Of a DNA stretch of 64,000 nt, positions 1 to 64,000 are shown one piece after another. The DNA lies in the NCBI GenBank assembly GCA_036000965.1, contig DASYUT010000108.1, positions 1 to 64,000 of the forward strand. Reading direction: 5' to 3'. A model generated the notes under the pieces. That model did not search any database, was not told where the DNA came from, and worked only from the letters and a program-made list of their open reading frames with translations. Positions within the stretch are counted from its first letter, which is position 1, and every line of letters begins with the position of its first letter. The translations under genes were made by a program, and so were the position numbers. Source of the stretch: Actinomycetes bacterium (lineage in GTDB: Bacteria > Actinomycetota > CALGFH01).

Positions 1-2768
1 AGGACGACTCCCAGCACGCCTTCGTCGCGAAGCAGCCCTCGGTACCGCTGGCAGAAGAACTTGTAGAGGTCGGGATCCCCGGGCATAGGCTCGTACTCCC
101 CGGTCGGAAAGTACTGCCGTTCGAGCACGGCGCGGGCCTGCTCGATGGTCAAACGGTCGACGAGGTCGGGTCGTTCCCGGATCAGCCGGTCGGTCGCCAC
201 AGTTCGCTCCGACTCGGGAAGGCTGCGCAGCCCTGGGGCGAACAGGCCGTAGAAGCCGAGGGCTTCGACCGTCACCTCCTCCCAGGGTGGGTTGCCGATG
301 ACCGCGTCGAACCCGGGACGGGCCCGCGCGAAGACCTTGGGGAAGGCCAGCGGCCAGTGCAGGAAGCTGTGCTGCCGGCGGGCGGCGGTCGCGCTCCCTA
401 CGAGCCCGTTCGTCCTTCCTTCGAGAACCTCCGGGCCGTGTAGCTCGACCTCGTTGCGGGCTCCTGGGACACCGAGCGGCTCGGCGGTCCACAGGTCGAA
501 CAGGCGCTCCAGGGCAGCCGTCACCCGGTGCCCCTCGGTGTCGGCGGCCTCGCTCGCATCGACTTCGTCGGGCGTGCGGTCGTCGCTCTCTGCAACGCGG
601 GCGACGGCCTCGGCGGCGTCGGCCAGTCCCTCGGCCAGCGCTTCGTCCAGATAGGACACCTGACCGGTCGTGCCCGAGCGACGAAGGGCCTCCGGCCGCA
701 TGACGCCCACCAACGAGTTGCCCACGACCACGTTGCGGCCCAGGTAGGCGAGTGACAGGCCGGGGACGAAGGAGGCGAGCCACAGCGAGAGCTTGGCGAC
801 CTCCGCGCCCATGGCGCTCACGTCCACCCCGAACACGCAGCGCTTGAGCACCAGCCGGCGCAGCAGCGCGGCGTCCTCGATGGGCACGCCACGGGTCGCG
901 CCGGCGCGGAGCCGCTCGATCGCCGCCCGAACCGCGGGAAGGGGGGTGTCGGCCAGGAAGCGGATCACGAGGTCGGCCAGCTCGTTCACCACCACGACGA
1001 GGAAGTGCGCGCTGCCGCAGGCCGGGTCCAGCACGGCGAAGTCGAACAGCTCGGCTGCCGCCGCAAGGGGGTCGGTCGCCGCCGTCCGTCTCACCTGGTT
1101 CAGGTGTGCCTGGTAGGCGGGCACGACGGTCTGGCGGACCAGGTGGCGGACCAGCTCGGAGCGGGTGTAGTAGACGCCGCCGCCCTTGCGCCCGCCCTCG
1201 TGCGTCTGCCAGAGCAGGTCGCCTGCTTCGACGTCGACCGTCTCCCCCTCGGCTGCTCTGACGTAGCGGTCGGTTCGCGGGTCGTAGCGGAGCGGTGCGT
1301 CGGCCAGCGAGAGTCGGAGCGAGAGCAGGCCCTCGTAGATGTGACCGAGATGCCCGATGTCCAGCGTCGAGTAGTCGACGCCCGTGCCGGACTCCGGCTC
1401 GAGCCCGATCCCGGTCAGGACCGCGCTCGTGTCGGGATCGGCGAGCGCCGCCCGCTCGAGGGTGGCCGCGCCGTCAAGCCCGTCGGCGGCGAAGAGCGCG
1501 CCGTTGTAGGCCGGGACGCCCCACGCCGGGTTCCCGTTCCGCATGGCCTTGATCAGCAGCGTGAACTGGTCCCACAGCGCCGTGGAGCGGCCACTGAGGC
1601 GGTCTCGTGTCTCGGCCGCCTCCTCGACGAGGTGGGAGAGCGACGCCAGCCGGTAGGAGCGGTTGTCCATGGGGAGATAGCCGGCACCCTCCGCGTACAA
1701 CAGGAAGAGCGCCCGGAACACGGCCGTCAGCGCGGCATGCTCCAGCTCTTGTCGGGTGTCGTCGTCCGCCAGGTCCTGGCCTTGCCGCACCGCCCAGCGC
1801 CCGAGCGCGCGTCCCAGCGTCGGCAGCACGCTCTGCCGGATCGTCTCGTCGAGGCGGCGCCGGAGCCGGGCGCCGAAGGCCCGAGCCTCCTCCTGCAGGG
1901 CGGCGAAACCGTCTTCGGCGAGGAACTCGGGCCCGAGCAGGGCCAGGAAGGGCCGGTCCTCCTCCCGAAGGGCCCCGGCGTCGACATCGAGGTAGCGGGC
2001 GACGGCGGAGCCCAGCGCGGGATCAGCCTCGAAGAGCCGGAGCCGGCCTCCGCTCCCGTGGGCAAGGACTCCGAACGGTGCGCCGTCGGACCGGCAGTCG
2101 TTGAGCAGCAGGCCTTCGGGAGGACGTCCGTCCTCGTCCAAACGGCCGAACTCGGCCGGATCTGCCTTGAGGTGAACGACGATGACCGGCCGTCCCTCGA
2201 ACCGGGCGAGATAGCCTCGATGCCGACGGCGCTCCAGGTCGTACCCGAGGCTGGTCAGTACTGTCCTCCAGTCGGCGTCCCGGCCGATCGCCTTGGTGGT
2301 CTCGGTGGCTCGGGCCCAGCGGGCAGGGTCGCGGCGTAGGCGGACGTCGAGGGTGTGCAGCGTGAGCAGCTCGCGGAGCTTGAGCCCGGGAATGCCGCCC
2401 TGGTCGAGCCGGTCCAGCGCGGTGGCCAGCTCGCGGATCGCCTCGAGGCGGGGGCGGGTGGAGATGCGCTGGACGACGTCGGCCAGCGCGCTCGTCTCGA
2501 TGGACCGGACCGGCCCGGTGGCGTCGACCACGCCGAGCGCGAGCAGGGAGTCCGGACGTTCGGGATCTGCGGCGACGAGGAGCAACGGGGTCGCGCCGGT
2601 TCCGCGGCGCGCACGCCACGTCCTTCGCAACGCCTGCTCCGATGTGGTTCCTGTCGCCGCCATCTCGATGCCGGCGACCATCGCAGCGCTGGTCAGAGGC
2701 GGGTTGGCTGGAAGAGGACGGGCGCCGGGTAGTGCGGCGACGAACGAGAGCAGCTCATCGACGGTCAT
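1..2768 (-). CDS. Type IIG-like restriction-modification enzyme (Eco57I-type N6-adenine methylase), partial
   Basis: An open frame runs from ATG at 2768 to the left edge (about 922 codons) without a stop, so the C-terminus is missing. The methylase core is clear: SAM-binding motif I DPACGS at residues 581-586 (followed by AHFL) and catalytic motif IV NPPW at 826-829, in the order of the gamma/Eco57I N6-adenine methylases. The first ~540 residues form a long N-terminal region as in single-chain type IIG enzymes or BREX/DISARM methylases. I did not identify a PD-(D/E)xK nuclease motif with certainty. By family knowledge it modifies, and may cleave, unmethylated DNA. The start is set by an ATGA overlap with an 8-codon leader ORF. 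It is the only gene of its locus in view. It could be a methylase-only defence component; family confidence is high, subtype moderate. Confidence 0.88.
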   Translation of the reverse strand, partial: MTVDELLSFVAALPGARPLPANPPLTSAAMVAGIEMAATGTTSEQALRRTWRARRGTGATPLLLVAADPERPDSLLALGVVDATGPVRSIETSALADVVQRISTRPRLEAIRELATALDRLDQGGIPGLKLRELLTLHTLDVRLRRDPARWARATETTKAIGRDADWRTVLTSLGYDLERRRHRGYLARFEGRPVIVVHLKADPAEFGRLDEDGRPPEGLLLNDCRSDGAPFGVLAHGSGGRLRLFEADPALGSAVARYLDVDAGALREEDRPFLALLGPEFLAEDGFAALQEEARAFGARLRRRLDETIRQSVLPTLGRALGRWAVRQGQDLADDDTRQELEHAALTAVFRALFLLYAEGAGYLPMDNRSYRLASLSHLVEEAAETRDRLSGRSTALWDQFTLLIKAMRNGNPAWGVPAYNGALFAADGLDGAATLERAALADPDTSAVLTGIGLEPESGTGVDYSTLDIGHLGHIYEGLLSLRLSLADAPLRYDPRTDRYVRAAEGETVDVEAGDLLWQTHEGGRKGGGVYYTRSELVRHLVRQTVVPAYQAHLNQVRRTAATDPLAAAAELFDFAVLDPACGSAHFLVVVVNELADLVIRFLADTPLPAVRAAIERLRAGATRGVPIEDAALLRRLVLKRCVFGVDVSAMGAEVAKLSLWLASFVPGLSLAYLGRNVVVGNSLVGVMRPEALRRSGTTGQVSYLDEALAEGLADAAEAVARVAESDDRTPDEVDASEAADTEGHRVTAALERLFDLWTAEPLGVPGARNEVELHGPEVLEGRTNGLVGSATAARRQHSFLHWPLAFPKVFARARPGFDAVIGNPPWEEVTVEALGFYGLFAPGLRSLPESERTVATDRLIRERPDLVDRLTIEQARAVLERQYFPTGEYEPMPGDPDLYKFFCQRYRGLLRDEGVLGVV

Positions 2769-2803
2769 GGGTACCAGGATGGGTCGCGCATGCTGGCACC
2801 ATA
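2765..2803 (-). promoter_or_regulatory. Leaderless -10 box and 8-codon leader ORF before the RM gene
   Basis: On the minus strand a TATGGT hexamer (2803-2798) is followed six bases later by ATG (2791). This begins a mini-ORF encoding MRDPSWYP whose TGA (2767-2765) overlaps the ATG of the methylase gene as ATGA. The spacing predicts that transcription starts at or next to the mini-ORF start codon (leaderless). Translational coupling between the leader peptide and the enzyme is an inference. No good -35 box is visible. Confidence 0.5.
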
Positions 2804-3097
2804 GCAGCGGCGGGCGGTGAGATACGAGCATGCAGAGACGCTCCTGCGAGCGGTAGCGGTCGAGTCGAGGTTCGGCCAGCGAACACCTGGCCGGGCAAAC
2901 TTGACAGAGATGGAGGGCTCGGCGCCTGGGCTGTCCACAGCCCTCCGGTTGCCGTGAGGTCGCGCCGGCCGGAGGCGGTTGGTCCGGTACACTCGCGGGC
3001 GGCGTGACGGGGTGGGTGCGGGTGGCTCGAGGCGGGCTCCCCGGTTCAGGAGTGGAGAGGCGTGCGGCCGGCCCGGGCTGCACCTGTGAGGAGGCAA
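2769..3097. other. Intergenic region between divergent RM gene and membrane-protein gene
   Basis: About 330 bases hold the minus-strand leader ORF and -10 box of the RM gene at the left end. On the plus strand there is a TACACT -10-like box at 2988-2993, likely for the downstream membrane-protein gene. A TTGACA hexamer on the plus strand near 2907 has no convincing partner. No further gene was found. Confidence 0.4.
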
Positions 3098-3553
3098 GTG
3101 GTGGACGTGGCAACGGCCCTGTGGGGTGGGATCGCCGGGGCGATCGTGATGGTCACCGTGTACGCCGGGTTCCTCGGCCTGCGGCTGACCAGGCTGGACC
3201 TGCTCCGGTTCGAGGGAGGCCTGCTGGTGCAGGACCGCTCCCCGATGGTCTACATCTACGGCGTCGCGGTCCAGGTGGCCCTCGGCGCGCTGCTCGCCCT
3301 GGCCTACCGGCTGGTGTTCCAGCAGATCGAGTCGGCCACCTTCGTCGGCTGGGGCGCGCTGCTCGGCCTGGTCCAGGGCGTCCTGTTCCTGTTCCTGCTG
3401 CCACTGCTCGGGCTGGTGAACCGTAACGTGCGGGCCGAGCACGAGCCGCGGCCGGGCCTGGCCGGCCTCGGCTACGGACGCTTCACCCCCCTCGCCCTCC
3501 TCGTCGCCTCCGTGGTGTTCGGGGTCTGGGTCGGCATCTTCCTCATCCCTTGA
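3098..3553 (+). CDS. Multi-pass membrane protein of unknown function
   Basis: About 151 residues with four strongly hydrophobic stretches (roughly residues 5-25, 50-72, 82-108 and 128-150), so an integral membrane protein. No catalytic motif was recognised. The start is taken as GTG 3098 (or the adjacent GTG 3101), five to eight bases after a GAGGAGG Shine-Dalgarno (SD) sequence at 3088-3094. Its stop overlaps the ATG of the following M48 protease by one base (TGATG), so the two are very likely co-translated. It may be a partner or substrate of that membrane protease, which is an inference from coupling alone. Confidence 0.75.
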   Translation: MVDVATALWGGIAGAIVMVTVYAGFLGLRLTRLDLLRFEGGLLVQDRSPMVYIYGVAVQVALGALLALAYRLVFQQIESATFVGWGALLGLVQGVLFLFLLPLLGLVNRNVRAEHEPRPGLAGLGYGRFTPLALLVASVVFGVWVGIFLIP

Positions 3554-4416
3554 TGGCCGGCACGTACGTCCCGTCGACCGGGCTGCCCCTGAGCGAGCAG
3601 ATCCGGCGCAACCGGCGCGCCTACCGCCAGGTGGTCGCCGCCTTCACCGCCGCCCTGGGCCTGCTCGGCCTGGTCCTGGGCCTGCTCGCCGGCCAGCCTG
3701 GCCTCGGCCTCGGCCTTGGGCTCGCCCTCGCCGTGCTCCTGGTCGGGTTCGCGCCCGGGCTCGGCGAGCGCATCGCCCTCTCCCGGTCGCGTGCGGTGCC
3801 AGCCGACCCCGACCGCGACCCCCGCTACCACAACCTGGTGCAAGGGCTGTCCGAGACGGCCGGCCTGCCCGTGCCCCGGCTCTATGTGGTCGACGCGCGG
3901 GCCGCCAACGCCTTCGCGGTCGGGCGCGGCCCCGCCCACAGCGCCCTCGTGGTCACCCGCGGGCTCCTGGCCACGCTGAACCGGGTCGAGCTGGAAGGGG
4001 TGCTCGCCCACGAGCTCGCGCACGTCCACAGCGGCGCGGCCAGGCTCGGCACGGTGGCGGTCGTGCTCGGCGGGGCGCCCGGCCTGCTGCGGGAGTCGCG
4101 CCGGCGCGGGGGCAGCCCCCTGCTCGGGGCCGCCGCCGTCGCGCTCGCCCCGCTCGCCCTGCTCATGCGGCTGGCCGCCCCGGCCCGGCGCGAGCTCGAC
4201 GCCGACGAGACCGGCGCCTACCTCACCCGCTACCCGCCCGGCCTGATCGGCGCCCTGGGCAAGCTGGGCTCGGGGCCGGACCGGCCCGGCACCCAGCCGG
4301 GCCTGGACCACCTGTGGATCGTGGCGCCCGAGCCGGCCGGCGACCAGTGGCTCCAGCGCATGTACCGGACCCACCCGCCGGTCGAGGAGCGCGTCGCGGC
4401 CCTCCGCGAGCTGTAG
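3553..4416 (+). CDS. M48-family membrane zinc metalloprotease (HtpX-like)
   Basis: A 287-residue protein with the zinc-protease motif HELAH at residues 153-157 and the third ligand E214 in an ELDADE segment. Two hydrophobic N-terminal segments (about 30-50 and 55-72) and another near 195-210 anchor it in the membrane. HtpX-type proteases degrade misfolded membrane proteins. The protein is typical in length for the family. ATG 3553 overlaps the previous stop. The last residues (PPVEERVAALREL) match the usual M48 C-terminus. Family call secure; assignment to htpX itself is less so. Confidence 0.85.
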   Translation: MAGTYVPSTGLPLSEQIRRNRRAYRQVVAAFTAALGLLGLVLGLLAGQPGLGLGLGLALAVLLVGFAPGLGERIALSRSRAVPADPDRDPRYHNLVQGLSETAGLPVPRLYVVDARAANAFAVGRGPAHSALVVTRGLLATLNRVELEGVLAHELAHVHSGAARLGTVAVVLGGAPGLLRESRRRGGSPLLGAAAVALAPLALLMRLAAPARRELDADETGAYLTRYPPGLIGALGKLGSGPDRPGTQPGLDHLWIVAPEPAGDQWLQRMYRTHPPVEERVAALREL

Positions 4417-4441
4417 CCACCAGGGTCCCGCCGCCGGCGCG

Positions 4442-4471
4442 TTGATGAGCCCGGCGCCCTTGGCGTAGCCT
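4442..4471 (+). promoter_or_regulatory. Probable promoter of the pdxST-yebC operon
   Basis: TTGATG (4442-4447) and TAGCCT (4466-4471) are separated by 18 bases, a plausible housekeeping sigma promoter about 70 bases upstream of pdxS. The -10 hexamer belongs to the TA[GC]nnT type that recurs upstream of many genes in this window. Confidence 0.45.
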
Positions 4472-4543
4472 GGACCGACGGCCCCCCTGAGCAGAGAAAA
4501 CAGCCCTGCCCGCCCGGCGGCGGCACCGAAGGAGCGCCCCAGC

Positions 4544-5434
4544 ATGGACTCGACGAACCACGTCACCGGGACCGCCCGGGTCAAGCGCGGCCTGGCCGAG
4601 ATGCTGAAGGGCGGCGTCATCATGGACGTCGTCACCGCCGACCACGCGAGGATCGCCGAGGACGCTGGAGCCGTCGCCGTCATGGCGCTGGAACGGGTGC
4701 CGGCCGACATCCGGGCCCAGGGCGGCGTCGCCCGCATGAGCGACCCCGAGCTGATCGACCAGATCATGCGGGCGGTCACGGTCCCGGTGATGGCCAAGGC
4801 CCGCATCGGCCACTTCGTCGAGGCCCAGGTCCTGCAGGCGCTCGGGGTCGACTACGTCGACGAGTCGGAGGTGCTCTCCCCGGCCGACGAGGCCCACCAC
4901 GTGGACAAGTGGGGCTTCAAGGTGCCGTTCGTGTGCGGCGCGACCAACCTGGGCGAGGCGCTGCGCCGGCTCGCCGAGGGGGCGGCCATGATCCGCTCCA
5001 AGGGGGAGGCGGGCACCGGCAACGTCATCGAGGCGGTGCGGCACATGCGCGCCATCACCGGCGGCATCCGCCGCCTGGCCGGCCTTGCAGCTGAGGAGCT
5101 GTACGCCGCCGCCAAGGAGCTGCAGGCCCCCTACGAGCTGGTCGCCGAGGTCGCCCGCGAGGGCCGGCTGCCGGTGGTGCTGTTCACCGCAGGGGGGATC
5201 GCCACCCCGGCCGACGCCGCGCTGATGATGCAGCTCGGTGCGGACGGCGTGTTCGTCGGCTCGGGCATCTTCAAGTCCGGCGACCCGGCCAGGCGCGCCC
5301 GGGCGATCGTGGAGGCCACCACCTTCTTCAACGACCCGGAGGTCGTCGCCAAGGTGTCGCGCGGGCTGGGGGAGCCGATGGTGGGCATCTCGAGCCTGTC
5401 CGAGGGCGAGCGGCTGGCCGGCCGCGGCTGGTAG
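4544..5434 (+). CDS. pdxS: Pyridoxal 5'-phosphate synthase, synthase subunit
   Basis: PdxS makes pyridoxal phosphate from ribose 5-phosphate, glyceraldehyde 3-phosphate and ammonia supplied by PdxT. The 296-residue protein is full length. The ribose-binding segment [18 protein letters not shown] lies at about residues 24-41. The two catalytic lysines of the family are present: K85 in [13 protein letters not shown] and K153 in [12 protein letters not shown]. pdxT starts three bases after its stop, the usual pair for the 12+12 synthase complex. Very secure. Confidence 0.98.
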
Positions 5435-5437
5435 GCC

Positions 5438-6028
5438 ATGGCGCGGCGGCCCGTGATCGGCGTCCTGGCCTTCCAGGGCGACGTCCGCGAGCACCTCGCC
5501 GCCCTGGCCGCGGTCGGGGCCGCGGCGCGCGAGGTCCGCACGCCGGACGAGCTGGAGCAGGTCGACGGGCTGGTCGTGCCCGGGGGCGAGTCCACCGTGA
5601 TCGGCAAGCTGGCCCGCCGCTACGGGCTGCTCGAGCCGCTGCGGGAGCGGGCCCGGGCCGGCTTCCCGGTGTTCGGCACCTGCGCCGGCATGATCTTCCT
5701 GGCCCGCGAGGTCGAGGGGCCGCCCCAGCACCTGCTCGGGGTGATGGACGTGCGCGTGCGCCGCAACGCGTTCGGGCGCCAGGTCGCCTCGTTCGAGACC
5801 GAGTTCGACGTCAAGGGCCTGGACGGTGGCCCGGTGGCGGCCGTGTTCATCCGTGCGCCCTGGATCTCCGAGCTAGGCCCGGAGGTGGAGGTGCTGGCCG
5901 AGGTGGACGGCCGTGTCGTCGCTGCGCGCCAGGGCAACCTGCTGGTGACCGCGTTCCATCCCGAGCTGGCCGGCGAACACCGGTTCCACCGCTGGTTCGC
6001 CGAGCTGGTCAGGGGCGCGCAGGAATAG
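5438..6028 (+). CDS. pdxT: Pyridoxal 5'-phosphate synthase, glutaminase subunit
   Basis: PdxT is the class I glutaminase that feeds ammonia to PdxS. The 196-residue protein has the PGGEST oxyanion segment near residues 48-53, nucleophile C82 in FGTCAGM, and the His-Glu pair H174/E176 in FHPELAGE, so the catalytic triad is complete. It follows pdxS with a three-base gap and is expected in the same transcript, with yebC 50 bases downstream. Confidence 0.97.
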   Translation: MARRPVIGVLAFQGDVREHLAALAAVGAAAREVRTPDELEQVDGLVVPGGESTVIGKLARRYGLLEPLRERARAGFPVFGTCAGMIFLAREVEGPPQHLLGVMDVRVRRNAFGRQVASFETEFDVKGLDGGPVAAVFIRAPWISELGPEVEVLAEVDGRVVAARQGNLLVTAFHPELAGEHRFHRWFAELVRGAQE

Positions 6029-6078
6029 CTGCCGGCCCGATCCACGGCCAGGCGCTGGACGATCTGAAGGGAGCGGGC

Positions 6079-6822
6079 ATGTCCGGGCACTCGAAGTGGT
6101 CGACGATCAAGCACCAGAAGGGTGCCAAGGACGCCAAGCGGGGCAGGCTGTTCGCGAGGCTGATCCGCGGCATCGAGGTGGCCGCCCGCAGCGGCGGCGC
6201 CAGCCCTGACGGCAACCCGACCCTGGCCGATGCCATCCAGAAGGCCAAGGACAGCTCGGTGCCCAACGACACCATCGACCGGGCGGTCAAGCGGGGCGCC
6301 GGCGAGCTTGAGGGCCCACCCCCCGACCTGGTCACCTACGAGGGCTACGCCGCAGGCGGGGTGGCGGTGCTGGTGGAGGCGCTCACCGACAACCGCAACC
6401 GCACCGCGGCCGACGTCCGCCACGTCTTCTCCAAGGCCGGCGGCAACCTCGCGGAGGCAGGCAGCGTGGCCTACCTGTTCACCCGCAAGGGGGAGCTGTA
6501 CGTGCCCGGCGACGTGGGCGAGGAGCGGGTCATGGAGGTCGCCCTCGAGTCCGGGGCCGAGGACGTGGAGTCAAGCGAGGACGGGTTCAGGGTGATCACC
6601 GCCGCCGGGGACCTCCGCGGCGTGCGCGCCGCCTTCGACCAGGCCGGGATCGCTTACGACTCGGCCGAGGTCACGATGGTGCCGAGTGTGTCGGTGCCCC
6701 TCGAGCGCGACGCGGCAGTGAAGGTGCTGCGGCTGCTGGACGCGCTCGAGGACCTCGACGACGTGCAGGACGTGTACGCGAACTTCGACATCCCCGACGC
6801 CGTCATGGCCGAGGTGAGCTGA
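6079..6822 (+). CDS. yebC: YebC/PmpR-family protein (TACO1 type)
   Basis: A 247-residue full-length YebC: N-terminal MSGHSKWSTIKHQK, then the family segment GRLFARLIRGIEVAAR, and an acidic C-terminal half. Family members act as transcriptional regulators or help ribosomes through difficult (proline-rich) sequences. The second role fits a genome with many Pro-rich tails and an efp gene in the same window, but that link is an inference. The SD is GAAGGGAG before ATG 6079. Its place upstream of ruvCAB is conserved in actinobacteria. Confidence 0.96.
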   Translation: MSGHSKWSTIKHQKGAKDAKRGRLFARLIRGIEVAARSGGASPDGNPTLADAIQKAKDSSVPNDTIDRAVKRGAGELEGPPPDLVTYEGYAAGGVAVLVEALTDNRNRTAADVRHVFSKAGGNLAEAGSVAYLFTRKGELYVPGDVGEERVMEVALESGAEDVESSEDGFRVITAAGDLRGVRAAFDQAGIAYDSAEVTMVPSVSVPLERDAAVKVLRLLDALEDLDDVQDVYANFDIPDAVMAEVS

Positions 6823-6850
6823 CCGCGGCGGAGGGGCTGCTCCCTGGTGC

Positions 6851-6931
6851 TCAGGTGCGGCGGCGGCCCAGGATGAACATCACCAGGGCGATGATGGCGA
6901 GCACGATCAGGACGAGGATCAGAGTCCTCAC
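6851..6931 (-). CDS. 26-residue single-span membrane peptide
   Basis: A short minus-strand gene starting at GTG 6931 and ending at TGA 6853-6851. The product is one hydrophobic helix (about residues 4-21, rich in Leu, Ile and Val) followed by GRRRT. The positive tail suggests an N-out or inner-face anchored orientation. A strong SD (GGGAGG, six bases before the GTG) supports translation. It sits alone in the yebC-ruvC gap on the opposite strand. Function unknown. Confidence 0.55.
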   Translation of the reverse strand: MRTLILVLIVLAIIALVMFILGRRRT

Positions 6932-7031
6932 AGGTGCCTCCCTTCGCGGGTCGGGGGGTCATGCCATACCCGAGCACGATACCCGACGACGGCGACGCGT
7001 AACGGTCGCTTCGCTGGCAGATGGCCGCTGG

Positions 7032-7060
7032 TTGAGCCCGGTCCCGGGAACCGGTAGGCT
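7032..7060 (+). promoter_or_regulatory. Probable promoter of ruvCAB
   Basis: TTGAGC (7032-7037), 17-base spacer, TAGGCT (7055-7060). Spacing is ideal for the housekeeping sigma factor and ruvC begins 34 bases downstream. Confidence 0.6.
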
Positions 7061-7093
7061 GCCGCCAAACACCTGTTCGAGGAGGCCTGCCGG

Positions 7094-7771
7094 ATGCGGG
7101 TGGTCGGGGTCGACCCTGGGCTCGGCCGCTGCGGGTACGCCGTGCTCGAGCGGGGCGCCGGCCCGCTCGCGGCGGTCGCCTACGGCACCATCGCCACCCG
7201 CGGCACCGAGGTCGCGCCGAGGCTCGCCCACCTGGCCGAGCGGCTCCGGGCCGTGGTGGCCGAGACGCGTCCCGACTGCCTGGCCATCGAGCGCCTGTTC
7301 GTCAACGCCAACGTGCGCACGGCGATGACCGTGGGCCAGGCGTCGGGCGTGGTGCTGCTGGTGGCCGCCGAGCACGGACTTCCGGTCGCCTCCTATACCC
7401 CGTCGCAGGTGAAGCGGGCCGTCACCGGCATCGGCTCGGCCCCCAAGGAGCAGGTCGGCTACATGGTCCGGGTCACCCTGGGGCTGGCGACCACGCCCAC
7501 GCCGGCCGACACCGCCGACGCGCTCGCGGTCGCCCTCTGCCACCTCCAGCACCTGGGCGTGGCCGGCCACCTGGGTGCGGCCGGCCAGTCGGGCGACCGG
7601 GCCAGCGGCACGATCGGCTCGGCGCCGGCCGCCGCGTGGCTCGCCCGGGCCGCACCCACCTCCCCCGGGCTCCGGAGTGGCCCGGGGAACCCCGAGGGGC
7701 GGCCCCGCTCGACAGGGCTGGGGGGCGCGCAAGGGCTGCCCCGCTCGACAGGGCTGGGGGGTGCGCGGTGA
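7094..7771 (+). CDS. ruvC: Crossover junction endodeoxyribonuclease RuvC, with repeat-derived C-terminal tail
   Basis: RuvC resolves Holliday junctions delivered by RuvAB. All four acidic catalytic residues are visible: D7 in GVDPGLGRCGYA, E66 in AIERLFVNANV, and D139/D142 in DTADALAVALCH. The conserved enzyme ends near residue 155, but this one has 225 residues. The extra ~70 residues are low complexity, and their last part is made by a duplicated 28-bp unit (7703-7730 and 7739-7766), read as repeated RSTGLGGA. Its TGA overlaps the ruvA GTG (GTGA). Function secure; the tail is probably dispensable. Confidence 0.96.
   Translation: MRVVGVDPGLGRCGYAVLERGAGPLAAVAYGTIATRGTEVAPRLAHLAERLRAVVAETRPDCLAIERLFVNANVRTAMTVGQASGVVLLVAAEHGLPVASYTPSQVKRAVTGIGSAPKEQVGYMVRVTLGLATTPTPADTADALAVALCHLQHLGVAGHLGAAGQSGDRASGTIGSAPAAAWLARAAPTSPGLRSGPGNPEGRPRSTGLGGAQGLPRSTGLGGAR
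7703..7766. repeat. 28-bp direct repeat at the ruvC/ruvA junction
   Basis: Two copies (7703-7730, 7739-7766), differing at one base, period 36. They lie in the last codons of ruvC, immediately before the GTGA stop/start overlap. Confidence 0.9.
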
Positions 7772-8364
7772 TCGCGAGCCTGCGCGGGCGGCTGGCCGAG
7801 CTGCTGCCCGACGGCGCGGTGGTCGAGGTCGGGGGCGTCGGCTACAAGGTCTTCCTCACCCCCAAGGCGCTCGCTTCGATGCCCCGGGGCGCCGAGGTGC
7901 TGGTGCACACCGTCACCTACGTGCGCGAGGACACCCTCGCCCTCTACGGGTTCACCAGCGCCGACGAGCGGCGCGCGTTCGAGCAGCTCCTGGGGGCCAG
8001 CGGGGTCGGCCCCAAGCTGGCCCTGGCGATCTTGTCGGTGCACTCCCCGGACGCGCTCCGCCGCGCGGTCAGCGCCGGGGACGCCGACGCCCTCACCCTG
8101 GTGTCGGGGGTCGGCCGCAAGGGCGCCGCCCGGCTCATCCTCGAGCTCAAGGACAAGCTCGGCGGCGGCGGCAGCGAGGTCGGGCTCCCGGCCGACGAGG
8201 GTACCCGGCCCGCCTATGCCGAGGTCCGCGAGGCGCTCGGCACCCTGGGCTACGGGCCCGCCGAGGTCAAGGTCGCCCTCGAGTCGCTGCCCGAGGACGC
8301 CGGCGAGCTGCCCACCGAGGAGCTGCTCCGCCAGGCGCTGCGCGCCCTGGCCGGGCCACGATGA
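7768..8364 (+). CDS. ruvA: Holliday junction DNA helicase subunit RuvA
   Basis: RuvA binds four-way junctions and loads RuvB. The 198-residue protein has the N-terminal OB domain (starts VIASLRGRLAELL), two helix-hairpin-helix motifs (ASGVGPKLALAIL near 72-84 and VSGVGRKGAARLIL near 112-125) and the C-terminal RuvB-binding domain. GTG 7768 is chosen because it overlaps the ruvC stop and matches the family N-terminus. Upstream in-frame codons would only add repeat sequence. Confidence 0.96.
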   Translation: MIASLRGRLAELLPDGAVVEVGGVGYKVFLTPKALASMPRGAEVLVHTVTYVREDTLALYGFTSADERRAFEQLLGASGVGPKLALAILSVHSPDALRRAVSAGDADALTLVSGVGRKGAARLILELKDKLGGGGSEVGLPADEGTRPAYAEVREALGTLGYGPAEVKVALESLPEDAGELPTEELLRQALRALAGPR

Positions 8365-8409
8365 CCACGGCGGGCGCCACCCCGCGGCCCCGCGGGCGGG
8401 AGCGCGCCG

Positions 8410-9465
8410 ATGACCGACATCCTCGCGCCGCAGGCCATGCCTGGGGAGGGGGCCGGCGAGGGCAGCCTGCGGCCGCGCCGGCTGGCCGAGTTCGTCGGCC
8501 AGGCCCGTACCCGCGAGCAGCTCGGGGTGGTGCTGGAGTCGGCCCGCCGACGTGGGCTCCCCCCCGACCACCTGCTGTTCTCGGGACCGCCCGGGCTCGG
8601 CAAGACGAGCCTGGCCGCGATCGTGGCCGCCGAGCTGGAGGTCGGCTTCCGCATCACCTCCGGCCCGGCCCTGGAGCGGGCAGGCGACCTCGCCGCCATC
8701 CTCACCGGGCTGGAAGCGGGCGACGTGCTCTTCGTCGACGAGATCCACCGGCTGCCGCGCGCGGTCGAGGAGGTCCTCTACCCGGCCATGGAGGACTTCC
8801 AGATCGACGTCGTGCTCGGCAAGGGCCCCGGGGCGCGCAGCCTCCGCCTGGACCTTCCCAGGTTCACGCTGGTCGGGGCGACCACCAGGACCGGGCTGAT
8901 CACCTCGCCGCTGCGGGACCGGTTCGGCTTCTCCGCCCGCCTCGACCTCTACCGGCCGGAGGAGCTGCAGGCCATCGTGACCCGCTCGGCCGGCATCCTC
9001 GGGGTCCGGATCGACCCGGTGGGCGCCGCCGTGCTGGCCCGCCGTTCGCGGGGCACCCCCCGGATCGCCAACCGGCTGCTGCGCCGGGTCCGCGACTTCG
9101 CCGAGGTGAAGGGGGACGGTCACGTCGACGAGGAGATCGCGACCCGGGCCCTCGAGCTGTTCGAGGTCGACCCGCTCGGGCTGGACAAGCTCGACCTGGC
9201 GCTGCTGCGCATGCTGTGCGAGCGCTTCACGGGCACGCCGGTCGGCCTGGCCACCCTGGCCGTGTCGGTGGGGGAGGAGCCGGACACGATCGAGGACGTG
9301 GCCGAGCCGTTCCTGCTGCAGCTCGGGTTCCTACAGCGGACGCCGCGGGGCAGGCTGGCCACGGCGGCCGCGTTCGCCCACCTCGGCCTGGCCGCGCCGA
9401 CCGGCGCCCAGCCGGCCCCCTCCGGCTCGCTGTTCGACGAGGACGGCGGCACGCCGGGGGAGTGA
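8410..9465 (+). CDS. ruvB: Holliday junction DNA helicase RuvB
   Basis: RuvB is the AAA+ motor for branch migration. In 351 residues it shows Walker A GPPGLGKT at 59-66, Walker [11 protein letters not shown] near 108-117, sensor 1 VGATTRTG, and the C-terminal winged helix. Length is normal for the family. It lies 45 bases downstream of ruvA. The last codons and the stop are in the first copy of a 26-bp tandem repeat. Confidence 0.97.
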
Positions 9466-9551
9466 GCCCCGGCCGCACGCCGGGGGAGTGAGCCCCGGCG
9501 GCACGCCGGGGGAGTGAGCCCCGGCCGTGCGGTGAGGGGTGAGCCCCGGCG
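9449..9551. repeat. 26-bp tandem repeat over the ruvB stop codon
   Basis: Three head-to-tail copies (9449-9474, 9475-9500, 9501-9526) are identical or differ at the last base, followed by a decayed fourth. Each contains GAGTGA. The first TGA is the ruvB stop, so the repeat has multiplied the gene end. Confidence 0.92.
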
Positions 9552-9580
9552 CCAGTTCCGGCCTGGCAAACCGTGACCGT

Positions 9581-9727
9581 CTAGCCCAGTACCCCGTCGA
9601 TCTCGGCGAGCATGGCCTCCGCGCACTCGAGCAGGCACGACTCGTCGCTGATGGTCGCGGTGACGTCCGGGTTCTCGGGTCTTGTGGCGCGCCGACGGCG
9701 AGCCGTGAGCTGGATCCGCACCGCCAT
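9581..9727 (-). CDS. Small 48-residue protein of unknown function
   Basis: Minus-strand ORF from ATG 9727 to TAG 9583-9581. It has a basic N-terminus (MAVRIQLTARRRRATRPE) and then an acidic helix with two cysteines (ESCLLECAEAMLAEIDG). A GGGAGG SD lies seven bases before the ATG. No family was recognised. The good ribosome site and the amphipathic C-terminus make it more likely than not to be real. It is on the opposite strand from ruvB and yajC. Confidence 0.45.
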   Translation of the reverse strand: MAVRIQLTARRRRATRPENPDVTATISDESCLLECAEAMLAEIDGVLG

Positions 9728-10052
9728 CGTGACCCTCCCGTTCTCGGTCCGTCCGCCTCGCCCTCTGTTCGGCGAAAGCCTCCGGACGTAAAGGAAGTCA
9801 AGGGACCATCTTGGACATAGTTCTATCGGGCTAGACCCGGTGAATGCAAGAGGAAGCTGAACAGGCAGCGAAGTGCCTGCTCAGACCGGCTGTCCTCGAG
9901 TCTCGGTCAGTTGACCGCTGCCAGGGGCGCGCCTAGGATGGCCGCTGTACCGCGGCCTGGATGGCTGCGGCATGTTGTCGTGCCGCGCCACGAGCTCAGC
10001 CGGCGGCGCGTCGGCCCGGGAACGGCCCGGGCTCTCCGGAGGTCCTCACGCT
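9728..10052. other. Intergenic region upstream of yajC
   Basis: About 325 bases, less GC-rich than its surroundings. It contains the yajC promoter (9911-9939) and two small inverted repeats near 9868-9910 (AGGCA/TGCCT and GACCG/CGGTC). I see no tRNA or other RNA signature. Confidence 0.4.
9911..9939 (+). promoter_or_regulatory. Promoter of the yajC-secDF region
   Basis: TTGACC (9911-9916), 17-base spacer, TAGGAT (9934-9939): one of the two best housekeeping promoters in the window. It lies about 110 bases before yajC, leaving a sizeable 5' leader. Confidence 0.7.
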
Positions 10053-10430
10053 ATGGGAAACGGTAGTGCGCAGTTCATCATCCTTGCGTTGATGTTCGCG
10101 TTCTTCTACTTCGTCATCATCCGGCCCCAGCGCAGGCGGCTCCAGGCCCAGCAGAGCCTGCAGCGCTCGCTCCAGCTCGGGGACGAGATCGTCACGATCG
10201 GCGGCTTCCACGGGGTCATCCGGCGCTTCGACGGCGACGTCATCACCATCGAGCTGTCACCCGGTGCCGAGGCGCGGATCAACCGAGGCGCGGTCGCCCG
10301 GCGGGTCGAGCCGGACCTGCCCGAAGCGATCGACGAGCCCGACGAGGACGAGATCGAGTCCATCGACGAGATTGAGGCCGTGGAGGCCGACAGGGCGGAC
10401 GACGGGCGCGACGGGCGCCCGGAGCGATGA
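10053..10430 (+). CDS. yajC: Preprotein translocase accessory subunit YajC
   Basis: YajC associates with SecDF at the Sec translocon. The 125-residue protein begins MGNGSAQFIILALMF, has one membrane span (about 6-23), the family segment IIRPQRRR, and the conserved GDEIVTIGGFHG core. The C-terminal third is very acidic. ATG 10053 is preferred over upstream codons because GGAGG precedes it and the product then matches the family. It heads the group with an HD protein and secD-secF. Confidence 0.93.
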   Translation: MGNGSAQFIILALMFAFFYFVIIRPQRRRLQAQQSLQRSLQLGDEIVTIGGFHGVIRRFDGDVITIELSPGAEARINRGAVARRVEPDLPEAIDEPDEDEIESIDEIEAVEADRADDGRDGRPER

Positions 10431-10458
10431 GCACCGCGGGCGCGGGAAAGGCCCGCCG

Positions 10459-11154
10459 GTGAGCGTAGCCGACCGCCGACCGGCGAGCGTCGAACTGCCG
10501 CTCCTCGACCAGGTGGCCGGCAACAAGGTCATCCAGACCTACATCGCGCTGGCCGACCAGTTCACCGGCCAGCTCGGCTTCACCGAGCACGGCTTCCGCC
10601 ACGCCAACCTGGTCGCCCGCATCGCCCACAACATCCTGGCCCGGCTCGGCTTCGACCCGCACCTGGCCGAGCTGGCCGCGGTCGCGGGCTACCTCCACGA
10701 CGTCGGCAACGTGATCAGCCGCCACAACCACCCGCAGACCTCCGCCCTGATCGCCATGCCCGTGCTCGCCGAGATGGGCATGGCGACCGAGGACATCGGC
10801 CTGGTGATCAGCGCGATCGGCAACCACGAGGAGGAGCTCGGCCACGCCGTCTCGCCGGTGTCGGCCGCGGTCAACATCGCCGACAAGTCCGACGTGCACC
10901 GCTCCCGTGTGCGCAAGGACGCGCAGGTCGAGTTCGACATCCACGACCGTGTCAACTTCTCGGCCCGGCACTCGTTCGTCCGGGCCGACGCCGCTCAGAA
11001 GACGGTGACGCTGGAGCTTGACATCGACACCGGGGTATCCGACATCCTCGAGTACTTCGAGATCTTCCTGACCCGCATGATGATGTGCCGGCGGGCCGCG
11101 GAGGGTCTCGGCTGCAAGTTCCGCATGACCGTCAACGGCAGCTCGTTGCTCTAG
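10459..11154 (+). CDS. HD-domain protein, probable metal-dependent phosphohydrolase
   Basis: A 231-residue protein with an HD-type metal site: H44 and H48 in FTEHGFRHANLV, H80-D81 in GYLHDVGN, H89/H91 in SRHNHP, and later GNHEEELGH. HD proteins hydrolyse phosphomonoesters or cyclic nucleotides; the substrate here is unknown. GTG 10459 follows GGAAAGG by seven bases and lies 28 bases after yajC. An HD protein at this position between yajC and secD occurs in other deep actinobacteria as far as I recall. No membrane segment. Confidence 0.8.
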   Translation: MSVADRRPASVELPLLDQVAGNKVIQTYIALADQFTGQLGFTEHGFRHANLVARIAHNILARLGFDPHLAELAAVAGYLHDVGNVISRHNHPQTSALIAMPVLAEMGMATEDIGLVISAIGNHEEELGHAVSPVSAAVNIADKSDVHRSRVRKDAQVEFDIHDRVNFSARHSFVRADAAQKTVTLELDIDTGVSDILEYFEIFLTRMMMCRRAAEGLGCKFRMTVNGSSLL

Positions 11155-11279
11155 GGTTGCTCTAGGCTGGAGCGTGCGTCCCGCCGGCGCCCACCGAAGC
11201 CAGGGCGCCCGGGCGCGCGAGTCCCAGCTACCGGCGTGAAGGCGCCGCCCACAGGCTTGAAAAGGAGAACCGCTCCCCA

Positions 11280-12731
11280 ATGTCAGGAACCCGTCGACTG
11301 GTGCTCCCCCTCGTCATCGTGATCGTGCTGGCCGCCGCGATCTGGGGCGTGGTCGCCGCCCAGGACATCCGTCCCCGCCTCGGGCTCGACCTTCGCGGCG
11401 GCACGAGCGTGACCTTCAAGCCGGTCAGCCCCAACGGCAGCACGCCCACCAAGGAGCAGCTCGACACCACGATCGACATCGTCCGCAACCGGGTGAACTC
11501 CAAGGGCGTGGCCGAGTCCGAGGTCAACCTCGAGGCCGGCAACATCGTCGTGTCGATCCCGGACGTGCAGAACCCCGACGAGGTCATCAAGGCGGTCGGC
11601 ACCACCGCCCAGCTCCGGTTCCGGCCCGTGCTCGAGGTGGTCGGCTCCAGCCAGCCCGAGTACAAGCAGGGGCCCTTCGCCTCGGTGGACTGCGCCAAGC
11701 CGCAGACCTGGGTCGACCAGATCGACAAGGACGCCGTGCTCTGCCTGCGCGACCCCGGCCAGGACGCGCCCGAGCCCACCGCGGCCAAGCTGCGCATGGG
11801 CCCGGTCGCGCTCGGCGGCACCGACATCTCCTCGGCCCGGGCCGAGCTTGAGACCTCCGGGCAGAACGGCGTCACCACCGGCCAGTGGCAGACCGCGCTC
11901 AAGCTGTCGGGCGCCGGCGGCAAGAAGTTCGCCGCCATCACCGGCAAGCTCGCCTGCAACCCGCAGGGCGACCCCAAGCGGCAGCTCGGCATCACCCTGG
12001 ACGGGGTGGTCATCAACAACCCGCCGATGGCCGACAGCGTCCAGTGCAACGTCGGCATCCCCGGCGGCGAGGCGGTCATCTCGGGCCAGACCGAGGCCGA
12101 GGCCAAGGCGCTCGCCCCGCTGATCTCCACCGGCGCCCTGCCGCTCTCCCTGACCGTGCTCACCCGCGACACCGTGAGCGCCACGCTCGGGGCCGACTCG
12201 CTGCATGCCGGCCTGGTCGCCGGCGGGCTCGGGCTCGCCGCCGTCCTGCTCTACGTGCTGCTGTTCTACCGCGGGCTGGGGCTCGTGGCCTGGGTCGGCC
12301 TGGGCCTGGCCGCCGCCCTGAACGTCGGCATCGTGTTCCTCATGGGCAAGATGATCGGCTTCACCCTGACCCTGGCCGGGATCGCCGGCCTGATCGTGGC
12401 CGTCGGCATCTCCGCCGACTCCTACGTGGTCTTCTTCGAGCGCCTCAAGGACGAGGTGCGCGAGGGCAAGACCCTGCGCGCGTCGGTCGACCGCGGCTGG
12501 CAGCGGTCGTTCCACACGCTGGTCTCGGCCAACACGGTCTCGTTCGCCGCCGCGGTCGTGCTCTACCTGCTCGCCATCGGCCCGGTGCGGGGGTTCGCGT
12601 TCACCCTCGGCCTGGCCACCGCCGTCGACTTCTTCTGCGCCTGGATGTTCGGCCGGCCGGCGGTGAGCCTGCTCGCCCGGACCCGGCTGTTCCGGGAAGG
12701 GCGGTTCCTCGGCATCCGAGCCGCCGTCTAA
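11280..12731 (+). CDS. secD: Protein translocase subunit SecD
   Basis: SecD with SecF uses the proton gradient to pull exported proteins through SecYEG. The 483-residue protein has an N-terminal span (8-27), the signature LGLDLRGGTSVTF at 34-46, a large extracytoplasmic P1 region, and five C-terminal spans in which AGIAGLIVAVGISADSYV is the conserved motif. An AAAAGGAGA SD precedes ATG 11280. secF follows after 16 bases. Confidence 0.97.
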   Translation: MSGTRRLVLPLVIVIVLAAAIWGVVAAQDIRPRLGLDLRGGTSVTFKPVSPNGSTPTKEQLDTTIDIVRNRVNSKGVAESEVNLEAGNIVVSIPDVQNPDEVIKAVGTTAQLRFRPVLEVVGSSQPEYKQGPFASVDCAKPQTWVDQIDKDAVLCLRDPGQDAPEPTAAKLRMGPVALGGTDISSARAELETSGQNGVTTGQWQTALKLSGAGGKKFAAITGKLACNPQGDPKRQLGITLDGVVINNPPMADSVQCNVGIPGGEAVISGQTEAEAKALAPLISTGALPLSLTVLTRDTVSATLGADSLHAGLVAGGLGLAAVLLYVLLFYRGLGLVAWVGLGLAAALNVGIVFLMGKMIGFTLTLAGIAGLIVAVGISADSYVVFFERLKDEVREGKTLRASVDRGWQRSFHTLVSANTVSFAAAVVLYLLAIGPVRGFAFTLGLATAVDFFCAWMFGRPAVSLLARTRLFREGRFLGIRAAV

Positions 12732-12747
12732 AGGAGGATCCGTTCCC

Positions 12748-14007
12748 GTGTCGTCCCTTGCCAGTCGCCTGTACCACGGCGAGACCAGCATCGACTTCGT
12801 CGGCCAGTGGCGCCGCTGGCTCCTCGTCTCGAGCGTGGCCATGCTGGTCTCGGTCGTCGCCCTGTTCGTCCCCGGCCTGAAGTTCGGCATCGACTTCAAG
12901 GGCGGCGCGGTGTTCCGGGCCCGGGCGGCCAAGCCGGTGACCGTCGCCCAGGTGCGCGAGGCGGTCGGCCCGTCGGTGGCCAAGGTCGTCCAGGTCACCA
13001 GGGACAACCCGCGGCAGGTCATCGTGCAGACCGAGTCGCTGCCCCAGGACCACGTGGCCAAGGTCCGCAGCGACCTCTCCCGGGTGACCGGCGACCCGCA
13101 GGTCTCGGCCGCCGTGGTCGGCTCCAAGTGGGGGAGCACCGTCTCCACCAAGGCGCTCATCGCCCTGTTCGTGTTCCTCGGCGTGATCATCGTCTACGTG
13201 TCGTTCCGCTTCGAGTTCAAGATGGCGGTGGCCGCGCTCGTCGCGCTCGTCCACGACCTGGTGATCACCGCCGGGGTGTACGCCCTGGCCAGGTTCGAGG
13301 TCACCCCGGCCACGGTCATCGGCCTGCTCACCATCCTCGGGTACTCGCTCTACGACACCGTGGTGGTGTTCGACAAGGTGCGCGAGAACACCGGCGCGCT
13401 CACCTCGATGTCGCGGGTCACCTACTCCGACGCCGCCAACCGGGCGGTGAACCAGACCCTGATCCGCTCCCTCAACACGAGCCTGGCGACGCTGCTGCCG
13501 ATCGCCGCCCTGCTGTTCGTGGGCGCGTTCCTGCTCGGCGCCGAGACCATCAAGGACCTCGCGCTCGCCCTGTTCGTCGGGGTCGCCTGCGGGACCTACT
13601 CCTCCATCTTCGTGGCCACCCCCTTCCTGGCCGTCTGGAAGGAGACCGAGCCCCGCTACAGGCAGCTCAAGGCCAGGGTGGCCAGGCAGCCGGCCGCCGC
13701 GGCGGCCGCCGCGGGCGCGCTGGCCGACGGCGGGGGCAGGAGCAAGCCGGCCGCCGCCCGCCCGGCGGCGGGCGCCCGGCGCGCAGCCAAGCCCCGGGTC
13801 GCCGAGCCCGTGACCGAGCAGCGGCTGCCCGACCTCCCGCCCGACCCGGACGAGCCCGACGGGCTCGAGCCCGAGCTGGAGCCGGTCGACGACGAGGTGG
13901 CGCCGGTGGCCGCCGCCCCGCCCAAGCCACGTCCGGCCCAGAAGCCGAGGCCCTCGCAGCAGCGGCGCAAGCAGCCGTCCCGCCCGGCCAAGCGGCGCCG
14001 CCGCTAG
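12748..14007 (+). CDS. secF: Protein translocase subunit SecF with long basic tail
   Basis: Partner of SecD. Residues 1-300 are a normal SecF: first span 25-43, FGIDFKGGAVF at 47-57, and GYSLYDTVVVFDKVREN in the membrane domain. The remaining ~115 residues are an unusual tail rich in Ala, Pro, Lys and Arg with an acidic patch near residues 355-390. It ends in PxKRRRR-like sequence coded by tandem repeats that continue past the stop. The tail is cytoplasmic by topology and could touch ribosome or membrane, but that is speculation. The SD is AAAGGAGG before GTG 12748. Confidence 0.96.
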   Translation: MSSLASRLYHGETSIDFVGQWRRWLLVSSVAMLVSVVALFVPGLKFGIDFKGGAVFRARAAKPVTVAQVREAVGPSVAKVVQVTRDNPRQVIVQTESLPQDHVAKVRSDLSRVTGDPQVSAAVVGSKWGSTVSTKALIALFVFLGVIIVYVSFRFEFKMAVAALVALVHDLVITAGVYALARFEVTPATVIGLLTILGYSLYDTVVVFDKVRENTGALTSMSRVTYSDAANRAVNQTLIRSLNTSLATLLPIAALLFVGAFLLGAETIKDLALALFVGVACGTYSSIFVATPFLAVWKETEPRYRQLKARVARQPAAAAAAAGALADGGGRSKPAAARPAAGARRAAKPRVAEPVTEQRLPDLPPDPDEPDGLEPELEPVDDEVAPVAAAPPKPRPAQKPRPSQQRRKQPSRPAKRRRR

Positions 14008-14148
14008 CCACCCCGCCCGGCCAAGCGGCGCCGCCAGCCGTCCCGCCCGCCAAGCGCCGCCGCCAGCCGTCCCGCCCGCCAGGCGCCGCCGCCGCCCGCC
14101 ACCTGCCCGCCAAGCCGCGCCGCCGCCAGCCACCCGCCCGCCGAGCCC
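13979..14148. repeat. ~30-bp degenerate tandem repeats across the secF stop
   Basis: About five copies of a Pro/Lys/Arg-codon-rich unit (around 13981, 14013, 14043, 14072 and 14105), 29-33 bp each. The secF stop (14005-14007) is in the first copy, and the rest fill the gap to apt in the same frame as an open but untranslated stretch. Confidence 0.85.
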
Positions 14149-14174
14149 AGAAGAAGCGCAGAAAGGGAGTCCCC

Positions 14175-14702
14175 GTGCCCATCGACATCGAACGCCTGCG
14201 CGCGCTCGTCCGCGACGTGCCCGACTTCCCCCAGGAAGGCATCGTCTTCAAGGACATCACCCCGCTGCTCGCCGACGAGGTCGCCTTCTCCTCGGTCATC
14301 GACGAGACCGTGGTCCACTTCGGCCGCGGCAACATCGACAAGGTCGTCGGCATCGAGGCGCGCGGGTTCATCCTCGCCTCCCCGGTCGCCTACCACTTCG
14401 GCGCCGGCTTCGTGCCCGTGCGCAAGGCCGGGAAGCTGCCCTACCGGGTCGAGGCCGAGGAGTACGTGCTCGAGTACGGCACGGCAACCCTTGAGCTGCA
14501 TGCGGACGCCATCACCCCGGGGGAGCGGGTGCTCATCGTCGACGACGTCCTGGCCACCGGCGGCACCGCCCGGGCCGCCGCCCGGCTCGTCGAGCGCCTC
14601 GGCGGCAAGCTGGCCGGCATCGCCACCCTCATCGAGCTCAGCTTCCTGAACGGCCGCAAGGCGATCGAGGGCTACGACTTCTTCAGCCTCATCCGCTACT
14701 GA
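14175..14702 (+). CDS. apt: Adenine phosphoribosyltransferase
   Basis: Apt salvages adenine to AMP using PRPP. The 175-residue protein has the family N-terminus (DVPDFPQEGIVFKDITPLL), the flexible-loop segment near PYRVEAEEYVLEYG and the PRPP-binding motif ERVLIVDDVLATGGTA near residues 116-131. GTG 14175 is chosen because GAAAGGGAG precedes it. The frame is open far upstream through repeats, which should not be taken as coding. The order secD-secF-apt is standard in actinobacteria, where relA usually follows directly; here four genes intervene. Confidence 0.95.
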   Translation: MPIDIERLRALVRDVPDFPQEGIVFKDITPLLADEVAFSSVIDETVVHFGRGNIDKVVGIEARGFILASPVAYHFGAGFVPVRKAGKLPYRVEAEEYVLEYGTATLELHADAITPGERVLIVDDVLATGGTARAAARLVERLGGKLAGIATLIELSFLNGRKAIEGYDFFSLIRY

Positions 14703-15114
14703 CGGCTCGGCTCGGGGCCTCGTGGGCGCCAGCCGACCGGCCAGGGCGGGACCACGGTGGCAGAAGGCTCCGCGGTGGCAGAAGGCTCCGCCTGGGCCGG
14801 CGTGGCCGGCCGAGCCTGACCGCCGGCCCCTGCCGGTCGGCCCGGAACCGGGCCCAGGCGTCGTCCCGCTGCCGCTCGACGGCGGGGTCGTAGGCGTCCT
14901 GGTCCTCGGCCATGTGCCAGTGGGGGCTGAAGGTCAGCGTGGTGGCCCGCGCGGCGAGCTCGGTCCACAGGCCGGCCTCGATCAGCTCGTGACAGGGCTG
15001 GCAGGCCTGCCAGCCCTGTTGCGGGGGCGAGGACCCCTGAGGCGCGCCAGGCGGGGCGGTCGGGTACCACCACCGCGGGTCGACCCCCGCGCAGAAGTCG
15101 CATTCGCCCAACAT
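14689..15114 (-). CDS. Small cysteine-motif protein, possible zinc-ribbon protein
   Basis: Minus-strand gene of 141 residues from ATG 15114. Two CxxC pairs frame the N-terminal half: CDFC at residues 5-8 and CQPC near 37-40, followed by HELIEAGLW, a pattern of small actinobacterial zinc-finger-like proteins I have seen without known function. The last 40 residues are Arg/Pro-rich and partly coded by a duplicated 18-bp unit (14755-14790). It converges on apt and overlaps its end by 14 bases. Its start faces the kinase gene at 15283. Confidence 0.7.
   Translation of the reverse strand: MLGECDFCAGVDPRWWYPTAPPGAPQGSSPPQQGWQACQPCHELIEAGLWTELAARATTLTFSPHWHMAEDQDAYDPAVERQRDDAWARFRADRQGPAVRLGRPRRPRRSLLPPRSLLPPWSRPGRSAGAHEAPSRAVSSG
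14755..14790. repeat. 18-bp tandem duplication in the tail of the small zinc protein gene
   Basis: Two exact adjacent copies (14755-14772, 14773-14790), read on the minus strand as RSLLPP repeated, near the 3' end of the gene. Confidence 0.9.
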
Positions 15115-15269
15115 CGCTGCTTCCCGTCGAGATGGGCCCTGGCCGGCAGGGTGCCCGTCCACCATCTCGGCCGGGCGCAAAGGCGCCCGCAAAGACCGGC
15201 CGCCCGCATGCAAAGATTTCGTTAAGGCGTTCTCGGGCAGGGGGTTGCCGCCTGGGCCTCGGCAGTGCC

Positions 15270-15275
15270 TATGCT
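15270..15275 (+). promoter_or_regulatory. -10 box giving a leaderless kinase mRNA
   Basis: TATGCT ends seven bases before ATG 15283, so the transcript would begin at the start codon. TTGCCG at 15245-15250 could be a weak -35 with a 19-base spacer. Confidence 0.4.
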
Positions 15276-15282
15276 GGCGGGT

Positions 15283-16818
15283 ATGCAGGCGACCAGGCCG
15301 GGGCGGCGCAGCGTCCGAGGATCTCGAACCGGGCTCGGCTACGGCATCGCCGTGGCCGGCACGCTCCTGGCCACCGTGGGCCTGCTGCTGGTCCGGGGCC
15401 AGGTCTCCACCACCAACGTGGTGCTCGTCTACCTCATCGTGGTGGTCACGGCAGCCGCCGTCGGTGGTCGCGGCCCCGGCGTGGTCGCGGCCGTCCTCGG
15501 CTTCCTCGCCTTCGACCTGCTGTTCATCCCGCCGTACTACCACCTCGTCGCCCACGACAAGCAGAACTACCTGTCGCTCGGGGTGTACCTGCTCATCGCG
15601 CTGGTGGTGAGCGCGCTGGTGGCGGCCCGCGAGCAGCGGCGCATCCAGGCCGAGCGCCGGGAGCAGGAGGCCCAGACCCTCTACGAGCTGTCCTCCAGCC
15701 TGGTCACCCAGGGCGGCCTGGGCCAGATGCTGGCCAGCGTGGCACGGACCGTCCGCGCCCTGTTCGACCTGGCCGGCTGCGCCATCGTGCTGCGGGCCGA
15801 GGACGGCTCGGCCCGCATCGCGGCCGCTGACGGCGACGTGCCCGAAGGGCTGCGCCGGGCCGCGGGCGGGGCCGACGTCCTGGTCGACCCGCCAGCCGAG
15901 GAGCTCGCGCCCGCGGGCCCGCTCGTGCCCGGCCAGAGCATGACACTGCCCCTGGGTGGCCCCAGCCGGGCGGTCGGGGCCCTGGTGGTGGTGGCCGGCG
16001 GCCCGGGCGCGGCCACCTTCGGCGAGACCGAGCAGCGGCTGCTTGCGACCTTCGCCAACCAGGCCGCCCTGGCCGTGCACAAGGCCGAGCAGGACGAGCA
16101 GAACGCCCGGACCCGCGCGCTGGAGGCCACCGACCGGCTGCGCACCGCCCTGCTCAACTCGGTCTCCCACGACCTGCGCACGCCGCTGGCCTCGGTCATG
16201 GCCTCGGTGGCGAGCCTGCTCGACCCCGAGGTGCGCTGGCCCGAGGACCAGCGGCACGAGTTCCTGTGCACCATCGACCGGGAAGCCGGGCGCCTCAACC
16301 ACCTGGTCGCCAACCTGCTCGACATGTCCCGCATCGAAGCCGGCGCCGTGGACCCCAAGCTGGTCGACACCTGGCTGTCGGAGGTGGTCGGCCCGGTGGT
16401 GCGCCGGGCCCGAGCCGTCCCGTCGCGCCAGGTGATCGACATCGACGTACCCGAGTCGCTGCCGTCGGTGCTGGTCGACCCCGTCCGCCTTGACCAGGTC
16501 CTGACCAACCTGCTGGACAACGCCCGCCGCTACGCCGGCAACGGGCTGATCAAGGTCGTGGGCCGCCACGTCGGGAGCGACGTGGAGCTCCGCGTGATGG
16601 ACCATGGCCCTGGGATCCCCGTCGCCGAGCGCGAGCGCATCTTCAGCCAGTTCTACCGGATGGAGCGCACCGGCCAGCCCGGCAACGGCACCGGCCTCGG
16701 CCTCTCCATCTGCCGTGGGCTGGTCGAGGCGATGGGCGGCAGGCTGTGGGCGGAGACCGCGCCGGGTGGCGGTGCCGCCTTCGTGATCCGCCTGCCTGCC
16801 GTCCAGGCGGGGTCGTGA
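15283..16818 (+). CDS. KdpD-like sensor histidine kinase (DUF4118 type), orphan
   Basis: A 511-residue kinase resembling the C-terminal half of KdpD. Four membrane spans occupy roughly residues 18-110 (DUF4118 arrangement with short loops). A GAF-like domain at about 140-270 follows. Next come the H-box SVSHDLRTPLA with phospho-acceptor H296, the N-box LLDNARRYA, G1 DHGPGIP and G2 GTGLGLSICRGLVEAMGG. The N-terminal KdpD osmosensor domain is absent, and there is no response regulator or kdpFABC nearby, so its partner is unknown. ATG 15283 fits the leaderless -10 box. Confidence 0.85.
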   Translation: MQATRPGRRSVRGSRTGLGYGIAVAGTLLATVGLLLVRGQVSTTNVVLVYLIVVVTAAAVGGRGPGVVAAVLGFLAFDLLFIPPYYHLVAHDKQNYLSLGVYLLIALVVSALVAAREQRRIQAERREQEAQTLYELSSSLVTQGGLGQMLASVARTVRALFDLAGCAIVLRAEDGSARIAAADGDVPEGLRRAAGGADVLVDPPAEELAPAGPLVPGQSMTLPLGGPSRAVGALVVVAGGPGAATFGETEQRLLATFANQAALAVHKAEQDEQNARTRALEATDRLRTALLNSVSHDLRTPLASVMASVASLLDPEVRWPEDQRHEFLCTIDREAGRLNHLVANLLDMSRIEAGAVDPKLVDTWLSEVVGPVVRRARAVPSRQVIDIDVPESLPSVLVDPVRLDQVLTNLLDNARRYAGNGLIKVVGRHVGSDVELRVMDHGPGIPVAERERIFSQFYRMERTGQPGNGTGLGLSICRGLVEAMGGRLWAETAPGGGAAFVIRLPAVQAGS

Positions 16819-16906
16819 CCGTCCAGCCGGCCCGTGCGGGTTACCCTACGACCGGGCAGACCGGATGGTGCCGGCCCGGCAGATGCGCCTCAGGAGGATG
16901 CGTGCG

Positions 16907-18880
16907 GTGAGCAGTACGGAGAGCAAGCCTGCCCTGCGGCCGGTGCCGCCAGCACCCGAGGAGCCGAGGCGGTACGAGTCGCTGGGCTACCGGGCCAAGC
17001 GGGTCCTGCTCGGCCCGCCGTTCAAGACCGCCCAGCTCGCCCACGAGCGCATCAGCAAGCGGGTGGCCCTGGCGGTGTTCTCCTCCGACCCGATCTCCTC
17101 GACCGCCTACGCCACCGAGGAGATGCTGATCGTGCTGACCGCCGCTGGCACGGCGGCGATCGGCCTGGCCCTGCCGCTGGCCGCCGGGGTCGTGGTGCTG
17201 CTGGGCATCCTGGTGCTGAGCTACCGGGAGGTGATCGCCGCCTACCCGCGGGGCGGCGGCGCCTACATGGTGACCCGGGACAACCTGGGCAACCTGTTCG
17301 CGGCGGTCTGCGGCGCCGCGCTGCTGATCGACTACGTCCTGACCGTGGCGGTGAGCGTCTCGGCCGGCACGGCCGCGCTCGCCTCGGCGATCGAGCCGCT
17401 GCGGCACTACCGGGTCGAGATCTCGGTGGCGTTCGTGCTGCTGCTGATGTGGGGCAACCTGCGCGGCATCCGCGAGTCCGGCCGGATCTTTGCGATCCCG
17501 ACCTACGTCTACATCGCCGCCCTGGGCGGCGTCATCCTGTACGGCGTGTTCAAGACCGTGCTCGGCGAGCTCGAGCCGATCGTCTACCAGCCCGACGAGG
17601 CCGCCCAGCTCGCCAACGCCGGGACGTCGCTGGCCGCGGTGTCGCTCTTCCTGCTCCTCCACGCCTACGCGGCCGGCACCACCGCGCTGACCGGGGTGGA
17701 GGCGATCGCCGACGGGGTCCCGGCGTTCCGCAAGCCGGAGGCCCGCAACGCCCAGAAGACCCTCACCGCGATGGCGTTCATCATGGGGTCCCTGTTCCTC
17801 GGGGTCACCTTCCTGGCCATCCGCCTGCGGGCCCTACCGTTCGAGGACGGCCATCCGACCCTGGTCGCCCAGATCACCCGGCAGGTGCTCGGCAGCGGAA
17901 CCGGCCAGCTGCTGTTCGTCTTCGTGCAGGTCGCCACGCTGTTCATCCTGGTCCTGGCGGCCAACACCGCGTTCAACGGCTTCCCGGTGCTGGCCTCGTT
18001 CGCCGCCGAGGACGCCCTGATGCCCCGCCAGCTCCGCAAGCGCGGCCACCGGCTGGTCTACTCCAACGGCATCATCATGCTCGCCGGGGGCGCGATCTTC
18101 CTGGTGGTCGCGTTCAAGGCCGACGTCCACGGGCTCATCCCGCTGTACGCCATCGGGGTGGTGACCTCGTTCACCCTGGCCCAGGCGGGCATGACCCTGC
18201 GCCACCTGAGGCGGCGGCAGCCGGGCTGGCGCAAGGGGCTGGCCATCAACGGGTTCGGCGCCGCGGTGACCCTGGTCGTCCTGGTCGTGATCACGGTGAC
18301 CAAGTTCACCCACGGCGCCTGGATGGTGGTGGTGGCCATCCCCGTGATCGTCTGGCTGCTGCGTCGCACCCAGCGGGCCTACGGCGCGGAGGTGGCCGAG
18401 CTGAAGGTCGAGGCGACCCATCGGCTGGCGCCGCCCAAGCCCCGCCACGAGGTCGTCGTGCTCGTCGAGGGCCTGGACCAGGCCGTGCTCGGCGCGCTGC
18501 AGTACGCCCGCCAGCTCAACCCCCTGCACATCACCGCGATGCACGTCGCCACCGACCCCGACCGGGCCCGCGAGCTCGGCAGGCTCTGGGCCAAGATCAG
18601 GATCCCGGTCCCGCTGGAGATCATCGACGCCCCCGAGCGGAACCTGCTGGCCAGCGCGCGGGAGGCCATCGGCGAGCTGGTCGGGCCCGACACCGAGGTC
18701 ACCATCGTGCTGCCCAAGCGCAGCTTCGCCGGGTTCTGGAAGCGCGTGCTGCACGACAACTCCTCGGCCGGGCTGTTCCGCGCCCTGGGCAGCATGGACG
18801 GGGTGAACGTGACGATCGTGCCGTTCCGGCTCGGCCGGCGTCCCCTCCTCCGCGCCGTCGCCGGCCCACCCCCCAGCTGA
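16907..18880 (+). CDS. APC-superfamily amino acid/potassium permease-like transporter
   Basis: A 657-residue transporter with about twelve spans between residues 50 and 480. It begins after a cytoplasmic N-terminus with the characteristic SDPISSTAYATEEML segment, and PRGGGAYMVTRDNLG follows. The last ~150 residues are soluble and resemble the universal-stress-like tail seen on many actinobacterial APC permeases. Substrate cannot be read from sequence; amino acids or potassium are both possible, and the adjacent KdpD-like kinase makes a potassium or c-di-AMP link worth considering. GTG 16907 follows CAGGAGG at 16891-16897. Confidence 0.85.
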   Translation: MSSTESKPALRPVPPAPEEPRRYESLGYRAKRVLLGPPFKTAQLAHERISKRVALAVFSSDPISSTAYATEEMLIVLTAAGTAAIGLALPLAAGVVVLLGILVLSYREVIAAYPRGGGAYMVTRDNLGNLFAAVCGAALLIDYVLTVAVSVSAGTAALASAIEPLRHYRVEISVAFVLLLMWGNLRGIRESGRIFAIPTYVYIAALGGVILYGVFKTVLGELEPIVYQPDEAAQLANAGTSLAAVSLFLLLHAYAAGTTALTGVEAIADGVPAFRKPEARNAQKTLTAMAFIMGSLFLGVTFLAIRLRALPFEDGHPTLVAQITRQVLGSGTGQLLFVFVQVATLFILVLAANTAFNGFPVLASFAAEDALMPRQLRKRGHRLVYSNGIIMLAGGAIFLVVAFKADVHGLIPLYAIGVVTSFTLAQAGMTLRHLRRRQPGWRKGLAINGFGAAVTLVVLVVITVTKFTHGAWMVVVAIPVIVWLLRRTQRAYGAEVAELKVEATHRLAPPKPRHEVVVLVEGLDQAVLGALQYARQLNPLHITAMHVATDPDRARELGRLWAKIRIPVPLEIIDAPERNLLASAREAIGELVGPDTEVTIVLPKRSFAGFWKRVLHDNSSAGLFRALGSMDGVNVTIVPFRLGRRPLLRAVAGPPPS

Positions 18881-18969
18881 GGCAGCGCCACCGCTGGGCT
18901 GGGCGGCCGGTGCTGCTCGCCGGCCCGTCCTCCAGCTGAGGCAGCGCCACCGCTGGGCTGGGCGGCCGG
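18873..18969. repeat. 38-bp direct repeat with hairpin between convergent genes
   Basis: Copies at 18873-18910 and 18932-18969 are identical, and neighbouring bases are similar too (period 59). Each holds the hairpin CAGCG-CCAC-CGCTG, and the first includes the permease TGA. The element lies between the convergent permease and ppa genes, so it may act as a doubled bidirectional terminator, although no U-run follows. Confidence 0.8.
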
Positions 18970-18973
18970 CGGG

Positions 18974-19465
18974 TCAGCGCTGCTCGCCGGCCCGCGCGAT
19001 CGCGTCCCGGATCTCCTTGCGGGCGGCATCCACGCCCTCGAAGCCGGCCGTGGACGACGACTTCCCCGGTTCGAGGTCCTTGTAGACGTTGAAGAAGTGC
19101 TCGATCTCGTTGAGCAGGTGCCTGGGGAGGTTGCCGAGCTCGCGGACCTGCTCGTACTCCGGGTCGCCGGCGACGACGCTGATGATCTTCGCGTCGGGGC
19201 CCTTCTCGTCCTCCATCCAGAACACGCCGATCGGCCGCACCGTGACGTGGCAGCCGGGGAAGGTCGGCTCGGAGATCAGGACCAGCACGTCGAGCGGGTC
19301 GCCGTCCTCGGCCAGGGTGTCGGGCACGAAGCCGTAGTCGGCCGGGTACATGGTGGCGGTGAACAGCCGGCGGTCCAGCCGCATGACGTGCCGCTCGTGG
19401 TCGAACTCGTACTTGTTGCGGCTCCCCTTGGGGATCTCGACCACGACCTCGATCGCGTCGTCCAT
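18974..19465 (-). CDS. ppa: Inorganic pyrophosphatase (family I)
   Basis: Hydrolyses pyrophosphate released by biosynthesis. The 163-residue protein has the family signature around DYGFVPDTLAEDGDPLDVLV with the metal-binding aspartates, and KGSRNKYEFD near the N-terminus. ATG 19465 is chosen over upstream codons because GGAGG lies six bases ahead and it then matches family length. It faces relA across a 307-base divergent region. Confidence 0.95.
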   Translation of the reverse strand: MDDAIEVVVEIPKGSRNKYEFDHERHVMRLDRRLFTATMYPADYGFVPDTLAEDGDPLDVLVLISEPTFPGCHVTVRPIGVFWMEDEKGPDAKIISVVAGDPEYEQVRELGNLPRHLLNEIEHFFNVYKDLEPGKSSSTAGFEGVDAARKEIRDAIARAGEQR

Positions 19466-19772
19466 GGCTGCCTCCTGCGTCACCGGGCTCCGGGCCATGA
19501 TGAACCGCGGGTCTCCCGTCCGGCATCTTGCCACCCGCACGTGGTGACGAGTTTACGAAAGGGTGGTGGTGACGAGTTTACGAAAGGGGTGAAGGAACGC
19601 GAAACCAGGGGTGAAGGAACGCGAAGCCGGGGGCTCGCCCCGCACCCCGGCAGGTGCCCGACCGGCTGGCCGGGGGACCTGCCGGGGAACTGGCGACACT
19701 CGGTGTACCGTGGTTTCCTAGGAGTGAACAGCGGCGGAGTGAACAGCGGCACGGTGAACGGGTGGGGCCCCG
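19466..19772. other. Divergent ppa/relA intergenic region with two tandem repeat families
   Basis: Contains a 23-bp exact direct repeat (19541-19563 and 19566-19588), then a 22-bp repeat (from 19586 and from 19608), then two GAGTGAACAGCGG copies near 19721-19750. They are stacked just upstream of relA. Candidate operator array or leader; no gene seen. Confidence 0.6.
19541..19631. repeat. Two adjoining direct-repeat pairs upstream of relA
   Basis: First pair: 23 bp containing GACGAGTTTACGAAAGGG, exact, separated by two bases. Second pair: ~22 bp containing GGTGAAGGAACGCGAA, period 22, which begins inside the end of the first. The AT-containing core stands out in this GC-rich DNA. Confidence 0.9.
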
Positions 19773-22121
19773 ATGGCGCAGCAGCACGGTCCGGTGAACG
19801 AAGGGCTGGCGATCGATCGCGAGCCCCACGGTATCACGGGCCTGCCTGGGCAGAACGGCGCCCCCGACACCACCGGGCTGGCCGCCGCGCTCACCCGCCC
19901 CTACGACACCGCGCCCCCGCCCGAGCCGGACATCGACTCGCTGCTGCGGCGCATGAAGCACCGCAACCCCCGGGCCGACCTGGCCCTGGTCCGGCGTGCG
20001 TTCGAGGTGGCCAGGCAGAAGCACGACGGGCAGGTTCGCGACTCGGGCGAGCCCTTCATCGCCCACCCCTTCGGGGTGGCCAACATCGTGGCCGACCTCG
20101 GCCTGGACGCCACCAGCGTGATCGCCGCGCTGCTCCACGACACCGTGGAGGACACCTCGATGACCCTGGAGGAGGTCGAGGCGCTGTTCGGGCCGGACGT
20201 GGCCAGGATCACCGACGGGCTCACCAAGCTCGAGCGGATGGACTTCGAGACCAGGGAGGCGGCTCAGGCCGAGACCATCCGCAAGATGGTCATCGCCATG
20301 GCCCGTGACATCCGGGTGCTGCTCATCAAGCTCGCCGACCGCCTGCACAACATGCGCGACCTGGGCTACACCTCCCGGGAGAAGCAGGAGCGCAAGGCGC
20401 GCGAGACCCTCGACATCTACGCGCCGCTGGCCAACCGGCTCGGCATCCACCAGGTCAAGTGGGAGCTCGAGGACCTCGCCTTCGCGACCCTGTACCCCAA
20501 GCGGTACGAGGAGATCGTGCGCATGACCGCCGAGCGCCAGCCGGCCCGCGAGACCTACCTGGCCGACGTCATCGAGCAGGTGACCGCCCAGCTCAAGGCG
20601 GTCAGGGTGCGGGCCGAGGTGACCGGCCGGCCCAAGCACTACTACTCGATCTACGAGAAGATGGTGCTGCGGGGCAAGGAGTTCTCCGACATCTTCGACC
20701 TCGTCGGCGTCCGGGTCCTGGTCGAGTCGATCAAGGACTGCTACGCGGCCCTCGGCCAGATCCACGCGCTCTGGAAGCCGGTGCCCGGACGCTTCAAGGA
20801 CTACATCGCGATGCCGAAGTTCAACCTCTACCAGTCGTTGCACACCACGGTGGTAGGGCCGGGCGGCAAGCCGCTCGAGGTGCAGATCCGGACCAAGGCG
20901 ATGCACCGGACGGGCGAGTACGGCATCGCGGCCCACTGGCGCTACAAGGACAAGGGCAGGGACGGCAAGGGCGCCACCGACGACATGGGCTGGCTGCGGC
21001 AGCTCATCGACTGGCAGCGGGAGCTGTCGGACCCCAAGGACTTCATCGAGAACCTGAAGACCGACCTGTACGTCGACGAGGTCTTCGTGTTCACCCCCAA
21101 GGGCGACGTGATCCAGCTCCCGGCCGGCGCGACCCCGATCGACTTCGCCTACGCGGTGCACACCGAGGTCGGGCACCGGTGCGTGGGCGCCCGGGTCAAC
21201 AAGCGGCTGGTGCCGCTCGAGTACGCCCTGCAGAACGGCGACACGGTCGAGATCTTCACCTCCAAGGCCCAGGACGCCGGGCCGTCGCGGGACTGGCTGT
21301 CGATCGTGAAGACGCCCCGGGCCCGCAACAAGATCCGCCAGTGGTTCTCCAAGGAGCGGCGCGAGGACGCCATCGAGGCGGGCAAGGAGGCCCTGGTCCG
21401 GTCGTTGCGCAAGGCGGGCCTGCCGCTGCAGAAGCTGACCCAGGGGGGCAGCCTGGCCGCGCTCGCCTCGGAGATGCGCTTCGCGAGCCTGGACGCCTTC
21501 TACGCCGCGGTCGGGTCGGGGCAGACCTCGGCAGCCTCCGTGGTCACCCGGCTCCAGGCCGACCTCGGCGTCGACGAGCAGGAGGACGACGATGACTTCA
21601 CCCTGGAGCGGGCGGTCCGCCCGGCCCGGCCCCTGCCCGCCAGCCGGGGCGTGGTGGTCAAGGGCGTGGACGACGTCTGGGTGAAGCTGGCCCGCTGCTG
21701 CACGCCGGTGCCCCGGGACCCGATCATCGGCTTCGTGACCCGCGGCCACGGGGTCAGCGTGCACCGGGCCGACTGCCCCAACGCCGACGACCTGCGGCGC
21801 GACTCGGCCCGCCTGCTCGAGGTCGAGTGGGACACCTCCGGGCCGTCGGTGTTCGCGGTCACCATCCAGGTCGAGGCACTCGACCGGACCAAGCTGCTGC
21901 GCGACATCACCGAGGTGCTCTCCGACCACCACGTCAACATCGTGTCGGCCACGGTCGCGACCGGCCGCGACCGGGTCGCGACGCTGCGGTTCACCTTCGA
22001 GCTGGCCGAGATCTCCCACCTCGCCCACGTGCTGTCGACGGTGAAGAAGGTGGACGGCGTGTTCGACGCCTTCCGCGTGGTGCCCCACGGCCAGCACGCC
22101 CCCTCCCCGCCCGGGGGCTAG
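19773..22121 (+). CDS. relA: Bifunctional (p)ppGpp synthetase/hydrolase
   Basis: A 782-residue Rel protein controlling the stringent response. Domains in order: HD hydrolase (about 90-250) with H122-D123 in LLHDTVEDT, so hydrolysis should be active; synthetase (about 280-400) with [15 protein letters not shown] and [16 protein letters not shown] (about 440-500, [21 protein letters not shown]); helical region; a conserved-cysteine segment with [11 protein letters not shown]; and C-terminal ACT/RRM (about 700-775). The first 50 residues are variable. It is the single long Rel typical of actinobacteria. dtd follows almost without gap. Confidence 0.97.
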
Positions 22122-22124
22122 GCT
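22119..22124 (+). promoter_or_regulatory. -10 box overlapping the relA stop, before dtd
   Basis: TAGGCT begins with the relA stop codon and ends seven bases before GTG 22132, giving a possible leaderless dtd transcript separate from relA. Confidence 0.3.
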
Positions 22125-22131
22125 GCGCGCC

Positions 22132-22572
22132 GTGGTGTCCCGGGTCGACTGGGCCCGGGTGGTGGTCGGCGGCGAGGTGGCCGGGGAGATCGGCCCGGGC
22201 CTGCTGGTGCTGGTCGGGGTCGGCCACGACGACGGCCCGGCCGAGGCCGGCTGGCTGGCCGGGAAGGTCGCCGCGCTGCGCGTGTTCGACGACGAGGCGG
22301 GGCAGATGAACCGCTCGCTGACCGAGGCCGGCGGCGGGGCGCTCGTGGTCAGCCAGTTCACCCTCTACGGCGACGCCCGCAGGGGACGCCGCCCGTCGTA
22401 CGTGGCCGCCGCCCGGCCGGAGCAGGCCGCGCCGCTGGTCGACGCCGTGGCCGCCGCACTCGCCGGGTCCGGGGTGCCGGTCGCCCAGGGCCGCTTCGGG
22501 GCCCACATGCGGGTCGAGTCGGCCGGCGACGGCCCGGTAACGATCCTGCTCGACAGCGCCAGGCAGTTCTGA
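22132..22572 (+). CDS. dtd: D-aminoacyl-tRNA deacylase
   Basis: Dtd removes D-amino acids and glycine mischarged on tRNA. The two catalytic-pocket motifs are present: SQFTLYGD near residues 75-82 and GPVT near 138-141. About 146 residues, normal length. The start is uncertain. The frame reads L-R-A-V-V-S-R-V upstream, and E. coli Dtd begins M-I-A-L-I-Q-R-V. So a CTG at 22123, two bases after the relA stop, aligns with the family's first methionine. GTG 22132 is the first conventional start and fits a leaderless -10 box. Next to relA as in many actinobacteria. Confidence 0.92.
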   Translation: MVSRVDWARVVVGGEVAGEIGPGLLVLVGVGHDDGPAEAGWLAGKVAALRVFDDEAGQMNRSLTEAGGGALVVSQFTLYGDARRGRRPSYVAAARPEQAAPLVDAVAAALAGSGVPVAQGRFGAHMRVESAGDGPVTILLDSARQF

Positions 22573-22599
22573 CCCCCGGCCCGGCCGTGATCGGCCTCC

Positions 22600-22632
22600 C
22601 CGGCCTGCGGCAAGGTTCGTGCCGCAGGCCGG
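22600..22632 (+). terminator. Strong hairpin after dtd
   Basis: A perfect 13-bp stem (22600-22612 with 22620-22632) with a 7-base loop AGGTTCG, 28 bases after the dtd stop. No U-run follows, common for actinobacterial terminators. It separates relA-dtd from the methyltransferase. Confidence 0.6.
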
Positions 22633-22664
22633 TGCCGAGCACGTCGGCGGCGGGACCTGCGTGG

Positions 22665-22670
22665 TAGGGT
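22665..22670 (+). promoter_or_regulatory. -10 box for a leaderless methyltransferase mRNA
   Basis: TAGGGT ends seven bases before ATG 22678. No SD precedes the ATG, consistent with a leaderless transcript. Confidence 0.5.
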
Positions 22671-22677
22671 CGGCTCG

Positions 22678-23457
22678 ATGGCGACCGACGACCCTGGCGG
22701 CCTCACCGCCCACGCCCGCAAGAACCTGGCCGGCTGGGAGGCCCGGAGCGACGACTACCAGCAGGCCCACGGCGGCGCGCTGGACCGTGAACCGCTCGCC
22801 TGGGGCGTGTGGCGGGTTCCCGAGGCCGAGCTGCGGGTGCTCGGGGACGTGCACGGCCTCGACCTGCTCGAGCTCGGCTGCGGCGCCGCGCAGTGGTCGA
22901 TCGCGCTCGTGCCGCTCGGGGCGCGTCCCGTCGGCCTCGACCTGTCCGCCCGCCAGCTCGACCACGCCCGGCGCCGGCAGCGCGCGGCCGGGGTGCAGGT
23001 GCCGCTGGTCCGCGCCAGCGGCGAGCGGGTCCCCTTCGCCGACTCGAGCTTCGACGTGGTGTTCTGCGACCACGGCGCGATGAGCTTCGCGGACCCGGAG
23101 CGGACCGTGCCAGAGGCGGCCCGCGTGCTGCGGCCAGGCGGGCTGCTCGCCTTCGCCGCCTTCAGCCCCTGGCACGAGGTCTGCTACGACGACGAGGCGG
23201 ACCGGGTCGGCGCGGTGCTGCGGCACGACTACTTCGGCCTGGACCGCTACGAGGGCGACGACGAGGTCGTGTTCAACCGCACCTACGGCGACTGGGTCCG
23301 GCTGTTCGCCGCCAACGGCCTGGCCGTCGAGGACCTGATCGAGCCCCGCCCGGGCCCCGACGCGACCCTCACCTACCGCGACGCCGCCACCCGTGCCTGG
23401 GCCCGCCGCTTCCCCCTGGAGGCCATCTGGAAGGCCCGCCGGCTCGGGGTCAGGTGA
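22678..23457 (+). CDS. Class I SAM-dependent methyltransferase
   Basis: A 259-residue methyltransferase of the UbiE/Methyltransf_11 kind. Motif I is LLELGCGAAQWSIAL near residues 62-76. The acidic end of strand 2 is GLDLSARQLDHARRR, motif IV is FDVVFCDHGAMSF, and the post-IV segment is EAARVLRPGGLLAFAAF. Substrate unknown; small molecules are usual for this group. Its last eight bases overlap the end of the convergent isomerase gene. Leaderless start at ATG 22678. Confidence 0.85.
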   Translation: MATDDPGGLTAHARKNLAGWEARSDDYQQAHGGALDREPLAWGVWRVPEAELRVLGDVHGLDLLELGCGAAQWSIALVPLGARPVGLDLSARQLDHARRRQRAAGVQVPLVRASGERVPFADSSFDVVFCDHGAMSFADPERTVPEAARVLRPGGLLAFAAFSPWHEVCYDDEADRVGAVLRHDYFGLDRYEGDDEVVFNRTYGDWVRLFAANGLAVEDLIEPRPGPDATLTYRDAATRAWARRFPLEAIWKARRLGVR

Positions 23458-24247
23458 TCTGGACCGTCAGCTTCTCGATCCAGACCGACTCGGTCGGCTT
23501 GTCGTTGTTCACCGGGACCTTGGCGATCCGGTCGACCACCGACTGGCCCTCGATCACCTTGCCGAACACCGTGTAGTCGGGCGGCAGCTTGGGGTTGTCG
23601 GCGGTGGAGATGAAGAACTGGCTGCTGCCCGAGTTGGGCGTGCCGTTGTTGGCCATGGCGATGGTGTACTTCTTGTACGGGGCCTTGCCCTTGGGCAGCT
23701 CGTCCCGGATGCTGTACCCGGGCCCGCCCATCCCGGTGCCCTCCGGGTCGCCGCCCTGGATGACATGGAGGCCGCCCTGGCCAGGCACGATGCGGTGGAA
23801 CCAGGTCGAGTCGTAGAAGCCCCGCTGGGTCAGGAACACGAAGTTGAACGTGGTGATCGGCGCGGCCTTGGGGTCGAGCAGGGCCTTGAACTCCCCGCAC
23901 GAGGTCTGGAACACCGCCTCGTAGCGCTGGTTGGCCTGCGCCCTCGCCTTGGGCGCGCGGTTGAGCTTCTGGCGCTGCTTCCTGGGCGGGACCGTGCCGT
24001 CGCAGGCCACGGTGGCCGGGGCCGAGGGCGCGTCCGTCCGCGCGTCGGGGCCGGCCGCGCTGGCCGGCTTGGCGGCCGGGCGCGAGGTGAGCAGATAGCC
24101 GCCGACCCCGACCACGAGCAGGGCGATCACGCCGAGGGAGCCGTACAGCCACACGGCCCGGCGTCGCTGCGCCCGGCGGCGCTCGGCGTCCCGCCGCGCC
24201 TTCAGGCGCGCCAGCTCACGTCTGCGGGTCTGACTCGGACTCGGCAT
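23450..24247 (-). CDS. Membrane-anchored cyclophilin-type peptidyl-prolyl isomerase
   Basis: A 265-residue protein with a very basic cytoplasmic N-terminus, one span at about 31-54, a Pro/Ala-rich linker, and a cyclophilin domain (about 100-265). Family segments are FHRIVPGQGG, GGDPEGTGMGGPGYSI, SGSSQFFIS and YTVFGKVIEG. The topology puts the isomerase outside the membrane, where it would help exported proteins fold. ATG 24247 follows GGAGGAAG. A PPIase near relA is usual in actinobacteria. Confidence 0.9.
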   Translation of the reverse strand: MPSPSQTRRRELARLKARRDAERRRAQRRRAVWLYGSLGVIALLVVGVGGYLLTSRPAAKPASAAGPDARTDAPSAPATVACDGTVPPRKQRQKLNRAPKARAQANQRYEAVFQTSCGEFKALLDPKAAPITTFNFVFLTQRGFYDSTWFHRIVPGQGGLHVIQGGDPEGTGMGGPGYSIRDELPKGKAPYKKYTIAMANNGTPNSGSSQFFISTADNPKLPPDYTVFGKVIEGQSVVDRIAKVPVNNDKPTESVWIEKLTVQIT

Positions 24248-24670
24248 GCGGACTTCCTCCAGCGGTGACCAGCGGTGACGCAAAGACTGGTGGCGTGGCC
24301 GCGGCCACGCCGGCCAGCGGGCCACGACGTTCGCCGCGCGTCCTTGAGTCTAGTCGACGCCGCCACAGGGCGTGGACCCCAGACCCGCACAGGGCGTGGG
24401 GCCCCGCACAGGGCGTAGGGCCCAGCACAGGGCGTCGGCCCCACACAGCGTGTCGGGCACAAGATCCGCACAGGACGTGGGACCTCAAGACCCGCACAGG
24501 ACGTGGGACCCCAGACCCACACAGGACGTGGGACCCCAAGCTCCGCACAGGGCGTGGGGCCCCAGACCCGCAGGGTGTGGGGCCCGCGAAACCCAGCGGG
24601 CTGGTGCGGGTGGATCCGGTAGACTCGGCTCCGCCGCCCGCCAACCCCTACAGACCGAGACCGCTTCGCC
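24248..24670. other. Intergenic region holding a tandem repeat array and the hydrolase promoter
   Basis: 423 bases between the divergent isomerase and metallo-hydrolase genes. 24365-24590 is a repeat array described separately. TAGACT at 24620-24625 is a likely -10 box for the hydrolase gene (leader ~45 bases). No gene found; open frames here simply read through the repeats. Confidence 0.6.
24365..24590. repeat. Array of about ten imperfect 18-27-bp repeats
   Basis: The core CACAGG[G/A]CGT recurs near 24366, 24389, 24408, 24427, 24445, 24469, 24494, 24519, 24544 and in decayed form 24571, usually followed by GGGnCC and CCAGACCCG. Copies differ in sequence and spacing. There are no constant-length spacers, so it is not a CRISPR array. 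Confidence 0.85.
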
Positions 24671-25342
24671 ATGCTCGTCGCCGGATTCCCAGCCGGGACC
24701 TTCCAGACCAACTGCTACCTCGTTGCCGCCTCGGCGGGCGCCGAGGCGCTCGTCGTCGACCCCGGGCAGGATGCGCTGCCCGGGGTCGAGGAGGTGTGCG
24801 CCAGGCACCACCTGCAGCCGGTGGCCGTGCTCCTCACCCACGGCCACCTCGACCACGTCTGGTCGGTGGCCCCGCTGGCCGGGGCGCGCGGCATCCCGGC
24901 CTGGATCCACCCGGACGACCGGCACCTGCTCACCGACCCCCTGGCCGGCCTCGCCCCGGAGACGCGCGGCTTCTTCGCCGGGCTCCGGCTCGGGGAGCCC
25001 GACGACGTCCGCCCCCTGGCCGACGGCGACGTGCTCGAACTGGCCGGCCTCCGGGTCACCGTCGACCACACCCCCGGCCACACCCGGGGCCACGTCACCT
25101 TCCGCGCGGCTGACACCCTGTTCGCCGGCGACCTGGTCTTTGCCGGCTCGATCGGCCGCACCGACCTCCCCGGGGGCTCGATGACCCAGATGCTCGCCTC
25201 GCTCGCCGGCCGGTTCCTCACCCTGCCCGACGAGACCGTGGTGCTGCCCGGGCACGGGCCGCGGACCACGGTGGGGCGCGAGCGAGCCGCCAACCCGTTC
25301 CTGGCCGACCTCGTCCCCGGCCAACCCCACCGTCCCGTCTAA
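24671..25342 (+). CDS. Metallo-beta-lactamase-fold hydrolase (glyoxalase II-like)
   Basis: A 223-residue enzyme with the binuclear zinc motif THGHLDH (H57, H59, D61, H62), further ligand histidines in DHTPGHTRGHVTF and the late GHGPRTT, and aspartate in LFAGDLVF. Most similar in plan to short hydroxyacylglutathione-hydrolase-like proteins found between relA and hisS/aspS in actinobacteria. The natural substrate cannot be stated. hisS, which often follows, is absent from the window. Confidence 0.88.
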   Translation: MLVAGFPAGTFQTNCYLVAASAGAEALVVDPGQDALPGVEEVCARHHLQPVAVLLTHGHLDHVWSVAPLAGARGIPAWIHPDDRHLLTDPLAGLAPETRGFFAGLRLGEPDDVRPLADGDVLELAGLRVTVDHTPGHTRGHVTFRAADTLFAGDLVFAGSIGRTDLPGGSMTQMLASLAGRFLTLPDETVVLPGHGPRTTVGRERAANPFLADLVPGQPHRPV

Positions 25343-25657
25343 GGCCTGTCCGATGGATCCGCCGAGTACCCCGACCATGGCACCGGCGCGCTTGGAGGGC
25401 CGTGGGGGACCGGCCCGACCATGGCACCGGCGCTGTTGGGGGGCCGTGGCGGCGGGATCGGCCGACCATGGCACCGGCGCTCTTGGGGGGCCGTGGCGGG
25501 AGCGTGTCCTGGTGCACCCGCGGCTCCCCCGTCCCCATGGCACCGGCGCTGTTGGGGGGCCGTGGGGGGAGCGAGCTCCCCCCACATCGAATGAGGACTC
25601 CGGTCAGCTGAGCTGCCGGCAACATCTTTCAGACACCCGTGAGAAGGAGCCAGTCAC
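25343..25657. other. Intergenic region with four 31-bp repeats, upstream of aspS
   Basis: 315 bases with repeats at 25375-25565, then an AT-richer stretch with the aspS ribosome site AGAAGGAG. No protein gene recognised. Confidence 0.6.
25375..25565. repeat. Four dispersed copies of a 31-bp element beginning CCATGG
   Basis: Copies at 25375-25405, 25419-25449, 25466-25496 and 25535-25565 run from CCATGGCACCGGCGC to GGGCCGTGG. Copies 2 and 4 are identical, 1 and 3 differ at a few bases. Spacers are 13, 16 and 38 bases and unrelated in sequence. Confidence 0.92.
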
Positions 25658-27439
25658 GTGAAACCCCTGCTGGGCGCCATGCGCTCGCACGCCTGCGGCG
25701 GCCTGCGGGTCACCCACACCGGCCAGGAGGTGCGCCTGGCCGGCTGGGTCGCCCGCCGCCGCGACCACGGTGGGCTCATCTTCCTCGACCTGCGGGACGC
25801 GTCCGGCGTCGTCCAGGTCGTCGTGCACCCCGAGCAGGCGCCCGCGGCCGCGGCAGCCGCCCACGAGGTGCGGACCGAGGACTGCGTCCGGGTGACCGGG
25901 ATGGTGATGCCGCGGCCGGCCGGCAACGAGAACCCGGACCTGCCCACCGGCGAGGTCGAGGTCCTGGCCAGCGACCTGGAGGTGCTCGCCCGCTCGGCCA
26001 CGCCCCCGTTCCCGGTCGAGGACCGGGTCGAGGTCGACGAGGTCCTGCGGCTGCGCCACCGGTACCTGGACCTGCGCCGCCCGGCCGGGCGGCGGGCGCT
26101 CGCGGCCCGGGCCAGGACCAACTCGGTGCTGCGCCGGGTCCTCGAGGAGCGCGGCTTCCTGGAGGTGGAGACCCCTTATCTGACCCGCTCCACGCCGGAG
26201 GGGGCGCGCGACTTCCTGGTCCCCACCCACCTGCAGCCGGGCCAGTTCTACGCTCTGCCCCAGTCACCGCAGCTGTTCAAGCAGCTGCTGATGGTGGCCG
26301 GCGTCGAGCGCTACTACCAGATCGTGCGCTGCTTCCGGGACGAGGCGCTGCGGGCCGAGCGGCAGCCCGAGTTCACCCAGCTCGACATCGAGTTGTCCTT
26401 CATGGACGAGGAGGACGTCTATGGGCTGAGCGAGGAGCTGATGGCCGCGGTGTGGCGCGAGGTCCTGGGCGTCGAGGTGCCGACACCGTTCCCGCGCATG
26501 CCCTACGCCGAGGCCATGCGCCGGTTCGGCTCCGACAAGCCGGACCTACGCTACGGCATGGAGCTGGTCGACCTCGGCGAGGTGTTCGCCGGCTCCGGGG
26601 TCGGCGTGCTGGCCGGGGCGCTCGAGGCGGGCGGCTCGGTGCTCGGGATCGTCGTGCCCGGCGGCGCGGACCTGACCCGCAAGCAGGTCGACGCCCTGTC
26701 GGGCTGGGCCAGGGGCCGGGGCGCCAAGGGCCTGGCCTGGGTGGCGGTCGAGCAGGACGGGCTGCGGTCGCCGCTGGACAAGTTCTTCTCCGAGCCCGAG
26801 CGGGCCGGGCTGCGCCGGGCGACCGGCGCGAGCCCCGGGGACCTGGTGCTCATCGTCGCCGACCGGACCCTGCTGGCCCAGACGGTCCTCGGCGAGCTGC
26901 GGACCCGGCTGGCGGCCGAGCGCGGGCTGGTGCCCGAGGGCCAGTGGGCGTTCCTGTGGGTCACCGACTTCCCGATGTTCGAGTGGGACGAGCAGGCAGG
27001 GCGCTGGGACGCGACCCACCACCCGTTCACCTCGCCCGCGCAGAAGTGGGAGGAGACCTTCCCCGACACCCCGGCCGAGGCCACCGCCCGCGCCTACGAC
27101 CTGGTCCTCAACGGCGTCGAGCTGGGCGGCGGGAGCATCCGTATCCACCGGGCCGAGGTGCAGCGCAAGGTGTTCGAGCTGCTCGGCATCGACCCGGACG
27201 AGGCCGAGCGGAAGTTCGGCTTCCTGCTGCGGGGGCTGTCGTTCGGCGCCCCGCCCCACGGCGGGATCGCTTTCGGCCTTGACCGGGTGGTGAGCGTGGC
27301 CCTCGGGGCCGACTCGATCCGCGAGGTGATCGCCTTCCCCAAGACCCAGTCCGGCTCCGACCCGCTGACCGGCGCACCCAGCGAGGTGGCGGACGAGCAG
27401 CTGGCTGAGGTCCTGCTGAAGCATCTGGCGAAGCCGTGA
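25658..27439 (+). CDS. aspS: Aspartyl-tRNA synthetase
   Basis: Charges tRNA-Asp (in actinobacteria often also tRNA-Asn). 593 residues, normal bacterial length. It has an N-terminal OB domain (SHACGGLRVTHTGQEVRL, DLRDASGVVQVVV), class II motif 2 in CFRDEALRAERQPEFTQLD, the bacterial GAD insertion in the middle, and motif 3 GIAFGLDRVV near the end. GTG 25658 has AAGGAG nine bases ahead. No gatCAB in view to judge whether it is non-discriminating. Confidence 0.97.
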   Translation: MKPLLGAMRSHACGGLRVTHTGQEVRLAGWVARRRDHGGLIFLDLRDASGVVQVVVHPEQAPAAAAAAHEVRTEDCVRVTGMVMPRPAGNENPDLPTGEVEVLASDLEVLARSATPPFPVEDRVEVDEVLRLRHRYLDLRRPAGRRALAARARTNSVLRRVLEERGFLEVETPYLTRSTPEGARDFLVPTHLQPGQFYALPQSPQLFKQLLMVAGVERYYQIVRCFRDEALRAERQPEFTQLDIELSFMDEEDVYGLSEELMAAVWREVLGVEVPTPFPRMPYAEAMRRFGSDKPDLRYGMELVDLGEVFAGSGVGVLAGALEAGGSVLGIVVPGGADLTRKQVDALSGWARGRGAKGLAWVAVEQDGLRSPLDKFFSEPERAGLRRATGASPGDLVLIVADRTLLAQTVLGELRTRLAAERGLVPEGQWAFLWVTDFPMFEWDEQAGRWDATHHPFTSPAQKWEETFPDTPAEATARAYDLVLNGVELGGGSIRIHRAEVQRKVFELLGIDPDEAERKFGFLLRGLSFGAPPHGGIAFGLDRVVSVALGADSIREVIAFPKTQSGSDPLTGAPSEVADEQLAEVLLKHLAKP

Positions 27440-27799
27440 GCGCACACCCGGGTGGGTGGGACGTTTGGCGCATCCGCGAGTACTAGGGAAAGCTAGGGTG
27501 AACTGACTAGCCTCGGCTTGCCCAGACCGGCTGACGGTGATTGAATACCGCTCGCGGCAGCGCCCGACGGTGTACGTGACCTGGCATTTCGTTTGCGCCA
27601 ACACTTCGACGTCGGGGACCGTGCTCACGGTCGCGGCAGGCACCCCTACCCGGGGTACCGGAAACGGCCGGGGCGGTCCCCACCCTGTTTTCTTCGTGAG
27701 AGCAGGTGCAAACGTCGACCAGGGACGGCACCGTGGAGCGCTGCCGCGCCACGTCCACCGGGGAGCGGTCGCCCCTGGGGTCACCGGTCCTCGGGCTGG
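27440..27799. other. Intergenic region between aspS and the ABC remnant
   Basis: 360 bases, noticeably less GC-rich at 27475-27620 than the flanking genes. It holds several TAG-rich hexamers (27484-27512) and a 19-bp tandem duplication at its right end. Short frames exist on both strands but none has a credible start site or composition. No RNA gene signature recognised. Confidence 0.4.
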
Positions 27800-27816
27800 T
27801 CACCGGTCCTCGGGCT
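27779..27816. repeat. 19-bp tandem duplication at the stop of the ABC remnant
   Basis: Exact copies at 27779-27797 and 27798-27816; each carries the TGA stop (minus strand) of the remnant gene. Confidence 0.9.
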
Positions 27817-28087
27817 GGGCCGCCTCCAGGTAGGCGGCGGCATGCAGCGTGAACAGCTCGGCGTAGGTCTGCCCGCGCCGTAGCAGCTCCTCGTGCGTGA
27901 CCGTCTCCAGGACGCGGCCGTCGCCGAGCACGTAGATGCGGTCGGCCGACAGGATCCGCAGCCCGTGCCGGACGAGCTGGGGGAGCCGCCTGACGTCGAC
28001 CTTGGCCTCGGGGTCGGGCTGGGTGTCGTAGATCGTCGCGGTCGGCTCCTCGACCGCCGGCTGGTCAGCAGGTTCCACATGCACCAC
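27800..28087 (-). pseudogene. Internally deleted ABC exporter remnant
   Basis: About 95 codons, in frame. The first ~47 residues (EPADQPAVEEPT..., then RRLPQLVRHGLRIL) resemble the cytoplasmic N-terminus of an actinobacterial ABC exporter. The remainder reads SADRIYVLGDGRVLETVTHEELL and YAELFTLHAAAYLEAA, which is the end of an exporter's nucleotide-binding domain (after the H-loop). The membrane domain, Walker A, signature and Walker B are all missing. So a deletion of well over 400 codons joined the ends in frame. Start uncertain (GTG 28087, 28084 or 28078). Unlikely to have transporter function. Confidence 0.65.
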
Positions 28088-28169
28088 CGATCGCTTCGTC
28101 GCGGGCCAAGGCCAGGCCGGCCCCGTTGCGGTACCCCATTCTCCCCGATGCACCCGACCCCGGCGGACG

Positions 28170-28175
28170 TAGGAT
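28170..28175 (+). promoter_or_regulatory. -10 box for a leaderless rarA mRNA
   Basis: TAGGAT ends nine bases before ATG 28185 with no SD between, again suggesting leaderless transcription. Confidence 0.5.
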
Positions 28176-28184
28176 GGGCCGGTC

Positions 28185-29624
28185 ATGGATCTGTTCAGTG
28201 CCCGGGCGGACGAGGAGGCGCGCGGCAGCGCTCCGCTCGCCGCCCGCATGCGCCCGCGCACCCTGGACGAGTTCGTCGGCCAGCGGCACGTGCTCGGCCC
28301 AGGCAGCGCGCTCCGCTCGCTGGTCGAGGCCGACGAGCTCCGCTCGGTGGTGCTCTGGGGGCCGGCCGGTACCGGCAAGACCTCGCTCGCCCACATCATC
28401 GCCGGCGCCACCCGCTCGAAGTTCGAGGAGCTGTCGGCCACCAGCGCCGGGGTCAAGGACGTGCGGGCCGTGCTCGCCGCGGCCCGGGAGCGGCTCGGCG
28501 CCCTCGGGCGGCGCACCATCCTGTTCATCGACGAGATCCACCGCTTCAACAAGGCCCAGCAGGACGCGCTCCTGCCCGGGGTCGAGGACCGCACCGTGGT
28601 CCTGGTCGGGGCGACCACCGAGAACCCGTTCTTCACCGTCAACGCCCCGCTGATGAGCCGCTCGCTGCTGTTCCGGCTCGAGCCCCTGGACGCCCGGGAC
28701 CTCGAGACGATCCTGCGCCGCGCCCTGGCCGACCCCGAGCGCGGCCTGGGCGGCAGCGGCCTCGCCCTGGACGACGACGCCCTCGCCCACCTGGTCGACC
28801 GGGCCGACGGCGACGCCCGCCACGGGCTGAACGCGCTGGAGGCGGCCGCCCTGGTGGTCGCCTCGCGAGGCGACCGGCGCATCGCCCTGGCCGACATCGA
28901 GGACGCCCTGCAGCGCCCCCGGGTGGTCTACGACCGCGCCGGCGACCAGCACTACGACGTCGCCAGCGCCTTCATCAAGAGCATCCGCGGCTCCGACCCC
29001 GACGCCGCCCTGCACTACCTGGCCCGTATGCTGGCCGCAGGCGAGGACCCCCGGTTCATCGCCCGCCGCCTGGTCATCTCGGCCAGCGAGGACGTCGGCC
29101 TGGCCGACCCGGCCGCGCTGGGGGTGGCGGTGGCCGCCTTCCAGGCGCTCGAGCTCATCGGGCTCCCCGAGGCCCGCCTCAACCTGGCAGAGGCGGTGGT
29201 CTACCTCGCCCTCGCGCCCAAGTCCAACAGCGCCTACCTCGCCCTGGCGGCCGCCCAGGCCGAGCTCGAGTCGGGCCGGCCCGGGCGGGTCCCCGGCCAC
29301 CTGCAGTCCGCCAGCCACCCGGGCGAGAAGGCCTTCGGCATCGGCGCCGGCTACGTCTACCCCCACGACCGGCCGGGCCACTGGGTGGAGCAGCGTTACC
29401 TGCCCGAGGGACTCCGGGGCGGCTACTACACCCCGTCGGACCAGGGGCGGGAGCCGCAGTTGGCCGACGCCTGGCAGCGACGAGGTAGACTGCGCGCTGC
29501 CGTACCGCCCAGCGATTCCGGGAAGCACCGGGCGGGCGGTCGCACGCCGCCCGAGCCGCCGGTCCGCCGGGAGGTGAGGCGCGCCCGACCGGACCCGCCC
29601 GACCCCGAGGAGCCGACCCCGTGA
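28185..29624 (+). CDS. rarA: Replication-associated recombination protein A (MgsA/RarA AAA+ ATPase)
   Basis: RarA acts at stalled replication forks. Of 479 residues, Walker A GPAGTGKT is at 59-66, Walker B ILFIDEIHRF near 107-116, and sensor region VGATTENPFFTVN follows. The C-terminal tetramerisation domain has YLARMLAAGEDPRFIARRL and SASEDVGLADP. The last ~50 residues form a Pro/Arg-rich tail beyond the normal end (..GREPQLA). Its stop overlaps the GTG of the next gene (GTGA). A rarA-to-alaS arrangement is normal for actinobacteria. Confidence 0.95.
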   Translation: MDLFSARADEEARGSAPLAARMRPRTLDEFVGQRHVLGPGSALRSLVEADELRSVVLWGPAGTGKTSLAHIIAGATRSKFEELSATSAGVKDVRAVLAAARERLGALGRRTILFIDEIHRFNKAQQDALLPGVEDRTVVLVGATTENPFFTVNAPLMSRSLLFRLEPLDARDLETILRRALADPERGLGGSGLALDDDALAHLVDRADGDARHGLNALEAAALVVASRGDRRIALADIEDALQRPRVVYDRAGDQHYDVASAFIKSIRGSDPDAALHYLARMLAAGEDPRFIARRLVISASEDVGLADPAALGVAVAAFQALELIGLPEARLNLAEAVVYLALAPKSNSAYLALAAAQAELESGRPGRVPGHLQSASHPGEKAFGIGAGYVYPHDRPGHWVEQRYLPEGLRGGYYTPSDQGREPQLADAWQRRGRLRAAVPPSDSGKHRAGGRTPPEPPVRREVRRARPDPPDPEEPTP

Positions 29625-30013
29625 GCATGCTCGACTACGCCTGGTTCGCCGTTGCCGTGCTGGTCGGCGTGGCCGTGATCTTCCTGTGCGCGGTGCTCTG
29701 GAACGTGTTCCGGGTCATCGACTCCACCAAGGACCTGATCGACGGGGTGACCAGGCAGACCGTGCCGCTGCTCGGCGAGGTCAACACCACCGTCGGCCTG
29801 GTCAACCAGGAGCTCGCCCGGGTCGACGGCATCCTGTCCACCGCCGAGACGGTGGCGGCGTCGGTCGGCGGCATGGTCAACGTCGTCTCCTCCACGATCT
29901 CCAGCCCCCTGGTCAAGCTGAGCGCGTTCGCCTACGGGCTGCGCAAGGCGGTGGGCAAGGCGACCGAGGAGGGGCAGCCCACCAAGCGGCGGCGCAGGCG
30001 GTTCCGGCGATGA
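29621..30013 (+). CDS. DUF948-type single-span membrane protein
   Basis: 130 residues: an N-terminal span at about 5-28, then a helical region with regular hydrophobic spacing (predicted coiled coil, residues 35-100), and a basic tail KRRRRRFRR. This is the plan of DUF948 proteins found next to alaS in actinobacteria; function unknown. GTG overlaps the rarA stop. Confidence 0.8.
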   Translation: MSMLDYAWFAVAVLVGVAVIFLCAVLWNVFRVIDSTKDLIDGVTRQTVPLLGEVNTTVGLVNQELARVDGILSTAETVAASVGGMVNVVSSTISSPLVKLSAFAYGLRKAVGKATEEGQPTKRRRRRFRR

Positions 30014-30184
30014 CGTGCCGGCGGGTTCGGGCAGCCCCAGGGGGGTGCCCCGGTGAGGCGCCGGAAGGGCCTGGGAACCCCAGAGGATGCCCTGGTGAAG
30101 CGCCGGAGGGGTTCGGGCAGCCCCGCGGGGGTGCCCCGGTGACGTGCCGGAGGGGTTCGGGGAGCCCCGCGGGGGTGCCCCGGT
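30009..30184. repeat. ~44-bp tandem repeats filling the gap between two small membrane-protein genes
   Basis: About four copies, the last two nearly identical, each starting with a TGA-containing segment (ATGACGTG, GGTGAGGCG, GGTGAAGCG, GGTGACGTG). The first copy holds the stop of the DUF948 gene, and the edge of the last gives the GTG start of the next gene. Confidence 0.88.
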
Positions 30185-30431
30185 GAAGCGACTGTTCTGG
30201 GCGACGCTCGGCGTCGGCGCCGGTGCGGCGCTTGGCGTCGGGGCGGTACGCTGGGCATCCAGGACGGCCGAGCGGCTCGCGCCCTCGTCCCTCGGGCGGC
30301 GCACGCTGGAGGCGGCCGGCGAGTGGCGGGTCAGGCTGGCCGAGGCGCTCGAGGAGGGCCGCTCGGCCATGGCTGACCGCGAGGCGGAGCTGCGAGCTCA
30401 GCACGCCGGACCGGGGAACGAGGCGACCTGA
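30183..30431 (+). CDS. Small single-span membrane protein (DUF6167-like)
   Basis: 82 residues starting VKRLFWATLGVGAGAALGV, one N-terminal span (about 5-23), then a charged helical region. Small proteins of this plan sit between the DUF948 gene and alaS in many actinobacteria. GTG 30183 is selected because the frame before it is repeat sequence. Family name given from memory. Confidence 0.65.
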   Translation: MKRLFWATLGVGAGAALGVGAVRWASRTAERLAPSSLGRRTLEAAGEWRVRLAEALEEGRSAMADREAELRAQHAGPGNEAT

Positions 30432-30492
30432 CGCCTCGGCCTGGTTCGGCGGGGAGTCCAAGGCTTCCGTCTAGCGAACGAGGTCCAAGCTC

Positions 30493-33165
30493 ATGAACTC
30501 GATGGAGATCAGACGCCGGTTCACCGACTACTTCGTCGAGCGCGGGCACCGGCTGGTGCCCTCCAGCTCGCTCATCCCGAACGACCCCACCCTGCTGCTG
30601 ACCAACGCGGGGATGAACCAGTTCAAGCCCTACTTCCTGGGCGAGGTGCTGCCCGAGTTCACCCGGGCCACCAGCGTGCAGAAGTGCGCCCGCACCGGCG
30701 ACATCGAGAACGTCGGCCTCACCAGCAGGCACCTGACGTTCTTCGAGATGCTCGGCAACTTCTCGTTCGGCGACTACTTCAAGGCCGAGGCCATCGCCTA
30801 CGCCCACGAGCTGGTCACCGAGCGCTTCGGCCTCGAGCCCGACCGCCTCTGGGCCACCGTCTACCTCGACGACGACAAGGCCGTCGGCTACTGGCAGGAG
30901 GTCGGCATCCCGCTCGAGCGCATCCAGCGGCTCGGCAAGGAGGACAACTTCTGGTCGATGGGCGTGGCCGGCCCGTGCGGCCCGTGCTCGGAGATCCACT
31001 ACGACCGCGGCCCCGCCTATGGCACGGAGGGCGGCCCTGCGGTCGACCCGGAGCGCTACCTCGAGATCTGGAACCTCGTGTTCATGCAGAACATCCGCGA
31101 TGACGACTACAACATCGTCGGCGAGCTGCCCAAGAAGAACATCGACACGGGCCTGGGCCTCGAGCGGACGGCGATGGTCCTGCAGGGGGTCCCCAACCTG
31201 TTCGAGACCGACGTCTACACCCCCATCCTGCACGTGGTCCAGGACGTCGCCAAGCGGCCGTACGGCCGCGACCACCGCACCGACGTGTCGATCCGGGTCG
31301 TCACCGAGCACTCCCGCACCGCCAGCTTCCTGATCGCCGACGGGGTCCTGCCCTCCAACGAGGGCCGCGGCTACGTGCTGCGCCGGCTGCTGCGACGGGC
31401 GGTGCGCCACGCCCGCCTGCTGGGCGTGGACGACCTCGCCCTGCCCGCGGTGACCGCGCAGGTGGTCGACACCCTGGGCGAGGCCTGGCCGGAGCTGGTC
31501 GAGCAGCGCTCGCTCATCACCCAGGTGGTGGCAAGCGAGGAGGAGTCGTTCTCGCGCACCCTGCGCCAGGGCTCGACCCTGCTCGACTCGGCCATCGCCA
31601 CCGCCAGGGAGCGGGGCGGCACGGTCCTGGACGGCGAGACCGCGTTCCGGCTCCACGACACCTACGGGTTCCCGCTGGAGCTCACCCTGGAGGCGGCCGA
31701 GGAGGCCGGGCTCTCAGTCGACCGGGACAGCTTCGCCGTGCTCATGGAGGACCAGCGGCGCCGGGCCAAGGAGGCCCGCAAGCAGCTCGCGGGCGCCCAG
31801 CGCAAGGTCGAGGCGTACCGGGACCTGGCCGCGCGCTTCGGGCCGACCACCTTCGTCGGCTACGAGCGCACCGACGCCGAGGCGCGCATCCTCGGGCTGC
31901 TGCACGACGGCGAGGAGCTGACTGCCGCGGCAAAGGGCGACCAGGTCGAGCTGGTCCTGGACCGCTCGCCGTTCTATGCCGAGGGCGGCGGCCAGGTGGG
32001 GGACACCGGCACCGTCCGCACCGTCGACGGGGCCGTGCTCGAGGTCACCGACACCCGGCCCGGGCTGCAGGGCTTCCACGTCCACAGCGCCCGGGTGGCC
32101 AGCGGCAAGGTGCGTCCCGGCGAGGAGGTCCTGGCCGAGGTCGACGTGCCCCGGCGGGAGGCCGTGGCGCGCAGCCACTCGGCCACCCACGTGCTGCACG
32201 CGGCCCTGCGCCGGGTGCTGGGCGAGCACGCCAGGCAGCAGGGGTCGCTGGTCGACGCCGGGCGCCTGCGCTTCGACTTCGCCCACTTCTCGGCTGTGGC
32301 CCCCGACGAGCTGGCCGAGGTCGAGTCGTTGGTGAACCGCCACCTGATCGAGGACCCGGAGGTCCGGGTCTGGCACGCGACCCAGCCCGAGGCGGTCGCG
32401 GCCGGGGCGATCGCCATGTTCGGGGAGAAGTACGGTGAGGTCGTGCGGATCGTGGACATCGGCGACTTCTCCCGCGAGCTGTGCGGCGGCACCCACGTCG
32501 GCCACGGCAGCCAGGTCGGACCCGTCCGCATCCTGGGGGAGTCGTCCATCGGGTCGAACCTGCGCCGGGTCGAGGCGCTCACCGGCTTCGACGCGCTCCG
32601 CTACGCCGACCTCGAGCGGCGCCTGCTCGCCGAGGTGACCGCGCTGCTGCGCGCGGGCCGGCCCGAGGACGCGCCCGAGCAGCTCCGGCGCAAGCTCGAG
32701 CAGCTCGCCGAGGCCCAGCGGGAGCTCGAGCGGGTGAAGGCGGCCGGCCTGGAGGCCCGGGCGGCCGAGCTGGCCGGCCGGGCGGGCGGCGGTGCCGGCC
32801 CCTTCTACGTCGTGGAGCAGGTGGGGGAGGCCAACGCCGACGAGCTGCGCCGGATGGCCACGGCCGTGCGCGACCGGCTCGCCGGCCGGCCGGGCGCGGT
32901 GGTCCTCGGCGCGACCACCAGCGGCAAGGCGGCGCTGGTGGCCGTGGTCACCAGGGACCTGGCCGACCGCGGCCTGGCCGCCCGCGACGTGCTGACGCCG
33001 GCCGCGCGCGCGGTCGGCGGGGGCGCGGGCGGCAAGGGCGACCTGGCCAGCGCCGGCGGCCGGGACCCGTCGCGGCTGGCCGAGGCGCTGGCTGTGGCCG
33101 GGGCCGAGGCGCGCCGGCGCATCGAGCCGCTCCACGCCGGGGGCTCTGGGCAGGCGCTCCAGTGA
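30493..33165 (+). CDS. alaS: Alanyl-tRNA synthetase
   Basis: 890 residues. Catalytic domain begins MNSMEIRRRFTDYFVERGH with motif segments FKPYFLGE and TFFEMLGNFSFGDYFK. The editing domain has the zinc-binding HSATHVLH and CGGTHVGH motifs for hydrolysing mischarged Ser/Gly-tRNA-Ala. The C-Ala domain ends with GGGAGGKGDLASAGG, the family end. Full length. It heads the alaS-ruvX-mltG-aroE group, all closely spaced or overlapping. Confidence 0.98.
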   Translation: MNSMEIRRRFTDYFVERGHRLVPSSSLIPNDPTLLLTNAGMNQFKPYFLGEVLPEFTRATSVQKCARTGDIENVGLTSRHLTFFEMLGNFSFGDYFKAEAIAYAHELVTERFGLEPDRLWATVYLDDDKAVGYWQEVGIPLERIQRLGKEDNFWSMGVAGPCGPCSEIHYDRGPAYGTEGGPAVDPERYLEIWNLVFMQNIRDDDYNIVGELPKKNIDTGLGLERTAMVLQGVPNLFETDVYTPILHVVQDVAKRPYGRDHRTDVSIRVVTEHSRTASFLIADGVLPSNEGRGYVLRRLLRRAVRHARLLGVDDLALPAVTAQVVDTLGEAWPELVEQRSLITQVVASEEESFSRTLRQGSTLLDSAIATARERGGTVLDGETAFRLHDTYGFPLELTLEAAEEAGLSVDRDSFAVLMEDQRRRAKEARKQLAGAQRKVEAYRDLAARFGPTTFVGYERTDAEARILGLLHDGEELTAAAKGDQVELVLDRSPFYAEGGGQVGDTGTVRTVDGAVLEVTDTRPGLQGFHVHSARVASGKVRPGEEVLAEVDVPRREAVARSHSATHVLHAALRRVLGEHARQQGSLVDAGRLRFDFAHFSAVAPDELAEVESLVNRHLIEDPEVRVWHATQPEAVAAGAIAMFGEKYGEVVRIVDIGDFSRELCGGTHVGHGSQVGPVRILGESSIGSNLRRVEALTGFDALRYADLERRLLAEVTALLRAGRPEDAPEQLRRKLEQLAEAQRELERVKAAGLEARAAELAGRAGGGAGPFYVVEQVGEANADELRRMATAVRDRLAGRPGAVVLGATTSGKAALVAVVTRDLADRGLAARDVLTPAARAVGGGAGGKGDLASAGGRDPSRLAEALAVAGAEARRRIEPLHAGGSGQALQ

Positions 33166-33196
33166 CTCCCCTCCGCCAGGGTCGCCACTGGCCCGG

Positions 33197-33658
33197 ATGA
33201 CCGGTCGCGTCCTCGGCCTGGACGTCGGCAGCCGCCGGCTCGGCGTCGCCGTGTCCGACCCGAGCGGCACGGTCGCCTCGCCCCTGGCCACGCTGCAGCG
33301 GCGCGGCCCGGCCGAGGACGCGAGCGCCCTCGGCCGGCTCGCGGCCGAGCAGGAGGCGGCCACGGTGGTGGTCGGGCTCCCGCTCACCCTGGCCGGCCGG
33401 GAGGGCCCGGCCGCCGCCGCGGTGCGCGCCTACGTCGGCGAGCTCCGGCCGCTCCTGCCCGGCCTGGTCTTCGACCTGGTCGACGAGCGGCTCTCGACCG
33501 CCGCGGCGGAGCGGGCGCTGATCTCGGGGGGCGTCCGCCGCCAGGGCCGGCGGGCCGTGGTCGACCAGGTCGCCGCCAGCCTCTTCCTGCAGACTTGGCT
33601 CGACAGGGCGCGGTCGGGGGAGGATGCGCCCGGTCGGCAGCTAGGAGGTCGCGGGTGA
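33197..33658 (+). CDS. ruvX: YqgF/RuvX RNase H-fold nuclease
   Basis: 153 residues with the RNase H-like start VLGLDVGSRRLGVAVSDP (catalytic Asp in GLDVG), VVVGLPLTLAGREG, and VDERLSTAAAE. Family members process the 5' end of pre-16S rRNA; an older proposal was Holliday junction resolution. The stop overlaps the mltG GTG. Confidence 0.93.
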   Translation: MTGRVLGLDVGSRRLGVAVSDPSGTVASPLATLQRRGPAEDASALGRLAAEQEAATVVVGLPLTLAGREGPAAAAVRAYVGELRPLLPGLVFDLVDERLSTAAAERALISGGVRRQGRRAVVDQVAASLFLQTWLDRARSGEDAPGRQLGGRG

Positions 33659-34713
33659 CCACGAGGGTGGAACGGCGGGTGCGGAGGCGCCGCCGCAGCC
33701 GCGGCCTGGTCGTCGTCCTTGCCTTCCTGGTGCTGGTCAGCGGCGTGCTGTACGGGGCGTTCACGCTCACCAGGGGCCGGGACGGGCCGAAGGTGGCGGC
33801 CGGCAAGCCGGTCACGCTGACCGTGCTCGCCGGCCAGGGCACCCGGGAGATCGCCACCGAGCTCGAGCGGCTCGGGGTGGTGGACAGTGCCGGGCGCTTC
33901 CGCCGGGTGGCCGCCGACCGCGGCCTGGACAGCGCGCTCCGGCCCGGCAGCTACTCGCTCGCCACCGGGATGCCGGTCGACCAGGTGCTCGACATCATGG
34001 CCAAAGGGCCGGGGGGCATCGCGCTGACCATCCCGGAGGGTTTCACCCAGAACCAGATTGTCGAGAAGCTGGTGACGGTGGGCCGCTTCAAGCGGGCCGA
34101 GGTCCTCGCCGCCATGCGCGGCCAGAAGCTGATCGCGCCCCACCGGCCCAAGGGCAAGCCGCTCGAAGGCCTGCTGTTCCCCCAGACCTACGAGATCAAG
34201 AAGGACGACACCCCGGCAACGGTCGTCCAGGCCATGCTCGACCAGCTCCAGGCCGTGCTCGCCAACTACGACCTGAGCGCGCGCCCGGGCGGCGTGAAGC
34301 TGACTCCCTACGAGATCCTCATCGTGGCCAGCATGATCGAGCGGGAGGCGAAGCTGCCCGGCGACCGGCCCAAGGTGGCCGCCGTCATCTACAACCGGCT
34401 CCGGCGCGACATGCCGCTCCAGGTCGACGCGACCATCCAGTACGCCTGGCGACTGCGGGGCAAGGTCAAGACCCGGCTCAGCCTCGAGGACCTCAAGATC
34501 GGCTCGCCGTACAACACCTACCGCAACGTCGGCCTGCCCCCGACCCCGATCGCCTCGCCCGGCGAGGAGTCCATCCAGGCCGCGCTGCAGCCGTCCAACG
34601 CCAACTGGCTCTACTACGTAGTCGTGGCGGCCGACGGCCGCAGCGCCTTCACGGCCGACTACCAGCAGTTCCTCAAGCTCAAGGAGCAGGCCAAGGCCGA
34701 CGGGGTGGCGTGA
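33655..34713 (+). CDS. mltG: Endolytic murein transglycosylase
   Basis: MltG cuts nascent glycan strands and so terminates peptidoglycan chains. 352 residues: basic cytoplasmic N-terminus, one span (about 19-40), LysM-like segment (VLAGQGTREIATELERLG), then the YceG catalytic domain with E229 in ASMIEREAK and the conserved YNRL and QVDATIQYA segments. GTG 33655 overlaps the ruvX stop (GTGA), and mltG in turn overlaps aroE the same way. Confidence 0.95.
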   Translation: MTTRVERRVRRRRRSRGLVVVLAFLVLVSGVLYGAFTLTRGRDGPKVAAGKPVTLTVLAGQGTREIATELERLGVVDSAGRFRRVAADRGLDSALRPGSYSLATGMPVDQVLDIMAKGPGGIALTIPEGFTQNQIVEKLVTVGRFKRAEVLAAMRGQKLIAPHRPKGKPLEGLLFPQTYEIKKDDTPATVVQAMLDQLQAVLANYDLSARPGGVKLTPYEILIVASMIEREAKLPGDRPKVAAVIYNRLRRDMPLQVDATIQYAWRLRGKVKTRLSLEDLKIGSPYNTYRNVGLPPTPIASPGEESIQAALQPSNANWLYYVVVAADGRSAFTADYQQFLKLKEQAKADGVA

Positions 34714-35699
34714 GCATGCCCGTTGCCGCTGTGCTCGGCTGGCCGCTCGCGCACACCCTCTCCCCCCGGCTCCACCAGGCCGCCTACCAGGCCGCCGGTC
34801 TCCACGGCTGGCGCTACGAGGCCCGCCCGACCCGGCCCGAGGAGCTGCCCGCGGGGCTCGGGCTGGTCCGCTCGGGGGAGCTGGCCGGGGTCAACCTCAC
34901 CACCCCCCACAAGGAGGCGGCGGCGGCCCTGGTCGACCGGCTGGAGCCCCCCGCCGACGCGCTCGCCGCGGTGAACACGGTGTGGCCGGCGTACGGCGGC
35001 CTGGTCGGCGGCAACACCGACGTGGCCGGCGTGCTCTGGGCCCTCGACCGCCAGCTCGGACTGGCGCGCGGCGGCGACCCGGCCGTGCCACCCGGCGGTG
35101 GCTGGGACGGTGCCGGCTGGGACAGTGCCGGCTGGGACAGTGCCGGCTGGGACAGCGGCGGCTGGGACAGTGCCGACCCGGCCGTGCCACCCGGTGGTGG
35201 CTGGGACGGCGGCGGTCCGGCCGTGCTGCTCGGCACCGGCGGGGCCGCGCTGGCCGTCGCGCTCGCGTGGGCCCGCCTGGCCGAGGCTCGTGCCGGCCGC
35301 GCCCTGCCGACCAGCCCGCTCACCGTGGTCGGGCGCGACCCGGCCCGGGTGACGCTCGTCGCCCGCCTGGCCGGCCCCGGCGCGGCCAGGCTCGGCTGGG
35401 ACGCGGCCGCGGACCTGGTCGGCCGGGCAAGGGTGGTCGTCCAGGCGACCACCCTGACCGCCCGGGGCGAGCCCGTGCCCGGCCAGGACAAGCTCGTCCC
35501 AGGCGTCCGCCTGCTCGACCTGAACTACGGGCTGCACGCCCAGGGCCTGGTCGCCGCGGCCCGGGCCGCCGGGGCCCGCGCCGCCGTGGACGGGCTCGGC
35601 ATGCTCTGCGCCCAGGCCGCCGAGGCGATGACCCGCCACACCGGCGCCCGCGCCGACCTCGCGGCCATGGCCGCCGCGGTCGGCCTCGCCCTGCGGTAG
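34710..35699 (+). CDS. aroE: Shikimate dehydrogenase with repeat-encoded insertion
   Basis: AroE reduces 3-dehydroshikimate to shikimate with NADPH. 329 residues, about 50 more than usual. Substrate-domain residues are present: SPRLH, catalytic K68 in TTPHKEAA and D104 in GNTDVAGV. The nucleotide-binding loop is GTGGAALAV near 175-183. Between the two domains, residues ~121-169 are an insertion of Gly/Trp/Asp-rich repeats (GWDSA units) encoded by 15-bp tandem repeats. The insertion sits in the interdomain linker, where it may be tolerated. Start GTG 34710 overlaps mltG; ATG 34716 is also possible. Confidence 0.9.
   Translation: MSMPVAAVLGWPLAHTLSPRLHQAAYQAAGLHGWRYEARPTRPEELPAGLGLVRSGELAGVNLTTPHKEAAAALVDRLEPPADALAAVNTVWPAYGGLVGGNTDVAGVLWALDRQLGLARGGDPAVPPGGGWDGAGWDSAGWDSAGWDSGGWDSADPAVPPGGGWDGGGPAVLLGTGGAALAVALAWARLAEARAGRALPTSPLTVVGRDPARVTLVARLAGPGAARLGWDAAADLVGRARVVVQATTLTARGEPVPGQDKLVPGVRLLDLNYGLHAQGLVAAARAAGARAAVDGLGMLCAQAAEAMTRHTGARADLAAMAAAVGLALR
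35077..35214. repeat. 15-bp tandem repeats inside aroE, flanked by a 39-bp duplication
   Basis: Five copies of GGCTGGGACAGTGCC-type units from 35100 to 35175. A 39-bp unit beginning GACCCGGCCGTGCCACC occurs before (from about 35077) and after (from about 35176). All stay in frame. Confidence 0.9.
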
Positions 35700-35929
35700 G
35701 CCCTCCGGGTAGAGCCTGGGCGGTGCCTGATCGACATCCAATTGAACGACGAGCAGGTAGACGCTCTTGGTGCAGGTAGTTCGAGCGGGGGAGGAGCGAA
35801 TGACCATCCACAGGCTGGCCCTTCGCTAGGCTCGCCCTAATCGCGATGGTAGGTTCCACGCTCGCTCAAGCGGCCACGAACCCGGAGGTGTGAGCCTGTC
35901 ATGGAGCGCCGTCCACGTGCGGGCACGTG
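35700..35929. other. Left boundary of the accessory island
   Basis: About 230 bases, less GC-rich than aroE, marking a change of composition. It has TAGGCT at 35827-35832 and TAGGTT shortly after as possible -10 boxes, and an SD (GGAGG, 35884-35888) before a nine-codon ORF. No att site or tRNA was seen that would explain insertion. Confidence 0.4.
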
Positions 35930-35930
35930 A
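35901..35930 (+). promoter_or_regulatory. Nine-codon leader ORF coupled to the helicase stub
   Basis: ATG 35901 to TGA 35928-35930 encodes MERRPRAGT. Its stop overlaps ATG 35930 of the helicase-like frame (TGATG). This mirrors the eight-codon leader ORF before the RM gene at 2791-2765. Confidence 0.4.
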
Positions 35931-36265
35931 TGGCCGACCTCTGTGGGCAGGCCCGCAATCGTCAGGTCGAACTGCGTGGGCACTTCCCTGCTCCGGTGCG
36001 CATCGAGGTCGCCGAGCTGATCGGTGAGGACCTGTACCTCTTGCGAGTGCGCACCGTGGCCGGCGTGCCGGACGAGACCACGCTCACCGGCACCGAGCTC
36101 GCCGAGGCGCTCGACCAAGCCCCCGTCGCGATCTCCGTGGTCGCAGCTCAGGATCTCTTCCGCTGGGTCGAGAGCCATCGCATCCGGCTCGCGTTCGCCC
36201 ACGACCCCTGCTTCGCGGTCTCCCTCAGCGGCATCCGCGGGCTGCCCCACCAGATCGAGGCGGGC
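35930..36265 (+). pseudogene. N-terminal stub of an SNF2-type helicase
   Basis: About 112 codons. Residues 20-60 (PAPVRIEVAELIGEDLYLLR...TLTGTELAEAL) and especially IRLAFAHDPCFAVSLSGIRG followed by LPHQIEA match, from memory, the N-terminus of the large SNF2-family helicases found in DISARM-like and DUF1156/DUF499 loci. In those, LPHQIEAVY leads within ~20 residues to the Walker A motif. Here similarity ends at LPHQIEA (36262), and a promoter begins four bases later. No later part of the helicase is present. The frame stays open into the NYN gene, so a fusion protein is formally possible but less likely than a broken gene. Confidence 0.6.
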
Positions 36266-36293
36266 TTGACAGGGACGCCAGGGTCGCTACCAT
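36266..36293 (+). promoter_or_regulatory. Near-consensus promoter inside the accessory island
   Basis: TTGACA (36266-36271), 16-base spacer, TACCAT (36288-36293). The -35 is a perfect consensus, rare in this window. Transcription would start near 36300 and drive a short structured RNA and, by read-through, the NYN-DUF1156-DUF499 genes. Confidence 0.65.
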
Positions 36294-36299
36294 TGCCGT

Positions 36300-36377
36300 A
36301 TCAACCTCCCGCAGCGGAGTCAGCTTCGCTGCGTATTCGACCCCCGGGGAGCCCGCTGGCGGCTCCCCGTATCTTTT
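36300..36377 (+). ncRNA. Predicted ~78-nt structured RNA upstream of the NYN nuclease
   Basis: From the predicted start near 36300 the transcript forms two hairpins. The first is a 7-bp stem CGCAGCG/CGCTGCG (36310-36316 with 36327-36333). The second is a 9-bp GC stem (36345-36353 with 36361-36369) followed by TATCTTTT. It matches no RNA family I recognise. It could be a free small RNA, a transcription attenuator for the operon, or an antitoxin-like RNA for the nuclease. Presence of an RNA is inferred from promoter plus terminator only. Confidence 0.5.
36345..36377 (+). terminator. Intrinsic terminator/attenuator before the NYN gene
   Basis: Nine-base-pair stem CGGGGAGCC/GGCTCCCCG, seven-base loop, then GTATCTTTT... 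with four terminal Ts. It lies 27-33 bases before the NYN start, so most transcripts from 36266 may stop here. Confidence 0.6.
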
Positions 36378-36409
36378 GCCGCCTGGCGGGTCGAGGGAGG
36401 GGGGTGCGC

Positions 36410-37009
36410 GTGAACCGGGTCCGGGTCTTCATCGACTACTGGAACTTCCAGCTTGCCTGGAACCGGACCATCGGCAAGGGTTGCGACTGGCGAGAGTTGC
36501 CCCGCGCGCTCGTACGACACACCGGTGAACTCTTCGAGACGGTGGGTGCCGACGCGAATCTCACCCTTGAGCGGACGACCCTCTACGCATCGGTGGACCC
36601 GGACGCCGACGCCAACCTGCGTCGGTGGCTGACAGCAACCATCAGTCGCTTCCCCAGCTACACGGTCAGGGTGTATGACCGCCGCGCCCGCCGCGACTCG
36701 ATCCACTGCCGGCTCTGCAAGGTCGCCACCGGCGCCTGCCCGAACTGCGGCGAGCCCTACGTCCGCCGACCTGAGAAAGGTGTGGACAGTGCCATCGTCA
36801 CCGACCTCCTCTCCCTGGCCTGGGAGGACGCGTACGACGTGGCGATCCTCGTCACCAGCGACGCCGACTTCGTCCCGGCGGTCGAGCGCGTGCAGGAGCG
36901 CGGGGTCAAGGTGGTCAACGCCGCCTGGCGCCACCGCGGGCACGAGCTGCAGCGCACATGCTGGGCGAGCTTTGCCATCGACGAGATCGAGGAGGAGCTG
37001 TGCCGCTGA
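36410..37009 (+). CDS. NYN-domain ribonuclease-like protein with inserted four-cysteine motif
   Basis: 199 residues with the PIN-like NYN fold (LabA/DUF88 group), a family of metal-dependent RNases. The acidic site is intact: D9 in VFIDYWNFQ, D126 in KGVDSAIVTDLL, D151 and D153 in VTSDADFVPAVERVQERG. Unusually, CRLC (100-103) and CPNC (110-113) sit just before the second acidic motif, suggesting a zinc-ribbon insertion. GTG 36410 or GTG 36404 follows GGGAGGGGGG. It overlaps the DUF1156 start by ten bases, so the two are co-translated. By context a defence or toxin-like RNase; target unknown. Confidence 0.82.
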   Translation: MNRVRVFIDYWNFQLAWNRTIGKGCDWRELPRALVRHTGELFETVGADANLTLERTTLYASVDPDADANLRRWLTATISRFPSYTVRVYDRRARRDSIHCRLCKVATGACPNCGEPYVRRPEKGVDSAIVTDLLSLAWEDAYDVAILVTSDADFVPAVERVQERGVKVVNAAWRHRGHELQRTCWASFAIDEIEEELCR

Positions 37010-39672
37010 ACGGCCGCCGGCTGATCGAGGACGTGCTCCCGATCGAGGCGATCAACCAGGTCGCCCAGCGGGAGAAGATCGGACACGCCGCCCACCACCC
37101 CCGGAAGCTCCACCTGTGGTGGGCCCGGCGCCCGCTGGCCGCCGCGCGGGCCGCCGTGTACGCCGCGCTCGTGCCTGCCGAGGGGCGGGGTCGCACCCCG
37201 GCCGAGGAGGCGGCGTTCTTCACCGCCCTGTGCCGCTGGGGTGGCCCTGAGCGCACCATCGACCAGGCCCGGCAAGAGGTGCTCGCCGCCAACGGCGGCG
37301 TCCCCCCGAAGGTGCTCGACATGTTCGCAGGGGGTGGCGCGATACCGCTGGAAGCCGCCCGCCTGGGCTGCGAGGCCACCGCGGTCGAGCTGAACCCGGT
37401 CGCGCACCTGATCGAGCGCTGCATGCTCGAGTTCCCCCAGCGCTTCCCCGGCCTCGCCGACGACGTCCGCCGCTGGGGCCGCGTCTGGGTCGCACGCGCC
37501 TGGGAGCAGCTCGCCGACCTCTATCCGCCGGTCGGTCCGGGGAGCGGGCAGCAGCGGCTCGACAACGGCGCCGACGGGGGTGCCCGCCGTCCGCTCGCCT
37601 ACCTGTGGACACGCACGGTGCGCTGCCCCAACCCCGCTCTTGCCGAGCACCGTGTGCCCCTGGTGCGCCAAACCTGGCTCGCCCGCAAGCGCGGGCGTGC
37701 CGTCGCCCTGCGCACGGTCATCGACCGGGCCAGCCTGTCGGTGCGCTACGAATTGGCCGAGGCGGCGTCGGAGTCGGGCCTCGGCTTCAACCCCGCCGCC
37801 GGGTCCAGCCGCGGCCAGGCCACCTGCCCGATCTGCGGCGCCACGGTCGATGCCGACCACGTCAAGGCCGAGGGCGTGGCCGGCCGCATGGACGTCGTCC
37901 CTCTAGCTGCGGCGGTCCTCAAGCCGTCTGGCCGCGGCCGGGATTACCTGCCCGCCGGGTCCTACCCCCTCCCCGACGACGCCGAGTGCGACCGCCGGCT
38001 CAAGGCGCTCGATGTCATGCCGCTGGACGAGCTACTGCCGGCGAAGGATACGAAGAACTTTTGGGTGCCACAGTATGGCTTAACTCGCTTCCGTGACCTA
38101 TTCACCTCGCGCCAGCTTCTTACCCTCAGCACGCTCGCCGCAGGAGTCCGCCAGACGCACGAGGAGATGGTCGCGTCGGGGGTGGACGCGGAGCGCGCGG
38201 ATGCGGTGGCGTGTTGCCTTGGCCTGACGTTGGATCGTCTTGCCGACCGGGGCGGCACGCTGTGTCGGTGGGACGTGGGAAACGAGACTGCGATGAATAC
38301 GTTCGCACGCCAAGCCTTGCCCATGGTGTGGGACTTCGTCGAACCTGCACCGTTTGGTGGGGCTGCGGGCGATGCGAGCAGCAACGTAGACATCACTGCC
38401 GAGATCATGCAGGGGTTGGCCAACGTTCCGCGTCGGAGTGTGGTGATCCGTTCTTCTGCCACCTCACTGCCGCTTCCGGAAGCATCCCAGGACGCTGTCA
38501 TCACCGACCCGCCCTATTACGACAACATCAGCTACGCTGACCTCTCGGACTTCTTCTACGTCTGGCTCAAGCGCTCGGTCGGATTCCTCTATCCCGACGA
38601 TCTCGGCGGCGAGCTGGCGCCAAAGCGGAACGAGGCAGTGGTCGCGCCCTACCGCCACCACGGCGATCGGGGGGAAGCCCGCAGGTTCTACGAGCAAATG
38701 ATGGCGCGGTCGTTCGCAGAGGCCCACCGCGTGCTCAAGCCGGGCGCGCCGCTGGTCTGCATCTACGCCCACAAGACGACGCTCGGCTGGTCGACGCTGG
38801 TGGATGCGCTGCGGCAGGCTGGGTTTGAGATCACCGAGGCGTGGCCGCTGGACACCGAGATGCCCGCACGGTCGATCGGGCAGGGGACTGCAAGCCTTGC
38901 CTCCTCCATCTTCCTGGTCGCCCGGAAGCGGGCCCCCGGCGTCGCCCCCGGCGTCGAGGCAGAGGTCCTGGCGGAGCTGGACGAGGTTATCCGCGAGCGG
39001 CTGGATCGCCTTACCGAAGCGGGGATCTCCGGGTCAGACCTCGTCATCGCGACGGTCGGGGCGGGGCTGCGGCCGTTCACGCGCTACGAGCGAGTGGAGC
39101 GGGAGAACGGCGAGCCGCTCGACGCGGAGCGGTTCCTGGTGCTGGTGCAGAACCGCGTGCTCGATGCCATCTTCGGCGGGCTCGCGGGCGCCGACCCCGC
39201 CACCCGCTTCTACATCGCGGGCCAGTTCAGCTACGGCTATGGATCGGTGCCATTCGCCGAGGCCAATAACCTCGCCTACATGACCGGGGTGGAGCTGGAC
39301 GAGCCGCGCGGCCTGACCGCGGGCCGCAACCCGCTGGTTGCCAAGAAGGGATCCACCGTCGCCCTGCGCGACTTCGAGGAGCGCGGCTCCGACGCGCACC
39401 TCGGCGTCCCGGACGAGCTTGGACCGGGTCGCCCGCCGCTGATCGACGTCGCCCACGGCATCCTCTGGCGGGCCGAGTACCACTCCGGGGAGCTCAAGGA
39501 CTACCTGGCTGGTACCCGGCCAGACGTGGACCTGCTGCGCACCGTGATCCAGGCGCTCGCTGGCAAGGCGCTCCGCTCCAAGCTCGACAACGGCAAGGCG
39601 CCCGAGGCGGCCGCCGCAGAGCGCCTGCTGGTGTCCTGGCGCCGGCTGATCGACGACAACCTGTTCCGCTAG
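37000..39672 (+). CDS. DUF1156 DNA methyltransferase (anti-phage associated)
   Basis: 890 residues. The N-terminal DUF1156 segment has RKLHLWWARRPLAAARA. SAM-binding motif I is DMFAGGGAIPLEA from D107, with VELNPVAHL after it. A CPICG zinc-type motif lies near 276. The catalytic motif is DPPYYDNISYADLSDFFYVW from D503. This is an N6-adenine or N4-cytosine type DNA methylase. The family pairs with DUF499 ATPases and a helicase in loci annotated as anti-phage. GTG 37000 follows GAGGAGGAG and overlaps the NYN stop. The stretch coding residues ~348-520 (38040-38560) is clearly less GC-rich than the rest, hinting at mosaic origin. Confidence 0.88.
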   Translation: MPLNGRRLIEDVLPIEAINQVAQREKIGHAAHHPRKLHLWWARRPLAAARAAVYAALVPAEGRGRTPAEEAAFFTALCRWGGPERTIDQARQEVLAANGGVPPKVLDMFAGGGAIPLEAARLGCEATAVELNPVAHLIERCMLEFPQRFPGLADDVRRWGRVWVARAWEQLADLYPPVGPGSGQQRLDNGADGGARRPLAYLWTRTVRCPNPALAEHRVPLVRQTWLARKRGRAVALRTVIDRASLSVRYELAEAASESGLGFNPAAGSSRGQATCPICGATVDADHVKAEGVAGRMDVVPLAAAVLKPSGRGRDYLPAGSYPLPDDAECDRRLKALDVMPLDELLPAKDTKNFWVPQYGLTRFRDLFTSRQLLTLSTLAAGVRQTHEEMVASGVDAERADAVACCLGLTLDRLADRGGTLCRWDVGNETAMNTFARQALPMVWDFVEPAPFGGAAGDASSNVDITAEIMQGLANVPRRSVVIRSSATSLPLPEASQDAVITDPPYYDNISYADLSDFFYVWLKRSVGFLYPDDLGGELAPKRNEAVVAPYRHHGDRGEARRFYEQMMARSFAEAHRVLKPGAPLVCIYAHKTTLGWSTLVDALRQAGFEITEAWPLDTEMPARSIGQGTASLASSIFLVARKRAPGVAPGVEAEVLAELDEVIRERLDRLTEAGISGSDLVIATVGAGLRPFTRYERVERENGEPLDAERFLVLVQNRVLDAIFGGLAGADPATRFYIAGQFSYGYGSVPFAEANNLAYMTGVELDEPRGLTAGRNPLVAKKGSTVALRDFEERGSDAHLGVPDELGPGRPPLIDVAHGILWRAEYHSGELKDYLAGTRPDVDLLRTVIQALAGKALRSKLDNGKAPEAAAAERLLVSWRRLIDDNLFR

Positions 39673-39804
39673 CCTCACCCAGCAACCCAACCAAGCGAGT
39701 ATCGCGTCTGCCGCTTCGCTTGCGCGCCAAGTGCCATCCTTCCAGGTCGTCCGAGTTCCCGGGTAGGCTTGCCCGCATCCGTCGTGACCCTGGAGGCTGC
39801 ACCG
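39673..39804 (+). promoter_or_regulatory. Gap before the DUF499 gene with its own -10 box
   Basis: 132 bases of lower GC. TAGGCT at 39764-39769 lies 35 bases before ATG 39805, so the ATPase may have an independent promoter. A GGAGG SD is present 9 bases ahead of the ATG. Confidence 0.4.
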
Positions 39805-42612
39805 ATGCCGAGCACCGCCTACCGCCTGGTTCCCTGGACCGACGTCGCGCAGCCCAACCAGGACGTGGCCGGCGGCGCGCTGGACATGGGGACCTACGCC
39901 GTCAACCTCGCGCGGGTGTTCCGGCGCAGGCCAGGCGTGCCGGACGTGTACGGCCGGCCGGACCGGTTCTTCGCCGCGACCTACTTCACCGAGAAGCTGC
40001 GCGAGCTGCTGACCGACGTGCTCGAGGTGCTCGCGGGCGGTCCGGGCGACCAGGTGCTGCAGCTCCGCACCCCGTTCGGCGGGGGCAAGACCCACACGCT
40101 GGTCGCGCTGCTGCACCTGGCTCGCGACCGGGACGCGGCGGCGGGGATCGCCGAGCTGGCGGGCCTGGCCGATCCTGGTCGCGTGCGGGTCGCCGTCCTC
40201 TCCGGCGAGGAGCTGGATCCTCTGGACCCGTTCCGGTCGGACGACGGGCAGGAGACGCATACCCTCTGGGGGGAGCTGGCTGCCCAGCTCGGCAGCTACG
40301 ACCTGGTCGCCGAGCACGACCGGACGGGCGTGGCGCCTGGCGGGGACCTGCTGCATCGCGTGCTCGGCGAGGGGCCGGTGCTGCTGCTGCTCGACGAGGT
40401 GCTGGTCTATGTCGAGAAGGCCATGGCGGTCGTCCGTGGGGACTCCACGCTGGGGCGGCAGGCGATGCTGTTCGTCCAGGCGCTGACCGAGGTGGTCAAC
40501 ACCCGGCCGTGCACCGCCATGGTCTACAGCTTGCAGGCCAGCGTCGGCGAGGCGGTCGGGGCGGAGGGCCTGCTCAGCCAGCTCGACCACCTGGTCAGCC
40601 GGATCGACGCCAAGAGGGAGCCGGTCTCCGGCGACGAGGTCATGCGGGTGGTGCAGCGGCGCCTGTTCGCCGACCCGGGCGACCCGGCCGTGCGCCGTGA
40701 GGTCGCCACGGCCTATGCCGACCTGATCGAGCGCCAACTCCAGGCGCAGGCCGAGACCGACGAGGGCAGGCGGGAGGCAGCGGTCGAGGCTCGGAGGCTC
40801 GAGGAGCGCATCCTCGCCTCGTACCCGTTCCACCCGGCGCTGCTCGACCTGATGTACCACCGCTGGGGCACGCTCCCGAGCTACCAGCGGACCCGGGGCG
40901 CTCTCCAGTTCCTGGCGAGCGTCATCCACGGTCTGTGGCAGCGAGGGAGCGACAGCGCGCTCATCGGCCCCGGTGAGGTGGACCTCAGCTACGAGCCGGC
41001 CCGGGGGGCGTTCTTCAGCCAGGTCGGCGAGCGCGAGCGCTACACCGCCGTCCTCGACGGCGACGTCGTCGCCGACGGCTCCGGCGCTGCCGTGGTCGAC
41101 AGGCGCATCGGCGCGGACGCCCCGGCGCTGGCGCAGCTCCGAGTTGGCACGCGCATGGCCACCGCGATCATGCTCTACAGCTTCGGCACGCGCGAGGGCG
41201 AGGAGAAGGGCGTGCTCGAGAGCGACCTCGTCACGGCGACGCTCGTACCCGGGCTGGACCGCAACGTCGTCGTTGCGGCCCTGCACGACCTGCGCGAGGA
41301 GGAGCTGTTCCTCCACTACACCGGCCGGCGGTACCGCTTCGAGCCGGTCCCGAACCTGACCAAGCTCGTGCGCGACGAGGCCAACAAGTTTCTGGCCCTG
41401 GAGGTCCTCGAGCGGGTCCGCGCCGCACTCGAGGAGGAGTTGGGCGACGCCCGGAATGCGCTCGTATGGCCGGACAGTCCCGAGAAGGTGCGCGACAAGG
41501 TGCCCGCGTTCACGCTCGCCTACCTGCACCCGGACTGGAGCCAAGGCGAGCAGCCACTTACCCGCTTCGTGGAAGGCACCCCCGGCCGGAGCCGTGACTA
41601 CCGCAACGCGGTCGGCTTCGTCCTGCCCGATGGCGCCCAGTTCGACCGCGCCCGGGCGTCCGCGCGCCTGCTGCTCGCGGCTGAGTCCCTGCTCAAGCGT
41701 CGGGCGCAGCTCGGTTTCAGCCCGGAGCAGGTCGCCGAGCTGAAGGAGAAGCTCGAGGGCGCCGAGCGCGACCTCGGCGCCACGCTCGCCCGGGCCTACG
41801 GCCGCGCCGTCGTGCCGGTGCGGGCGTCGAGCGGGTCAGGACCGTACCGGCTCGACGAGGTCGACCTCCGCTCCCTGCTTGCCGCCGGCCGCTCCCTCGA
41901 CCAGCGGGTCCGCGCCGCGCTCGAGCACCGAGTGTTCGACCACCTTACCGTCGACAAGCTGGTCGCGCTGGCCGGGCTGGGCCCGGACCGCCCGGTGGTC
42001 CGCTGCGCCGACCTGGTGGACTGGTTCTTCAGCTACTTCGAGTTCACCAAGCTGTGGAGCACCGCGGCGATCGCCGATGCCATCTTCCGGGGTGTCGGGG
42101 ACGGCCGGTTTGCGTATGCCACCGGACTCGAGGTCGTGTACGGTACCGCCAAGGTACGTGACCCGAAGCTCGTGCGCTTCCGGGAGCTGCTGCCGGTGGG
42201 GGAAATCGATCTGAGCGGCGACGCCGCGATCCTCACCGCCGAACTCGCCGAGTCCCTGGTCGCACCCCCACCCGTCGCCGGCGACGCCGGGCCGCCAGAA
42301 CCGGATGGCGACGGCTCTCAGCCGGGCGGCGACCTGTTCACGCCGCCAGCGCCGCCACCTCGCCCGGTCGGTCCGACCGACCGGATCACAACTCTTGCGT
42401 TGCGGGTACGGCTGGAGGGACGCGCGCTGTACGGCCTCACCCGAGCGCTCTCGTGGCTCCGCGAACACTCGAGCACGATGGACATCGAGCTCACGGTCCG
42501 CGTGCTCGCAAGGGACGAGGGCTTTCTGCGTAGTCAGCTCACCAACGGGGTCATCGAGCCGCTCGAGGAAGGTGGCGTCGACGACACCGACATCCACCTG
42601 GAACTCTCGTGA
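39805..42612 (+). CDS. DUF499 ATPase (anti-phage associated)
   Basis: 935 residues. Walker A is TPFGGGKTHTLVAL (core GGGKTHT from residue 93), Walker B is VLLLLDEVLVYVEKAM near 190-205, and a long helical region with PFHPALLDLMYHRWGTLPSYQRTRGALQ follows, typical of DUF499. The C-terminal third is more variable with a Pro-rich linker (about 820-850). DUF499 proteins accompany DUF1156 methylases and a helicase in defence loci; mechanism not established to my knowledge. ATG 39805 is chosen for its SD and because PWTDVAQPNQDVAGG matches the family start. Likely the last intact gene of the island. Confidence 0.87.
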   Translation: MPSTAYRLVPWTDVAQPNQDVAGGALDMGTYAVNLARVFRRRPGVPDVYGRPDRFFAATYFTEKLRELLTDVLEVLAGGPGDQVLQLRTPFGGGKTHTLVALLHLARDRDAAAGIAELAGLADPGRVRVAVLSGEELDPLDPFRSDDGQETHTLWGELAAQLGSYDLVAEHDRTGVAPGGDLLHRVLGEGPVLLLLDEVLVYVEKAMAVVRGDSTLGRQAMLFVQALTEVVNTRPCTAMVYSLQASVGEAVGAEGLLSQLDHLVSRIDAKREPVSGDEVMRVVQRRLFADPGDPAVRREVATAYADLIERQLQAQAETDEGRREAAVEARRLEERILASYPFHPALLDLMYHRWGTLPSYQRTRGALQFLASVIHGLWQRGSDSALIGPGEVDLSYEPARGAFFSQVGERERYTAVLDGDVVADGSGAAVVDRRIGADAPALAQLRVGTRMATAIMLYSFGTREGEEKGVLESDLVTATLVPGLDRNVVVAALHDLREEELFLHYTGRRYRFEPVPNLTKLVRDEANKFLALEVLERVRAALEEELGDARNALVWPDSPEKVRDKVPAFTLAYLHPDWSQGEQPLTRFVEGTPGRSRDYRNAVGFVLPDGAQFDRARASARLLLAAESLLKRRAQLGFSPEQVAELKEKLEGAERDLGATLARAYGRAVVPVRASSGSGPYRLDEVDLRSLLAAGRSLDQRVRAALEHRVFDHLTVDKLVALAGLGPDRPVVRCADLVDWFFSYFEFTKLWSTAAIADAIFRGVGDGRFAYATGLEVVYGTAKVRDPKLVRFRELLPVGEIDLSGDAAILTAELAESLVAPPPVAGDAGPPEPDGDGSQPGGDLFTPPAPPPRPVGPTDRITTLALRVRLEGRALYGLTRALSWLREHSSTMDIELTVRVLARDEGFLRSQLTNGVIEPLEEGGVDDTDIHLELS

Positions 42613-42949
42613 AGCTCACCGCAGACCCTCAACCGTCGGCACGTAGAAGCCTGGATCGAACTGCTCGTCCTGATCAGGCAGCGAATGGGGCTTGCATAGT
42701 CACTCGCCTGATTGGTGACAGCTACGGTAGCTCGACCTCGCGGTCCTGAGCTCGAGCCGTCCTCGCCGTCCTCGCCGCCAGCATGCCGGGGCCGCGTCGC
42801 GTCAGGAGACCAGGCGATGACGAAACGGCCGCGATTCTCCGGGCGGTCTCGTTCAAGGCCCTCCGGCCAGCGGCCGACATGAGGTACGGCGGCCGGCGAC
42901 CCGGGCTGCCCACCGGACCGGCCAGGCGACCCGAGGGGTAGGCATACCG
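42613..42949. other. Right boundary of the accessory island, possible gene debris
   Basis: 337 bases, lower GC at its left. Two short frames follow the DUF499 stop; one reads RRHVEAWIELLVLIRQRMG and then stops, which looks like decayed coding sequence rather than an intact gene. A perfect palindrome AGCTAC-G-GTAGCT at 42720-42732 could be an operator. No attachment-site repeat matching the left boundary was found by eye. Confidence 0.4.
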
Positions 42950-44401
42950 ATGGACGCGCTCTTGGAGCATCTGCTCGCCAACGGCCCGGTCCCCGCGGAG
43001 GACCTGCGCCGAGCAGCCCGCCACGCCGAGGCCGCCGGCAAACCGCTCGCCCAGGCCCTGCTCGACCTCGGCCTGCTCGACGAGCAGGCACTCGCCGCGA
43101 CCGGCGGCTCGCCCCCGGCCGCCACCGGCGTGCGCCAGAGTCCACCCCAGGGACCGCCGGGCTCGGGCAGCGCTCCGTCCTCTGGGCCGCCGACCCCGGG
43201 GAGTGCCCCGCCCCACGAATCCCCCCCGACCCCGGGGAGTGCCCCGCCCTACGCGTCCCCCCCGCCGCCTGGCCCGAGGAGTGCCCGGCCGGCCGGGACC
43301 GGGGCACGGGGCCGGGGCGAGGAGCCCGAGGTGCGGGTCACCATCACCGAGCTGCTCGAGGCGATGCTCGACGCGGGCGCGTCCGACCTGCACCTGACGG
43401 CCGGGGCCAGACCGGCCGTGCGCGTCCACGGGCGTCTCGACCAGCTCGAGCGCTACCCGGTGCTGGTGCCCGGCGAGATCCGGACGATGGTCTACTCGAT
43501 CCTCACCCAGCGCCAGCGCGAGAAGCTCGAGAGCGACCTCGAGCTGGACTGCGCCCACAACCTGCCCGGCCGGGCCCGCTTCCGGCTCAACGTGTACTTC
43601 CAGAGGGACTCCGTCGGGGCCGCGTTCCGGCTCATCCCGGTGGAGATCAAACCGCTCGAAGCCCTCGGCATCCCTCCCCAGGTGGCCAACCTGTCCCGCC
43701 TGCCCCGCGGGTTCGTGCTGGTCACCGGGCCGACCGGGTCGGGCAAGTCGACCACCCTGGCCTCCCTGGTCGACCTGGCCAACCGCGAGCGGACCGACCA
43801 CATCATGACCGTGGAGGACCCCATCGAGTTCCTCCACACCCACAAGCGCTGCCTGGTCAACCAGCGCGAGGTGGGCGAGGACACCAAGTCGTTCGCGTCC
43901 GCGCTCAAGCACGTCCTGCGCCAGGACCCCGACATCATCCTGGTCGGCGAGATGCGCGACCTGGAGACCATCTCGATCGCGCTCACCGCGGCCGAGACCG
44001 GCCACCTCGTGTTCGCCACCCTGCACACCCAGGACGCCCCCCAGACCGTCGACCGGGTGATCGACGTGTTCCCGACCAACCAGCAGCAGCAGGTCAGGGT
44101 GCAGCTCGCCGGGGCCATCCAAGGCGTGGTCTGCCAGCAGCTGGTCCCGACCGCCGACGGCTCCGGGCGGGCGGTCGCGGTCGAGGTGATGGTGGCCACC
44201 CCGGCCATCCGCAACCTCGTCCGCGAGGGCAAGACCCACCAGATCTACTCGGCCATGCAGGCGGGTGGCCGACACGGCATGCAGACGATGGACCAGTCCC
44301 TGGCCGACCTGGTCGGCAGGTACCGCATCAGCTACGACCTCGGGCTCGAACGCTGCCACCACGTGGAGGACTTCAACCGCCTCTGCGGGCGGGCGGGATA
44401 A
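42950..44401 (+). CDS. pilT: Type IV pilus twitching ATPase PilT with extra N-terminal domain
   Basis: PilT powers pilus retraction. 483 residues, about 120 more than usual. The PilT part (about 125-483) has Walker A GPTGSGKST from residue 260, the Asp-box VEDPIEF, Walker B and His-box IILVGEMRDLETI and AAETGHLVFATLHT; the GEMRDLETI pattern favours PilT over PilB. Residues 1-45 resemble the MshEN/GspE-type N-terminus (LLDLGLLDEQALAA) usually found on PilB. A Pro/Gly/Ser linker with a 36-bp repeat joins them. pilC follows 10 bases downstream. No separate PilB is in the window. Confidence 0.9.
   Translation: MDALLEHLLANGPVPAEDLRRAARHAEAAGKPLAQALLDLGLLDEQALAATGGSPPAATGVRQSPPQGPPGSGSAPSSGPPTPGSAPPHESPPTPGSAPPYASPPPPGPRSARPAGTGARGRGEEPEVRVTITELLEAMLDAGASDLHLTAGARPAVRVHGRLDQLERYPVLVPGEIRTMVYSILTQRQREKLESDLELDCAHNLPGRARFRLNVYFQRDSVGAAFRLIPVEIKPLEALGIPPQVANLSRLPRGFVLVTGPTGSGKSTTLASLVDLANRERTDHIMTVEDPIEFLHTHKRCLVNQREVGEDTKSFASALKHVLRQDPDIILVGEMRDLETISIALTAAETGHLVFATLHTQDAPQTVDRVIDVFPTNQQQQVRVQLAGAIQGVVCQQLVPTADGSGRAVAVEVMVATPAIRNLVREGKTHQIYSAMQAGGRHGMQTMDQSLADLVGRYRISYDLGLERCHHVEDFNRLCGRAG
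43192..43262. repeat. 36-bp direct repeat in the PilT linker
   Basis: Two adjacent copies of a unit containing CCGACCCCGGGGAGTGCCCC, read as PPTPGSAPPxxS twice, in the low-complexity linker. Confidence 0.8.
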
Positions 44402-44411
44402 GGAGGCCGCC

Positions 44412-45632
44412 GTGGCCCAGACGACCTTCGTCTACAAGGTCCGCGACCAGCAGGGCAAGATGCTCGACGGCACGCTCGAGGCTGACAGCCAGGGCGCGGT
44501 CGCCTCCCGCCTGCGCCAGATGGGCTACGCGCCCGTGTCCATCGAGGTCGCCAGGCAGAACGGCCTGAAGATGGAGATCAGGCTCCCCGGGTCCAGCCGG
44601 GTGAAGCCGAAGGAGCTGGCGGTGTTCTCGCGCCAGTTCGCCACCATGATCAACTCCGGCCTGTCGCTGCTGCGGGCGCTGTCGATCCTCGCCGAGCAGA
44701 CCCAGAACAAGGGCCTGGCCAGGGTCATCGGTGAGGTCCGCAACGAGATCGAGCAGGGCAGCGCGCTCTCGGTCGCCCTCGGCCAGCACCCGAAGGTGTT
44801 CAACCGGCTCTACGTCTCGATGATCCGCGCCGGGGAGGTCGGCGGCTTCCTCGACCAGGTGCTCCTCAAGGTCGCCGAGACCCTCGAGAAGGAGGTGGAG
44901 CTGCGCGGCAAGGTCAAGTCGGCCATGACCTACCCGGTCGTGGTGTTCGCGATGGTGCTGCTCATCGTGAGCGCGATGCTCATCTTCATCGTGCCGATGT
45001 TCAAGAACCTGTACGCGCAGCTCGGCGGCACCCTGCCGCTGCCCACAAGGATGCTGGTCGGCATCTCCGACGTGGTCAAGCGCTTCTTCGTCTTCGTGCT
45101 CGTCGGCATCGCGCTGGGCACGTTCGGCTTCAAGCGCTGGCTCACCACCCCGTCCGGCCGCTACCGGATGGACGCGTTCAAGCTCAAGGCGCCGGTGTTC
45201 GGCCCGCTGTTCCACAAGACCGCGCTGTCGCGCTTCTCGCGCACCTTGGCCACCCTGTTCCGGTCGGGCGTGCCGATCCTGCAGGCGCTCGAGATCGTCT
45301 CCGACACCGTCAACAACGGTGTCATGGCCAAGGCCATCAAGGACGTGCAGGACTCGGTCCGGGAGGGCGAGAGCCTGGCCGCCCCGCTCGAGAAGCACAC
45401 GGTGTTCCCGCCCATGGTCGTGCAGATGATGGCGGTCGGGGAGGAGACCGGCGCCCTCGACACGATGCTCGCCAAGGTGGCCGACTTCTACGACCAGGAG
45501 GTCGAGGCGACCGTCAACGCTCTCACCAGCCTCATCGAGCCGATCCTGATCGCGGTCATGGGCGCCGCCGTCGGCGGCATGGTGATTGCCCTGTACCTAC
45601 CGATGTTCCAGATCGTGAACCTTGTGAAGTAA
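44412..45632 (+). CDS. pilC: Type IV pilus inner-membrane platform protein PilC
   Basis: 406 residues with two T2SSF domains (about 68-190 and 272-395) each followed by membrane spans. Family segments are FSRQFATMINSGLSLLRAL, EVGGFLDQVL and GEETGALDTMLAKVADFYDQEV. It forms the platform on which PilT/PilB act. GTG 44412 follows AAGGAGG, directly after the pilT stop. Length normal. Confidence 0.95.
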   Translation: MAQTTFVYKVRDQQGKMLDGTLEADSQGAVASRLRQMGYAPVSIEVARQNGLKMEIRLPGSSRVKPKELAVFSRQFATMINSGLSLLRALSILAEQTQNKGLARVIGEVRNEIEQGSALSVALGQHPKVFNRLYVSMIRAGEVGGFLDQVLLKVAETLEKEVELRGKVKSAMTYPVVVFAMVLLIVSAMLIFIVPMFKNLYAQLGGTLPLPTRMLVGISDVVKRFFVFVLVGIALGTFGFKRWLTTPSGRYRMDAFKLKAPVFGPLFHKTALSRFSRTLATLFRSGVPILQALEIVSDTVNNGVMAKAIKDVQDSVREGESLAAPLEKHTVFPPMVVQMMAVGEETGALDTMLAKVADFYDQEVEATVNALTSLIEPILIAVMGAAVGGMVIALYLPMFQIVNLVK

Positions 45633-45842
45633 GGGCCTGCGGGCCGATGACCTGGTCGTTCCAGCGCCGGCACAGCGAGGCAAGCGGGACTCGGGCAAGC
45701 GGGACTCGGGTAAGCGGGGGCTCGAGCTGGCCAGGTCATTGGGCGGCGAGCCCTACTTCCGGGCAACCCATGCCGGGTCGTCACGAGCGCTCCCGCCTCG
45801 ACGCTCCCGGCGGTCCGCCAGGCCGAGGTGCCTGGCGGCCGG
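45633..45842. other. Gap between convergent pilC and ABC permease genes
   Basis: 210 bases with three copies of CAAGCGGGACTCGGG-like 15-bp units (45672-45716) flanked by inverted ATGACCTGG (45647) and CCAGGTCAT. The whole could fold into a large terminator-like hairpin. No gene seen. Confidence 0.4.
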
Positions 45843-46747
45843 TCACAGGTCCCGGCGCCGGAACGAGGCCACGGCGAGGCCGATGCAGGCTGCCGGGTAC
45901 GCGAGCGCCCAGGCCAGCATGGTCGGTGCCATCGGCGCGGTGGACGCGAACGGCAGCCCCGCGCCGCCCTGGTCCACGAACGAGCTGGCGACCAGGAGGC
46001 TCGGCGGCATCACGTGGTAGGAGGCCCCGCGCCAGACCGCGTCGGCCGGCAGCAGCAGGCTCACGGCGGTGCCCAGGTTGACCATCAGGTCGTTGCCCGG
46101 AGGGACCGTGCCGATGAACTCGATGATCCCCCCGAGCCACGCCAGCCCGAACAGCGCCAGCATGACCACCCCGTTGGCGAGCGTCGGCAGGACGATGCTG
46201 CCGAGCAGGCTCACGGCGAGCAGGACGAGCACCTGGAGGATCATGAGGCCCACCGCCCGGGTGGTGTCTCCGGCCTCGTAGCCGGCGACGATCCGGGCGG
46301 TCAGCAGCAGCGAGCCGCTCATCACCACGACGTAGGCCGTGAGCATGCCCGCGAGGGCGAGGAAGCGGCCAAGGAGGTAGTCGAGGCGGCTGAGCGGGCG
46401 GGCGAGCACGGCGTGGAGCGCGCCGGAGTCGACCTCCGGCGAGACCGAGGCGACCCCGAGGAACAGGCCCAGCAGCGCGGCGAGGAACTGGACTCCGTAG
46501 AGCCCGAGGATCACAAGGGCACTCGACAGGACCAGGAGCTGCTCGCGCGCGCCGACCATGCCGCCCATGCTGGTCGGGTCGGTGACCTGGGCTTGGGCGT
46601 TGACCAGGCCTCGCTCCTCGAGGTGGTAGAACAGGGTGAACCCGAGCGCGAACAGGACGACGAAGGCGGCGCTGAGCACGACGCCGGCAAGGAGCAGCTT
46701 GCGGCGCCGGGCCTCCAGCACGGTCCAGCGGGCGACGACCAGCACGT

Positions 46748-46751
<4 letters not shown>
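45843..46751 (-). CDS. ABC-2 type transporter permease
   Basis: 302 residues with six predicted spans (around 20-42, 72-98, 128-150, 168-200, 205-225 and 275-295), beginning MNVLVVARWTVLEARRRK, typical of ABC-2 permeases. Its GTG overlaps the stop of the ATPase gene by four bases. Substrate unknown. It is the last gene of the sigma/anti-sigma/ABC operon. Confidence 0.85.
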
Positions 46752-47693
<942 letters not shown>

Positions 47694-47716
<23 letters not shown>

Positions 47717-48971
47717 CGAGTGCCTCGTCAGCGCCGATCACGCCGGCGACACCCCAGATGTGCCCGCCGCGCTGCCAGAGCAGGGCGTGCAGCTTCCCGG
47801 TCGGGTCCGCGAAGCTGAGTGCCTCGGCGCCGTCGACGGTCGCCCGCTGCCACCGCACCTCGTCGGTGGGGACCGGGAGCGGCAAGGTGGTGCGCCAGTC
47901 GCTGATGTTGCGGAGCTGCTCGACGGTCTCCTTCGGCACGCCGGGCAGGCTCAGCACCACCTCGCGAAGCTCCTCGAGGCTGGCGCCGCCATCGGCGTCC
48001 AGGCCGATCGTGCCGGCCTTGCCGACGAGCAGCCGCGGCGCACCGTCACGACCCGCATACTCCTGCACCACGACCGCGGGGACCCGGACGATGAGCTGGG
48101 CGCCGTCGAACCGCTCGGGAATCTGGACGTCCGGCCGGCCGTTGCGCTGGAAGTAGGCGATGGCCTGGTCACGGTCGAAGGTGATGCGGGCGGTGTGGGG
48201 ACGGGTCGCAAGGATCCGCTCCGGCACGGCGCCGACGCCACGCGGCAGCGCGGAGCGGCTGACCGCCTTGACCTGGAACCCGGCGAGCCGGCTCGCCTCG
48301 GCGAGGTCGCGCGCGACCGCCGGCTCGGTCATCCGGTACAGCTCGCTGTGGTCGCCGGTGAACACGCCGGTCTCCACGAGCTGGGACATGACCGCGCTGA
48401 GCTGCATCGACTGGCTGCTGTTGAGCTTGAGGACCTCGAAGCGCTCGCTGCGGAACTGGGCAAGGAAGCCCGCGGCGGCGGCCCTGCCGCCAGGCGTGGC
48501 GACCAGCCCGGTCACGACGACGGCCGCGACCAGCGCCGCCGCCACCCCGCGCGCCCTGGTGCTCAGCCTGGCGAGGCGGCCGCGGCGGCGCAGCGCGACC
48601 ACCACCGCCGGCGCGTCCCCGGCGGGCCCGCCGACGTCGTCGCCGGCCGTTGCGCCGAGGGCGGTGGCCGTTGCGCTGACGGCGCTGGCCGTGGCGCCGA
48701 CGGCGCCGGCGGTGGCCGTCCGGGCCGCGAGCAGGCGGGCGCGTCGCTGCTCCAGCCGGGCGAGCGCGGCCTCGACCGCGGCGGGGGGCAGGGGGTCGTC
48801 CGGCCCGGTCATGGCGATCGCCGGCGCGGCAAGCTCGGCGTTGCGCCGCAGCCCGGCGAGGGTGTCAAGGCAGAAGGCGCAGGCCTGCACGTGGTCGTGC
48901 AGCGGCGCCGGGGTACCGCCGGGGGCGTCGTCAAGGGACGCGCGCAGGGCACCGAGGTCAGGGCATGGCAT
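47694..48971 (-). CDS. Membrane anti-sigma factor-like protein with zinc motif
   Basis: 425 residues. The N-terminus has the ZAS-type motif H27-x3-C31-x2-C34 in HDHVQACAFC, typical of zinc anti-sigma domains that hold ECF sigma factors. One span lies near residues 150-170 (ARGVAAALVAAVVVTGLVA). The ~250-residue extracytoplasmic part, with no domain I can name, would sense a signal outside the cell. It overlaps the sigma gene by 14 bases and ABC ATPase gene by 23. ATG 48971 gives the zinc motif its usual position. Confidence 0.8.
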
Positions 48972-49539
48972 CGTAGGCTCCCGGATCGGCGTCGTCACGG
49001 TCCAGATAGGCGTCACGGAAGGCCCGCTCCCCGCGGGCGAGCAGGACCCCGACCGAGCCGACGGCCAGGTCGAGCGTTGCGGCGATCTCTGCGTAGGAGA
49101 AGCCGGCGTGGCGCAGCAGCAGGCAGGCGCGCTGCCGCTCCGGCAGGGCGGCGAGGGCCTGGCGCACGGCCCGCTGCTGCTCGGCGCGCAGCACGTCCAG
49201 CAGCGGGCCACCATCGTCGCCCGCCTCGTCGTCCACCCGCTCCAGCCGGCCGGCGCGGTCCAGCCGCGCCGTCGCGCGGCGCTGGCCACGCAGCCGGTTG
49301 TAGGTGGCGTTCAGGCAGACGCGGCGCAGCCACGCCGCGACCTCCTCGTCCGGCCGGTCGAGCACCGGATGCCCGTCGAGCTTCAGGAACGTCTCCTGGA
49401 CGACGTCCTCCCCCTCGCCGTGGTCGCCGAGCAGCCGGTAGCAGAGGGCGTACAGCTCGCCGTAGCGAGCCCTGAACACCGCCTCGAACCGGTCCTGCGC
49501 GCCGACGCCAGCCCCGACCTCATCCCGCACGGCTCTCAC
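48958..49539 (-). CDS. ECF-family RNA polymerase sigma factor
   Basis: 193 residues. Region 2 is YGELYALCYRLLGDHGEGEDVVQETFLKL, and region 4 with its helix-turn-helix is LPERQRACLLLRHAGFSYAEIAATLDL through SVGVLLARGERAFRD. Start GTG 49539 has GAGGAG ahead; GTG 49530 is also possible. By context it is restrained by the overlapping anti-sigma and probably drives its own operon with the ABC transporter. Whether it also controls the divergent pilin genes is an open question. Confidence 0.9.
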   Translation of the reverse strand: MRAVRDEVGAGVGAQDRFEAVFRARYGELYALCYRLLGDHGEGEDVVQETFLKLDGHPVLDRPDEEVAAWLRRVCLNATYNRLRGQRRATARLDRAGRLERVDDEAGDDGGPLLDVLRAEQQRAVRQALAALPERQRACLLLRHAGFSYAEIAATLDLAVGSVGVLLARGERAFRDAYLDRDDADPGAYDAMP

Positions 49540-50036
49540 CGGCCGCTCCTCGTGTGGTTGCGCGTGGCCAAGGTACCTCTCGCCTTGTCCGAGACCGCGC
49601 GTCGCCTTGTCCAACACCGCGCGTCGCCTTGTCCAACACCGCGCGTCGCCTTGTCCAACACCGCGCGCCGCCGGCCTCTTACACGGCGGCGCCATGCGCA
49701 GCGTTCGACCTGTCCGCCCCGGCCCTCCGCGCGGCTCGACCGCTACGCCGTGGTCGTGGCAGCCCGCGACGGGCGGTGGTTCCCGCCGCCTCGGCGACCT
49801 GGCCGGCATCGCTGGCGCCTGCCGGGCCGCCAGGCCCGCCCCTGGGCCGGACGCCTGAACGTCCGACCTGCCGCGCGCGCGTTCTGCCACTTTCTGCCAC
49901 TCAAGTGCGCCCTGACGCCATCCGATTCTCGGGGGTGCAGGCCCGAACGGATGAGCCCCCGGCCCGGGGGCGGCCAGGATCGCTGCACGAACGCCGGGGC
50001 GACGGCCTGCCAGCCCCCAGGAAAGGGAGGATGTCC
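49540..50036. other. Divergent region between the sigma operon and the pilin gene
   Basis: Nearly 500 bases. 49577-49664 is a four-copy 22-bp repeat just upstream of the sigma gene. Near 49884-49905 the phrase TCTGCCACT occurs twice in tandem. The pilin SD AAAGGGAGG ends at 50030. No riboswitch or small gene recognised. Confidence 0.5.
49577..49664. repeat. Four 22-bp tandem repeats upstream of the ECF sigma gene
   Basis: Copies at 49577-49598 (diverged), 49599-49620, 49621-49642 and 49643-49664 (identical). On the minus strand each unit contains GTTGGACAAGG. The 22-bp period places all copies on nearly the same DNA face, so an operator array is possible. Confidence 0.9.
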
Positions 50037-50522
50037 ATGCTGAAGGCCATGCAGCGCAGGCTGCAGGGGCAGCGGGAAGCGGGTTTCACGCTGATTGAGC
50101 TGATGGTCGTGGTGCTGATCATCGCGATCCTCATCGCGATCGCGATCCCGACGTTCCTCGGCGCCCGCCAGCGAGCCCAGAACCGAGCCGCCCAGTCGAG
50201 CCTCCGCAACTCGTTGACGGCGGCCAAGACGGTCTACACCGACGGGCAGGACTACAACGACGCCACCGCCGCCGCCCTGCAGGCCGTGGAGCCGAGCCTT
50301 GTGTTCGTGGCGGCCGGCACCGCCTCCACCGGGCAGAACAACGTCTCGGTGGGCAGCTCGCCGGCGGCCCCGGCGGCGGGGACCACCTTCGCCGCGGCAG
50401 CCCTGTCCGCGAGCGGCACCTGCTACTTCATCAGGGACGCGATCGCCGGCGGCACGGTGTACGGCAGCACGGCGACCTGTACCGGCACGAACGCGCTCAC
50501 GGCGGCCGCCAACGGCTGGTAG
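50037..50522 (+). CDS. Type IV major-pilin-like protein
   Basis: 161-residue prepilin. The leader MLKAMQRRLQGQREAG ends in the prepilin peptidase site G|F, followed by FTLIELMVVVLIIAILIAIA with the conserved Glu at +5. Then a helical stalk and a Ser/Thr/Ala-rich globular part with two cysteines (GTCYF and ATCTG), likely a disulphide loop. ATG 50037 is preferred to ATG 50031 because the SD (AAAGGGAGG) abuts 50031. Processed by the PilD encoded at 54349. Confidence 0.92.
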   Translation: MLKAMQRRLQGQREAGFTLIELMVVVLIIAILIAIAIPTFLGARQRAQNRAAQSSLRNSLTAAKTVYTDGQDYNDATAAALQAVEPSLVFVAAGTASTGQNNVSVGSSPAAPAAGTTFAAAALSASGTCYFIRDAIAGGTVYGSTATCTGTNALTAAANGW

Positions 50523-50544
50523 CCACCCGGCTGCGCGGCTCGGC

Positions 50545-50574
50545 AAGGAGGCGGGCCCTCGGGCCCGCCTCCTT
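50545..50574 (+). terminator. Strong hairpin after the pilin gene
   Basis: Perfect 14-bp stem (50545-50558 with 50561-50574) and a two-base loop, 22 bases after the pilin stop. It would let the pilin be transcribed in excess of the minor pilins downstream. Confidence 0.7.
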
Positions 50575-50689
50575 CGCCTTCCGGGCGGGCTGTAGCACCA
50601 GCAACCGTTCAACCTCCGGCGGGTCCGGCCGATCAACCGACTGAGCCGTCGGGAGCGGCCGGCGACCGTCGCTGCTTGGAGGAGCGCCT

Positions 50690-52075
50690 TTGTCAAGGAT
50701 CATCCTGGGCCTGCGCGAGCGTGGCGCCGAGCGCGGCATGACCGTCCTCGAGGTGGTGATCGCCGCCTTCATCCTGCTGGTCGCCGCCACCGCCGTCTTC
50801 ACCGCCATGTACAGCGGGCTCCGGCTCCAGGCGACCTCCAAGCAGCGGGCCACGGCCACGTACTGGGCCGACCACCTGCTGGAGCTGGCGCGCAACCAGC
50901 GCTACGACTCCATCGGGCTGTCGGACTCCACCGCGGCGATCACCGCGGTGACCGGCAGCGTGCCGGCCGGCGACGTCGACAACCCCGACCGGCGCCTGCG
51001 GAGGGACACGGCGACCGGCTGCCTCGAGTTCAACACGGGGACCGCCGCGAGCCCGGTCTGGGAGCGGCTGATCCTGTCGGACTCCTACACGCCTCCCAGC
51101 GCCGCGGCCACCTGCGCGACCCAGACGGCGACGAGCGACTTCCACCTGCGCCACTCGGGCGGGAGCAACGACTACGTCGCGGCCGGCTCGCCCGCGGTCA
51201 CCTACCCCGGCTGGGTGTTCGCGACCTGGGCGCCCGTGGCCGGCAAGGCGAACCTGTACTACAAGCGGGTCACGGTGGTGGTCCGCTACCCGTCGCCCAC
51301 CGGCGGCATCTCACGGCTGGTGCAGACCTCGTCGCTGTTCAGCCTCGGCTACGTGCCCGCCGTGGCACCGCCGACCACCCTGGCGCCGACGACCACCGTC
51401 GCACCCAGCACGACGGCGGCGACGTCGCCGAGCACGACCCTGCCGCCCGGGTGTGCCCCCGTGGCCGGTGACGCGCAGGCCCCGAGCGGACACATCGACC
51501 TCGCCGGCGGCAACAGCTACACGAACCAGCTCACGGTCGACATCAACAACTCGGTCGTCGACCTGCCCCACGGGGCCGGGGGGTCGGGGCTCGCCACGAT
51601 GGCGTACTCGAACCTGAGCGCCACCGCCGGGTTCCAGCCCTCCCCGCCGGCCGGGTACGGCGCGGTCTACAGCGCCTGGCCGATCACGGCCGGCGACGGG
51701 ATGAAGAGCGTCTGGGGCAGCATCACCGACTGCAACGGCAACCAGGCCGTGTTCGTCGACACCATCAGGCTGGACCAGACACGCCCGCCAGCCCCGGTGC
51801 TGAGCGGCTCGGCCGGCAAGAAGCAGCTCAGCCTGAGCTGGACCGCAACCACCGACCCAGGCGCGGCCGACGCCTCCGGGGTCGCCTCCTACCGGGTCTA
51901 CCGCTCCGACAAGGGCCCGACGAGCCCGCTCGCCACCGTCCCGGCGGGCACGCTCGGCTACCACGACACGCCGCTCACGAGCGGCGTCGCCTACACCTAC
52001 TGGGTCACGGCGGTGGACGCGGCCGGGAACGAGAGCCAGCCGGAGTCCAACCACTACACCGGGAGCCCGACCTGA
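50690..52075 (+). CDS. PilV-like minor prepilin with C-terminal fibronectin type III domain
   Basis: 461 residues from a TTG start with GGAGG ahead. The prepilin site is ERG|MTVLEVVIAAFILLVA (Glu at +5). A pseudopilin body follows, then a Thr/Pro/Ser linker (about 218-245), a domain with GHIDLAGGNSYTNQLTVDINN, and a C-terminal fibronectin type III repeat (about 365-455) with VASYRVYRSDKG and YTYWVTAVDAAGNES. Such a long minor pilin with an adhesion-type domain could sit at the pilus tip and bind a surface; that role is inference. Confidence 0.85.
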   Translation: MSRIILGLRERGAERGMTVLEVVIAAFILLVAATAVFTAMYSGLRLQATSKQRATATYWADHLLELARNQRYDSIGLSDSTAAITAVTGSVPAGDVDNPDRRLRRDTATGCLEFNTGTAASPVWERLILSDSYTPPSAAATCATQTATSDFHLRHSGGSNDYVAAGSPAVTYPGWVFATWAPVAGKANLYYKRVTVVVRYPSPTGGISRLVQTSSLFSLGYVPAVAPPTTLAPTTTVAPSTTAATSPSTTLPPGCAPVAGDAQAPSGHIDLAGGNSYTNQLTVDINNSVVDLPHGAGGSGLATMAYSNLSATAGFQPSPPAGYGAVYSAWPITAGDGMKSVWGSITDCNGNQAVFVDTIRLDQTRPPAPVLSGSAGKKQLSLSWTATTDPGAADASGVASYRVYRSDKGPTSPLATVPAGTLGYHDTPLTSGVAYTYWVTAVDAAGNESQPESNHYTGSPT

Positions 52076-52076
52076 G

Positions 52077-52712
52077 ATGCTCACGCCCGACGGCGGCGCC
52101 CGCGCCGAGTCCGGCTTCACCATCGCCGAGCTGATGGTGACCTCGGCCATCCTGCTCCTGATCGTCACCGCCGCACTGTCGATCCTGGTCGCCGCCCAGC
52201 GGTCGGCCGGCTTCTCCTCCCGGCGCGGGCAGACCCAGGACGACGTGCGGCTGGCGATGGACCGGCTGACCAAGGACATGCGCCAGCTCACCGGGTTCAC
52301 CACGTCGTTCGCGAGCAGCTCCGGGTGCAACGTGGTCGACACCTCGGGGTCGGGGGACTCGTGGACAGGGTGCGACCTGGACTTCCACGCCTACACCGTC
52401 GCCAACCCCGACACGCCGGTGCGGGTGCACTGGTGGGTCGCGGGCAACGCCCTGTACCGGGAGGAGTTCAGGCCCGACGGGAGCAGCGCGGGCACGGCGA
52501 CCGTCCTGGGGGACCTGACCACGCCGGGCGGCAGCGTCCCCGCAGTCTTCTCCTGCGACGTGCTGCAGGGCTCTGACGCCGTCACCGGGGCTCCGGTGCC
52601 CTGGCAGATGACGGTCACGCTGACCATCGACCTCAGCGACCCGGGGACGACGTACTCCGTCCGGTCGCAGGTGCAGATGCGGAACCTCCAGATCCCGCAA
52701 CCGCCCGCATGA
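52077..52712 (+). CDS. PilW-like minor prepilin
   Basis: 211 residues. Leader MLTPDGGARAESG, cleavage before FTIAELMVTSAILLLIVTAA (Glu at +5). Then RLAMDRLTKDMRQLTGF, the usual start of PilW/GspJ-type minor pseudopilins, and a globular domain with two cysteines. It begins two bases after the previous stop. Its last codons and TGA are in a 27-bp tandem repeat. Confidence 0.85.
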   Translation: MLTPDGGARAESGFTIAELMVTSAILLLIVTAALSILVAAQRSAGFSSRRGQTQDDVRLAMDRLTKDMRQLTGFTTSFASSSGCNVVDTSGSGDSWTGCDLDFHAYTVANPDTPVRVHWWVAGNALYREEFRPDGSSAGTATVLGDLTTPGGSVPAVFSCDVLQGSDAVTGAPVPWQMTVTLTIDLSDPGTTYSVRSQVQMRNLQIPQPPA

Positions 52713-52768
52713 CCCCTGATCCCGCAACCCCCGCATGACCCCTGATCCCGCAACCGCCCGCATGACCA
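52691..52768. repeat. 27-bp tandem repeats over the stop of the PilW-like gene
   Basis: Three copies (52691-52717, 52718-52743 with one base deleted, 52744-52768). Each contains GCATGACC, so each offers both an ATG and a TGA. Confidence 0.92.
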
Positions 52769-52779
52769 GAGGAGCTGCG

Positions 52780-54306
52780 ATGGCCCGGCGCCAGCAGGCA
52801 CCCACGAGACTCGCCCGGGGCGAGGACGGCTACGCCATGGTGGTGACCGTGCTCATCGTCATGATCCTCACCATGCTGCTCACCGTCGTGCTCGCGCAGG
52901 GGCTGCACAACAACACCGCCACCACGCGTGGCTACCGGCGCGCCCAGGCCCTGGGAGTCGCAGAGGCAGGGGTCAACTGGGCGATTGCCGCGCTCCAGGC
53001 CGACAAGGCCACCGCCGTGGTCACCAACCAGGCCGTGCCGGTCGCCGACGGCACCGGCGGCAACGGCACCGCGACGGTCACGGTCCGTGCCGGCACGCCG
53101 GACAACCCGGGGAAGCTCGGCTCCTACACGGTGTACTCGACCGGGCAGCCGGCGCAGCCTGGCGCGCCGACCCGGACGGTGCGGGTGGTGCTCGGGGCGG
53201 CCCCGAGCTTCCTGTATGCCCTGTACGCGGACTCGAGCCTCACCCTCGAGCAGAACGCCTGCATCGTCGGCCCGGTGTTCTCAAAGGGCGACGTCTACTT
53301 CAACCAGAACAGCACCATCGCCGGCACGAGCAAGACGCGCGGCTCGCTCATCAGCCAGAACGGGGTCATCAAGCAGTTCAGCGGGGGCAACAACGCCAAG
53401 TGCCCGAGCGCCGTCGACGGCGAGCCGGTCGACGCCTCCCGCGACATCCACGGCGACGTCCTGGCCGGGGGCGGGACCCTGTCGCCCTGCCTGGAGGCTC
53501 CCGCCGGCGCGGTCGACAGCGCGGCCCAGGGCTACAACCTGAACGGCGCGACGGTGGGCGGCCGGGTCTGCAACACCCCGCCCCCGTACAACATGCCCGC
53601 CTACACCTTCGACCCGCTACTGTACGCCAGCATCCAGTACTACGGCCAGCCACCGGGCTACGGGTCGCCCTCCTTGACCGCCGTGACCCAGTTCAACACC
53701 GCCTTCGCCACCGGCACCCTGCCCGTCGGGGCAGGAGGGGGCCTGGACCGGACCTACGTGGTCTGGGAGGACCTGTCCCTCTACACCGCCACCAACACCA
53801 CCCCGCCCGCGCTCAAGCTGGATGCCAGCACCTTGCCGATCGCCAAGGACACGGTGATCTACACCAACGTCCCGGTGGACTTCGGCAACACCACCACCGT
53901 GAGCGCCGCCCAGTCCTGCTCGACGGCCTCCCCGCCGCCGTCCGGGACCCCGGCCTGCCCGACGTTCCAGGTGATCAGCGCCTACCCGGGGAACCCGTGC
54001 ACCGGTGGCGTTGGCAACTGCCCGTCGATCTACGGCGGCAACAAGATCCAGTTCCGGCCCGAGGTGGCGGTCCTGCTCTACAGCCAGGACGGCACCGTCG
54101 TGCTCAAGAACGACTGCAACGCGCCGGGCTGCGACGACAGCAACAACGGCGCCATCTACGCCAGCAGCATCAACGGCAAGAACAACTTGAACGTGAGCTA
54201 CACGCCCCGCATCGCCAGCGCGCTCGGCTTCGGCAAGGCAGCGCTGCTGCAGCAGTCCTGGGAAGAGCTGGCGCCCTGTCCCCCCGGCCAGACCCCGCCC
54301 TGTTGA
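52780..54306 (+). CDS. PilX-like pilus assembly protein, long form
   Basis: 508 residues. The basic N-terminus is followed by DGYAMVVTVLIVMILTMLLTVVLA (about 22-45), the PilX N-terminal hydrophobic helix, and ALGVAEAGVNWAIAAL. The rest is a large extracytoplasmic part with several cysteines and Asn/Thr/Ser-rich segments, far longer than PilX of proteobacteria (~200 residues). Probably a pilus-associated minor component. ATG 52780 follows AGAGGAG; upstream in-frame ATGs are in the repeat. Confidence 0.8.
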   Translation: MARRQQAPTRLARGEDGYAMVVTVLIVMILTMLLTVVLAQGLHNNTATTRGYRRAQALGVAEAGVNWAIAALQADKATAVVTNQAVPVADGTGGNGTATVTVRAGTPDNPGKLGSYTVYSTGQPAQPGAPTRTVRVVLGAAPSFLYALYADSSLTLEQNACIVGPVFSKGDVYFNQNSTIAGTSKTRGSLISQNGVIKQFSGGNNAKCPSAVDGEPVDASRDIHGDVLAGGGTLSPCLEAPAGAVDSAAQGYNLNGATVGGRVCNTPPPYNMPAYTFDPLLYASIQYYGQPPGYGSPSLTAVTQFNTAFATGTLPVGAGGGLDRTYVVWEDLSLYTATNTTPPALKLDASTLPIAKDTVIYTNVPVDFGNTTTVSAAQSCSTASPPPSGTPACPTFQVISAYPGNPCTGGVGNCPSIYGGNKIQFRPEVAVLLYSQDGTVVLKNDCNAPGCDDSNNGAIYASSINGKNNLNVSYTPRIASALGFGKAALLQQSWEELAPCPPGQTPPC

Positions 54307-54335
54307 CGAGCTGCCACGCCGAATGCGTCGACAGG

Positions 54336-54341
54336 TAGGCT
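54336..54341 (+). promoter_or_regulatory. -10 box for a leaderless pilD mRNA
   Basis: TAGGCT ends seven bases before ATG 54349, with no SD. Confidence 0.45.
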
Positions 54342-54348
54342 CCCGTCC

Positions 54349-55146
54349 ATGAGCCCACTCGCCGCCGCCGTGCTCGCCGGCCTGCTCGGCCTGGTGTTCG
54401 GATCGTTCGCGAACGTCGTGATCCACCGGGTGCCCCGCAAGGAGTCGCTGGTGCGCCCGGCCTCGGGCTGCCCCTCGTGCGGCAGCCCGATCGCGCCGCG
54501 GGACAACATCCCGCTTGCGAGCTGGGTCCTGCTGCGCGGTCGCTGCCGCCACTGCCGGGCGCCCATCTCGATCCGCTACCCTGCGGTCGAGCTGGCCATG
54601 GCCGTGCTCTGGGCGCTGGTGGCCCACCGGCTCTGGTCCGACGGCCTTGCCTGGGCGGTGCCCGCCTACCTGGCCGTCACCTTCGTCTGCGTGGTGCTGA
54701 CGGTGATCGACGCCTCGTCGAAGCTGCTGCCGAACCGGATCACCTACCCCGCGTTCCCCGTGGTCGCCGTGCTGCTGCTCGCGGCCAGCGCCGCCCTGGG
54801 CGACCTGGGCCGGATGCAGCGTGGCCTGCTCGCGGCGCTGGCCGTGGCCGGCCTGTTCTTCCTGCTGTTCCTCATCTCCCCCCGGGGGATGGGACTGGGC
54901 GACGTCAAGTTCGTGCCCACGCTCGGTCTGGCCCTCGGCTGGCTGTCCTGGTCGGCGGTTGCGGTCGGCATCTTCGGCGCCTTCCTCCTCGGCGGCGTGA
55001 GCGGCCTGGTGGCGATGGCCGTGCTCCGCCTGGGCCGGAAGGCCCTGATGCCCTTCGGGCCGTGGCTGGCCGCGGGGGCGGTGCTGGCCGTGCTGGCCGG
55101 CGGCCCGATCGCGACCTGGTACGCCCGGGCCCTGCTCAGCACCTGA
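54349..55146 (+). CDS. pilD: Prepilin peptidase / N-methyltransferase
   Basis: 265-residue A24 family membrane aspartic protease that cleaves and N-methylates the prepilins encoded just upstream. The methyltransferase-domain zinc cysteines are CPSCGSPI and CRHCRAPI. The two catalytic aspartates lie in VIDASSKLLPNRITYP and GMGLGDVKFVP. About seven spans. Leaderless start. Confidence 0.95.
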   Translation: MSPLAAAVLAGLLGLVFGSFANVVIHRVPRKESLVRPASGCPSCGSPIAPRDNIPLASWVLLRGRCRHCRAPISIRYPAVELAMAVLWALVAHRLWSDGLAWAVPAYLAVTFVCVVLTVIDASSKLLPNRITYPAFPVVAVLLLAASAALGDLGRMQRGLLAALAVAGLFFLLFLISPRGMGLGDVKFVPTLGLALGWLSWSAVAVGIFGAFLLGGVSGLVAMAVLRLGRKALMPFGPWLAAGAVLAVLAGGPIATWYARALLST

Positions 55147-55323
55147 CCGCTGCGGGCGCCGGCTCGCGGACGCTACCGCCCCCACGCTCAAGCTTGCCCG
55201 GCGGGACGACGATGACTGTCAGGGCCCCGGGCCGGTCAGCGGCCGTGCTGGCCTCGTCCAGCATCGCCCCGCCGGAGCCCCACATCGAACGGCACGCCGA
55301 GCACGCGCAACGGAGGGCGACAG

Positions 55324-56373
55324 TTGGGTCGGAACGTCGTTGGTCTGGACATCGGCACGACGGCCGTGCGTGCGGCCGAGCTGTCCACGCGCCGCGGGAG
55401 GACCGTGCTCGAACGCTTCGGGGAGGTGGCGCTCCCGGTCGGCGCGGTGGTCGACGGTGAGGTGGTCGCCCCGGACGTGGTCGCCGTCGCGATCAGGCAG
55501 CTGTGGCGTCGGGTGCGGTTCGGGTCCCGGCAGGTGGTCATGGGCGTCGCCAACCAGCGGGTCGTGGTCCGGCTGGTCGACCTGCCCTCGATGGACGCCG
55601 AGGAGCTGCGCGGCTCGCTGCGGTTCCAGGTCCAGGAGCACATCCCGATCCCGGTGGAGGACGCCGAGCTCGACTTCAACGTCCTCGGCGAGCACGAGGG
55701 CGGCACGGGCCAGCGGCTCATGCGGGTGCTCCTGGTCGCCGCCCAGAAGGACATGATCGCCGGCCATCTGCGGGCCAGTGCGAAGGCCGGGCTGAAGCCG
55801 GTGAGCATCGACCTGATCCCGTTCGCGCTGGTCCGGTCGCTCGCCCCCGAGGGATCGGCGCCCCTCGCCGAGGCCGGCGAGGCCCTGATCGACGTGGGGT
55901 CCGCGGTCACCAACATCGTCGTCCACGAGAACGGCACCCCGCGCTTCGTCCGCATCCTGCTGATGGGGGGCGGCGACATCACCGACGCACTGCGGAAGGG
56001 ACTCGCCCTCGACCACGAGGGCGCCGAGCACGCCAAGCTCGCGGTCGCAGCCGACACCTCCCGGGACAAGGCGGTGGACCGCATCGTGGAGCAGCGGGTG
56101 GCCGAGTTCGTCCAGGAGGTCCAAGGGTCGCTCGACTTCTACTGGGCCCAGGCCGGCGCCGTGCCGATCCGCCGGGTGCTGCTGACCGGTGGCGGCTCGC
56201 GGCTGCCGTCCCTCGGCGAGCGCCTGCGGGACGTGCTGCGCCTGCCGGTCGAGCCCGGCCGGACCCTGGAGGCGGTACGCCTCGGGCGTCTCCGCCGCCA
56301 GTCGGGCCAGCTCGCCGACATCGAGCCGGTGACCGCCGTACCGGTCGGGCTGGCCCTCGGAGGGGTGTCCTAG
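55324..56373 (+). CDS. pilM: Type IV pilus assembly protein PilM
   Basis: 349 residues, actin-like ATPase that sits on the cytoplasmic side of PilN. Signature VVGLDIGTTAVRAAELS at the N-terminus, RVVVRLVDLPSMDAEEL, a SHS2-type insertion region, and late nucleotide-binding ALIDVGSAVTNIVV and LLTGGGSRLPSL. It starts with TTG 55324 after GGAGGG; family alignment leaves no room for a later start. pilN begins at the next base after its stop. Confidence 0.94.
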   Translation: MGRNVVGLDIGTTAVRAAELSTRRGRTVLERFGEVALPVGAVVDGEVVAPDVVAVAIRQLWRRVRFGSRQVVMGVANQRVVVRLVDLPSMDAEELRGSLRFQVQEHIPIPVEDAELDFNVLGEHEGGTGQRLMRVLLVAAQKDMIAGHLRASAKAGLKPVSIDLIPFALVRSLAPEGSAPLAEAGEALIDVGSAVTNIVVHENGTPRFVRILLMGGGDITDALRKGLALDHEGAEHAKLAVAADTSRDKAVDRIVEQRVAEFVQEVQGSLDFYWAQAGAVPIRRVLLTGGGSRLPSLGERLRDVLRLPVEPGRTLEAVRLGRLRRQSGQLADIEPVTAVPVGLALGGVS

Positions 56374-57132
56374 ATGCAGCAGGACCTCGAGCTGGCCCGG
56401 CGCAGCGGAGCTGCGCCCCGGGTCAACCTGCTCCCCCCGGCGATCGTCGAGCGCCGGCTGGTCAAGCGGCAGCGCGTCGCCTGCGGCACCGGGTTCGTGC
56501 TCCTGCTGTCGCTGCTCGCCCTTGTCCACCTCGCGGCCAGCGGCCGTGCCGGGCGTGCCGAGCGGGCGGCCTCCAGGGAGCGGGCGGTCACCGCCGCCCT
56601 CGAGACCGAGAAGGCGAGGCTGCAGCCCTGGGCGACCCTCCAGGCTGAGGTCGCCGAGTCGGAGAAGCTGCGGGCGGGCGTGTACGCCAAGGAGATCCGG
56701 TTCTCAGACGTCCTGCAGGACGTCGCGACGGTCATGCCTGACAACGCCTGGCTGACCCAGGTGACCGCCTCGGTGAGCAGCGCCGGTGCCGGTGGCCAGG
56801 CGACCACGGGCACCGCGGCGACAACCCGGGCGGGAGCCGGCCAGGCGGCGGCCACACCCCCTGGCGCGCCCGGGTACGGGTCGCCGGTGGCGTCCATCGC
56901 CTTCTCGGGCACGGCGTTCGGTCATGTCGACGTGGGCAGGGTCGTCCGTGCGCTTGACGGCACGGTCAAGCGGAACGGCCAGGCGGTCTACCTCAACCCG
57001 TTCTTCACCTCGTCGCAGAGGCAGTCGCAGTCTGGCCAGCGCCCCACGGTGACGTTCTCGGCCAGCGTCGACCTCGGGCCGGCGGCGCTCTCGGGCCGCT
57101 TCCAGCGGCCCGGCGAACCGGGAGGGCGCTGA
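56374..57132 (+). CDS. pilN: Type IV pilus assembly protein PilN
   Basis: 252 residues. The short cytoplasmic N-terminus contains the PilM-binding segment RVNLLPPAIVERR, then one span (about 37-57), a coiled-coil stretch, and an extracytoplasmic ferredoxin-like domain with an Ala/Gly/Thr-rich insert. Starts directly after pilM and is followed by pilO after one base. Confidence 0.9.
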   Translation: MQQDLELARRSGAAPRVNLLPPAIVERRLVKRQRVACGTGFVLLLSLLALVHLAASGRAGRAERAASRERAVTAALETEKARLQPWATLQAEVAESEKLRAGVYAKEIRFSDVLQDVATVMPDNAWLTQVTASVSSAGAGGQATTGTAATTRAGAGQAAATPPGAPGYGSPVASIAFSGTAFGHVDVGRVVRALDGTVKRNGQAVYLNPFFTSSQRQSQSGQRPTVTFSASVDLGPAALSGRFQRPGEPGGR

Positions 57133-57133
57133 C

Positions 57134-57877
57134 ATGACCCGCCGTCGGGAGCTGATCCTCGTCGCCGTGGTGGCGCTGCTGGCCGTCGCCACCGGGTACC
57201 TGCTGCTCGTCCGGCCGGTGCTGGGCCGGACGGCCGCCGCCCGGGCGGACGAGCAGCGCGCGGCCAGCCAGGGTCAGGTCCTGCGGAGCCAGATCGGCGC
57301 GCTCCAGGACGTCAAGGCCAACGCGGCGCCGCTGCAGGCGCGGGCGAAGGCGGCGCGAGGCATGTTCCCGCCTCGCCCCGCCCTGCCCGACCTGGTCGAC
57401 GCGTTGCAGAAGGTCGCCGACCAGTCGGGCGTCGAGCTCGTCTCGGTCCAGCCGGCTGCCCCGGCGCTGTCCACCGCCAACCCCGCCCTGGCCGAGATCA
57501 CCACCGGCGTGGTCGTGACCGGGGGGTACTTCCAGGTCGAGGACTTCCTGGCGCGGCTCGAGGGGCTGGTCAAGGGCTCCGGGGCCGGCCCGGGGATCCC
57601 GCCCCGCTCGGTCCTGGTGCGCTCGGTCAGCCTCTCGAGCACAGGCTCCGGGGCCGCCGGCGCCGGCGCCGCGAGCCAGCCGCCGGCAACCAGTGGGACC
57701 GACTCCGACCAGCTCACCGGCAACATCAGCCTGGTCGCCTTCCAGGCGGTGACGTCGCCGGCCACGCCGGCCGCCGCGACCTCGGCGCCGACGTCCACCC
57801 CGCCGTCGACCGTCGCCGCCGGCCAGGCACCCCGGCCGTCCGGGCCGGCGCCGGCCGGCGGCGCCCAGAGGAGGTAG
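57134..57877 (+). CDS. pilO: Type IV pilus assembly protein PilO
   Basis: 247 residues: N-terminal span (about 5-25, LILVAVVALLAVATGYLLLV), coiled coil, then PilO core with FPPRPALPDLVDALQKVADQSG and GGYFQVEDFLARLEGLVKGS. The C-terminal ~60 residues are Ala/Thr/Pro-rich. Partners PilN in the inner-membrane alignment complex. Confidence 0.9.
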   Translation: MTRRRELILVAVVALLAVATGYLLLVRPVLGRTAAARADEQRAASQGQVLRSQIGALQDVKANAAPLQARAKAARGMFPPRPALPDLVDALQKVADQSGVELVSVQPAAPALSTANPALAEITTGVVVTGGYFQVEDFLARLEGLVKGSGAGPGIPPRSVLVRSVSLSSTGSGAAGAGAASQPPATSGTDSDQLTGNISLVAFQAVTSPATPAAATSAPTSTPPSTVAAGQAPRPSGPAPAGGAQRR

Positions 57878-57883
57878 CCGGAC

Positions 57884-58552
57884 GTGGCCATGCAACCGGA
57901 GCCAGCACCGACGAGCGCCCGGCAGCGCGCGCTGATCCTCGCTGCGGCAGGGGTGGGGCTGCTCGGGCTGGTGCTCTACGTCCTCGCACCCCAGCTCTCC
58001 GGCCGCGACGAGCTGGCCGCGCCACCGGGGCTGCCGGGCAGCGCCGCCGGCCCGACCGCCGGGACCGGCCGGTCACCCGAGACGGGCGCGCCGGGTGCGG
58101 TCCCGAGCGGGAGCGAGCCGAGCGTGTCCACCCCGCCCGCGACCAGCCAGCCGCCGATCGTGGCCCCGGCGACGGCCAAGGATCCGTTCCACCCGCTCGT
58201 CGGGCCGCCGTCCGGCGAGGGCGTCACCGCCGTGCCCGGAACACCTGCCGGCGTGGCGGCGCCGACGGGCGGCTCGTCGACCCCGTCGACCGTGCCCGGC
58301 GCGGCCGGCGGCACCGCCACGACGCCTGGTGGGGGGAGCACGACGGGCCGCAAGGTCACGCTGGTCGACGTGCTCCGCCGCGGTGGCGTCGCGTACGCCG
58401 ACGTCGAGGTGGACGAGAAGCCGTACCGGGTCAGGAAGGGGCAGGTCTTCGCCGGGTCCTACAAGACGGTCGACATCGGCACGAGCTGCGCCGAGTTCCT
58501 CAGCGGCGTCACCGCGTTCACCCTGTGCGAAGGCGAGGCGGTGCTCAAGTAG
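57884..58552 (+). CDS. PilP-position membrane-anchored protein
   Basis: 222 residues: one N-terminal span (about 15-33), a long Pro/Gly/Thr-rich stretch (about 45-150) and a compact C-terminal domain with KVTLVDVLRRGGVAYADVEVDEKPYRVRKGQVFAGSYKTVDI and a final cysteine pair. Position after pilO and the single small beta-rich C-terminal domain suggest a PilP analogue, but sequence similarity to PilP is not obvious. Its stop TAG is in the first copy of a tandem repeat. Confidence 0.7.
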   Translation: MAMQPEPAPTSARQRALILAAAGVGLLGLVLYVLAPQLSGRDELAAPPGLPGSAAGPTAGTGRSPETGAPGAVPSGSEPSVSTPPATSQPPIVAPATAKDPFHPLVGPPSGEGVTAVPGTPAGVAAPTGGSSTPSTVPGAAGGTATTPGGGSTTGRKVTLVDVLRRGGVAYADVEVDEKPYRVRKGQVFAGSYKTVDIGTSCAEFLSGVTAFTLCEGEAVLK

Positions 58553-58628
58553 CGGCCAGCCGGCTCACGCGCTCGAGTAGCGGCCAGCCCGCTCGCGGAG
58601 CTCGAGTAGCGGCCAGCCCGCTCGCGGA
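58543..58628. repeat. 28-29-bp tandem repeats over the stop of the PilP-like gene
   Basis: Copies at 58543-58570 (diverged), 58571-58599 and 58600-58628 (identical). Each carries GAGTAG or AAGTAG, so the stop codon has been multiplied. Confidence 0.92.
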
Positions 58629-58641
58629 ACCCTCGGTCCGG

Positions 58642-58647
58642 TAGGAT
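58642..58647 (+). promoter_or_regulatory. -10 box upstream of aroC
   Basis: TAGGAT about 36 bases before ATG 58684. It probably starts the aroC transcript separately from the pil genes. Confidence 0.4.
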
Positions 58648-58683
58648 CGGCCCACCCCACCGCCTCCGAACGGGACGCGCATC

Positions 58684-59883
58684 ATGCTCCGCTACCTGAC
58701 CGCAGGCGAGTCCCACGGCCAGGCGCTCGTTGCCATCCTCGAGGGCATGCCGGCCGGCGTCCCCGTCACCACCAAGGCCATCGCCGCCGAGCTGGCCCGG
58801 CGCCGGCTCGGCTACGGCCGGGGCGCGCGCATGCGCTTCGAGCAGGACCGTCTGGAGGTCCTCGGCGGCCTGCGGCACGGTCGCACCATCGGCTCCCCGG
58901 TGGCGGTGCTGATCGGCAACACCGAGTGGCCCAAGTGGACCGAGGTGATGGCGCCCGACCCGGTCGCCGACCCGGAGGCGGCCGCGACCGGCCGCGGAGT
59001 GCCGCTCACCCGGCCCCGGCCCGGCCACGCCGACCTGGCCGGCATGCAGAAGTACGGCTTCGGCGAGGCCCGCCCGGTGCTCGAGCGGGCCAGCGCCCGC
59101 GAGACCGCCGCCCGGGTGGCGGTCGGCGCGGTCGCCCGCGCCCTGCTGGCCGAGGTGGGCATGGACGTGCTCTCCCACGTGGTCCGGCTCGGCCCGGTCG
59201 AGGCCGACCCGGCCGCGCTGCCTGTCCCGGGCGACGCCGAGCGGGTCGACGCCAGCGAGGTGCGCTGCCTCGACCCGGCCGCCTCCGAGCAGATGACGGC
59301 CGCGGTCGACGCGGCCAAGGCGGCCGGCGACACCCTGGGCGGGGTCTTCGAGGTGGTGGCCTACGGGCTGCCGCCCGGGCTCGGCTCCTACGTGCACTGG
59401 GACCGCAAGCTCGACGCCCGGCTGGCCGCCGCGCTCATGAGCGTGCAGGCCATCAAGGGGGTCGAAGTGGGCGACGGCTTCGCGACCGCCGCCCGGCCCG
59501 GCTCCGCCGCCCACGACGAGATCGTCCCCGGTCCGTGGCGGCCGGCGCGCCGGACCGGGCGCAGCGGCGGGATCGAGGGCGGCATGTCGACCGGGGGGAC
59601 GCTGCGCCTGCGCGCGGCCATGAAGCCGCTGTCGACCCTGGTCCGCGCGCTCGACACCGTCGACGTGGCCACCGGCGCGCCGGCCCGGGCGGTGGTGCAG
59701 CGCTCGGACGTGACCGCGGTGCCGGCCGCCGCGGTCGTCGGTGAGGCGGTGGTCGCCCTCGTGCTGGCCGACGCCCTGCTCGAGAAGACCGGTGGCGACT
59801 CCCTCGACGAGGTGCGCCGCAACCTCGACACCTACCTGGCTGGGCTGGCGCGGGGCGACGCCCCGGGCGGCGAGCATCGCTGA
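58684..59883 (+). CDS. aroC: Chorismate synthase
   Basis: 399 residues. Converts EPSP to chorismate with reduced FMN. Signatures: [18 protein letters not shown] at the N-terminus, [14 protein letters not shown], and [15 protein letters not shown] near 298-312. Complete. It begins the aroC-aroK-aroB-aroQ run, with aroE some 23 kb upstream, separated by the island and pil cluster. Confidence 0.97.
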
Positions 59884-60069
59884 GGCCGGGCCGCGGCCGC
59901 ACGCCCGGCGTACCCGGGGGCCGGCCGGGTCCCGCCCCGCGACCGCGGGCGGGCACCTCGGCCGCGGGCGGGCACCCCGGCCGGGCTCCCCGTTCAAGAC
60001 AAGCACGGAGGTCGGCTGCTACCCTGCTGCGCCAGGCCAGCGCGCCACCGACCAAGGAGGCCCTCGCGC

Positions 60070-60615
60070 GTGCGACCGGTTCTGCCCACGATCGTCCTCA
60101 TCGGGTTCATGGGGGCTGGCAAGTCGACGGTCGGGCAGCTCGTCGCGCGGGCGCTCGGGCGCGAGTTCGTCGACACCGACGTGGTGATCCAGCGCAACGC
60201 GCGCATGGACGTGAGCGAGATCTTCCGCCGGGAGGGTGAGGAGGGCTTCCGGCGCCGGGAGGTGGTCGTGATCGACCGCGCCATCTCGGCTCCCGGCCGG
60301 GTCGTCGCGGTCGGCGGCGGGGCGGTCCTCTCGGCCGACAACCGCACCGCGCTCAAGCAGGCCGGGCTCCTCGTCTACCTGCGGGCCACCCCCGAGACGC
60401 TCGCCGCCCGGCTGGTGGGGACGACCGACCGGCCGCTGCTCAACAACGCCGCCGACCGGGTCGGCAGGATCCGCGACCTGCTGGTCGCGCGCGGGCCGAT
60501 CTACGAGACCGCGGGCGACGCGGCGATCGACACCGACCGGCAGACCCCCGAGCAGACCGCCGCCGAGCTGCTCGACTGGTACCGCTGCCGCATCGACGAG
60601 CTGGCCGGCCGATGA
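60070..60615 (+). CDS. aroK: Shikimate kinase
   Basis: 181 residues. Walker A GFMGAGKST at 12-20, shikimate-binding DTD near 36-38, RREGEEGFRRRE and GGGAV. GTG 60070 has AAGGAGG about ten bases ahead. TACCCT at 60020-60025 may be a -10 box. Its stop overlaps the ATG of aroB (ATGA). Confidence 0.95.
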   Translation: MRPVLPTIVLIGFMGAGKSTVGQLVARALGREFVDTDVVIQRNARMDVSEIFRREGEEGFRRREVVVIDRAISAPGRVVAVGGGAVLSADNRTALKQAGLLVYLRATPETLAARLVGTTDRPLLNNAADRVGRIRDLLVARGPIYETAGDAAIDTDRQTPEQTAAELLDWYRCRIDELAGR

Positions 60616-61913
60616 CGCCGGTGGGCGCAGCCCCCGGTCCGCCCGGCCGGCAAGGGGCACCGACCCTCACAGCGTGCACGCCCGAGCCGGCCGTGCGTAC
60701 GGCCGCGGTGGGCACACCCGAGCCGGCGGCGCACACGGCCGCGGTGGGCACACCCGAGCCGGCCGTGCGTACGGCCGAGGTGCGCTCGGCCGAGGTGCGC
60801 TCAGCCGAGGTGCGTACGGTCGAGGTGCGCATGGCTGGCGGCGCGTACCCGGTGCACATCGGGCCCGGCCTGCTCGACCGCCTCGGCGAGCTGCTGCCCG
60901 CCCTCCCGGGCGCCGAGGCAGCCGCGGTGGTGTTCGCCGAGCCGGTCCGGGGGTTCGCCGAGCGGGCCGCAGCCGCCCTGGCCAGGCGCGGCCTCGTTCC
61001 CCACCTGCTCGACGTGCCGGCCGGGGAGGCGGCCAAGCGGCTTGCGGTGGTCGAGACGCTCTACCACCGGCTGGCCGCCGTCCCGACCCACCGGGCCGAC
61101 CCGGTGGTGGCCGTGGGCGGGGGCGCCACCACCGACGTGGCCGGCTTCGCGGCCGCCACTTGGCTGCGCGGGGTACCGCTGGTCAACGTCCCGACCACCG
61201 TGCTCGGCATGGTCGACGCGGCCCTCGGGGGCAAGACCGGGGTCGACCTCGCGGCTGGCAAGAACCTGGTCGGCGCCTTCCACCAGCCGGCGGCGGTCGT
61301 CGCCGACACCGGCACGCTCGCCAGCCTGGACCGCGCCGAGGTCCGCTCCGGCCTCGCCGAGGTGGTCAAGGCCGGCCTGGTCGGGGACCCGGCGCTGGCC
61401 GCCGCCTGCCTGGCTCTGGCCGGTCCGGCCGCGGCCGGCGACCCCGAGGCGCTGGCGCCCCTGCTCGATGCGGCCGTGCGGGTCAAGGCCGAGGTGGTCG
61501 CGGCCGACGAGCGCGAGGGCGGCCTGCGGGCGGTGCTCAACTACGGCCACACCCTGGGGCACGCCCTGGAGCGCATGGCCGGGTTCCAGGGCCTGCGCCA
61601 CGGCGAGGCGGTCGCCCTGGGGATGGTCTTCGCCGCCCGGGTGGCCGAGGAGACCGGCCTGGCCGAGGAGGGCCTGGTCGCCGGCCACGTCCAGGTGCTC
61701 GACGCGCTCGGCCTGCCCACCGGCGGGGTGGTGCTCGATCCCGAGGCGGTGCTGGCTGCCATGGCGACCGACAAGAAGCACCTCGGCGGCCTCCGGCTGG
61801 TGCTGCTGCGCGCCCCCGGACAGCCGCAGGTCGTGCCCGCGCCCGACGCGAGCGTGCTCGCCGCCGCGATCCGCACCCTCGCCGACGACCCCGGACGAAC
61901 AGGGCGCCGGTGA
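60612..61913 (+). CDS. aroB: 3-dehydroquinate synthase with repetitive N-terminal extension
   Basis: Converts DAHP to 3-dehydroquinate. The enzyme proper starts near ATG 60831 (MAGGAYPVHIGPGLLDRL) and has VGGGATTDVAGFAAATWLRG, PTTVLGMVDAALGGKTGVD, AGKNLVGAFHQP and the metal histidines in NYGHTLGHALE and LRHGEAVALG. The ATGA overlap with aroK points to a start at 60612, which adds ~73 residues of TAAVGTPEPA and VRSAE repeats coded by tandem DNA repeats. Translation might instead begin at 60831; the extension is not part of the known fold. Confidence 0.94.
   Translation: MTPVGAAPGPPGRQGAPTLTACTPEPAVRTAAVGTPEPAAHTAAVGTPEPAVRTAEVRSAEVRSAEVRTVEVRMAGGAYPVHIGPGLLDRLGELLPALPGAEAAAVVFAEPVRGFAERAAAALARRGLVPHLLDVPAGEAAKRLAVVETLYHRLAAVPTHRADPVVAVGGGATTDVAGFAAATWLRGVPLVNVPTTVLGMVDAALGGKTGVDLAAGKNLVGAFHQPAAVVADTGTLASLDRAEVRSGLAEVVKAGLVGDPALAAACLALAGPAAAGDPEALAPLLDAAVRVKAEVVAADEREGGLRAVLNYGHTLGHALERMAGFQGLRHGEAVALGMVFAARVAEETGLAEEGLVAGHVQVLDALGLPTGGVVLDPEAVLAAMATDKKHLGGLRLVLLRAPGQPQVVPAPDASVLAAAIRTLADDPGRTGRR
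60665..60830. repeat. 33-bp and 15-bp tandem repeats in the aroB 5' region
   Basis: Three copies of a ~36/33-bp unit with CCCGAGCCGGCC and GTACGGCCG, then about four 15-bp units of the type GTGCGCTCGGCCGAG, all in frame. Confidence 0.85.
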
Positions 61914-62018
61914 CGCGGGCGGGCGCGCCGGAGGCGGCGCGGGCAGGAGGGCGCCGGTGACATGGGCGGGCGCGCCAGAGGCGGCGCGCGGGCAGGAGGG
62001 GCGCAGGTGACGCGGGCG
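61901..62018. repeat. ~48-bp tandem repeat spanning the aroB stop and aroQ start
   Basis: Copies from 61901, 61948 and (partial) 61997. Each contains GGTGAC. The first gives the aroB TGA and the last gives the aroQ GTG, so the ancestral GTGA overlap seems to have been duplicated and separated. Confidence 0.9.
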
Positions 62019-62480
62019 TTTCCGACCGCTGGGGACGGGCCGCGGGTGCTCGTGCTGCACGGACCCAACCTGGGGGCGCTCGGCCGCCGCGACCCGGCCC
62101 AGTACGGGACCCTCGACCTCGACGCGATCACGGCCCGGCTCGGCGCGCTCGCCGCCGAGCTGGGCGTCGCCGTCGAGGGCCTGCAGTCCGACCACGAGGG
62201 CGAGCTGGTCGAGGCGCTCCTGGGCGCCCGCGCGGGCGGGGTCGCCGCCGTCGTGATCAACCCGGGCGCCCTCGCCCACACCTCCTACGCGGTGCGGGAC
62301 GCGGTCGAGGCGTGCGGCATCCCGGTGGTCGAGGTCCACCTGTCCAACGTGCACGCGCGCGAGCGGTTCCGCCACCACCTGGCCATCGCCCCGGTCGCGG
62401 CCGGCGTGGTGGCCGGGCTCGGGCCGGCCAGCTACGAGCTGGGGCTGCGCGCGGTCGCCGGCCTGATCGCCCGCGGGTAG
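62007..62480 (+). CDS. aroQ: Type II 3-dehydroquinate dehydratase
   Basis: 157 residues. Removes water from 3-dehydroquinate. Family segments: LVLHGPNLGALGRRDPAQYG with the catalytic Tyr, LQSDHEGELVEAL, VINPGALAHTSYAVRDAV and VEVHLSNVHARERFRHH with the catalytic His. The usual NGPNLNLLG is altered to HGPNLGALG, so one conserved Asn is Gly. GTG 62007 follows AGGAGGGG. Confidence 0.93.
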   Translation: MTRAFPTAGDGPRVLVLHGPNLGALGRRDPAQYGTLDLDAITARLGALAAELGVAVEGLQSDHEGELVEALLGARAGGVAAVVINPGALAHTSYAVRDAVEACGIPVVEVHLSNVHARERFRHHLAIAPVAAGVVAGLGPASYELGLRAVAGLIARG

Positions 62481-62534
62481 AACCTCTTGCGGGCGGGAAC
62501 GAATGCCGGTGAGGCCGAGATGCGAGGAGTCGAC

Positions 62535-63662
62535 GTGTCCGTCCAGCCCGCCCGCCCCGACCGCCGCCCCGGAGGCCGGGCGCACCAGATCAGGACCACC
62601 CTGGCCCGCCGGGGCGCCCTTCGTGCCCTGCTGCCACCCGCCGACCTGGTCGCCATGCTGGTCACCAAGCCGGTCAACGTCCGTTACCTCACCGGCTTCT
62701 CGGGCAGCTACGGCGCGCTGCTGCTCTTCCACGACCGCACGATCTTCCTCACCGACCGCCGCTACGAGGCGCAGGCGGCGGCCGAGGTGGCCGGCGCCGA
62801 GATCGTGATGGCCGGCGGCGACCTGATCGCCGGGGTCGTGACCGTGCTCGGCAACGACGGCGAAGGGCTGGGGTTCGAGCCGAACGGGCTCACCTGGGGG
62901 ATGGGGCAGCGGCTGCGCACCTCGCTGCCCGGGCGGGCCGTGGTGCCCGCCCCCGAGCTGGTCGAGGAGCTGCGCGTGGTCAAGGACGAGGAGGAGGTCG
63001 CGTCCATGCGCGAGGCGGCCCGGATCGGCACCACCGCCCTCGCCGGGCTGCTCGACACCTTGCGGGCCGGGATGACCGAGCGCGAGGTCGCGCTCGACCT
63101 CGAGCTGTCGATGCGCCGGCTCGGCGGGGACGGCCTGGCCTTCGACCCGATCGTCGCCTTCGGGGAGCAGGCGGCTGAGCCGCACCACCGGCCGAACGAC
63201 CGGGAGCTCGCCGCCGGCGACTTCGTCAAGCTCGACTTCGGCGCCCGGGTCGACGGCTACTGCTCCGACATGACCCGCACAGTGGCCTTCGGCCGTACCT
63301 CCGAGCGCCAGCGCGAGGTCTACCAGCTGGTCCTCCGGGCCCAGGCGGCCGGGCTGGCCGCGCTGCGTCCCAGGGTCGTCGCGGGCGAGGTCGACCGCGC
63401 CTGCCGGGAGGTCATCGCCGACGCGGGCCTGGGCGACGCGTTCGTCCACCCCACCGGGCACGGCGTCGGGCTCCAGATCCACGAGGCGCCGTGGGTGCGC
63501 CCCGGAGCCGGTGGTAGCATCGCCAGCGGGACGCCAGTGACCGTCGAGCCAGGTGTCTACCTTCCCGGCTTCGGCGGCGTGCGGATCGAGGACCTTGCGG
63601 TCGTCCGTCCGGGCGGCCACGAGCTCCTCACCACTGCACCCAGGGAGCTCATCGAACTCTGA
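62535..63662 (+). CDS. pepQ: M24-family Xaa-Pro aminopeptidase/dipeptidase
   Basis: 375 residues. N-terminal creatinase-like domain ([27 protein letters not shown]) and C-terminal pita-bread metallopeptidase. Metal ligands: two Asp in [18 protein letters not shown], His in [15 protein letters not shown], Glu in [11 protein letters not shown] and in VRIEDLAVV. Releases or cleaves peptides at proline. GTG 62535 is preferred for its GAGGAG SD; ATG 62520 is an alternative. Precedes efp as in most actinobacteria. Confidence 0.92.
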
Positions 63663-63717
63663 CGGACGGACGGCCCGGCGCGCGGCGGAGCCGCTGGCAA
63701 GGCTTGAGGAGGCACCG

Positions 63718-64000
63718 ATGCCAACCACGAACGACCTGAAGAACGGGATGACCCTGAACATCGACGGCAACCTGATGAACGTGGTGGAGTTCCAGCACGT
63801 CAAGCCGGGCAAGGGTGGCGCCTTCGTGCGCACCAAGCTGAAGAACGTGCGCACCGGGCGGGTGCTCGACAAGACCTTCCGGGCCGCCGAGCCGGTCGAG
63901 GTGGCCATCCTGGAGAAGCGCGCGATGCAGTATCTCTACCGGGACGAGACCGGCTTCCACTTCATGGACACCGAGACCTACGAGCAGTCGGCGGTCGAGG
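63718..64000 (+). CDS. efp: Translation elongation factor P, partial
   Basis: 94 codons to the right edge; the C-terminal OB domain is cut off. N-terminal KOW domain: [39 protein letters not shown] with the loop lysine (PGKGG) that is modified in some bacteria. EF-P relieves ribosome stalling at polyproline, of which this genome seems rich. GAGGAGG precedes ATG 63718. Confidence 0.97.

Follow-up and report, generated by a model that had tools for sequence, protein, structure and literature searches.

A widespread pair of a two-hairpin small RNA and a four-cysteine NYN ribonuclease within a damaged Hma locus

The 64,000-nucleotide stretch of actinomycete DNA analysed here, referred to below as the window, carries a small structured RNA next to the gene of a NYN-domain RNase, and the comparisons reported in the present work confirm that this RNA-NYN cassette is real and conserved. 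The pair is itself a widespread unit that is independent of its surroundings at the window, which are those of a known defence system, Hma, in a damaged state. On balance we lean towards the reading that two things share the site: an autonomous RNA-NYN module of the toxin-antitoxin or Abi type, resembling type III systems, and the damaged Hma locus. In the literature covered, which leaves aside preprints and most subscription journals, no described pair was found of a NYN protein with an RNA antitoxin, a type III toxin-antitoxin system or a structured RNA, and the cassette is, as far as we have found, undescribed there.

The combination of a DUF1156 protein, a DUF499 protein and a helicase constitutes the Hma system, also known as the DUF499-centred BREX-related system (PMC8565338, PMC12839542), so the host locus is not an unknown one. 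The initial annotation was right that a DUF499 ATPase follows a DUF1156 methylase: HmaB and HmaC are present at the window (Table 1), 62% and 58-59% identical to their counterparts in the relative G182. An intact HmaA helicase is absent and ~112 of its residues are left. Positions 35915-36262 align with residues 9-124 of the 1174-aa HmaA of G182 at 54% identity, the PADLOC HmaA profile matches the remnant (E 5e-6), its GC3 is 0.88, and the likeness breaks off abruptly ahead of the ATP-binding motif ADDPGAGKT of the G182 protein, everything after residue ~124 being gone; the earlier description of an SNF2-like helicase N-terminus that ends before this motif is thus borne out. No close match to the missing part was found elsewhere in the genome, and a move of the helicase to another place in it was rejected, since the only candidates there are a distant SNF2 protein and a paralogue that is itself damaged. 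Damage is also seen in the genome's second Hma locus, which fits decay.

Table 1. Features of the Hma locus and the embedded cassette (window positions)
Feature	Position	Strand	Evidence or remarks
hmaA remnant (SNF2-type helicase)	35927..36262	+	N-terminal ~112 residues, stops before Walker A motif
sigma70-type promoter of small RNA, TTGACA-16-TACCAT (16-nt spacer)	36266..36293	+	one occurrence, against 0.1 expected
two-hairpin small RNA (likely antitoxin)	36293..36376	+	blind covariance models, covariation; no Rfam family
box 1 (GTATCAACCTCC)	36298..36309	+	single-stranded motif ahead of hairpin 1; tandem motif analysis
hairpin 1 (CGCAGCG...CGCTGCG)	36310..36333	+	covarying helix 1
box 2 (GTATTCGACCCC)	36333..36344	+	box 1 repeat ahead of hairpin 2; tandem motif analysis
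hairpin 2, terminator-like (CGGGGAGCC...GGCTCCCCG + TATCTTTT)	36345..36369	+	covarying helix 2
NYN-domain RNase with CxxC...CxxC insert (likely toxin)	36410..37009	+	Pfam NYN E 6e-16
hmaB (DUF1156 DNA methylase)	37000..39672	+	HmaB profile E 9e-139; DPPY and FAGGG motifs present
hmaC (DUF499 AAA+ ATPase)	39769..42612	+	HmaC profile E 1e-104; Walker A FGGGKT present

The cassette lies at the junction of hmaA and hmaB, a spot where Hma systems bear embedded defence genes, and all of the elements that the initial annotation had placed there in lieu of the truncated helicase were found: the promoter, the two hairpins, and the NYN gene with its four-cysteine insert, whose stop overlaps the GTG start of hmaB at 37000 by 10 nt. 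Promoters of a comparable TTGACn/TA type precede many of the other RNAs of the family. The two hairpins fold with z = -3.7, which together with the covariation described below upholds the claim of a structured RNA, but not the role of leader that was assigned to it, because the RNA is divergent in six other loci. A purine-rich, Shine-Dalgarno-like stretch is seen just 5' of the NYN gene, at about 36394-36404. In the NYN protein D9, D126, D151 and D153 are intact, the cysteines stand at residues 100/103/110/113 in a zinc-ribbon-like insert, and the AF2 model (pLDDT 94) has 2qip and MARF1 as its nearest solved NYN folds, with no ToxN among its structural matches. The hmaA remnant and the NYN gene lie in one open frame (35927-37009), which the first reading overlooked, yet they are most likely two genes and not a fusion, because the base composition of the linker is that of non-coding DNA (GC by codon position 0.71/0.73/0.63; GC3 in the genes is ~0.88); an HmaA-NYN fusion protein was rejected on this ground and because the linker folds as a conserved RNA.

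That the window RNA exceeds chance follows from a covariance model (R2) from whose construction the window was withheld: across the 6.47-Mb genome it has a single match, which is the RNA at this position (E 4.8e-8). A second model (R3), trained solely on the NYN clade to which the window does not belong, also finds it blind, at E 3e-7. The two stems covary strongly, with 126 double-change cells compared to 49.3±5.5 in shuffled data (0 of 500 shuffles reach the observed value), and the signal collapses when slid. The same 12-nt box precedes each of the two hairpins, and the identity of the boxes within their own RNA, 0.607 against 0.509±0.020 when boxes are shuffled between RNAs (0/5000) and a background of 0.25, might partly stem from the common ancestry of close relatives, a caveat for the antitoxin reading. 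Against Rfam the window gave no match at the gathering threshold and the RNAs gave none at E <= 1, and a known Rfam RNA was rejected as their identity. At E <= 0.05 the RNA adjoins 31 of 33 NYN loci with intact active sites, drawn from seven phyla as well as from five plasmids and from viral contigs, 27 of the 31 being training members of the RNA model; the NYN genes of L016 and L019 have weak RNA matches only. The RNA is absent beside all five loci in which the catalytic Asp126 is substituted (5/5 versus 0/30), a coincidence that lies in a single clade and represents one phylogenetic event. The possibility that the RNA forms a free-standing family was rejected, since 299 Pseudomonadota genomes gave one weak orphan match (L107), a possible orphan RNA with no NYN within its 3.1-kb locus; in a DNA-pattern scan of viral sequences for the RNA, a NYN gene was present in all three contigs found.

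The module spans at least seven bacterial phyla, as well as small plasmids and phage-derived sequences, and its spread is patchy (1-3% of genomes per phylum). Outside the window the four-cysteine NYN stands alone as a module of chromosomes, plasmids or phages: chromosomal copies sit among housekeeping genes, and a provirus copy sits between the lysis genes and the integrase. Carriers in culture include Polyangium fumosum DSM 14668, Paracoccus seriniphilus DSM 14827 and the Novacetimonas hansenii plasmid pKHC110_1. The divergence of the RNA correlates with that of the NYN protein (Mantel r 0.49, 0/5000). In most loci the RNA lies 13-130 nt upstream of the NYN gene on the same strand and has a terminator-like hairpin at its end, but in six loci, which have at least two origins, it is transcribed away from the NYN gene, and on the supported tree its orientation relative to NYN has switched at least twice. 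Since it points away from NYN in these six loci, the RNA acts in trans and is not a leader.

An RNA of ~85 nt is predicted to be made from its own promoter and to end at its own terminator-like hairpin. If the module is a toxin-antitoxin or Abi-type system, the two tandem units of this RNA, each consisting of a 12-nt single-stranded box and a hairpin, would attach to NYN proteins and obstruct their active site in the manner of an RNA antitoxin. The short-lived RNA would run out when a phage shuts off host transcription or when a plasmid is lost, and the NYN protein would then cut cellular RNA. Binding, inhibition and toxicity are what we infer for the pair, as is the order of the insertion of the module and the deletion in hmaA. 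The NYN fold, which is not that of ToxN, and the variable orientation of the RNA, both unlike the described type III arrangement, weigh against an antitoxin.

It is possible, if rather unlikely, that the RNA is instead an essential guide or cofactor without which NYN is inactive, the variable loop of hairpin 1 directing the enzyme to a target RNA or licensing cleavage; the pair would then be a ribonucleoprotein effector and not a toxin with its antitoxin. This would agree with a trans-acting RNA that is co-inherited with NYN, with the variation of the apical region of hairpin 1 in both length and sequence, with the joint loss of RNA and active site, which a dead complex also predicts, and with the relation of AbiF to Cas13 ancestry (PMC12373285). 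It is opposed by the lack of a spacer-like replaceable segment or an array, by the resemblance of the two hairpins and boxes to binding sites, and by the lack of pairing with the start of the NYN mRNA, the sole target compared (mean z 0.2), a value on which an antisense RNA against that start was also rejected. In a related proposal, which we consider unlikely, NYN is an RNA-dependent nuclease and the two-unit RNA, more than an antidote, gives specificity to an RNA-protein effector of immunity or activates it; such an effector would parallel the AbiF/Cas13 lineage with a PIN fold, and plasmids and prophages would have carried it from one bacterial phylum to another. More doubtful is a physiological regulator with no toxin system, in which a NYN RNase devoted to this RNA would mature it, the RNA being a substrate or a small RNA with a regulatory role: NYN/PIN RNases do process RNAs, and chromosomal copies have housekeeping neighbours, but the patchy distribution, carriage on plasmids and in a provirus, and cross-phylum spread argue otherwise.

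The initial annotation saw in the locus a helicase-less defence system in which the RNA-NYN cassette has taken over the helicase's part as effector, in concert with HmaB and HmaC. Both proteins are intact, NYN is translationally coupled to hmaB through the overlap, the cassette cleanly replaces hmaA up to the start of hmaB, and Hma loci do bear embedded defence genes, such as the HEC-09-type NYN between hmaA and hmaB in L057. We nevertheless hold this to be very improbable: the arrangement was seen once, the L057 NYN belongs to a different, RNA-less subtype, the damage to the second Hma locus fits decay, the nearest Hma relatives (G182 and G165) lack NYN and have intact helicases of 1165-1174 aa, and Hma genes, DUF1156 and DUF499 among them, are absent beside the other NYN loci, some 37 in number. 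In substance, both of the findings that the initial annotation had named as refuting its reading were made. NYN was accordingly rejected as a conserved Hma component, NYN-free Hma loci also having no RNA. A riboswitch-like, cis-acting leader or attenuator of NYN, which would suit the upstream, same-strand position and terminator-like end of most RNAs, is made highly implausible by the six divergent loci in at least two lineages. An assembly chimera or pseudogene debris, which the fragmented assembly (358 contigs, 4.2% contamination) and truncated hmaA might suggest, is scarcely credible, since the cassette anatomy recurs in independent genomes, the missing hmaA part has no close match elsewhere in the genome, and the hmaA remnant, hmaB and hmaC diverge alike from G182 (54/62/58%) and are therefore one operon.

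To our knowledge, RNA-antitoxin modules have been described for few toxin folds, namely ToxN-like proteins, the HEPN protein AbiF and the AvcD deaminase. A phylum-spanning, strongly covarying RNA tied to a NYN RNase would bring a PIN-like fold, together with a new RNA, into this group, and at ~0.75 kb the module is small enough for direct testing. The annotation of solitary genes that are filed as mere "NYN domain-containing protein" is corrected, and because AbiF-type RNAs are placed close to where Cas13 originated, further RNA-bound RNases are relevant to the rise of RNA-guided immunity.

Compared with HmaABC (PMC8565338, PMC12839542), the window has intact, adjacent HmaB (DUF1156) and HmaC (DUF499) and the HmaA N-terminus, but the HmaA motor and C-terminus are missing and RNA-NYN stands in their place. 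The Hma-embedded candidate HEC-09 of PADLOC is likewise a NYN-domain family, and its profile matches in part (positions 87-175 of 203), the match covering the C-terminal half of the window NYN (E 5e-14), which is also embedded at the hmaA-hmaB junction; the HEC-09-type NYN of L057 differs in its N-terminus (VDGQNF) and has no adjoining RNA, and none of the other members seen of the window's NYN family is in an Hma locus. Most RNA-NYN loci have the genetic layout of type III toxin-antitoxin systems (PMC5086642), and ToxIN, CptIN and TenpIN share with them a tandem-repeat RNA, a promoter, a Rho-independent terminator and a downstream endoribonuclease gene, as well as occurrence on chromosomes, plasmids and prophage (PMC5086642). 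The small RNA of tandem repeats is present here as two box-and-hairpin units with register-specific box identity and two covarying helices, and the layout of an upstream RNA with one promoter and an intervening terminator is found at the window and in most loci, but not in the six with a divergent RNA, and the putative toxin has the NYN fold in place of the ToxN/AbiQ fold. AbiF-RCd22, whose toxin gene is preceded by a promoter, a pair of RNA motifs and a terminator (PMC12373285), differs in its HEPN Abi_2/AbiD/F toxin, where the present candidate is a NYN/PIN-type RNase, in its abiF motif RF03085, to which the Rfam-unmatched RNA described here is unrelated, and in that the latter may lie in opposite orientation to NYN; it is alike in its ~100-nt RNA with two motif copies and its own promoter, in the terminator hairpin that separates the RNA from the toxin gene, in action in trans and in its prophage location (PMC12373285).

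All the elements reported by the initial annotation (a cut-off helicase N-terminus, a promoter, two hairpins, and NYN, DUF1156 and DUF499 genes) are present, on PADLOC, Pfam, promoter and fold evidence.

Features of the window locus and of the other loci discussed
Feature	Position	Strand	Evidence
aroE (shikimate dehydrogenase), tandem GWDSAGWDSA-type low-complexity insertion mid-gene	34982-35220
hmaA remnant, ~112 residues	35927 (frame opening) to 36262 (match end)	+	PADLOC HmaA, E 5e-6
Promoter TTGACA-16-TACCAT	36266-36293	+	1 match within 1.4 kb, against 0.1 expected
Two-hairpin RNA, between promoter and NYN	36293-36376	+	Fold z -3.7
NYN gene	36410-37009	+	Pfam, E 6e-16
hmaB, downstream of NYN	37000-39672	+
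hmaC, after hmaB	39769-42612	+
Second Hma locus (L053), contig C303 of the same genome	7351-16334
RNA-model match, L107 (Pseudomonadota)	1501-1602		R3, 31.5 bits

The NYN loci share one layout immediately 5' of NYN: a promoter, then hairpins 1 and 2, each preceded by a box, with a T-run at the second hairpin. The RNA has no match in Rfam. Every pair of both helices covaries in a 27-sequence alignment, with 126 double-change cells against 49.3±5.5 when shuffled (reached in 0/500 shuffles), and 85.5% of cells pair, compared with 38-46% once the helices are slid. The covariance model R1 places the RNA beside 31 of 33 NYN genes with an intact active site, 27 being training sequences and L016 and L019 giving weak matches; next to the five genes whose Asp126 is altered it finds no RNA. 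Two blind models guard against circularity: R2, which leaves the window out, recovers the window RNA as the single match in the 6.47 Mb genome (E 4.8e-8), and R3, trained on the other major NYN clade only, finds it with E 3e-7, together with L002-L006, L088, L089 and the held-out L013, L018, L098 and L103. The one remaining R3 match among the 33 loci is L107, which was preselected as the top orphan match of 299 genomes and has no NYN within its 3.1-kb locus; it is either a fortuitous match or an orphan RNA. When 2.9 million viral contigs were scanned with a DNA pattern for the RNA, three matched, and all three carry NYN.

Both hairpins are preceded by a 12-nt box with consensus nAUnnnnnnCCC. 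Boxes 1 and 2 of one RNA share an identity of 0.607, against 0.509±0.020 when shuffled between RNAs (0/5000) and a background of 0.25, and the similarity is lost out of register; two like sites per RNA suggest two bound NYN protomers. In six loci (L013, L017, L018, L062, L100, L103) the RNA lies on the opposite strand, transcribed away from NYN, and on the NYN tree its orientation changed at least twice; the RNA therefore acts in trans, and a cis leader or attenuator of NYN is ruled out.

The AlphaFold2 model of the window protein is a confident NYN fold (pLDDT 94), closest among solved structures to 2qip and the MARF1 NYN domain; ToxN is absent from its matches, and weaker sirtuin matches are attributed to a similarly positioned zinc ribbon. 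RNA and protein divergence are correlated (Mantel r 0.49, 0/5000). Asp 9, 126, 151 and 153 are kept in every NYN with the RNA; in the single RNA-less clade, from Acidobacteriota (L007, L009, L010, L093, L095), residue 126 is T or E and residue 153 is E in four of five members. If the RNA restrains the enzyme, its loss should favour a disabled enzyme, and this clade, a single event, fits. In L007 and L009 the next gene after the NYN is the same uridine-kinase-like gene, so the clade may have been co-opted for another job.

With the window NYN as query, genome contigs yielded 19 loci in seven phyla, none with DUF1156 or DUF499 as a neighbour. Where the flanking genes are annotated, most are of the housekeeping kind, polA, glycogen synthase and metH among them. 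Further members occur on 6-12-kb plasmids (Novacetimonas, Pararoseomonas, Paracoccus, Aeromonas, Cobetia) and on viral contigs, in one case flanked by endolysin/spanin and integrase genes. Few genomes carry a member, and unevenly so: 2 of 397 from the window's own phylum, 3 of 284 Myxococcota (strong matches), 9 of 297 Acidobacteriota and 1 of 299 Pseudomonadota. L011 and L012, from MAGs labelled Desulfobacteraceae and Anaerolineaceae, carry the same NYN, RNA and flanking genes, reflecting either recent transfer or binning contamination; 4.2-kb Klebsiella ColRNAI plasmids (L104) carry a distant NYN gene and no RNA of the window type. The RNA-NYN cassette is a module independent of Hma, and its proposed role as an Hma effector in the helicase's place is highly improbable.

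DUF1156, DUF499 and a helicase constitute the Hma system, HmaABC (PMC8565338), re-described as DUF499-centred BREX-related systems (PMC12839542), and the host locus of the cassette is this already known system. The frames and motifs of HmaB and HmaC are kept; the hmaA remnant has 54% identity to residues 9-124 of the complete HmaA of genome G182, stops immediately ahead of the region holding the Walker A motif there, and lacks everything past residue ~124. The closest DUF499 relatives of the window HmaC, in G182 (59%) and G165 (49%), accompany hmaA genes of 1174 and 1165 aa that abut hmaB, and these Hma loci contain neither NYN nor RNA, against the earlier idea of a conserved helicase-less system. 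No intact second hmaA was found in the window's genome. Its second Hma locus is likewise damaged, HmaA lacking ~residues 410-714 and HmaB most of its N-terminal half, with the Hma-embedded candidate pair HEC-01A (E 3e-156) and HEC-01B between them, HEC-01B sharing one frame with the HmaB remainder. Because this pair and, in L057, a different, HEC-09-type NYN between an intact hmaA and hmaB occupy the same junction, the junction hosts foreign modules; the simplest history would be cassette insertion there, followed by loss of the 3' part of hmaA.

Neither Rfam nor the papers searched, a set without preprints and many journals, yielded a description of the RNA-NYN pair. The closest match in layout is AbiF-RCd22, where a two-motif RNA of ~100-130 nt has a promoter to itself and is separated by a terminator from the gene of a HEPN toxin, which it neutralises both in cis and in trans (PMC12373285); type III toxin-antitoxin loci also agree in layout (PMC5086642). 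Because of these likenesses, an RNA antitoxin-NYN toxin module, probably for plasmid maintenance or abortive infection, is proposed with modest confidence: the RNA would bind and inhibit the NYN, a putative toxin set off by a trigger. The main alternative, an NYN effector dependent on the RNA, is considered unlikely. Type III toxins have the ToxN fold, whereas the window protein has the NYN fold, and the pair is therefore classed with RNA-controlled RNase modules rather than as a type III member.

Follow-up and report, generated by a model that had tools for sequence, protein, structure and literature searches.

Organisation of the locus

The window, by which the whole stretch of 64,000 nucleotides analysed is meant, belongs to a draft genome (6.5 Mb, 358 contigs) and carries on its plus strand a compact predicted RNA gene directly upstream of a gene coding for a NYN-domain ribonuclease. 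The promoter of the RNA gene consists of a -35 hexamer TTGACA (36266-36271), present at the same position in most homologous loci, and a -10 hexamer TACCAT (36288-36293), separated by a 16-nt spacer. The predicted 5' end of the RNA is an 11-nt leading linker (TATCAACCTCC; 36299-36309) that follows the family consensus, and transcription is predicted to start at or near this linker because of its spacing to the -10 box. The linker is followed by a first hairpin unit (36310-36333; 10 pairs with a C-G closing pair, supported by compensatory changes), an internal linker repeating the leading one and fitting the same consensus (TATTCGACCCC; 36334-36344), and a second hairpin unit (36345-36369; 9 pairs, supported by covariation in held-out loci), which also forms the stem of the intrinsic terminator. 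A T-rich tail (TATCTTTT; 36370-36377), of the family form YATTTTTT, represents the predicted 3' end. The RNA gene is hence about 79 nt long (36299-36377), and its transcript would have the order linker-hairpin-linker-hairpin-tail. The sequence-only reading of this DNA had described the TTGACA and TACCAT boxes, the 16-base spacer, both hairpins, and the T-rich end, and all of their coordinates turned out to be exact to the base.

The folding energy of positions 36299-36377 amounted to -38 kcal/mol, versus -24.4 +/- 3.2 kcal/mol in dinucleotide shuffles (z = -4.3; none of 200 shuffles reached an equal value). In addition, the RNA promoter was the sole promoter detected within 2 kb, where 0.1 would be expected. 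The occurrence of the same element before about 40 homologous NYN genes places it far beyond chance. No family match was found in Rfam at the gathering score, and relaxed E-values returned solely chance-level matches to other families.

The NYN ribonuclease gene (36410-37009) starts with GTG at position 36410, 32 bases after the RNA tail, and its start is preceded by a Shine-Dalgarno-like sequence (GGGAGGGGGG). It encodes a protein of 199 amino acids with a four-cysteine knuckle, which matched the Pfam NYN profile (6e-16) and the PADLOC profile HEC-09 (4.9e-14). The catalytic residues D9, D126, D151, and D153 are all intact; the four catalytic acids and the four-cysteine knuckle are conserved in the NYN family. 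The AlphaFold model of the protein (pLDDT 95.6) had its best fold matches in the PDB with 2qip and with the NYN domains of MARF1, not with ToxN, and the NYN family profile gave no sequence match among the PDB chains. The HEC-09 profile (PDLC04163), named after a Hma-embedded candidate (PMC12988326), was matched by all 36 NYN proteins of the family. The match of the window protein (4.9e-14 over profile positions 87-175 of 203) was weaker than those of core members (up to 1.9e-90), so that its family is likely a sister subfamily of HEC-09.

The sequence upstream of the RNA gene (35930-36262, plus strand) is no mere spacer; it is what is left, at the 5' end, of a helicase gene of the HmaA type (SNF2) (PADLOC HmaA 9.1e-7, profile positions 22-112 of 1176). 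It covers the first 112 residues or so; its homology stops 4 bp before the -35 box of the RNA promoter, and the remainder of the helicase gene is missing. The RNA-NYN pair is thus located precisely where hmaA breaks off. The remnant shares 34% identity with another HmaA-like gene located on a different contig of the same genome. The reading frame 35927-37009 (360 codons) is open throughout, running from the hmaA remnant into the NYN gene, which is ascribed to chance in GC-rich DNA. A helicase-NYN fusion protein was considered and rejected, since the linking part is the RNA and the NYN gene possesses its own start and Shine-Dalgarno-like sequence. Further upstream, an aroE-like gene contains tandem repeats encoding GWDSA (35060-35190).

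Downstream, an HmaB-type DUF1156 DNA methyltransferase gene (37000-39672, plus strand; PADLOC HmaB 8e-139) overlaps the NYN stop codon and lies outside the conserved RNA-NYN pair, and an HmaC-type DUF499 ATPase gene (39805-42612, plus strand; PADLOC HmaC 9e-105) is a neighbour only. HmaB and HmaC are thus represented, and HmaA solely by its 112-residue N-terminal remnant, which leaves the Hma set incomplete. Both hmaB and hmaC appear intact, pointing to a system that lacks a local helicase. A second HmaA-like helicase gene was noticed in the genome (L017; G000 contig C303, about positions 25500-28200, minus strand), with a frame change part-way and an adjoining AAA ATPase gene.

Conservation and covariation of the RNA

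An alignment of the NYN family was scanned over GTDB genomes, which yielded 62 loci whose upstream regions display the same plan almost throughout. For example, the NYN gene of genome G175, encoding a protein 51% identical to that of the window, is preceded by the same promoter, hairpins, and terminator, and this RNA-NYN pair is located before a different defence system, of the type IIG/DISARM-like kind. At locus L024 (9219-9842), a gene for an ImmA/IrrE-like (capP-like) protease is found directly before an RNA-NYN pair and a IIG/DISARM-like system.

A covariance model was trained on 15 loci (alignment A2), in which 12 of the 14 pairs had two-sided changes (none of 500 shuffles was as good), and was searched over 841 kb. 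At E <= 0.003, it matched 39 loci, each directly adjoining a NYN gene; no full-length match occurred away from a NYN gene in these 841 kb. The 24 matches that had played no part in training showed two-sided changes in all 14 pairs and had 97% of their cells paired, with 115 two-sided cells versus 33 +/- 5 in shuffled alignments (0/500) and 13-27 with slid partners. The outer pairs of hairpin 1 carried two-sided compensatory changes in five out of six cases in the training set and in six out of six in the held-out loci; for hairpin 2, these were found in all eight pairs of the held-out loci, with 98.9% of the cells paired. The held-out alignment was fitted to the covariance model and is hence biased towards structure, which is a small concern in view of the slid and shuffled controls and of stems with completely changed sequences. 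Furthermore, a strict scan retrieved a promoter plus terminator upstream of 22 of the 41 NYN genes of the family itself, versus 3 of 443 other genes of the same loci (p = 8e-24).

The link between RNA and nuclease is close to one-to-one. Whole genomes containing these loci (n = 21) had exactly one RNA match in 18 cases and none at E <= 0.01 in two, and genome G412 had a second, weak one. Across 397 genomes of the phylum, to which a Gaiellaceae bacterium (Actinomycetota) was also assigned, the sole other good match precedes a NYN fragment. Both the second G412 match and the one at G102/L085, being weak and devoid of a NYN gene, were set aside as probable chance matches. Judged by comparative sequence data, the RNA of the window is real and its fold is under selection. 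The proposal of the sequence-only reading, that the nuclease gene is preceded by a separate gene for a structured RNA equipped with a promoter and a terminator, is supported by the covariation and conservation of the hairpins in homologous loci, which were examined for precisely these properties and displayed both strongly.

Tandem hairpin units

Units were read by hand in 36 RNAs and each of them was verified in the sequence. Two hairpins were present in 27 of these RNAs and three in the other nine. Leading and internal linkers follow one common consensus, YATTANANYCC, usually of 11 nt, of which the final C is invariant (36/36 leading and 45/45 internal linkers, 81/81 in total); covariation cannot show in sequences as conserved as these. 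The hairpins usually have a C-G closing pair followed by YAT, and the last hairpin, followed by YATTTTTT, acts as the predicted terminator of the family. The RNA is therefore described as a tandem array in which a conserved, single-stranded linker of 11 nt separates the predicted hairpins. This corrects the initial impression that no repeated units were visible, as the window itself has two units sharing the linker consensus, and relatives up to three. An array of tandem units with an invariant linker is predicted to be suited to binding and processing by a nuclease.

Distribution and orientation of the RNA-NYN pair

The NYN tree comprises at least 14 named phyla. Among the NYN loci compared, Hma genes were located near the pair in two cases only, namely the window and locus L063, and most pairs reside among genes that, going by the beginnings of their protein products, have housekeeping roles. 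Plasmids of 6-12 kb carry NYN as a solitary gene: in L086 and L088, the covariance model detected the RNA before it; L089 shows a diverged copy of the RNA; and the RNA is divergent from the NYN gene in L087 and L090. The solitary plasmid copies, the housekeeping-gene settings, and the rarity of Hma genes indicate that the RNA-NYN pair is a stand-alone module. The initial framing of the locus as a NYN-DUF1156 association did not hold, in that the link of the pair to Hma/DUF1156 genes is incidental. No NYN gene of the window's family was encountered in phage records, and one IMG/VR contig (L006) carries such a gene.

The window and most loci have a bicistronic layout with one promoter. In contrast, the RNA of loci L051, L006, L087, and L090 is encoded on the opposite strand, divergently from the NYN gene and with its own promoter (TTGACG-17-TATATT in L051, TATAAT in L087 and L090). 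The RNA was detected by the model in L051 (E = 5.5e-4), L087 (0.013), and L090 (0.049), and was read by eye in L006. The NYN proteins of these four loci form one derived clade (support 91/83), of which no additional member besides L051 was found in 321 genomes of the class of L051. With a promoter of its own on the other strand, the RNA would act in trans, so that an attenuator acting solely in cis is excluded for this clade.

One-sided decay of the pair

All four catalytic acids were retained in each of the 31 RNA-bearing NYN proteins scored. Four NYN genes without RNA (L035, L036, L039, and L059) fall outside the RNA-bearing clade and have an altered active site, carrying T or K in place of D126 and E in place of D153. 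The exception is L041, which has intact acids and no RNA within the 154 nt held by its contig. Conversely, the RNA was present beside a broken NYN gene in nine loci (L026, L037, L049, L056, L060, L061, L063, L072, and L084), the breaks being in-frame stops, frame changes, or truncations, some of which may stem from faulty metagenome assembly. Cases of an active nuclease lacking its RNA are rare and those of an RNA lacking an active nuclease common, which agrees with the prediction for an antitoxin and disagrees with that for a pure cofactor. In the Acidobacteriota loci L035, L036, and L039, the NYN gene with altered acids forms a conserved pair with a following gene whose product resembles a TGS-domain or uridine-kinase-like protein. 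Locus L059 (1861-3277) harbours two tandem NYN genes, the first of which has altered active-site acids.

Proposed function of the RNA

The RNA gene and the NYN gene probably constitute a two-gene module in which the RNA acts as an antitoxin that holds the NYN ribonuclease inactive, a reading to which we assign a probability of roughly two in three. It builds on the conserved fold, the linkers, the pairing of one RNA with one NYN gene, the lack of dependence on the downstream genes, the opposite-strand cases, and the one-sided decay, all of them observed, and it would entail transcription, binding, processing, toxicity, and a trigger as predicted properties. A strong promoter of its own would supply the RNA in excess, the NYN protein would bind it at the linkers, which would probably also be the cutting sites, and the RNA would keep the nuclease in an inactive complex. 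In most loci, readthrough of the terminator would supply a small amount of NYN protein. If the supply of RNA stopped, upon phage infection or plasmid loss, free NYN protein would cut cellular RNA, so that the pair could serve defence or plasmid maintenance. In the present genome, the pair has come to lie where hmaA breaks off, before hmaB and hmaC. Precedents exist for parts of this scheme. Indeed, type III antitoxins are tandem repeats that are cut by their own toxin (PMC5086642), and a CRISPR-associated NYN nuclease cuts single-stranded RNA without sequence preference (PMC11346440). Similarly, RCd22, the RNA partner of AbiF, has two motif copies and neutralises the antiphage protein encoded beside it, both in cis and in trans (PMC12373285). 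Counting against the scheme, the type III antitoxins crystallised to date are pseudoknotted (PMC5086642), the units of the present RNA being read as hairpins.

The main rival explanation, held to be clearly less probable than the antitoxin reading, is that the RNA activates or directs the NYN protein as a cofactor or guide, as crRNA does for Cas nucleases. The strict one-to-one pairing, the action in trans, and the loss of the RNA together with the active site would fit a cofactor equally well, and the CRISPR-associated NYN nuclease acts in crRNA trimming (PMC11346440). Yet the RNA contains no variable, guide-like segment, as the linkers are constant and the stems do no more than covary; it persists intact beside nine broken NYN genes, which is unexpected for a pure cofactor; and the strong TTGACA promoters and terminator imply RNA in excess of protein. 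Less probable still is a leader acting in cis, either an attenuator or a NYN-binding site in the NYN mRNA that controls expression of the NYN-Hma operon. Most loci are co-directional and the last hairpin is a terminator located 10-60 nt before the NYN start, which speaks for such a leader, but the RNA has its own promoter and terminator in either orientation and persists beside broken NYN genes. Moreover, it is encoded on the other strand in two independent groups, one NYN clade and a second RNA family, so that the attenuator offered as an alternative in the sequence-only reading loses its ground as the main function.

The position of the element directly before NYN, hmaB, and hmaC, together with the Hma genes adjoining the pair of L063 and the definition of HEC-09 as Hma-embedded (PMC12988326), would suit a regulatory or effector RNA of the Hma/BR (DUF499) defence system; this explanation is largely refuted by the two-locus count of Hma genes given above, the other NYN loci being solitary or beside other systems, and is considered very unlikely. 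Finally, the site follows a truncated gene and might consist of ordinary terminator debris, i.e. the decayed end of a helicase operon with a chance promoter-like sequence. This deserves practically no credence, being refuted by cross-phylum covariation, fixed linkers, a single copy per genome located at NYN, and the enrichment of promoter plus terminator before the NYN genes of the family.

Comparison with known systems

The arrangement of promoter, short tandem-repeat RNA (units of roughly 34-40 nt), intrinsic terminator, and endoribonuclease gene is shared with the type III toxin-antitoxin systems ToxIN, CptIN, and TenpIN, including the Rho-independent terminator between RNA and nuclease gene (36345-36377 in the window) and the occurrence as solitary mobile modules on chromosomes and plasmids. 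Unlike these systems, the nuclease here is a NYN protein with a PIN-like fold and an acidic active site instead of the ToxN/CptN/TenpN fold, the linker and covarying stems are conserved instead of near-identical repeats, the terminator hairpin is also the last unit, and the RNA is divergent in some clades. Since the toxin fold is one of the defining features, the pair was not ranked as a type III member. The type III layout noted initially therefore stands as regards the order of promoter, RNA, terminator, and nuclease, but strict membership was not established; the pair can be called type III-like in logic, by analogy, with a putative neutralisation of the nuclease. With the AbiF/RCd22 system (Abi_2 protein and abiF-motif RNA), the pair shares a non-coding RNA that contains a structured motif twice and lies beside a protein gene; it differs in having a NYN instead of an Abi_2 protein, and the RNAs are unrelated, the abiF motif being absent from the Rfam matches. 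The CRISPR-associated NYN of the Bacteroides fragilis Cmr system (PMC11346440) likewise is a NYN nuclease alongside an RNA-based defence, but it works with CRISPR arrays and has no dedicated hairpin RNA gene. As for the Hma or Type-1 BR (DUF499) systems (PMC8565338, PMC12839542), hmaB and hmaC are directly downstream in the window, whereas only some 110 residues of the helicase remain and Hma genes are lacking around most RNA-NYN pairs.

To our knowledge, few nuclease families are known to have an RNA antitoxin. A literature search, with preprints and most subscription journals outside its scope, retrieved no paper describing an RNA partner of NYN or HEC-09. The conserved RNA fold beside NYN genes in at least 14 phyla suggests a hitherto unrecognised RNA-toxin pair. 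If confirmed, it would represent a new RNA-antitoxin nuclease family on the NYN fold, found in at least 14 phyla as well as on small plasmids and comprising an RNA absent from Rfam, and HEC-09, a candidate antiphage gene, would gain a missing second component. Consequences may also be practical, as cloning of a NYN gene without its RNA may fail or mislead, and the divergent loci would offer a natural means of separating the function of the RNA from regulation of the mRNA.

RNAs in the wider HEC-09 family

Core HEC-09 NYN genes were drawn around Desulfatibacillum, a member of another phylum. Nearly all of them are preceded by a TTGACA-type promoter, two hairpins, and a terminator, of which the sequences differ from the RNA of the window; the strict scan retrieved promoter plus terminator before 13 of 27. 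The covariance model (R2) gave no match to the RNAs of the core members, which are therefore regarded as separate RNA families, and the RNAs of the wider family had no match in Rfam. These families were recognised by eye, except for one that was tested for covariation and displayed two-sided changes in 14 of 17 pairs. In RNA family D, the RNA is divergent from NYN in L104 and L105 and co-directional in L106, representing a second switch of orientation. HEC-09 as used in PADLOC thus resembles the present pair in that the NYN protein matches its profile and that core members also have promoter, hairpins, and terminator before NYN; it differs in being defined on the protein alone, with no RNA component, and the window RNA belongs to a different family from those of the core members.

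A more general proposal is put forward tentatively and with less conviction than doubt, namely that HEC-09-type NYN proteins form a general RNA-antitoxin class in many phyla, whose RNAs fall into three, four, or more unrelated families, some of them divergent and trans-acting, and that in the window the pair replaces the helicase-nuclease effector of a DUF499 (Hma/BR) system.

Several unrelated two-hairpin RNAs can be seen at the loci of the core HEC-09 NYN genes (L104-L131), one family of which is characterised by a GGUUUCGACC loop.
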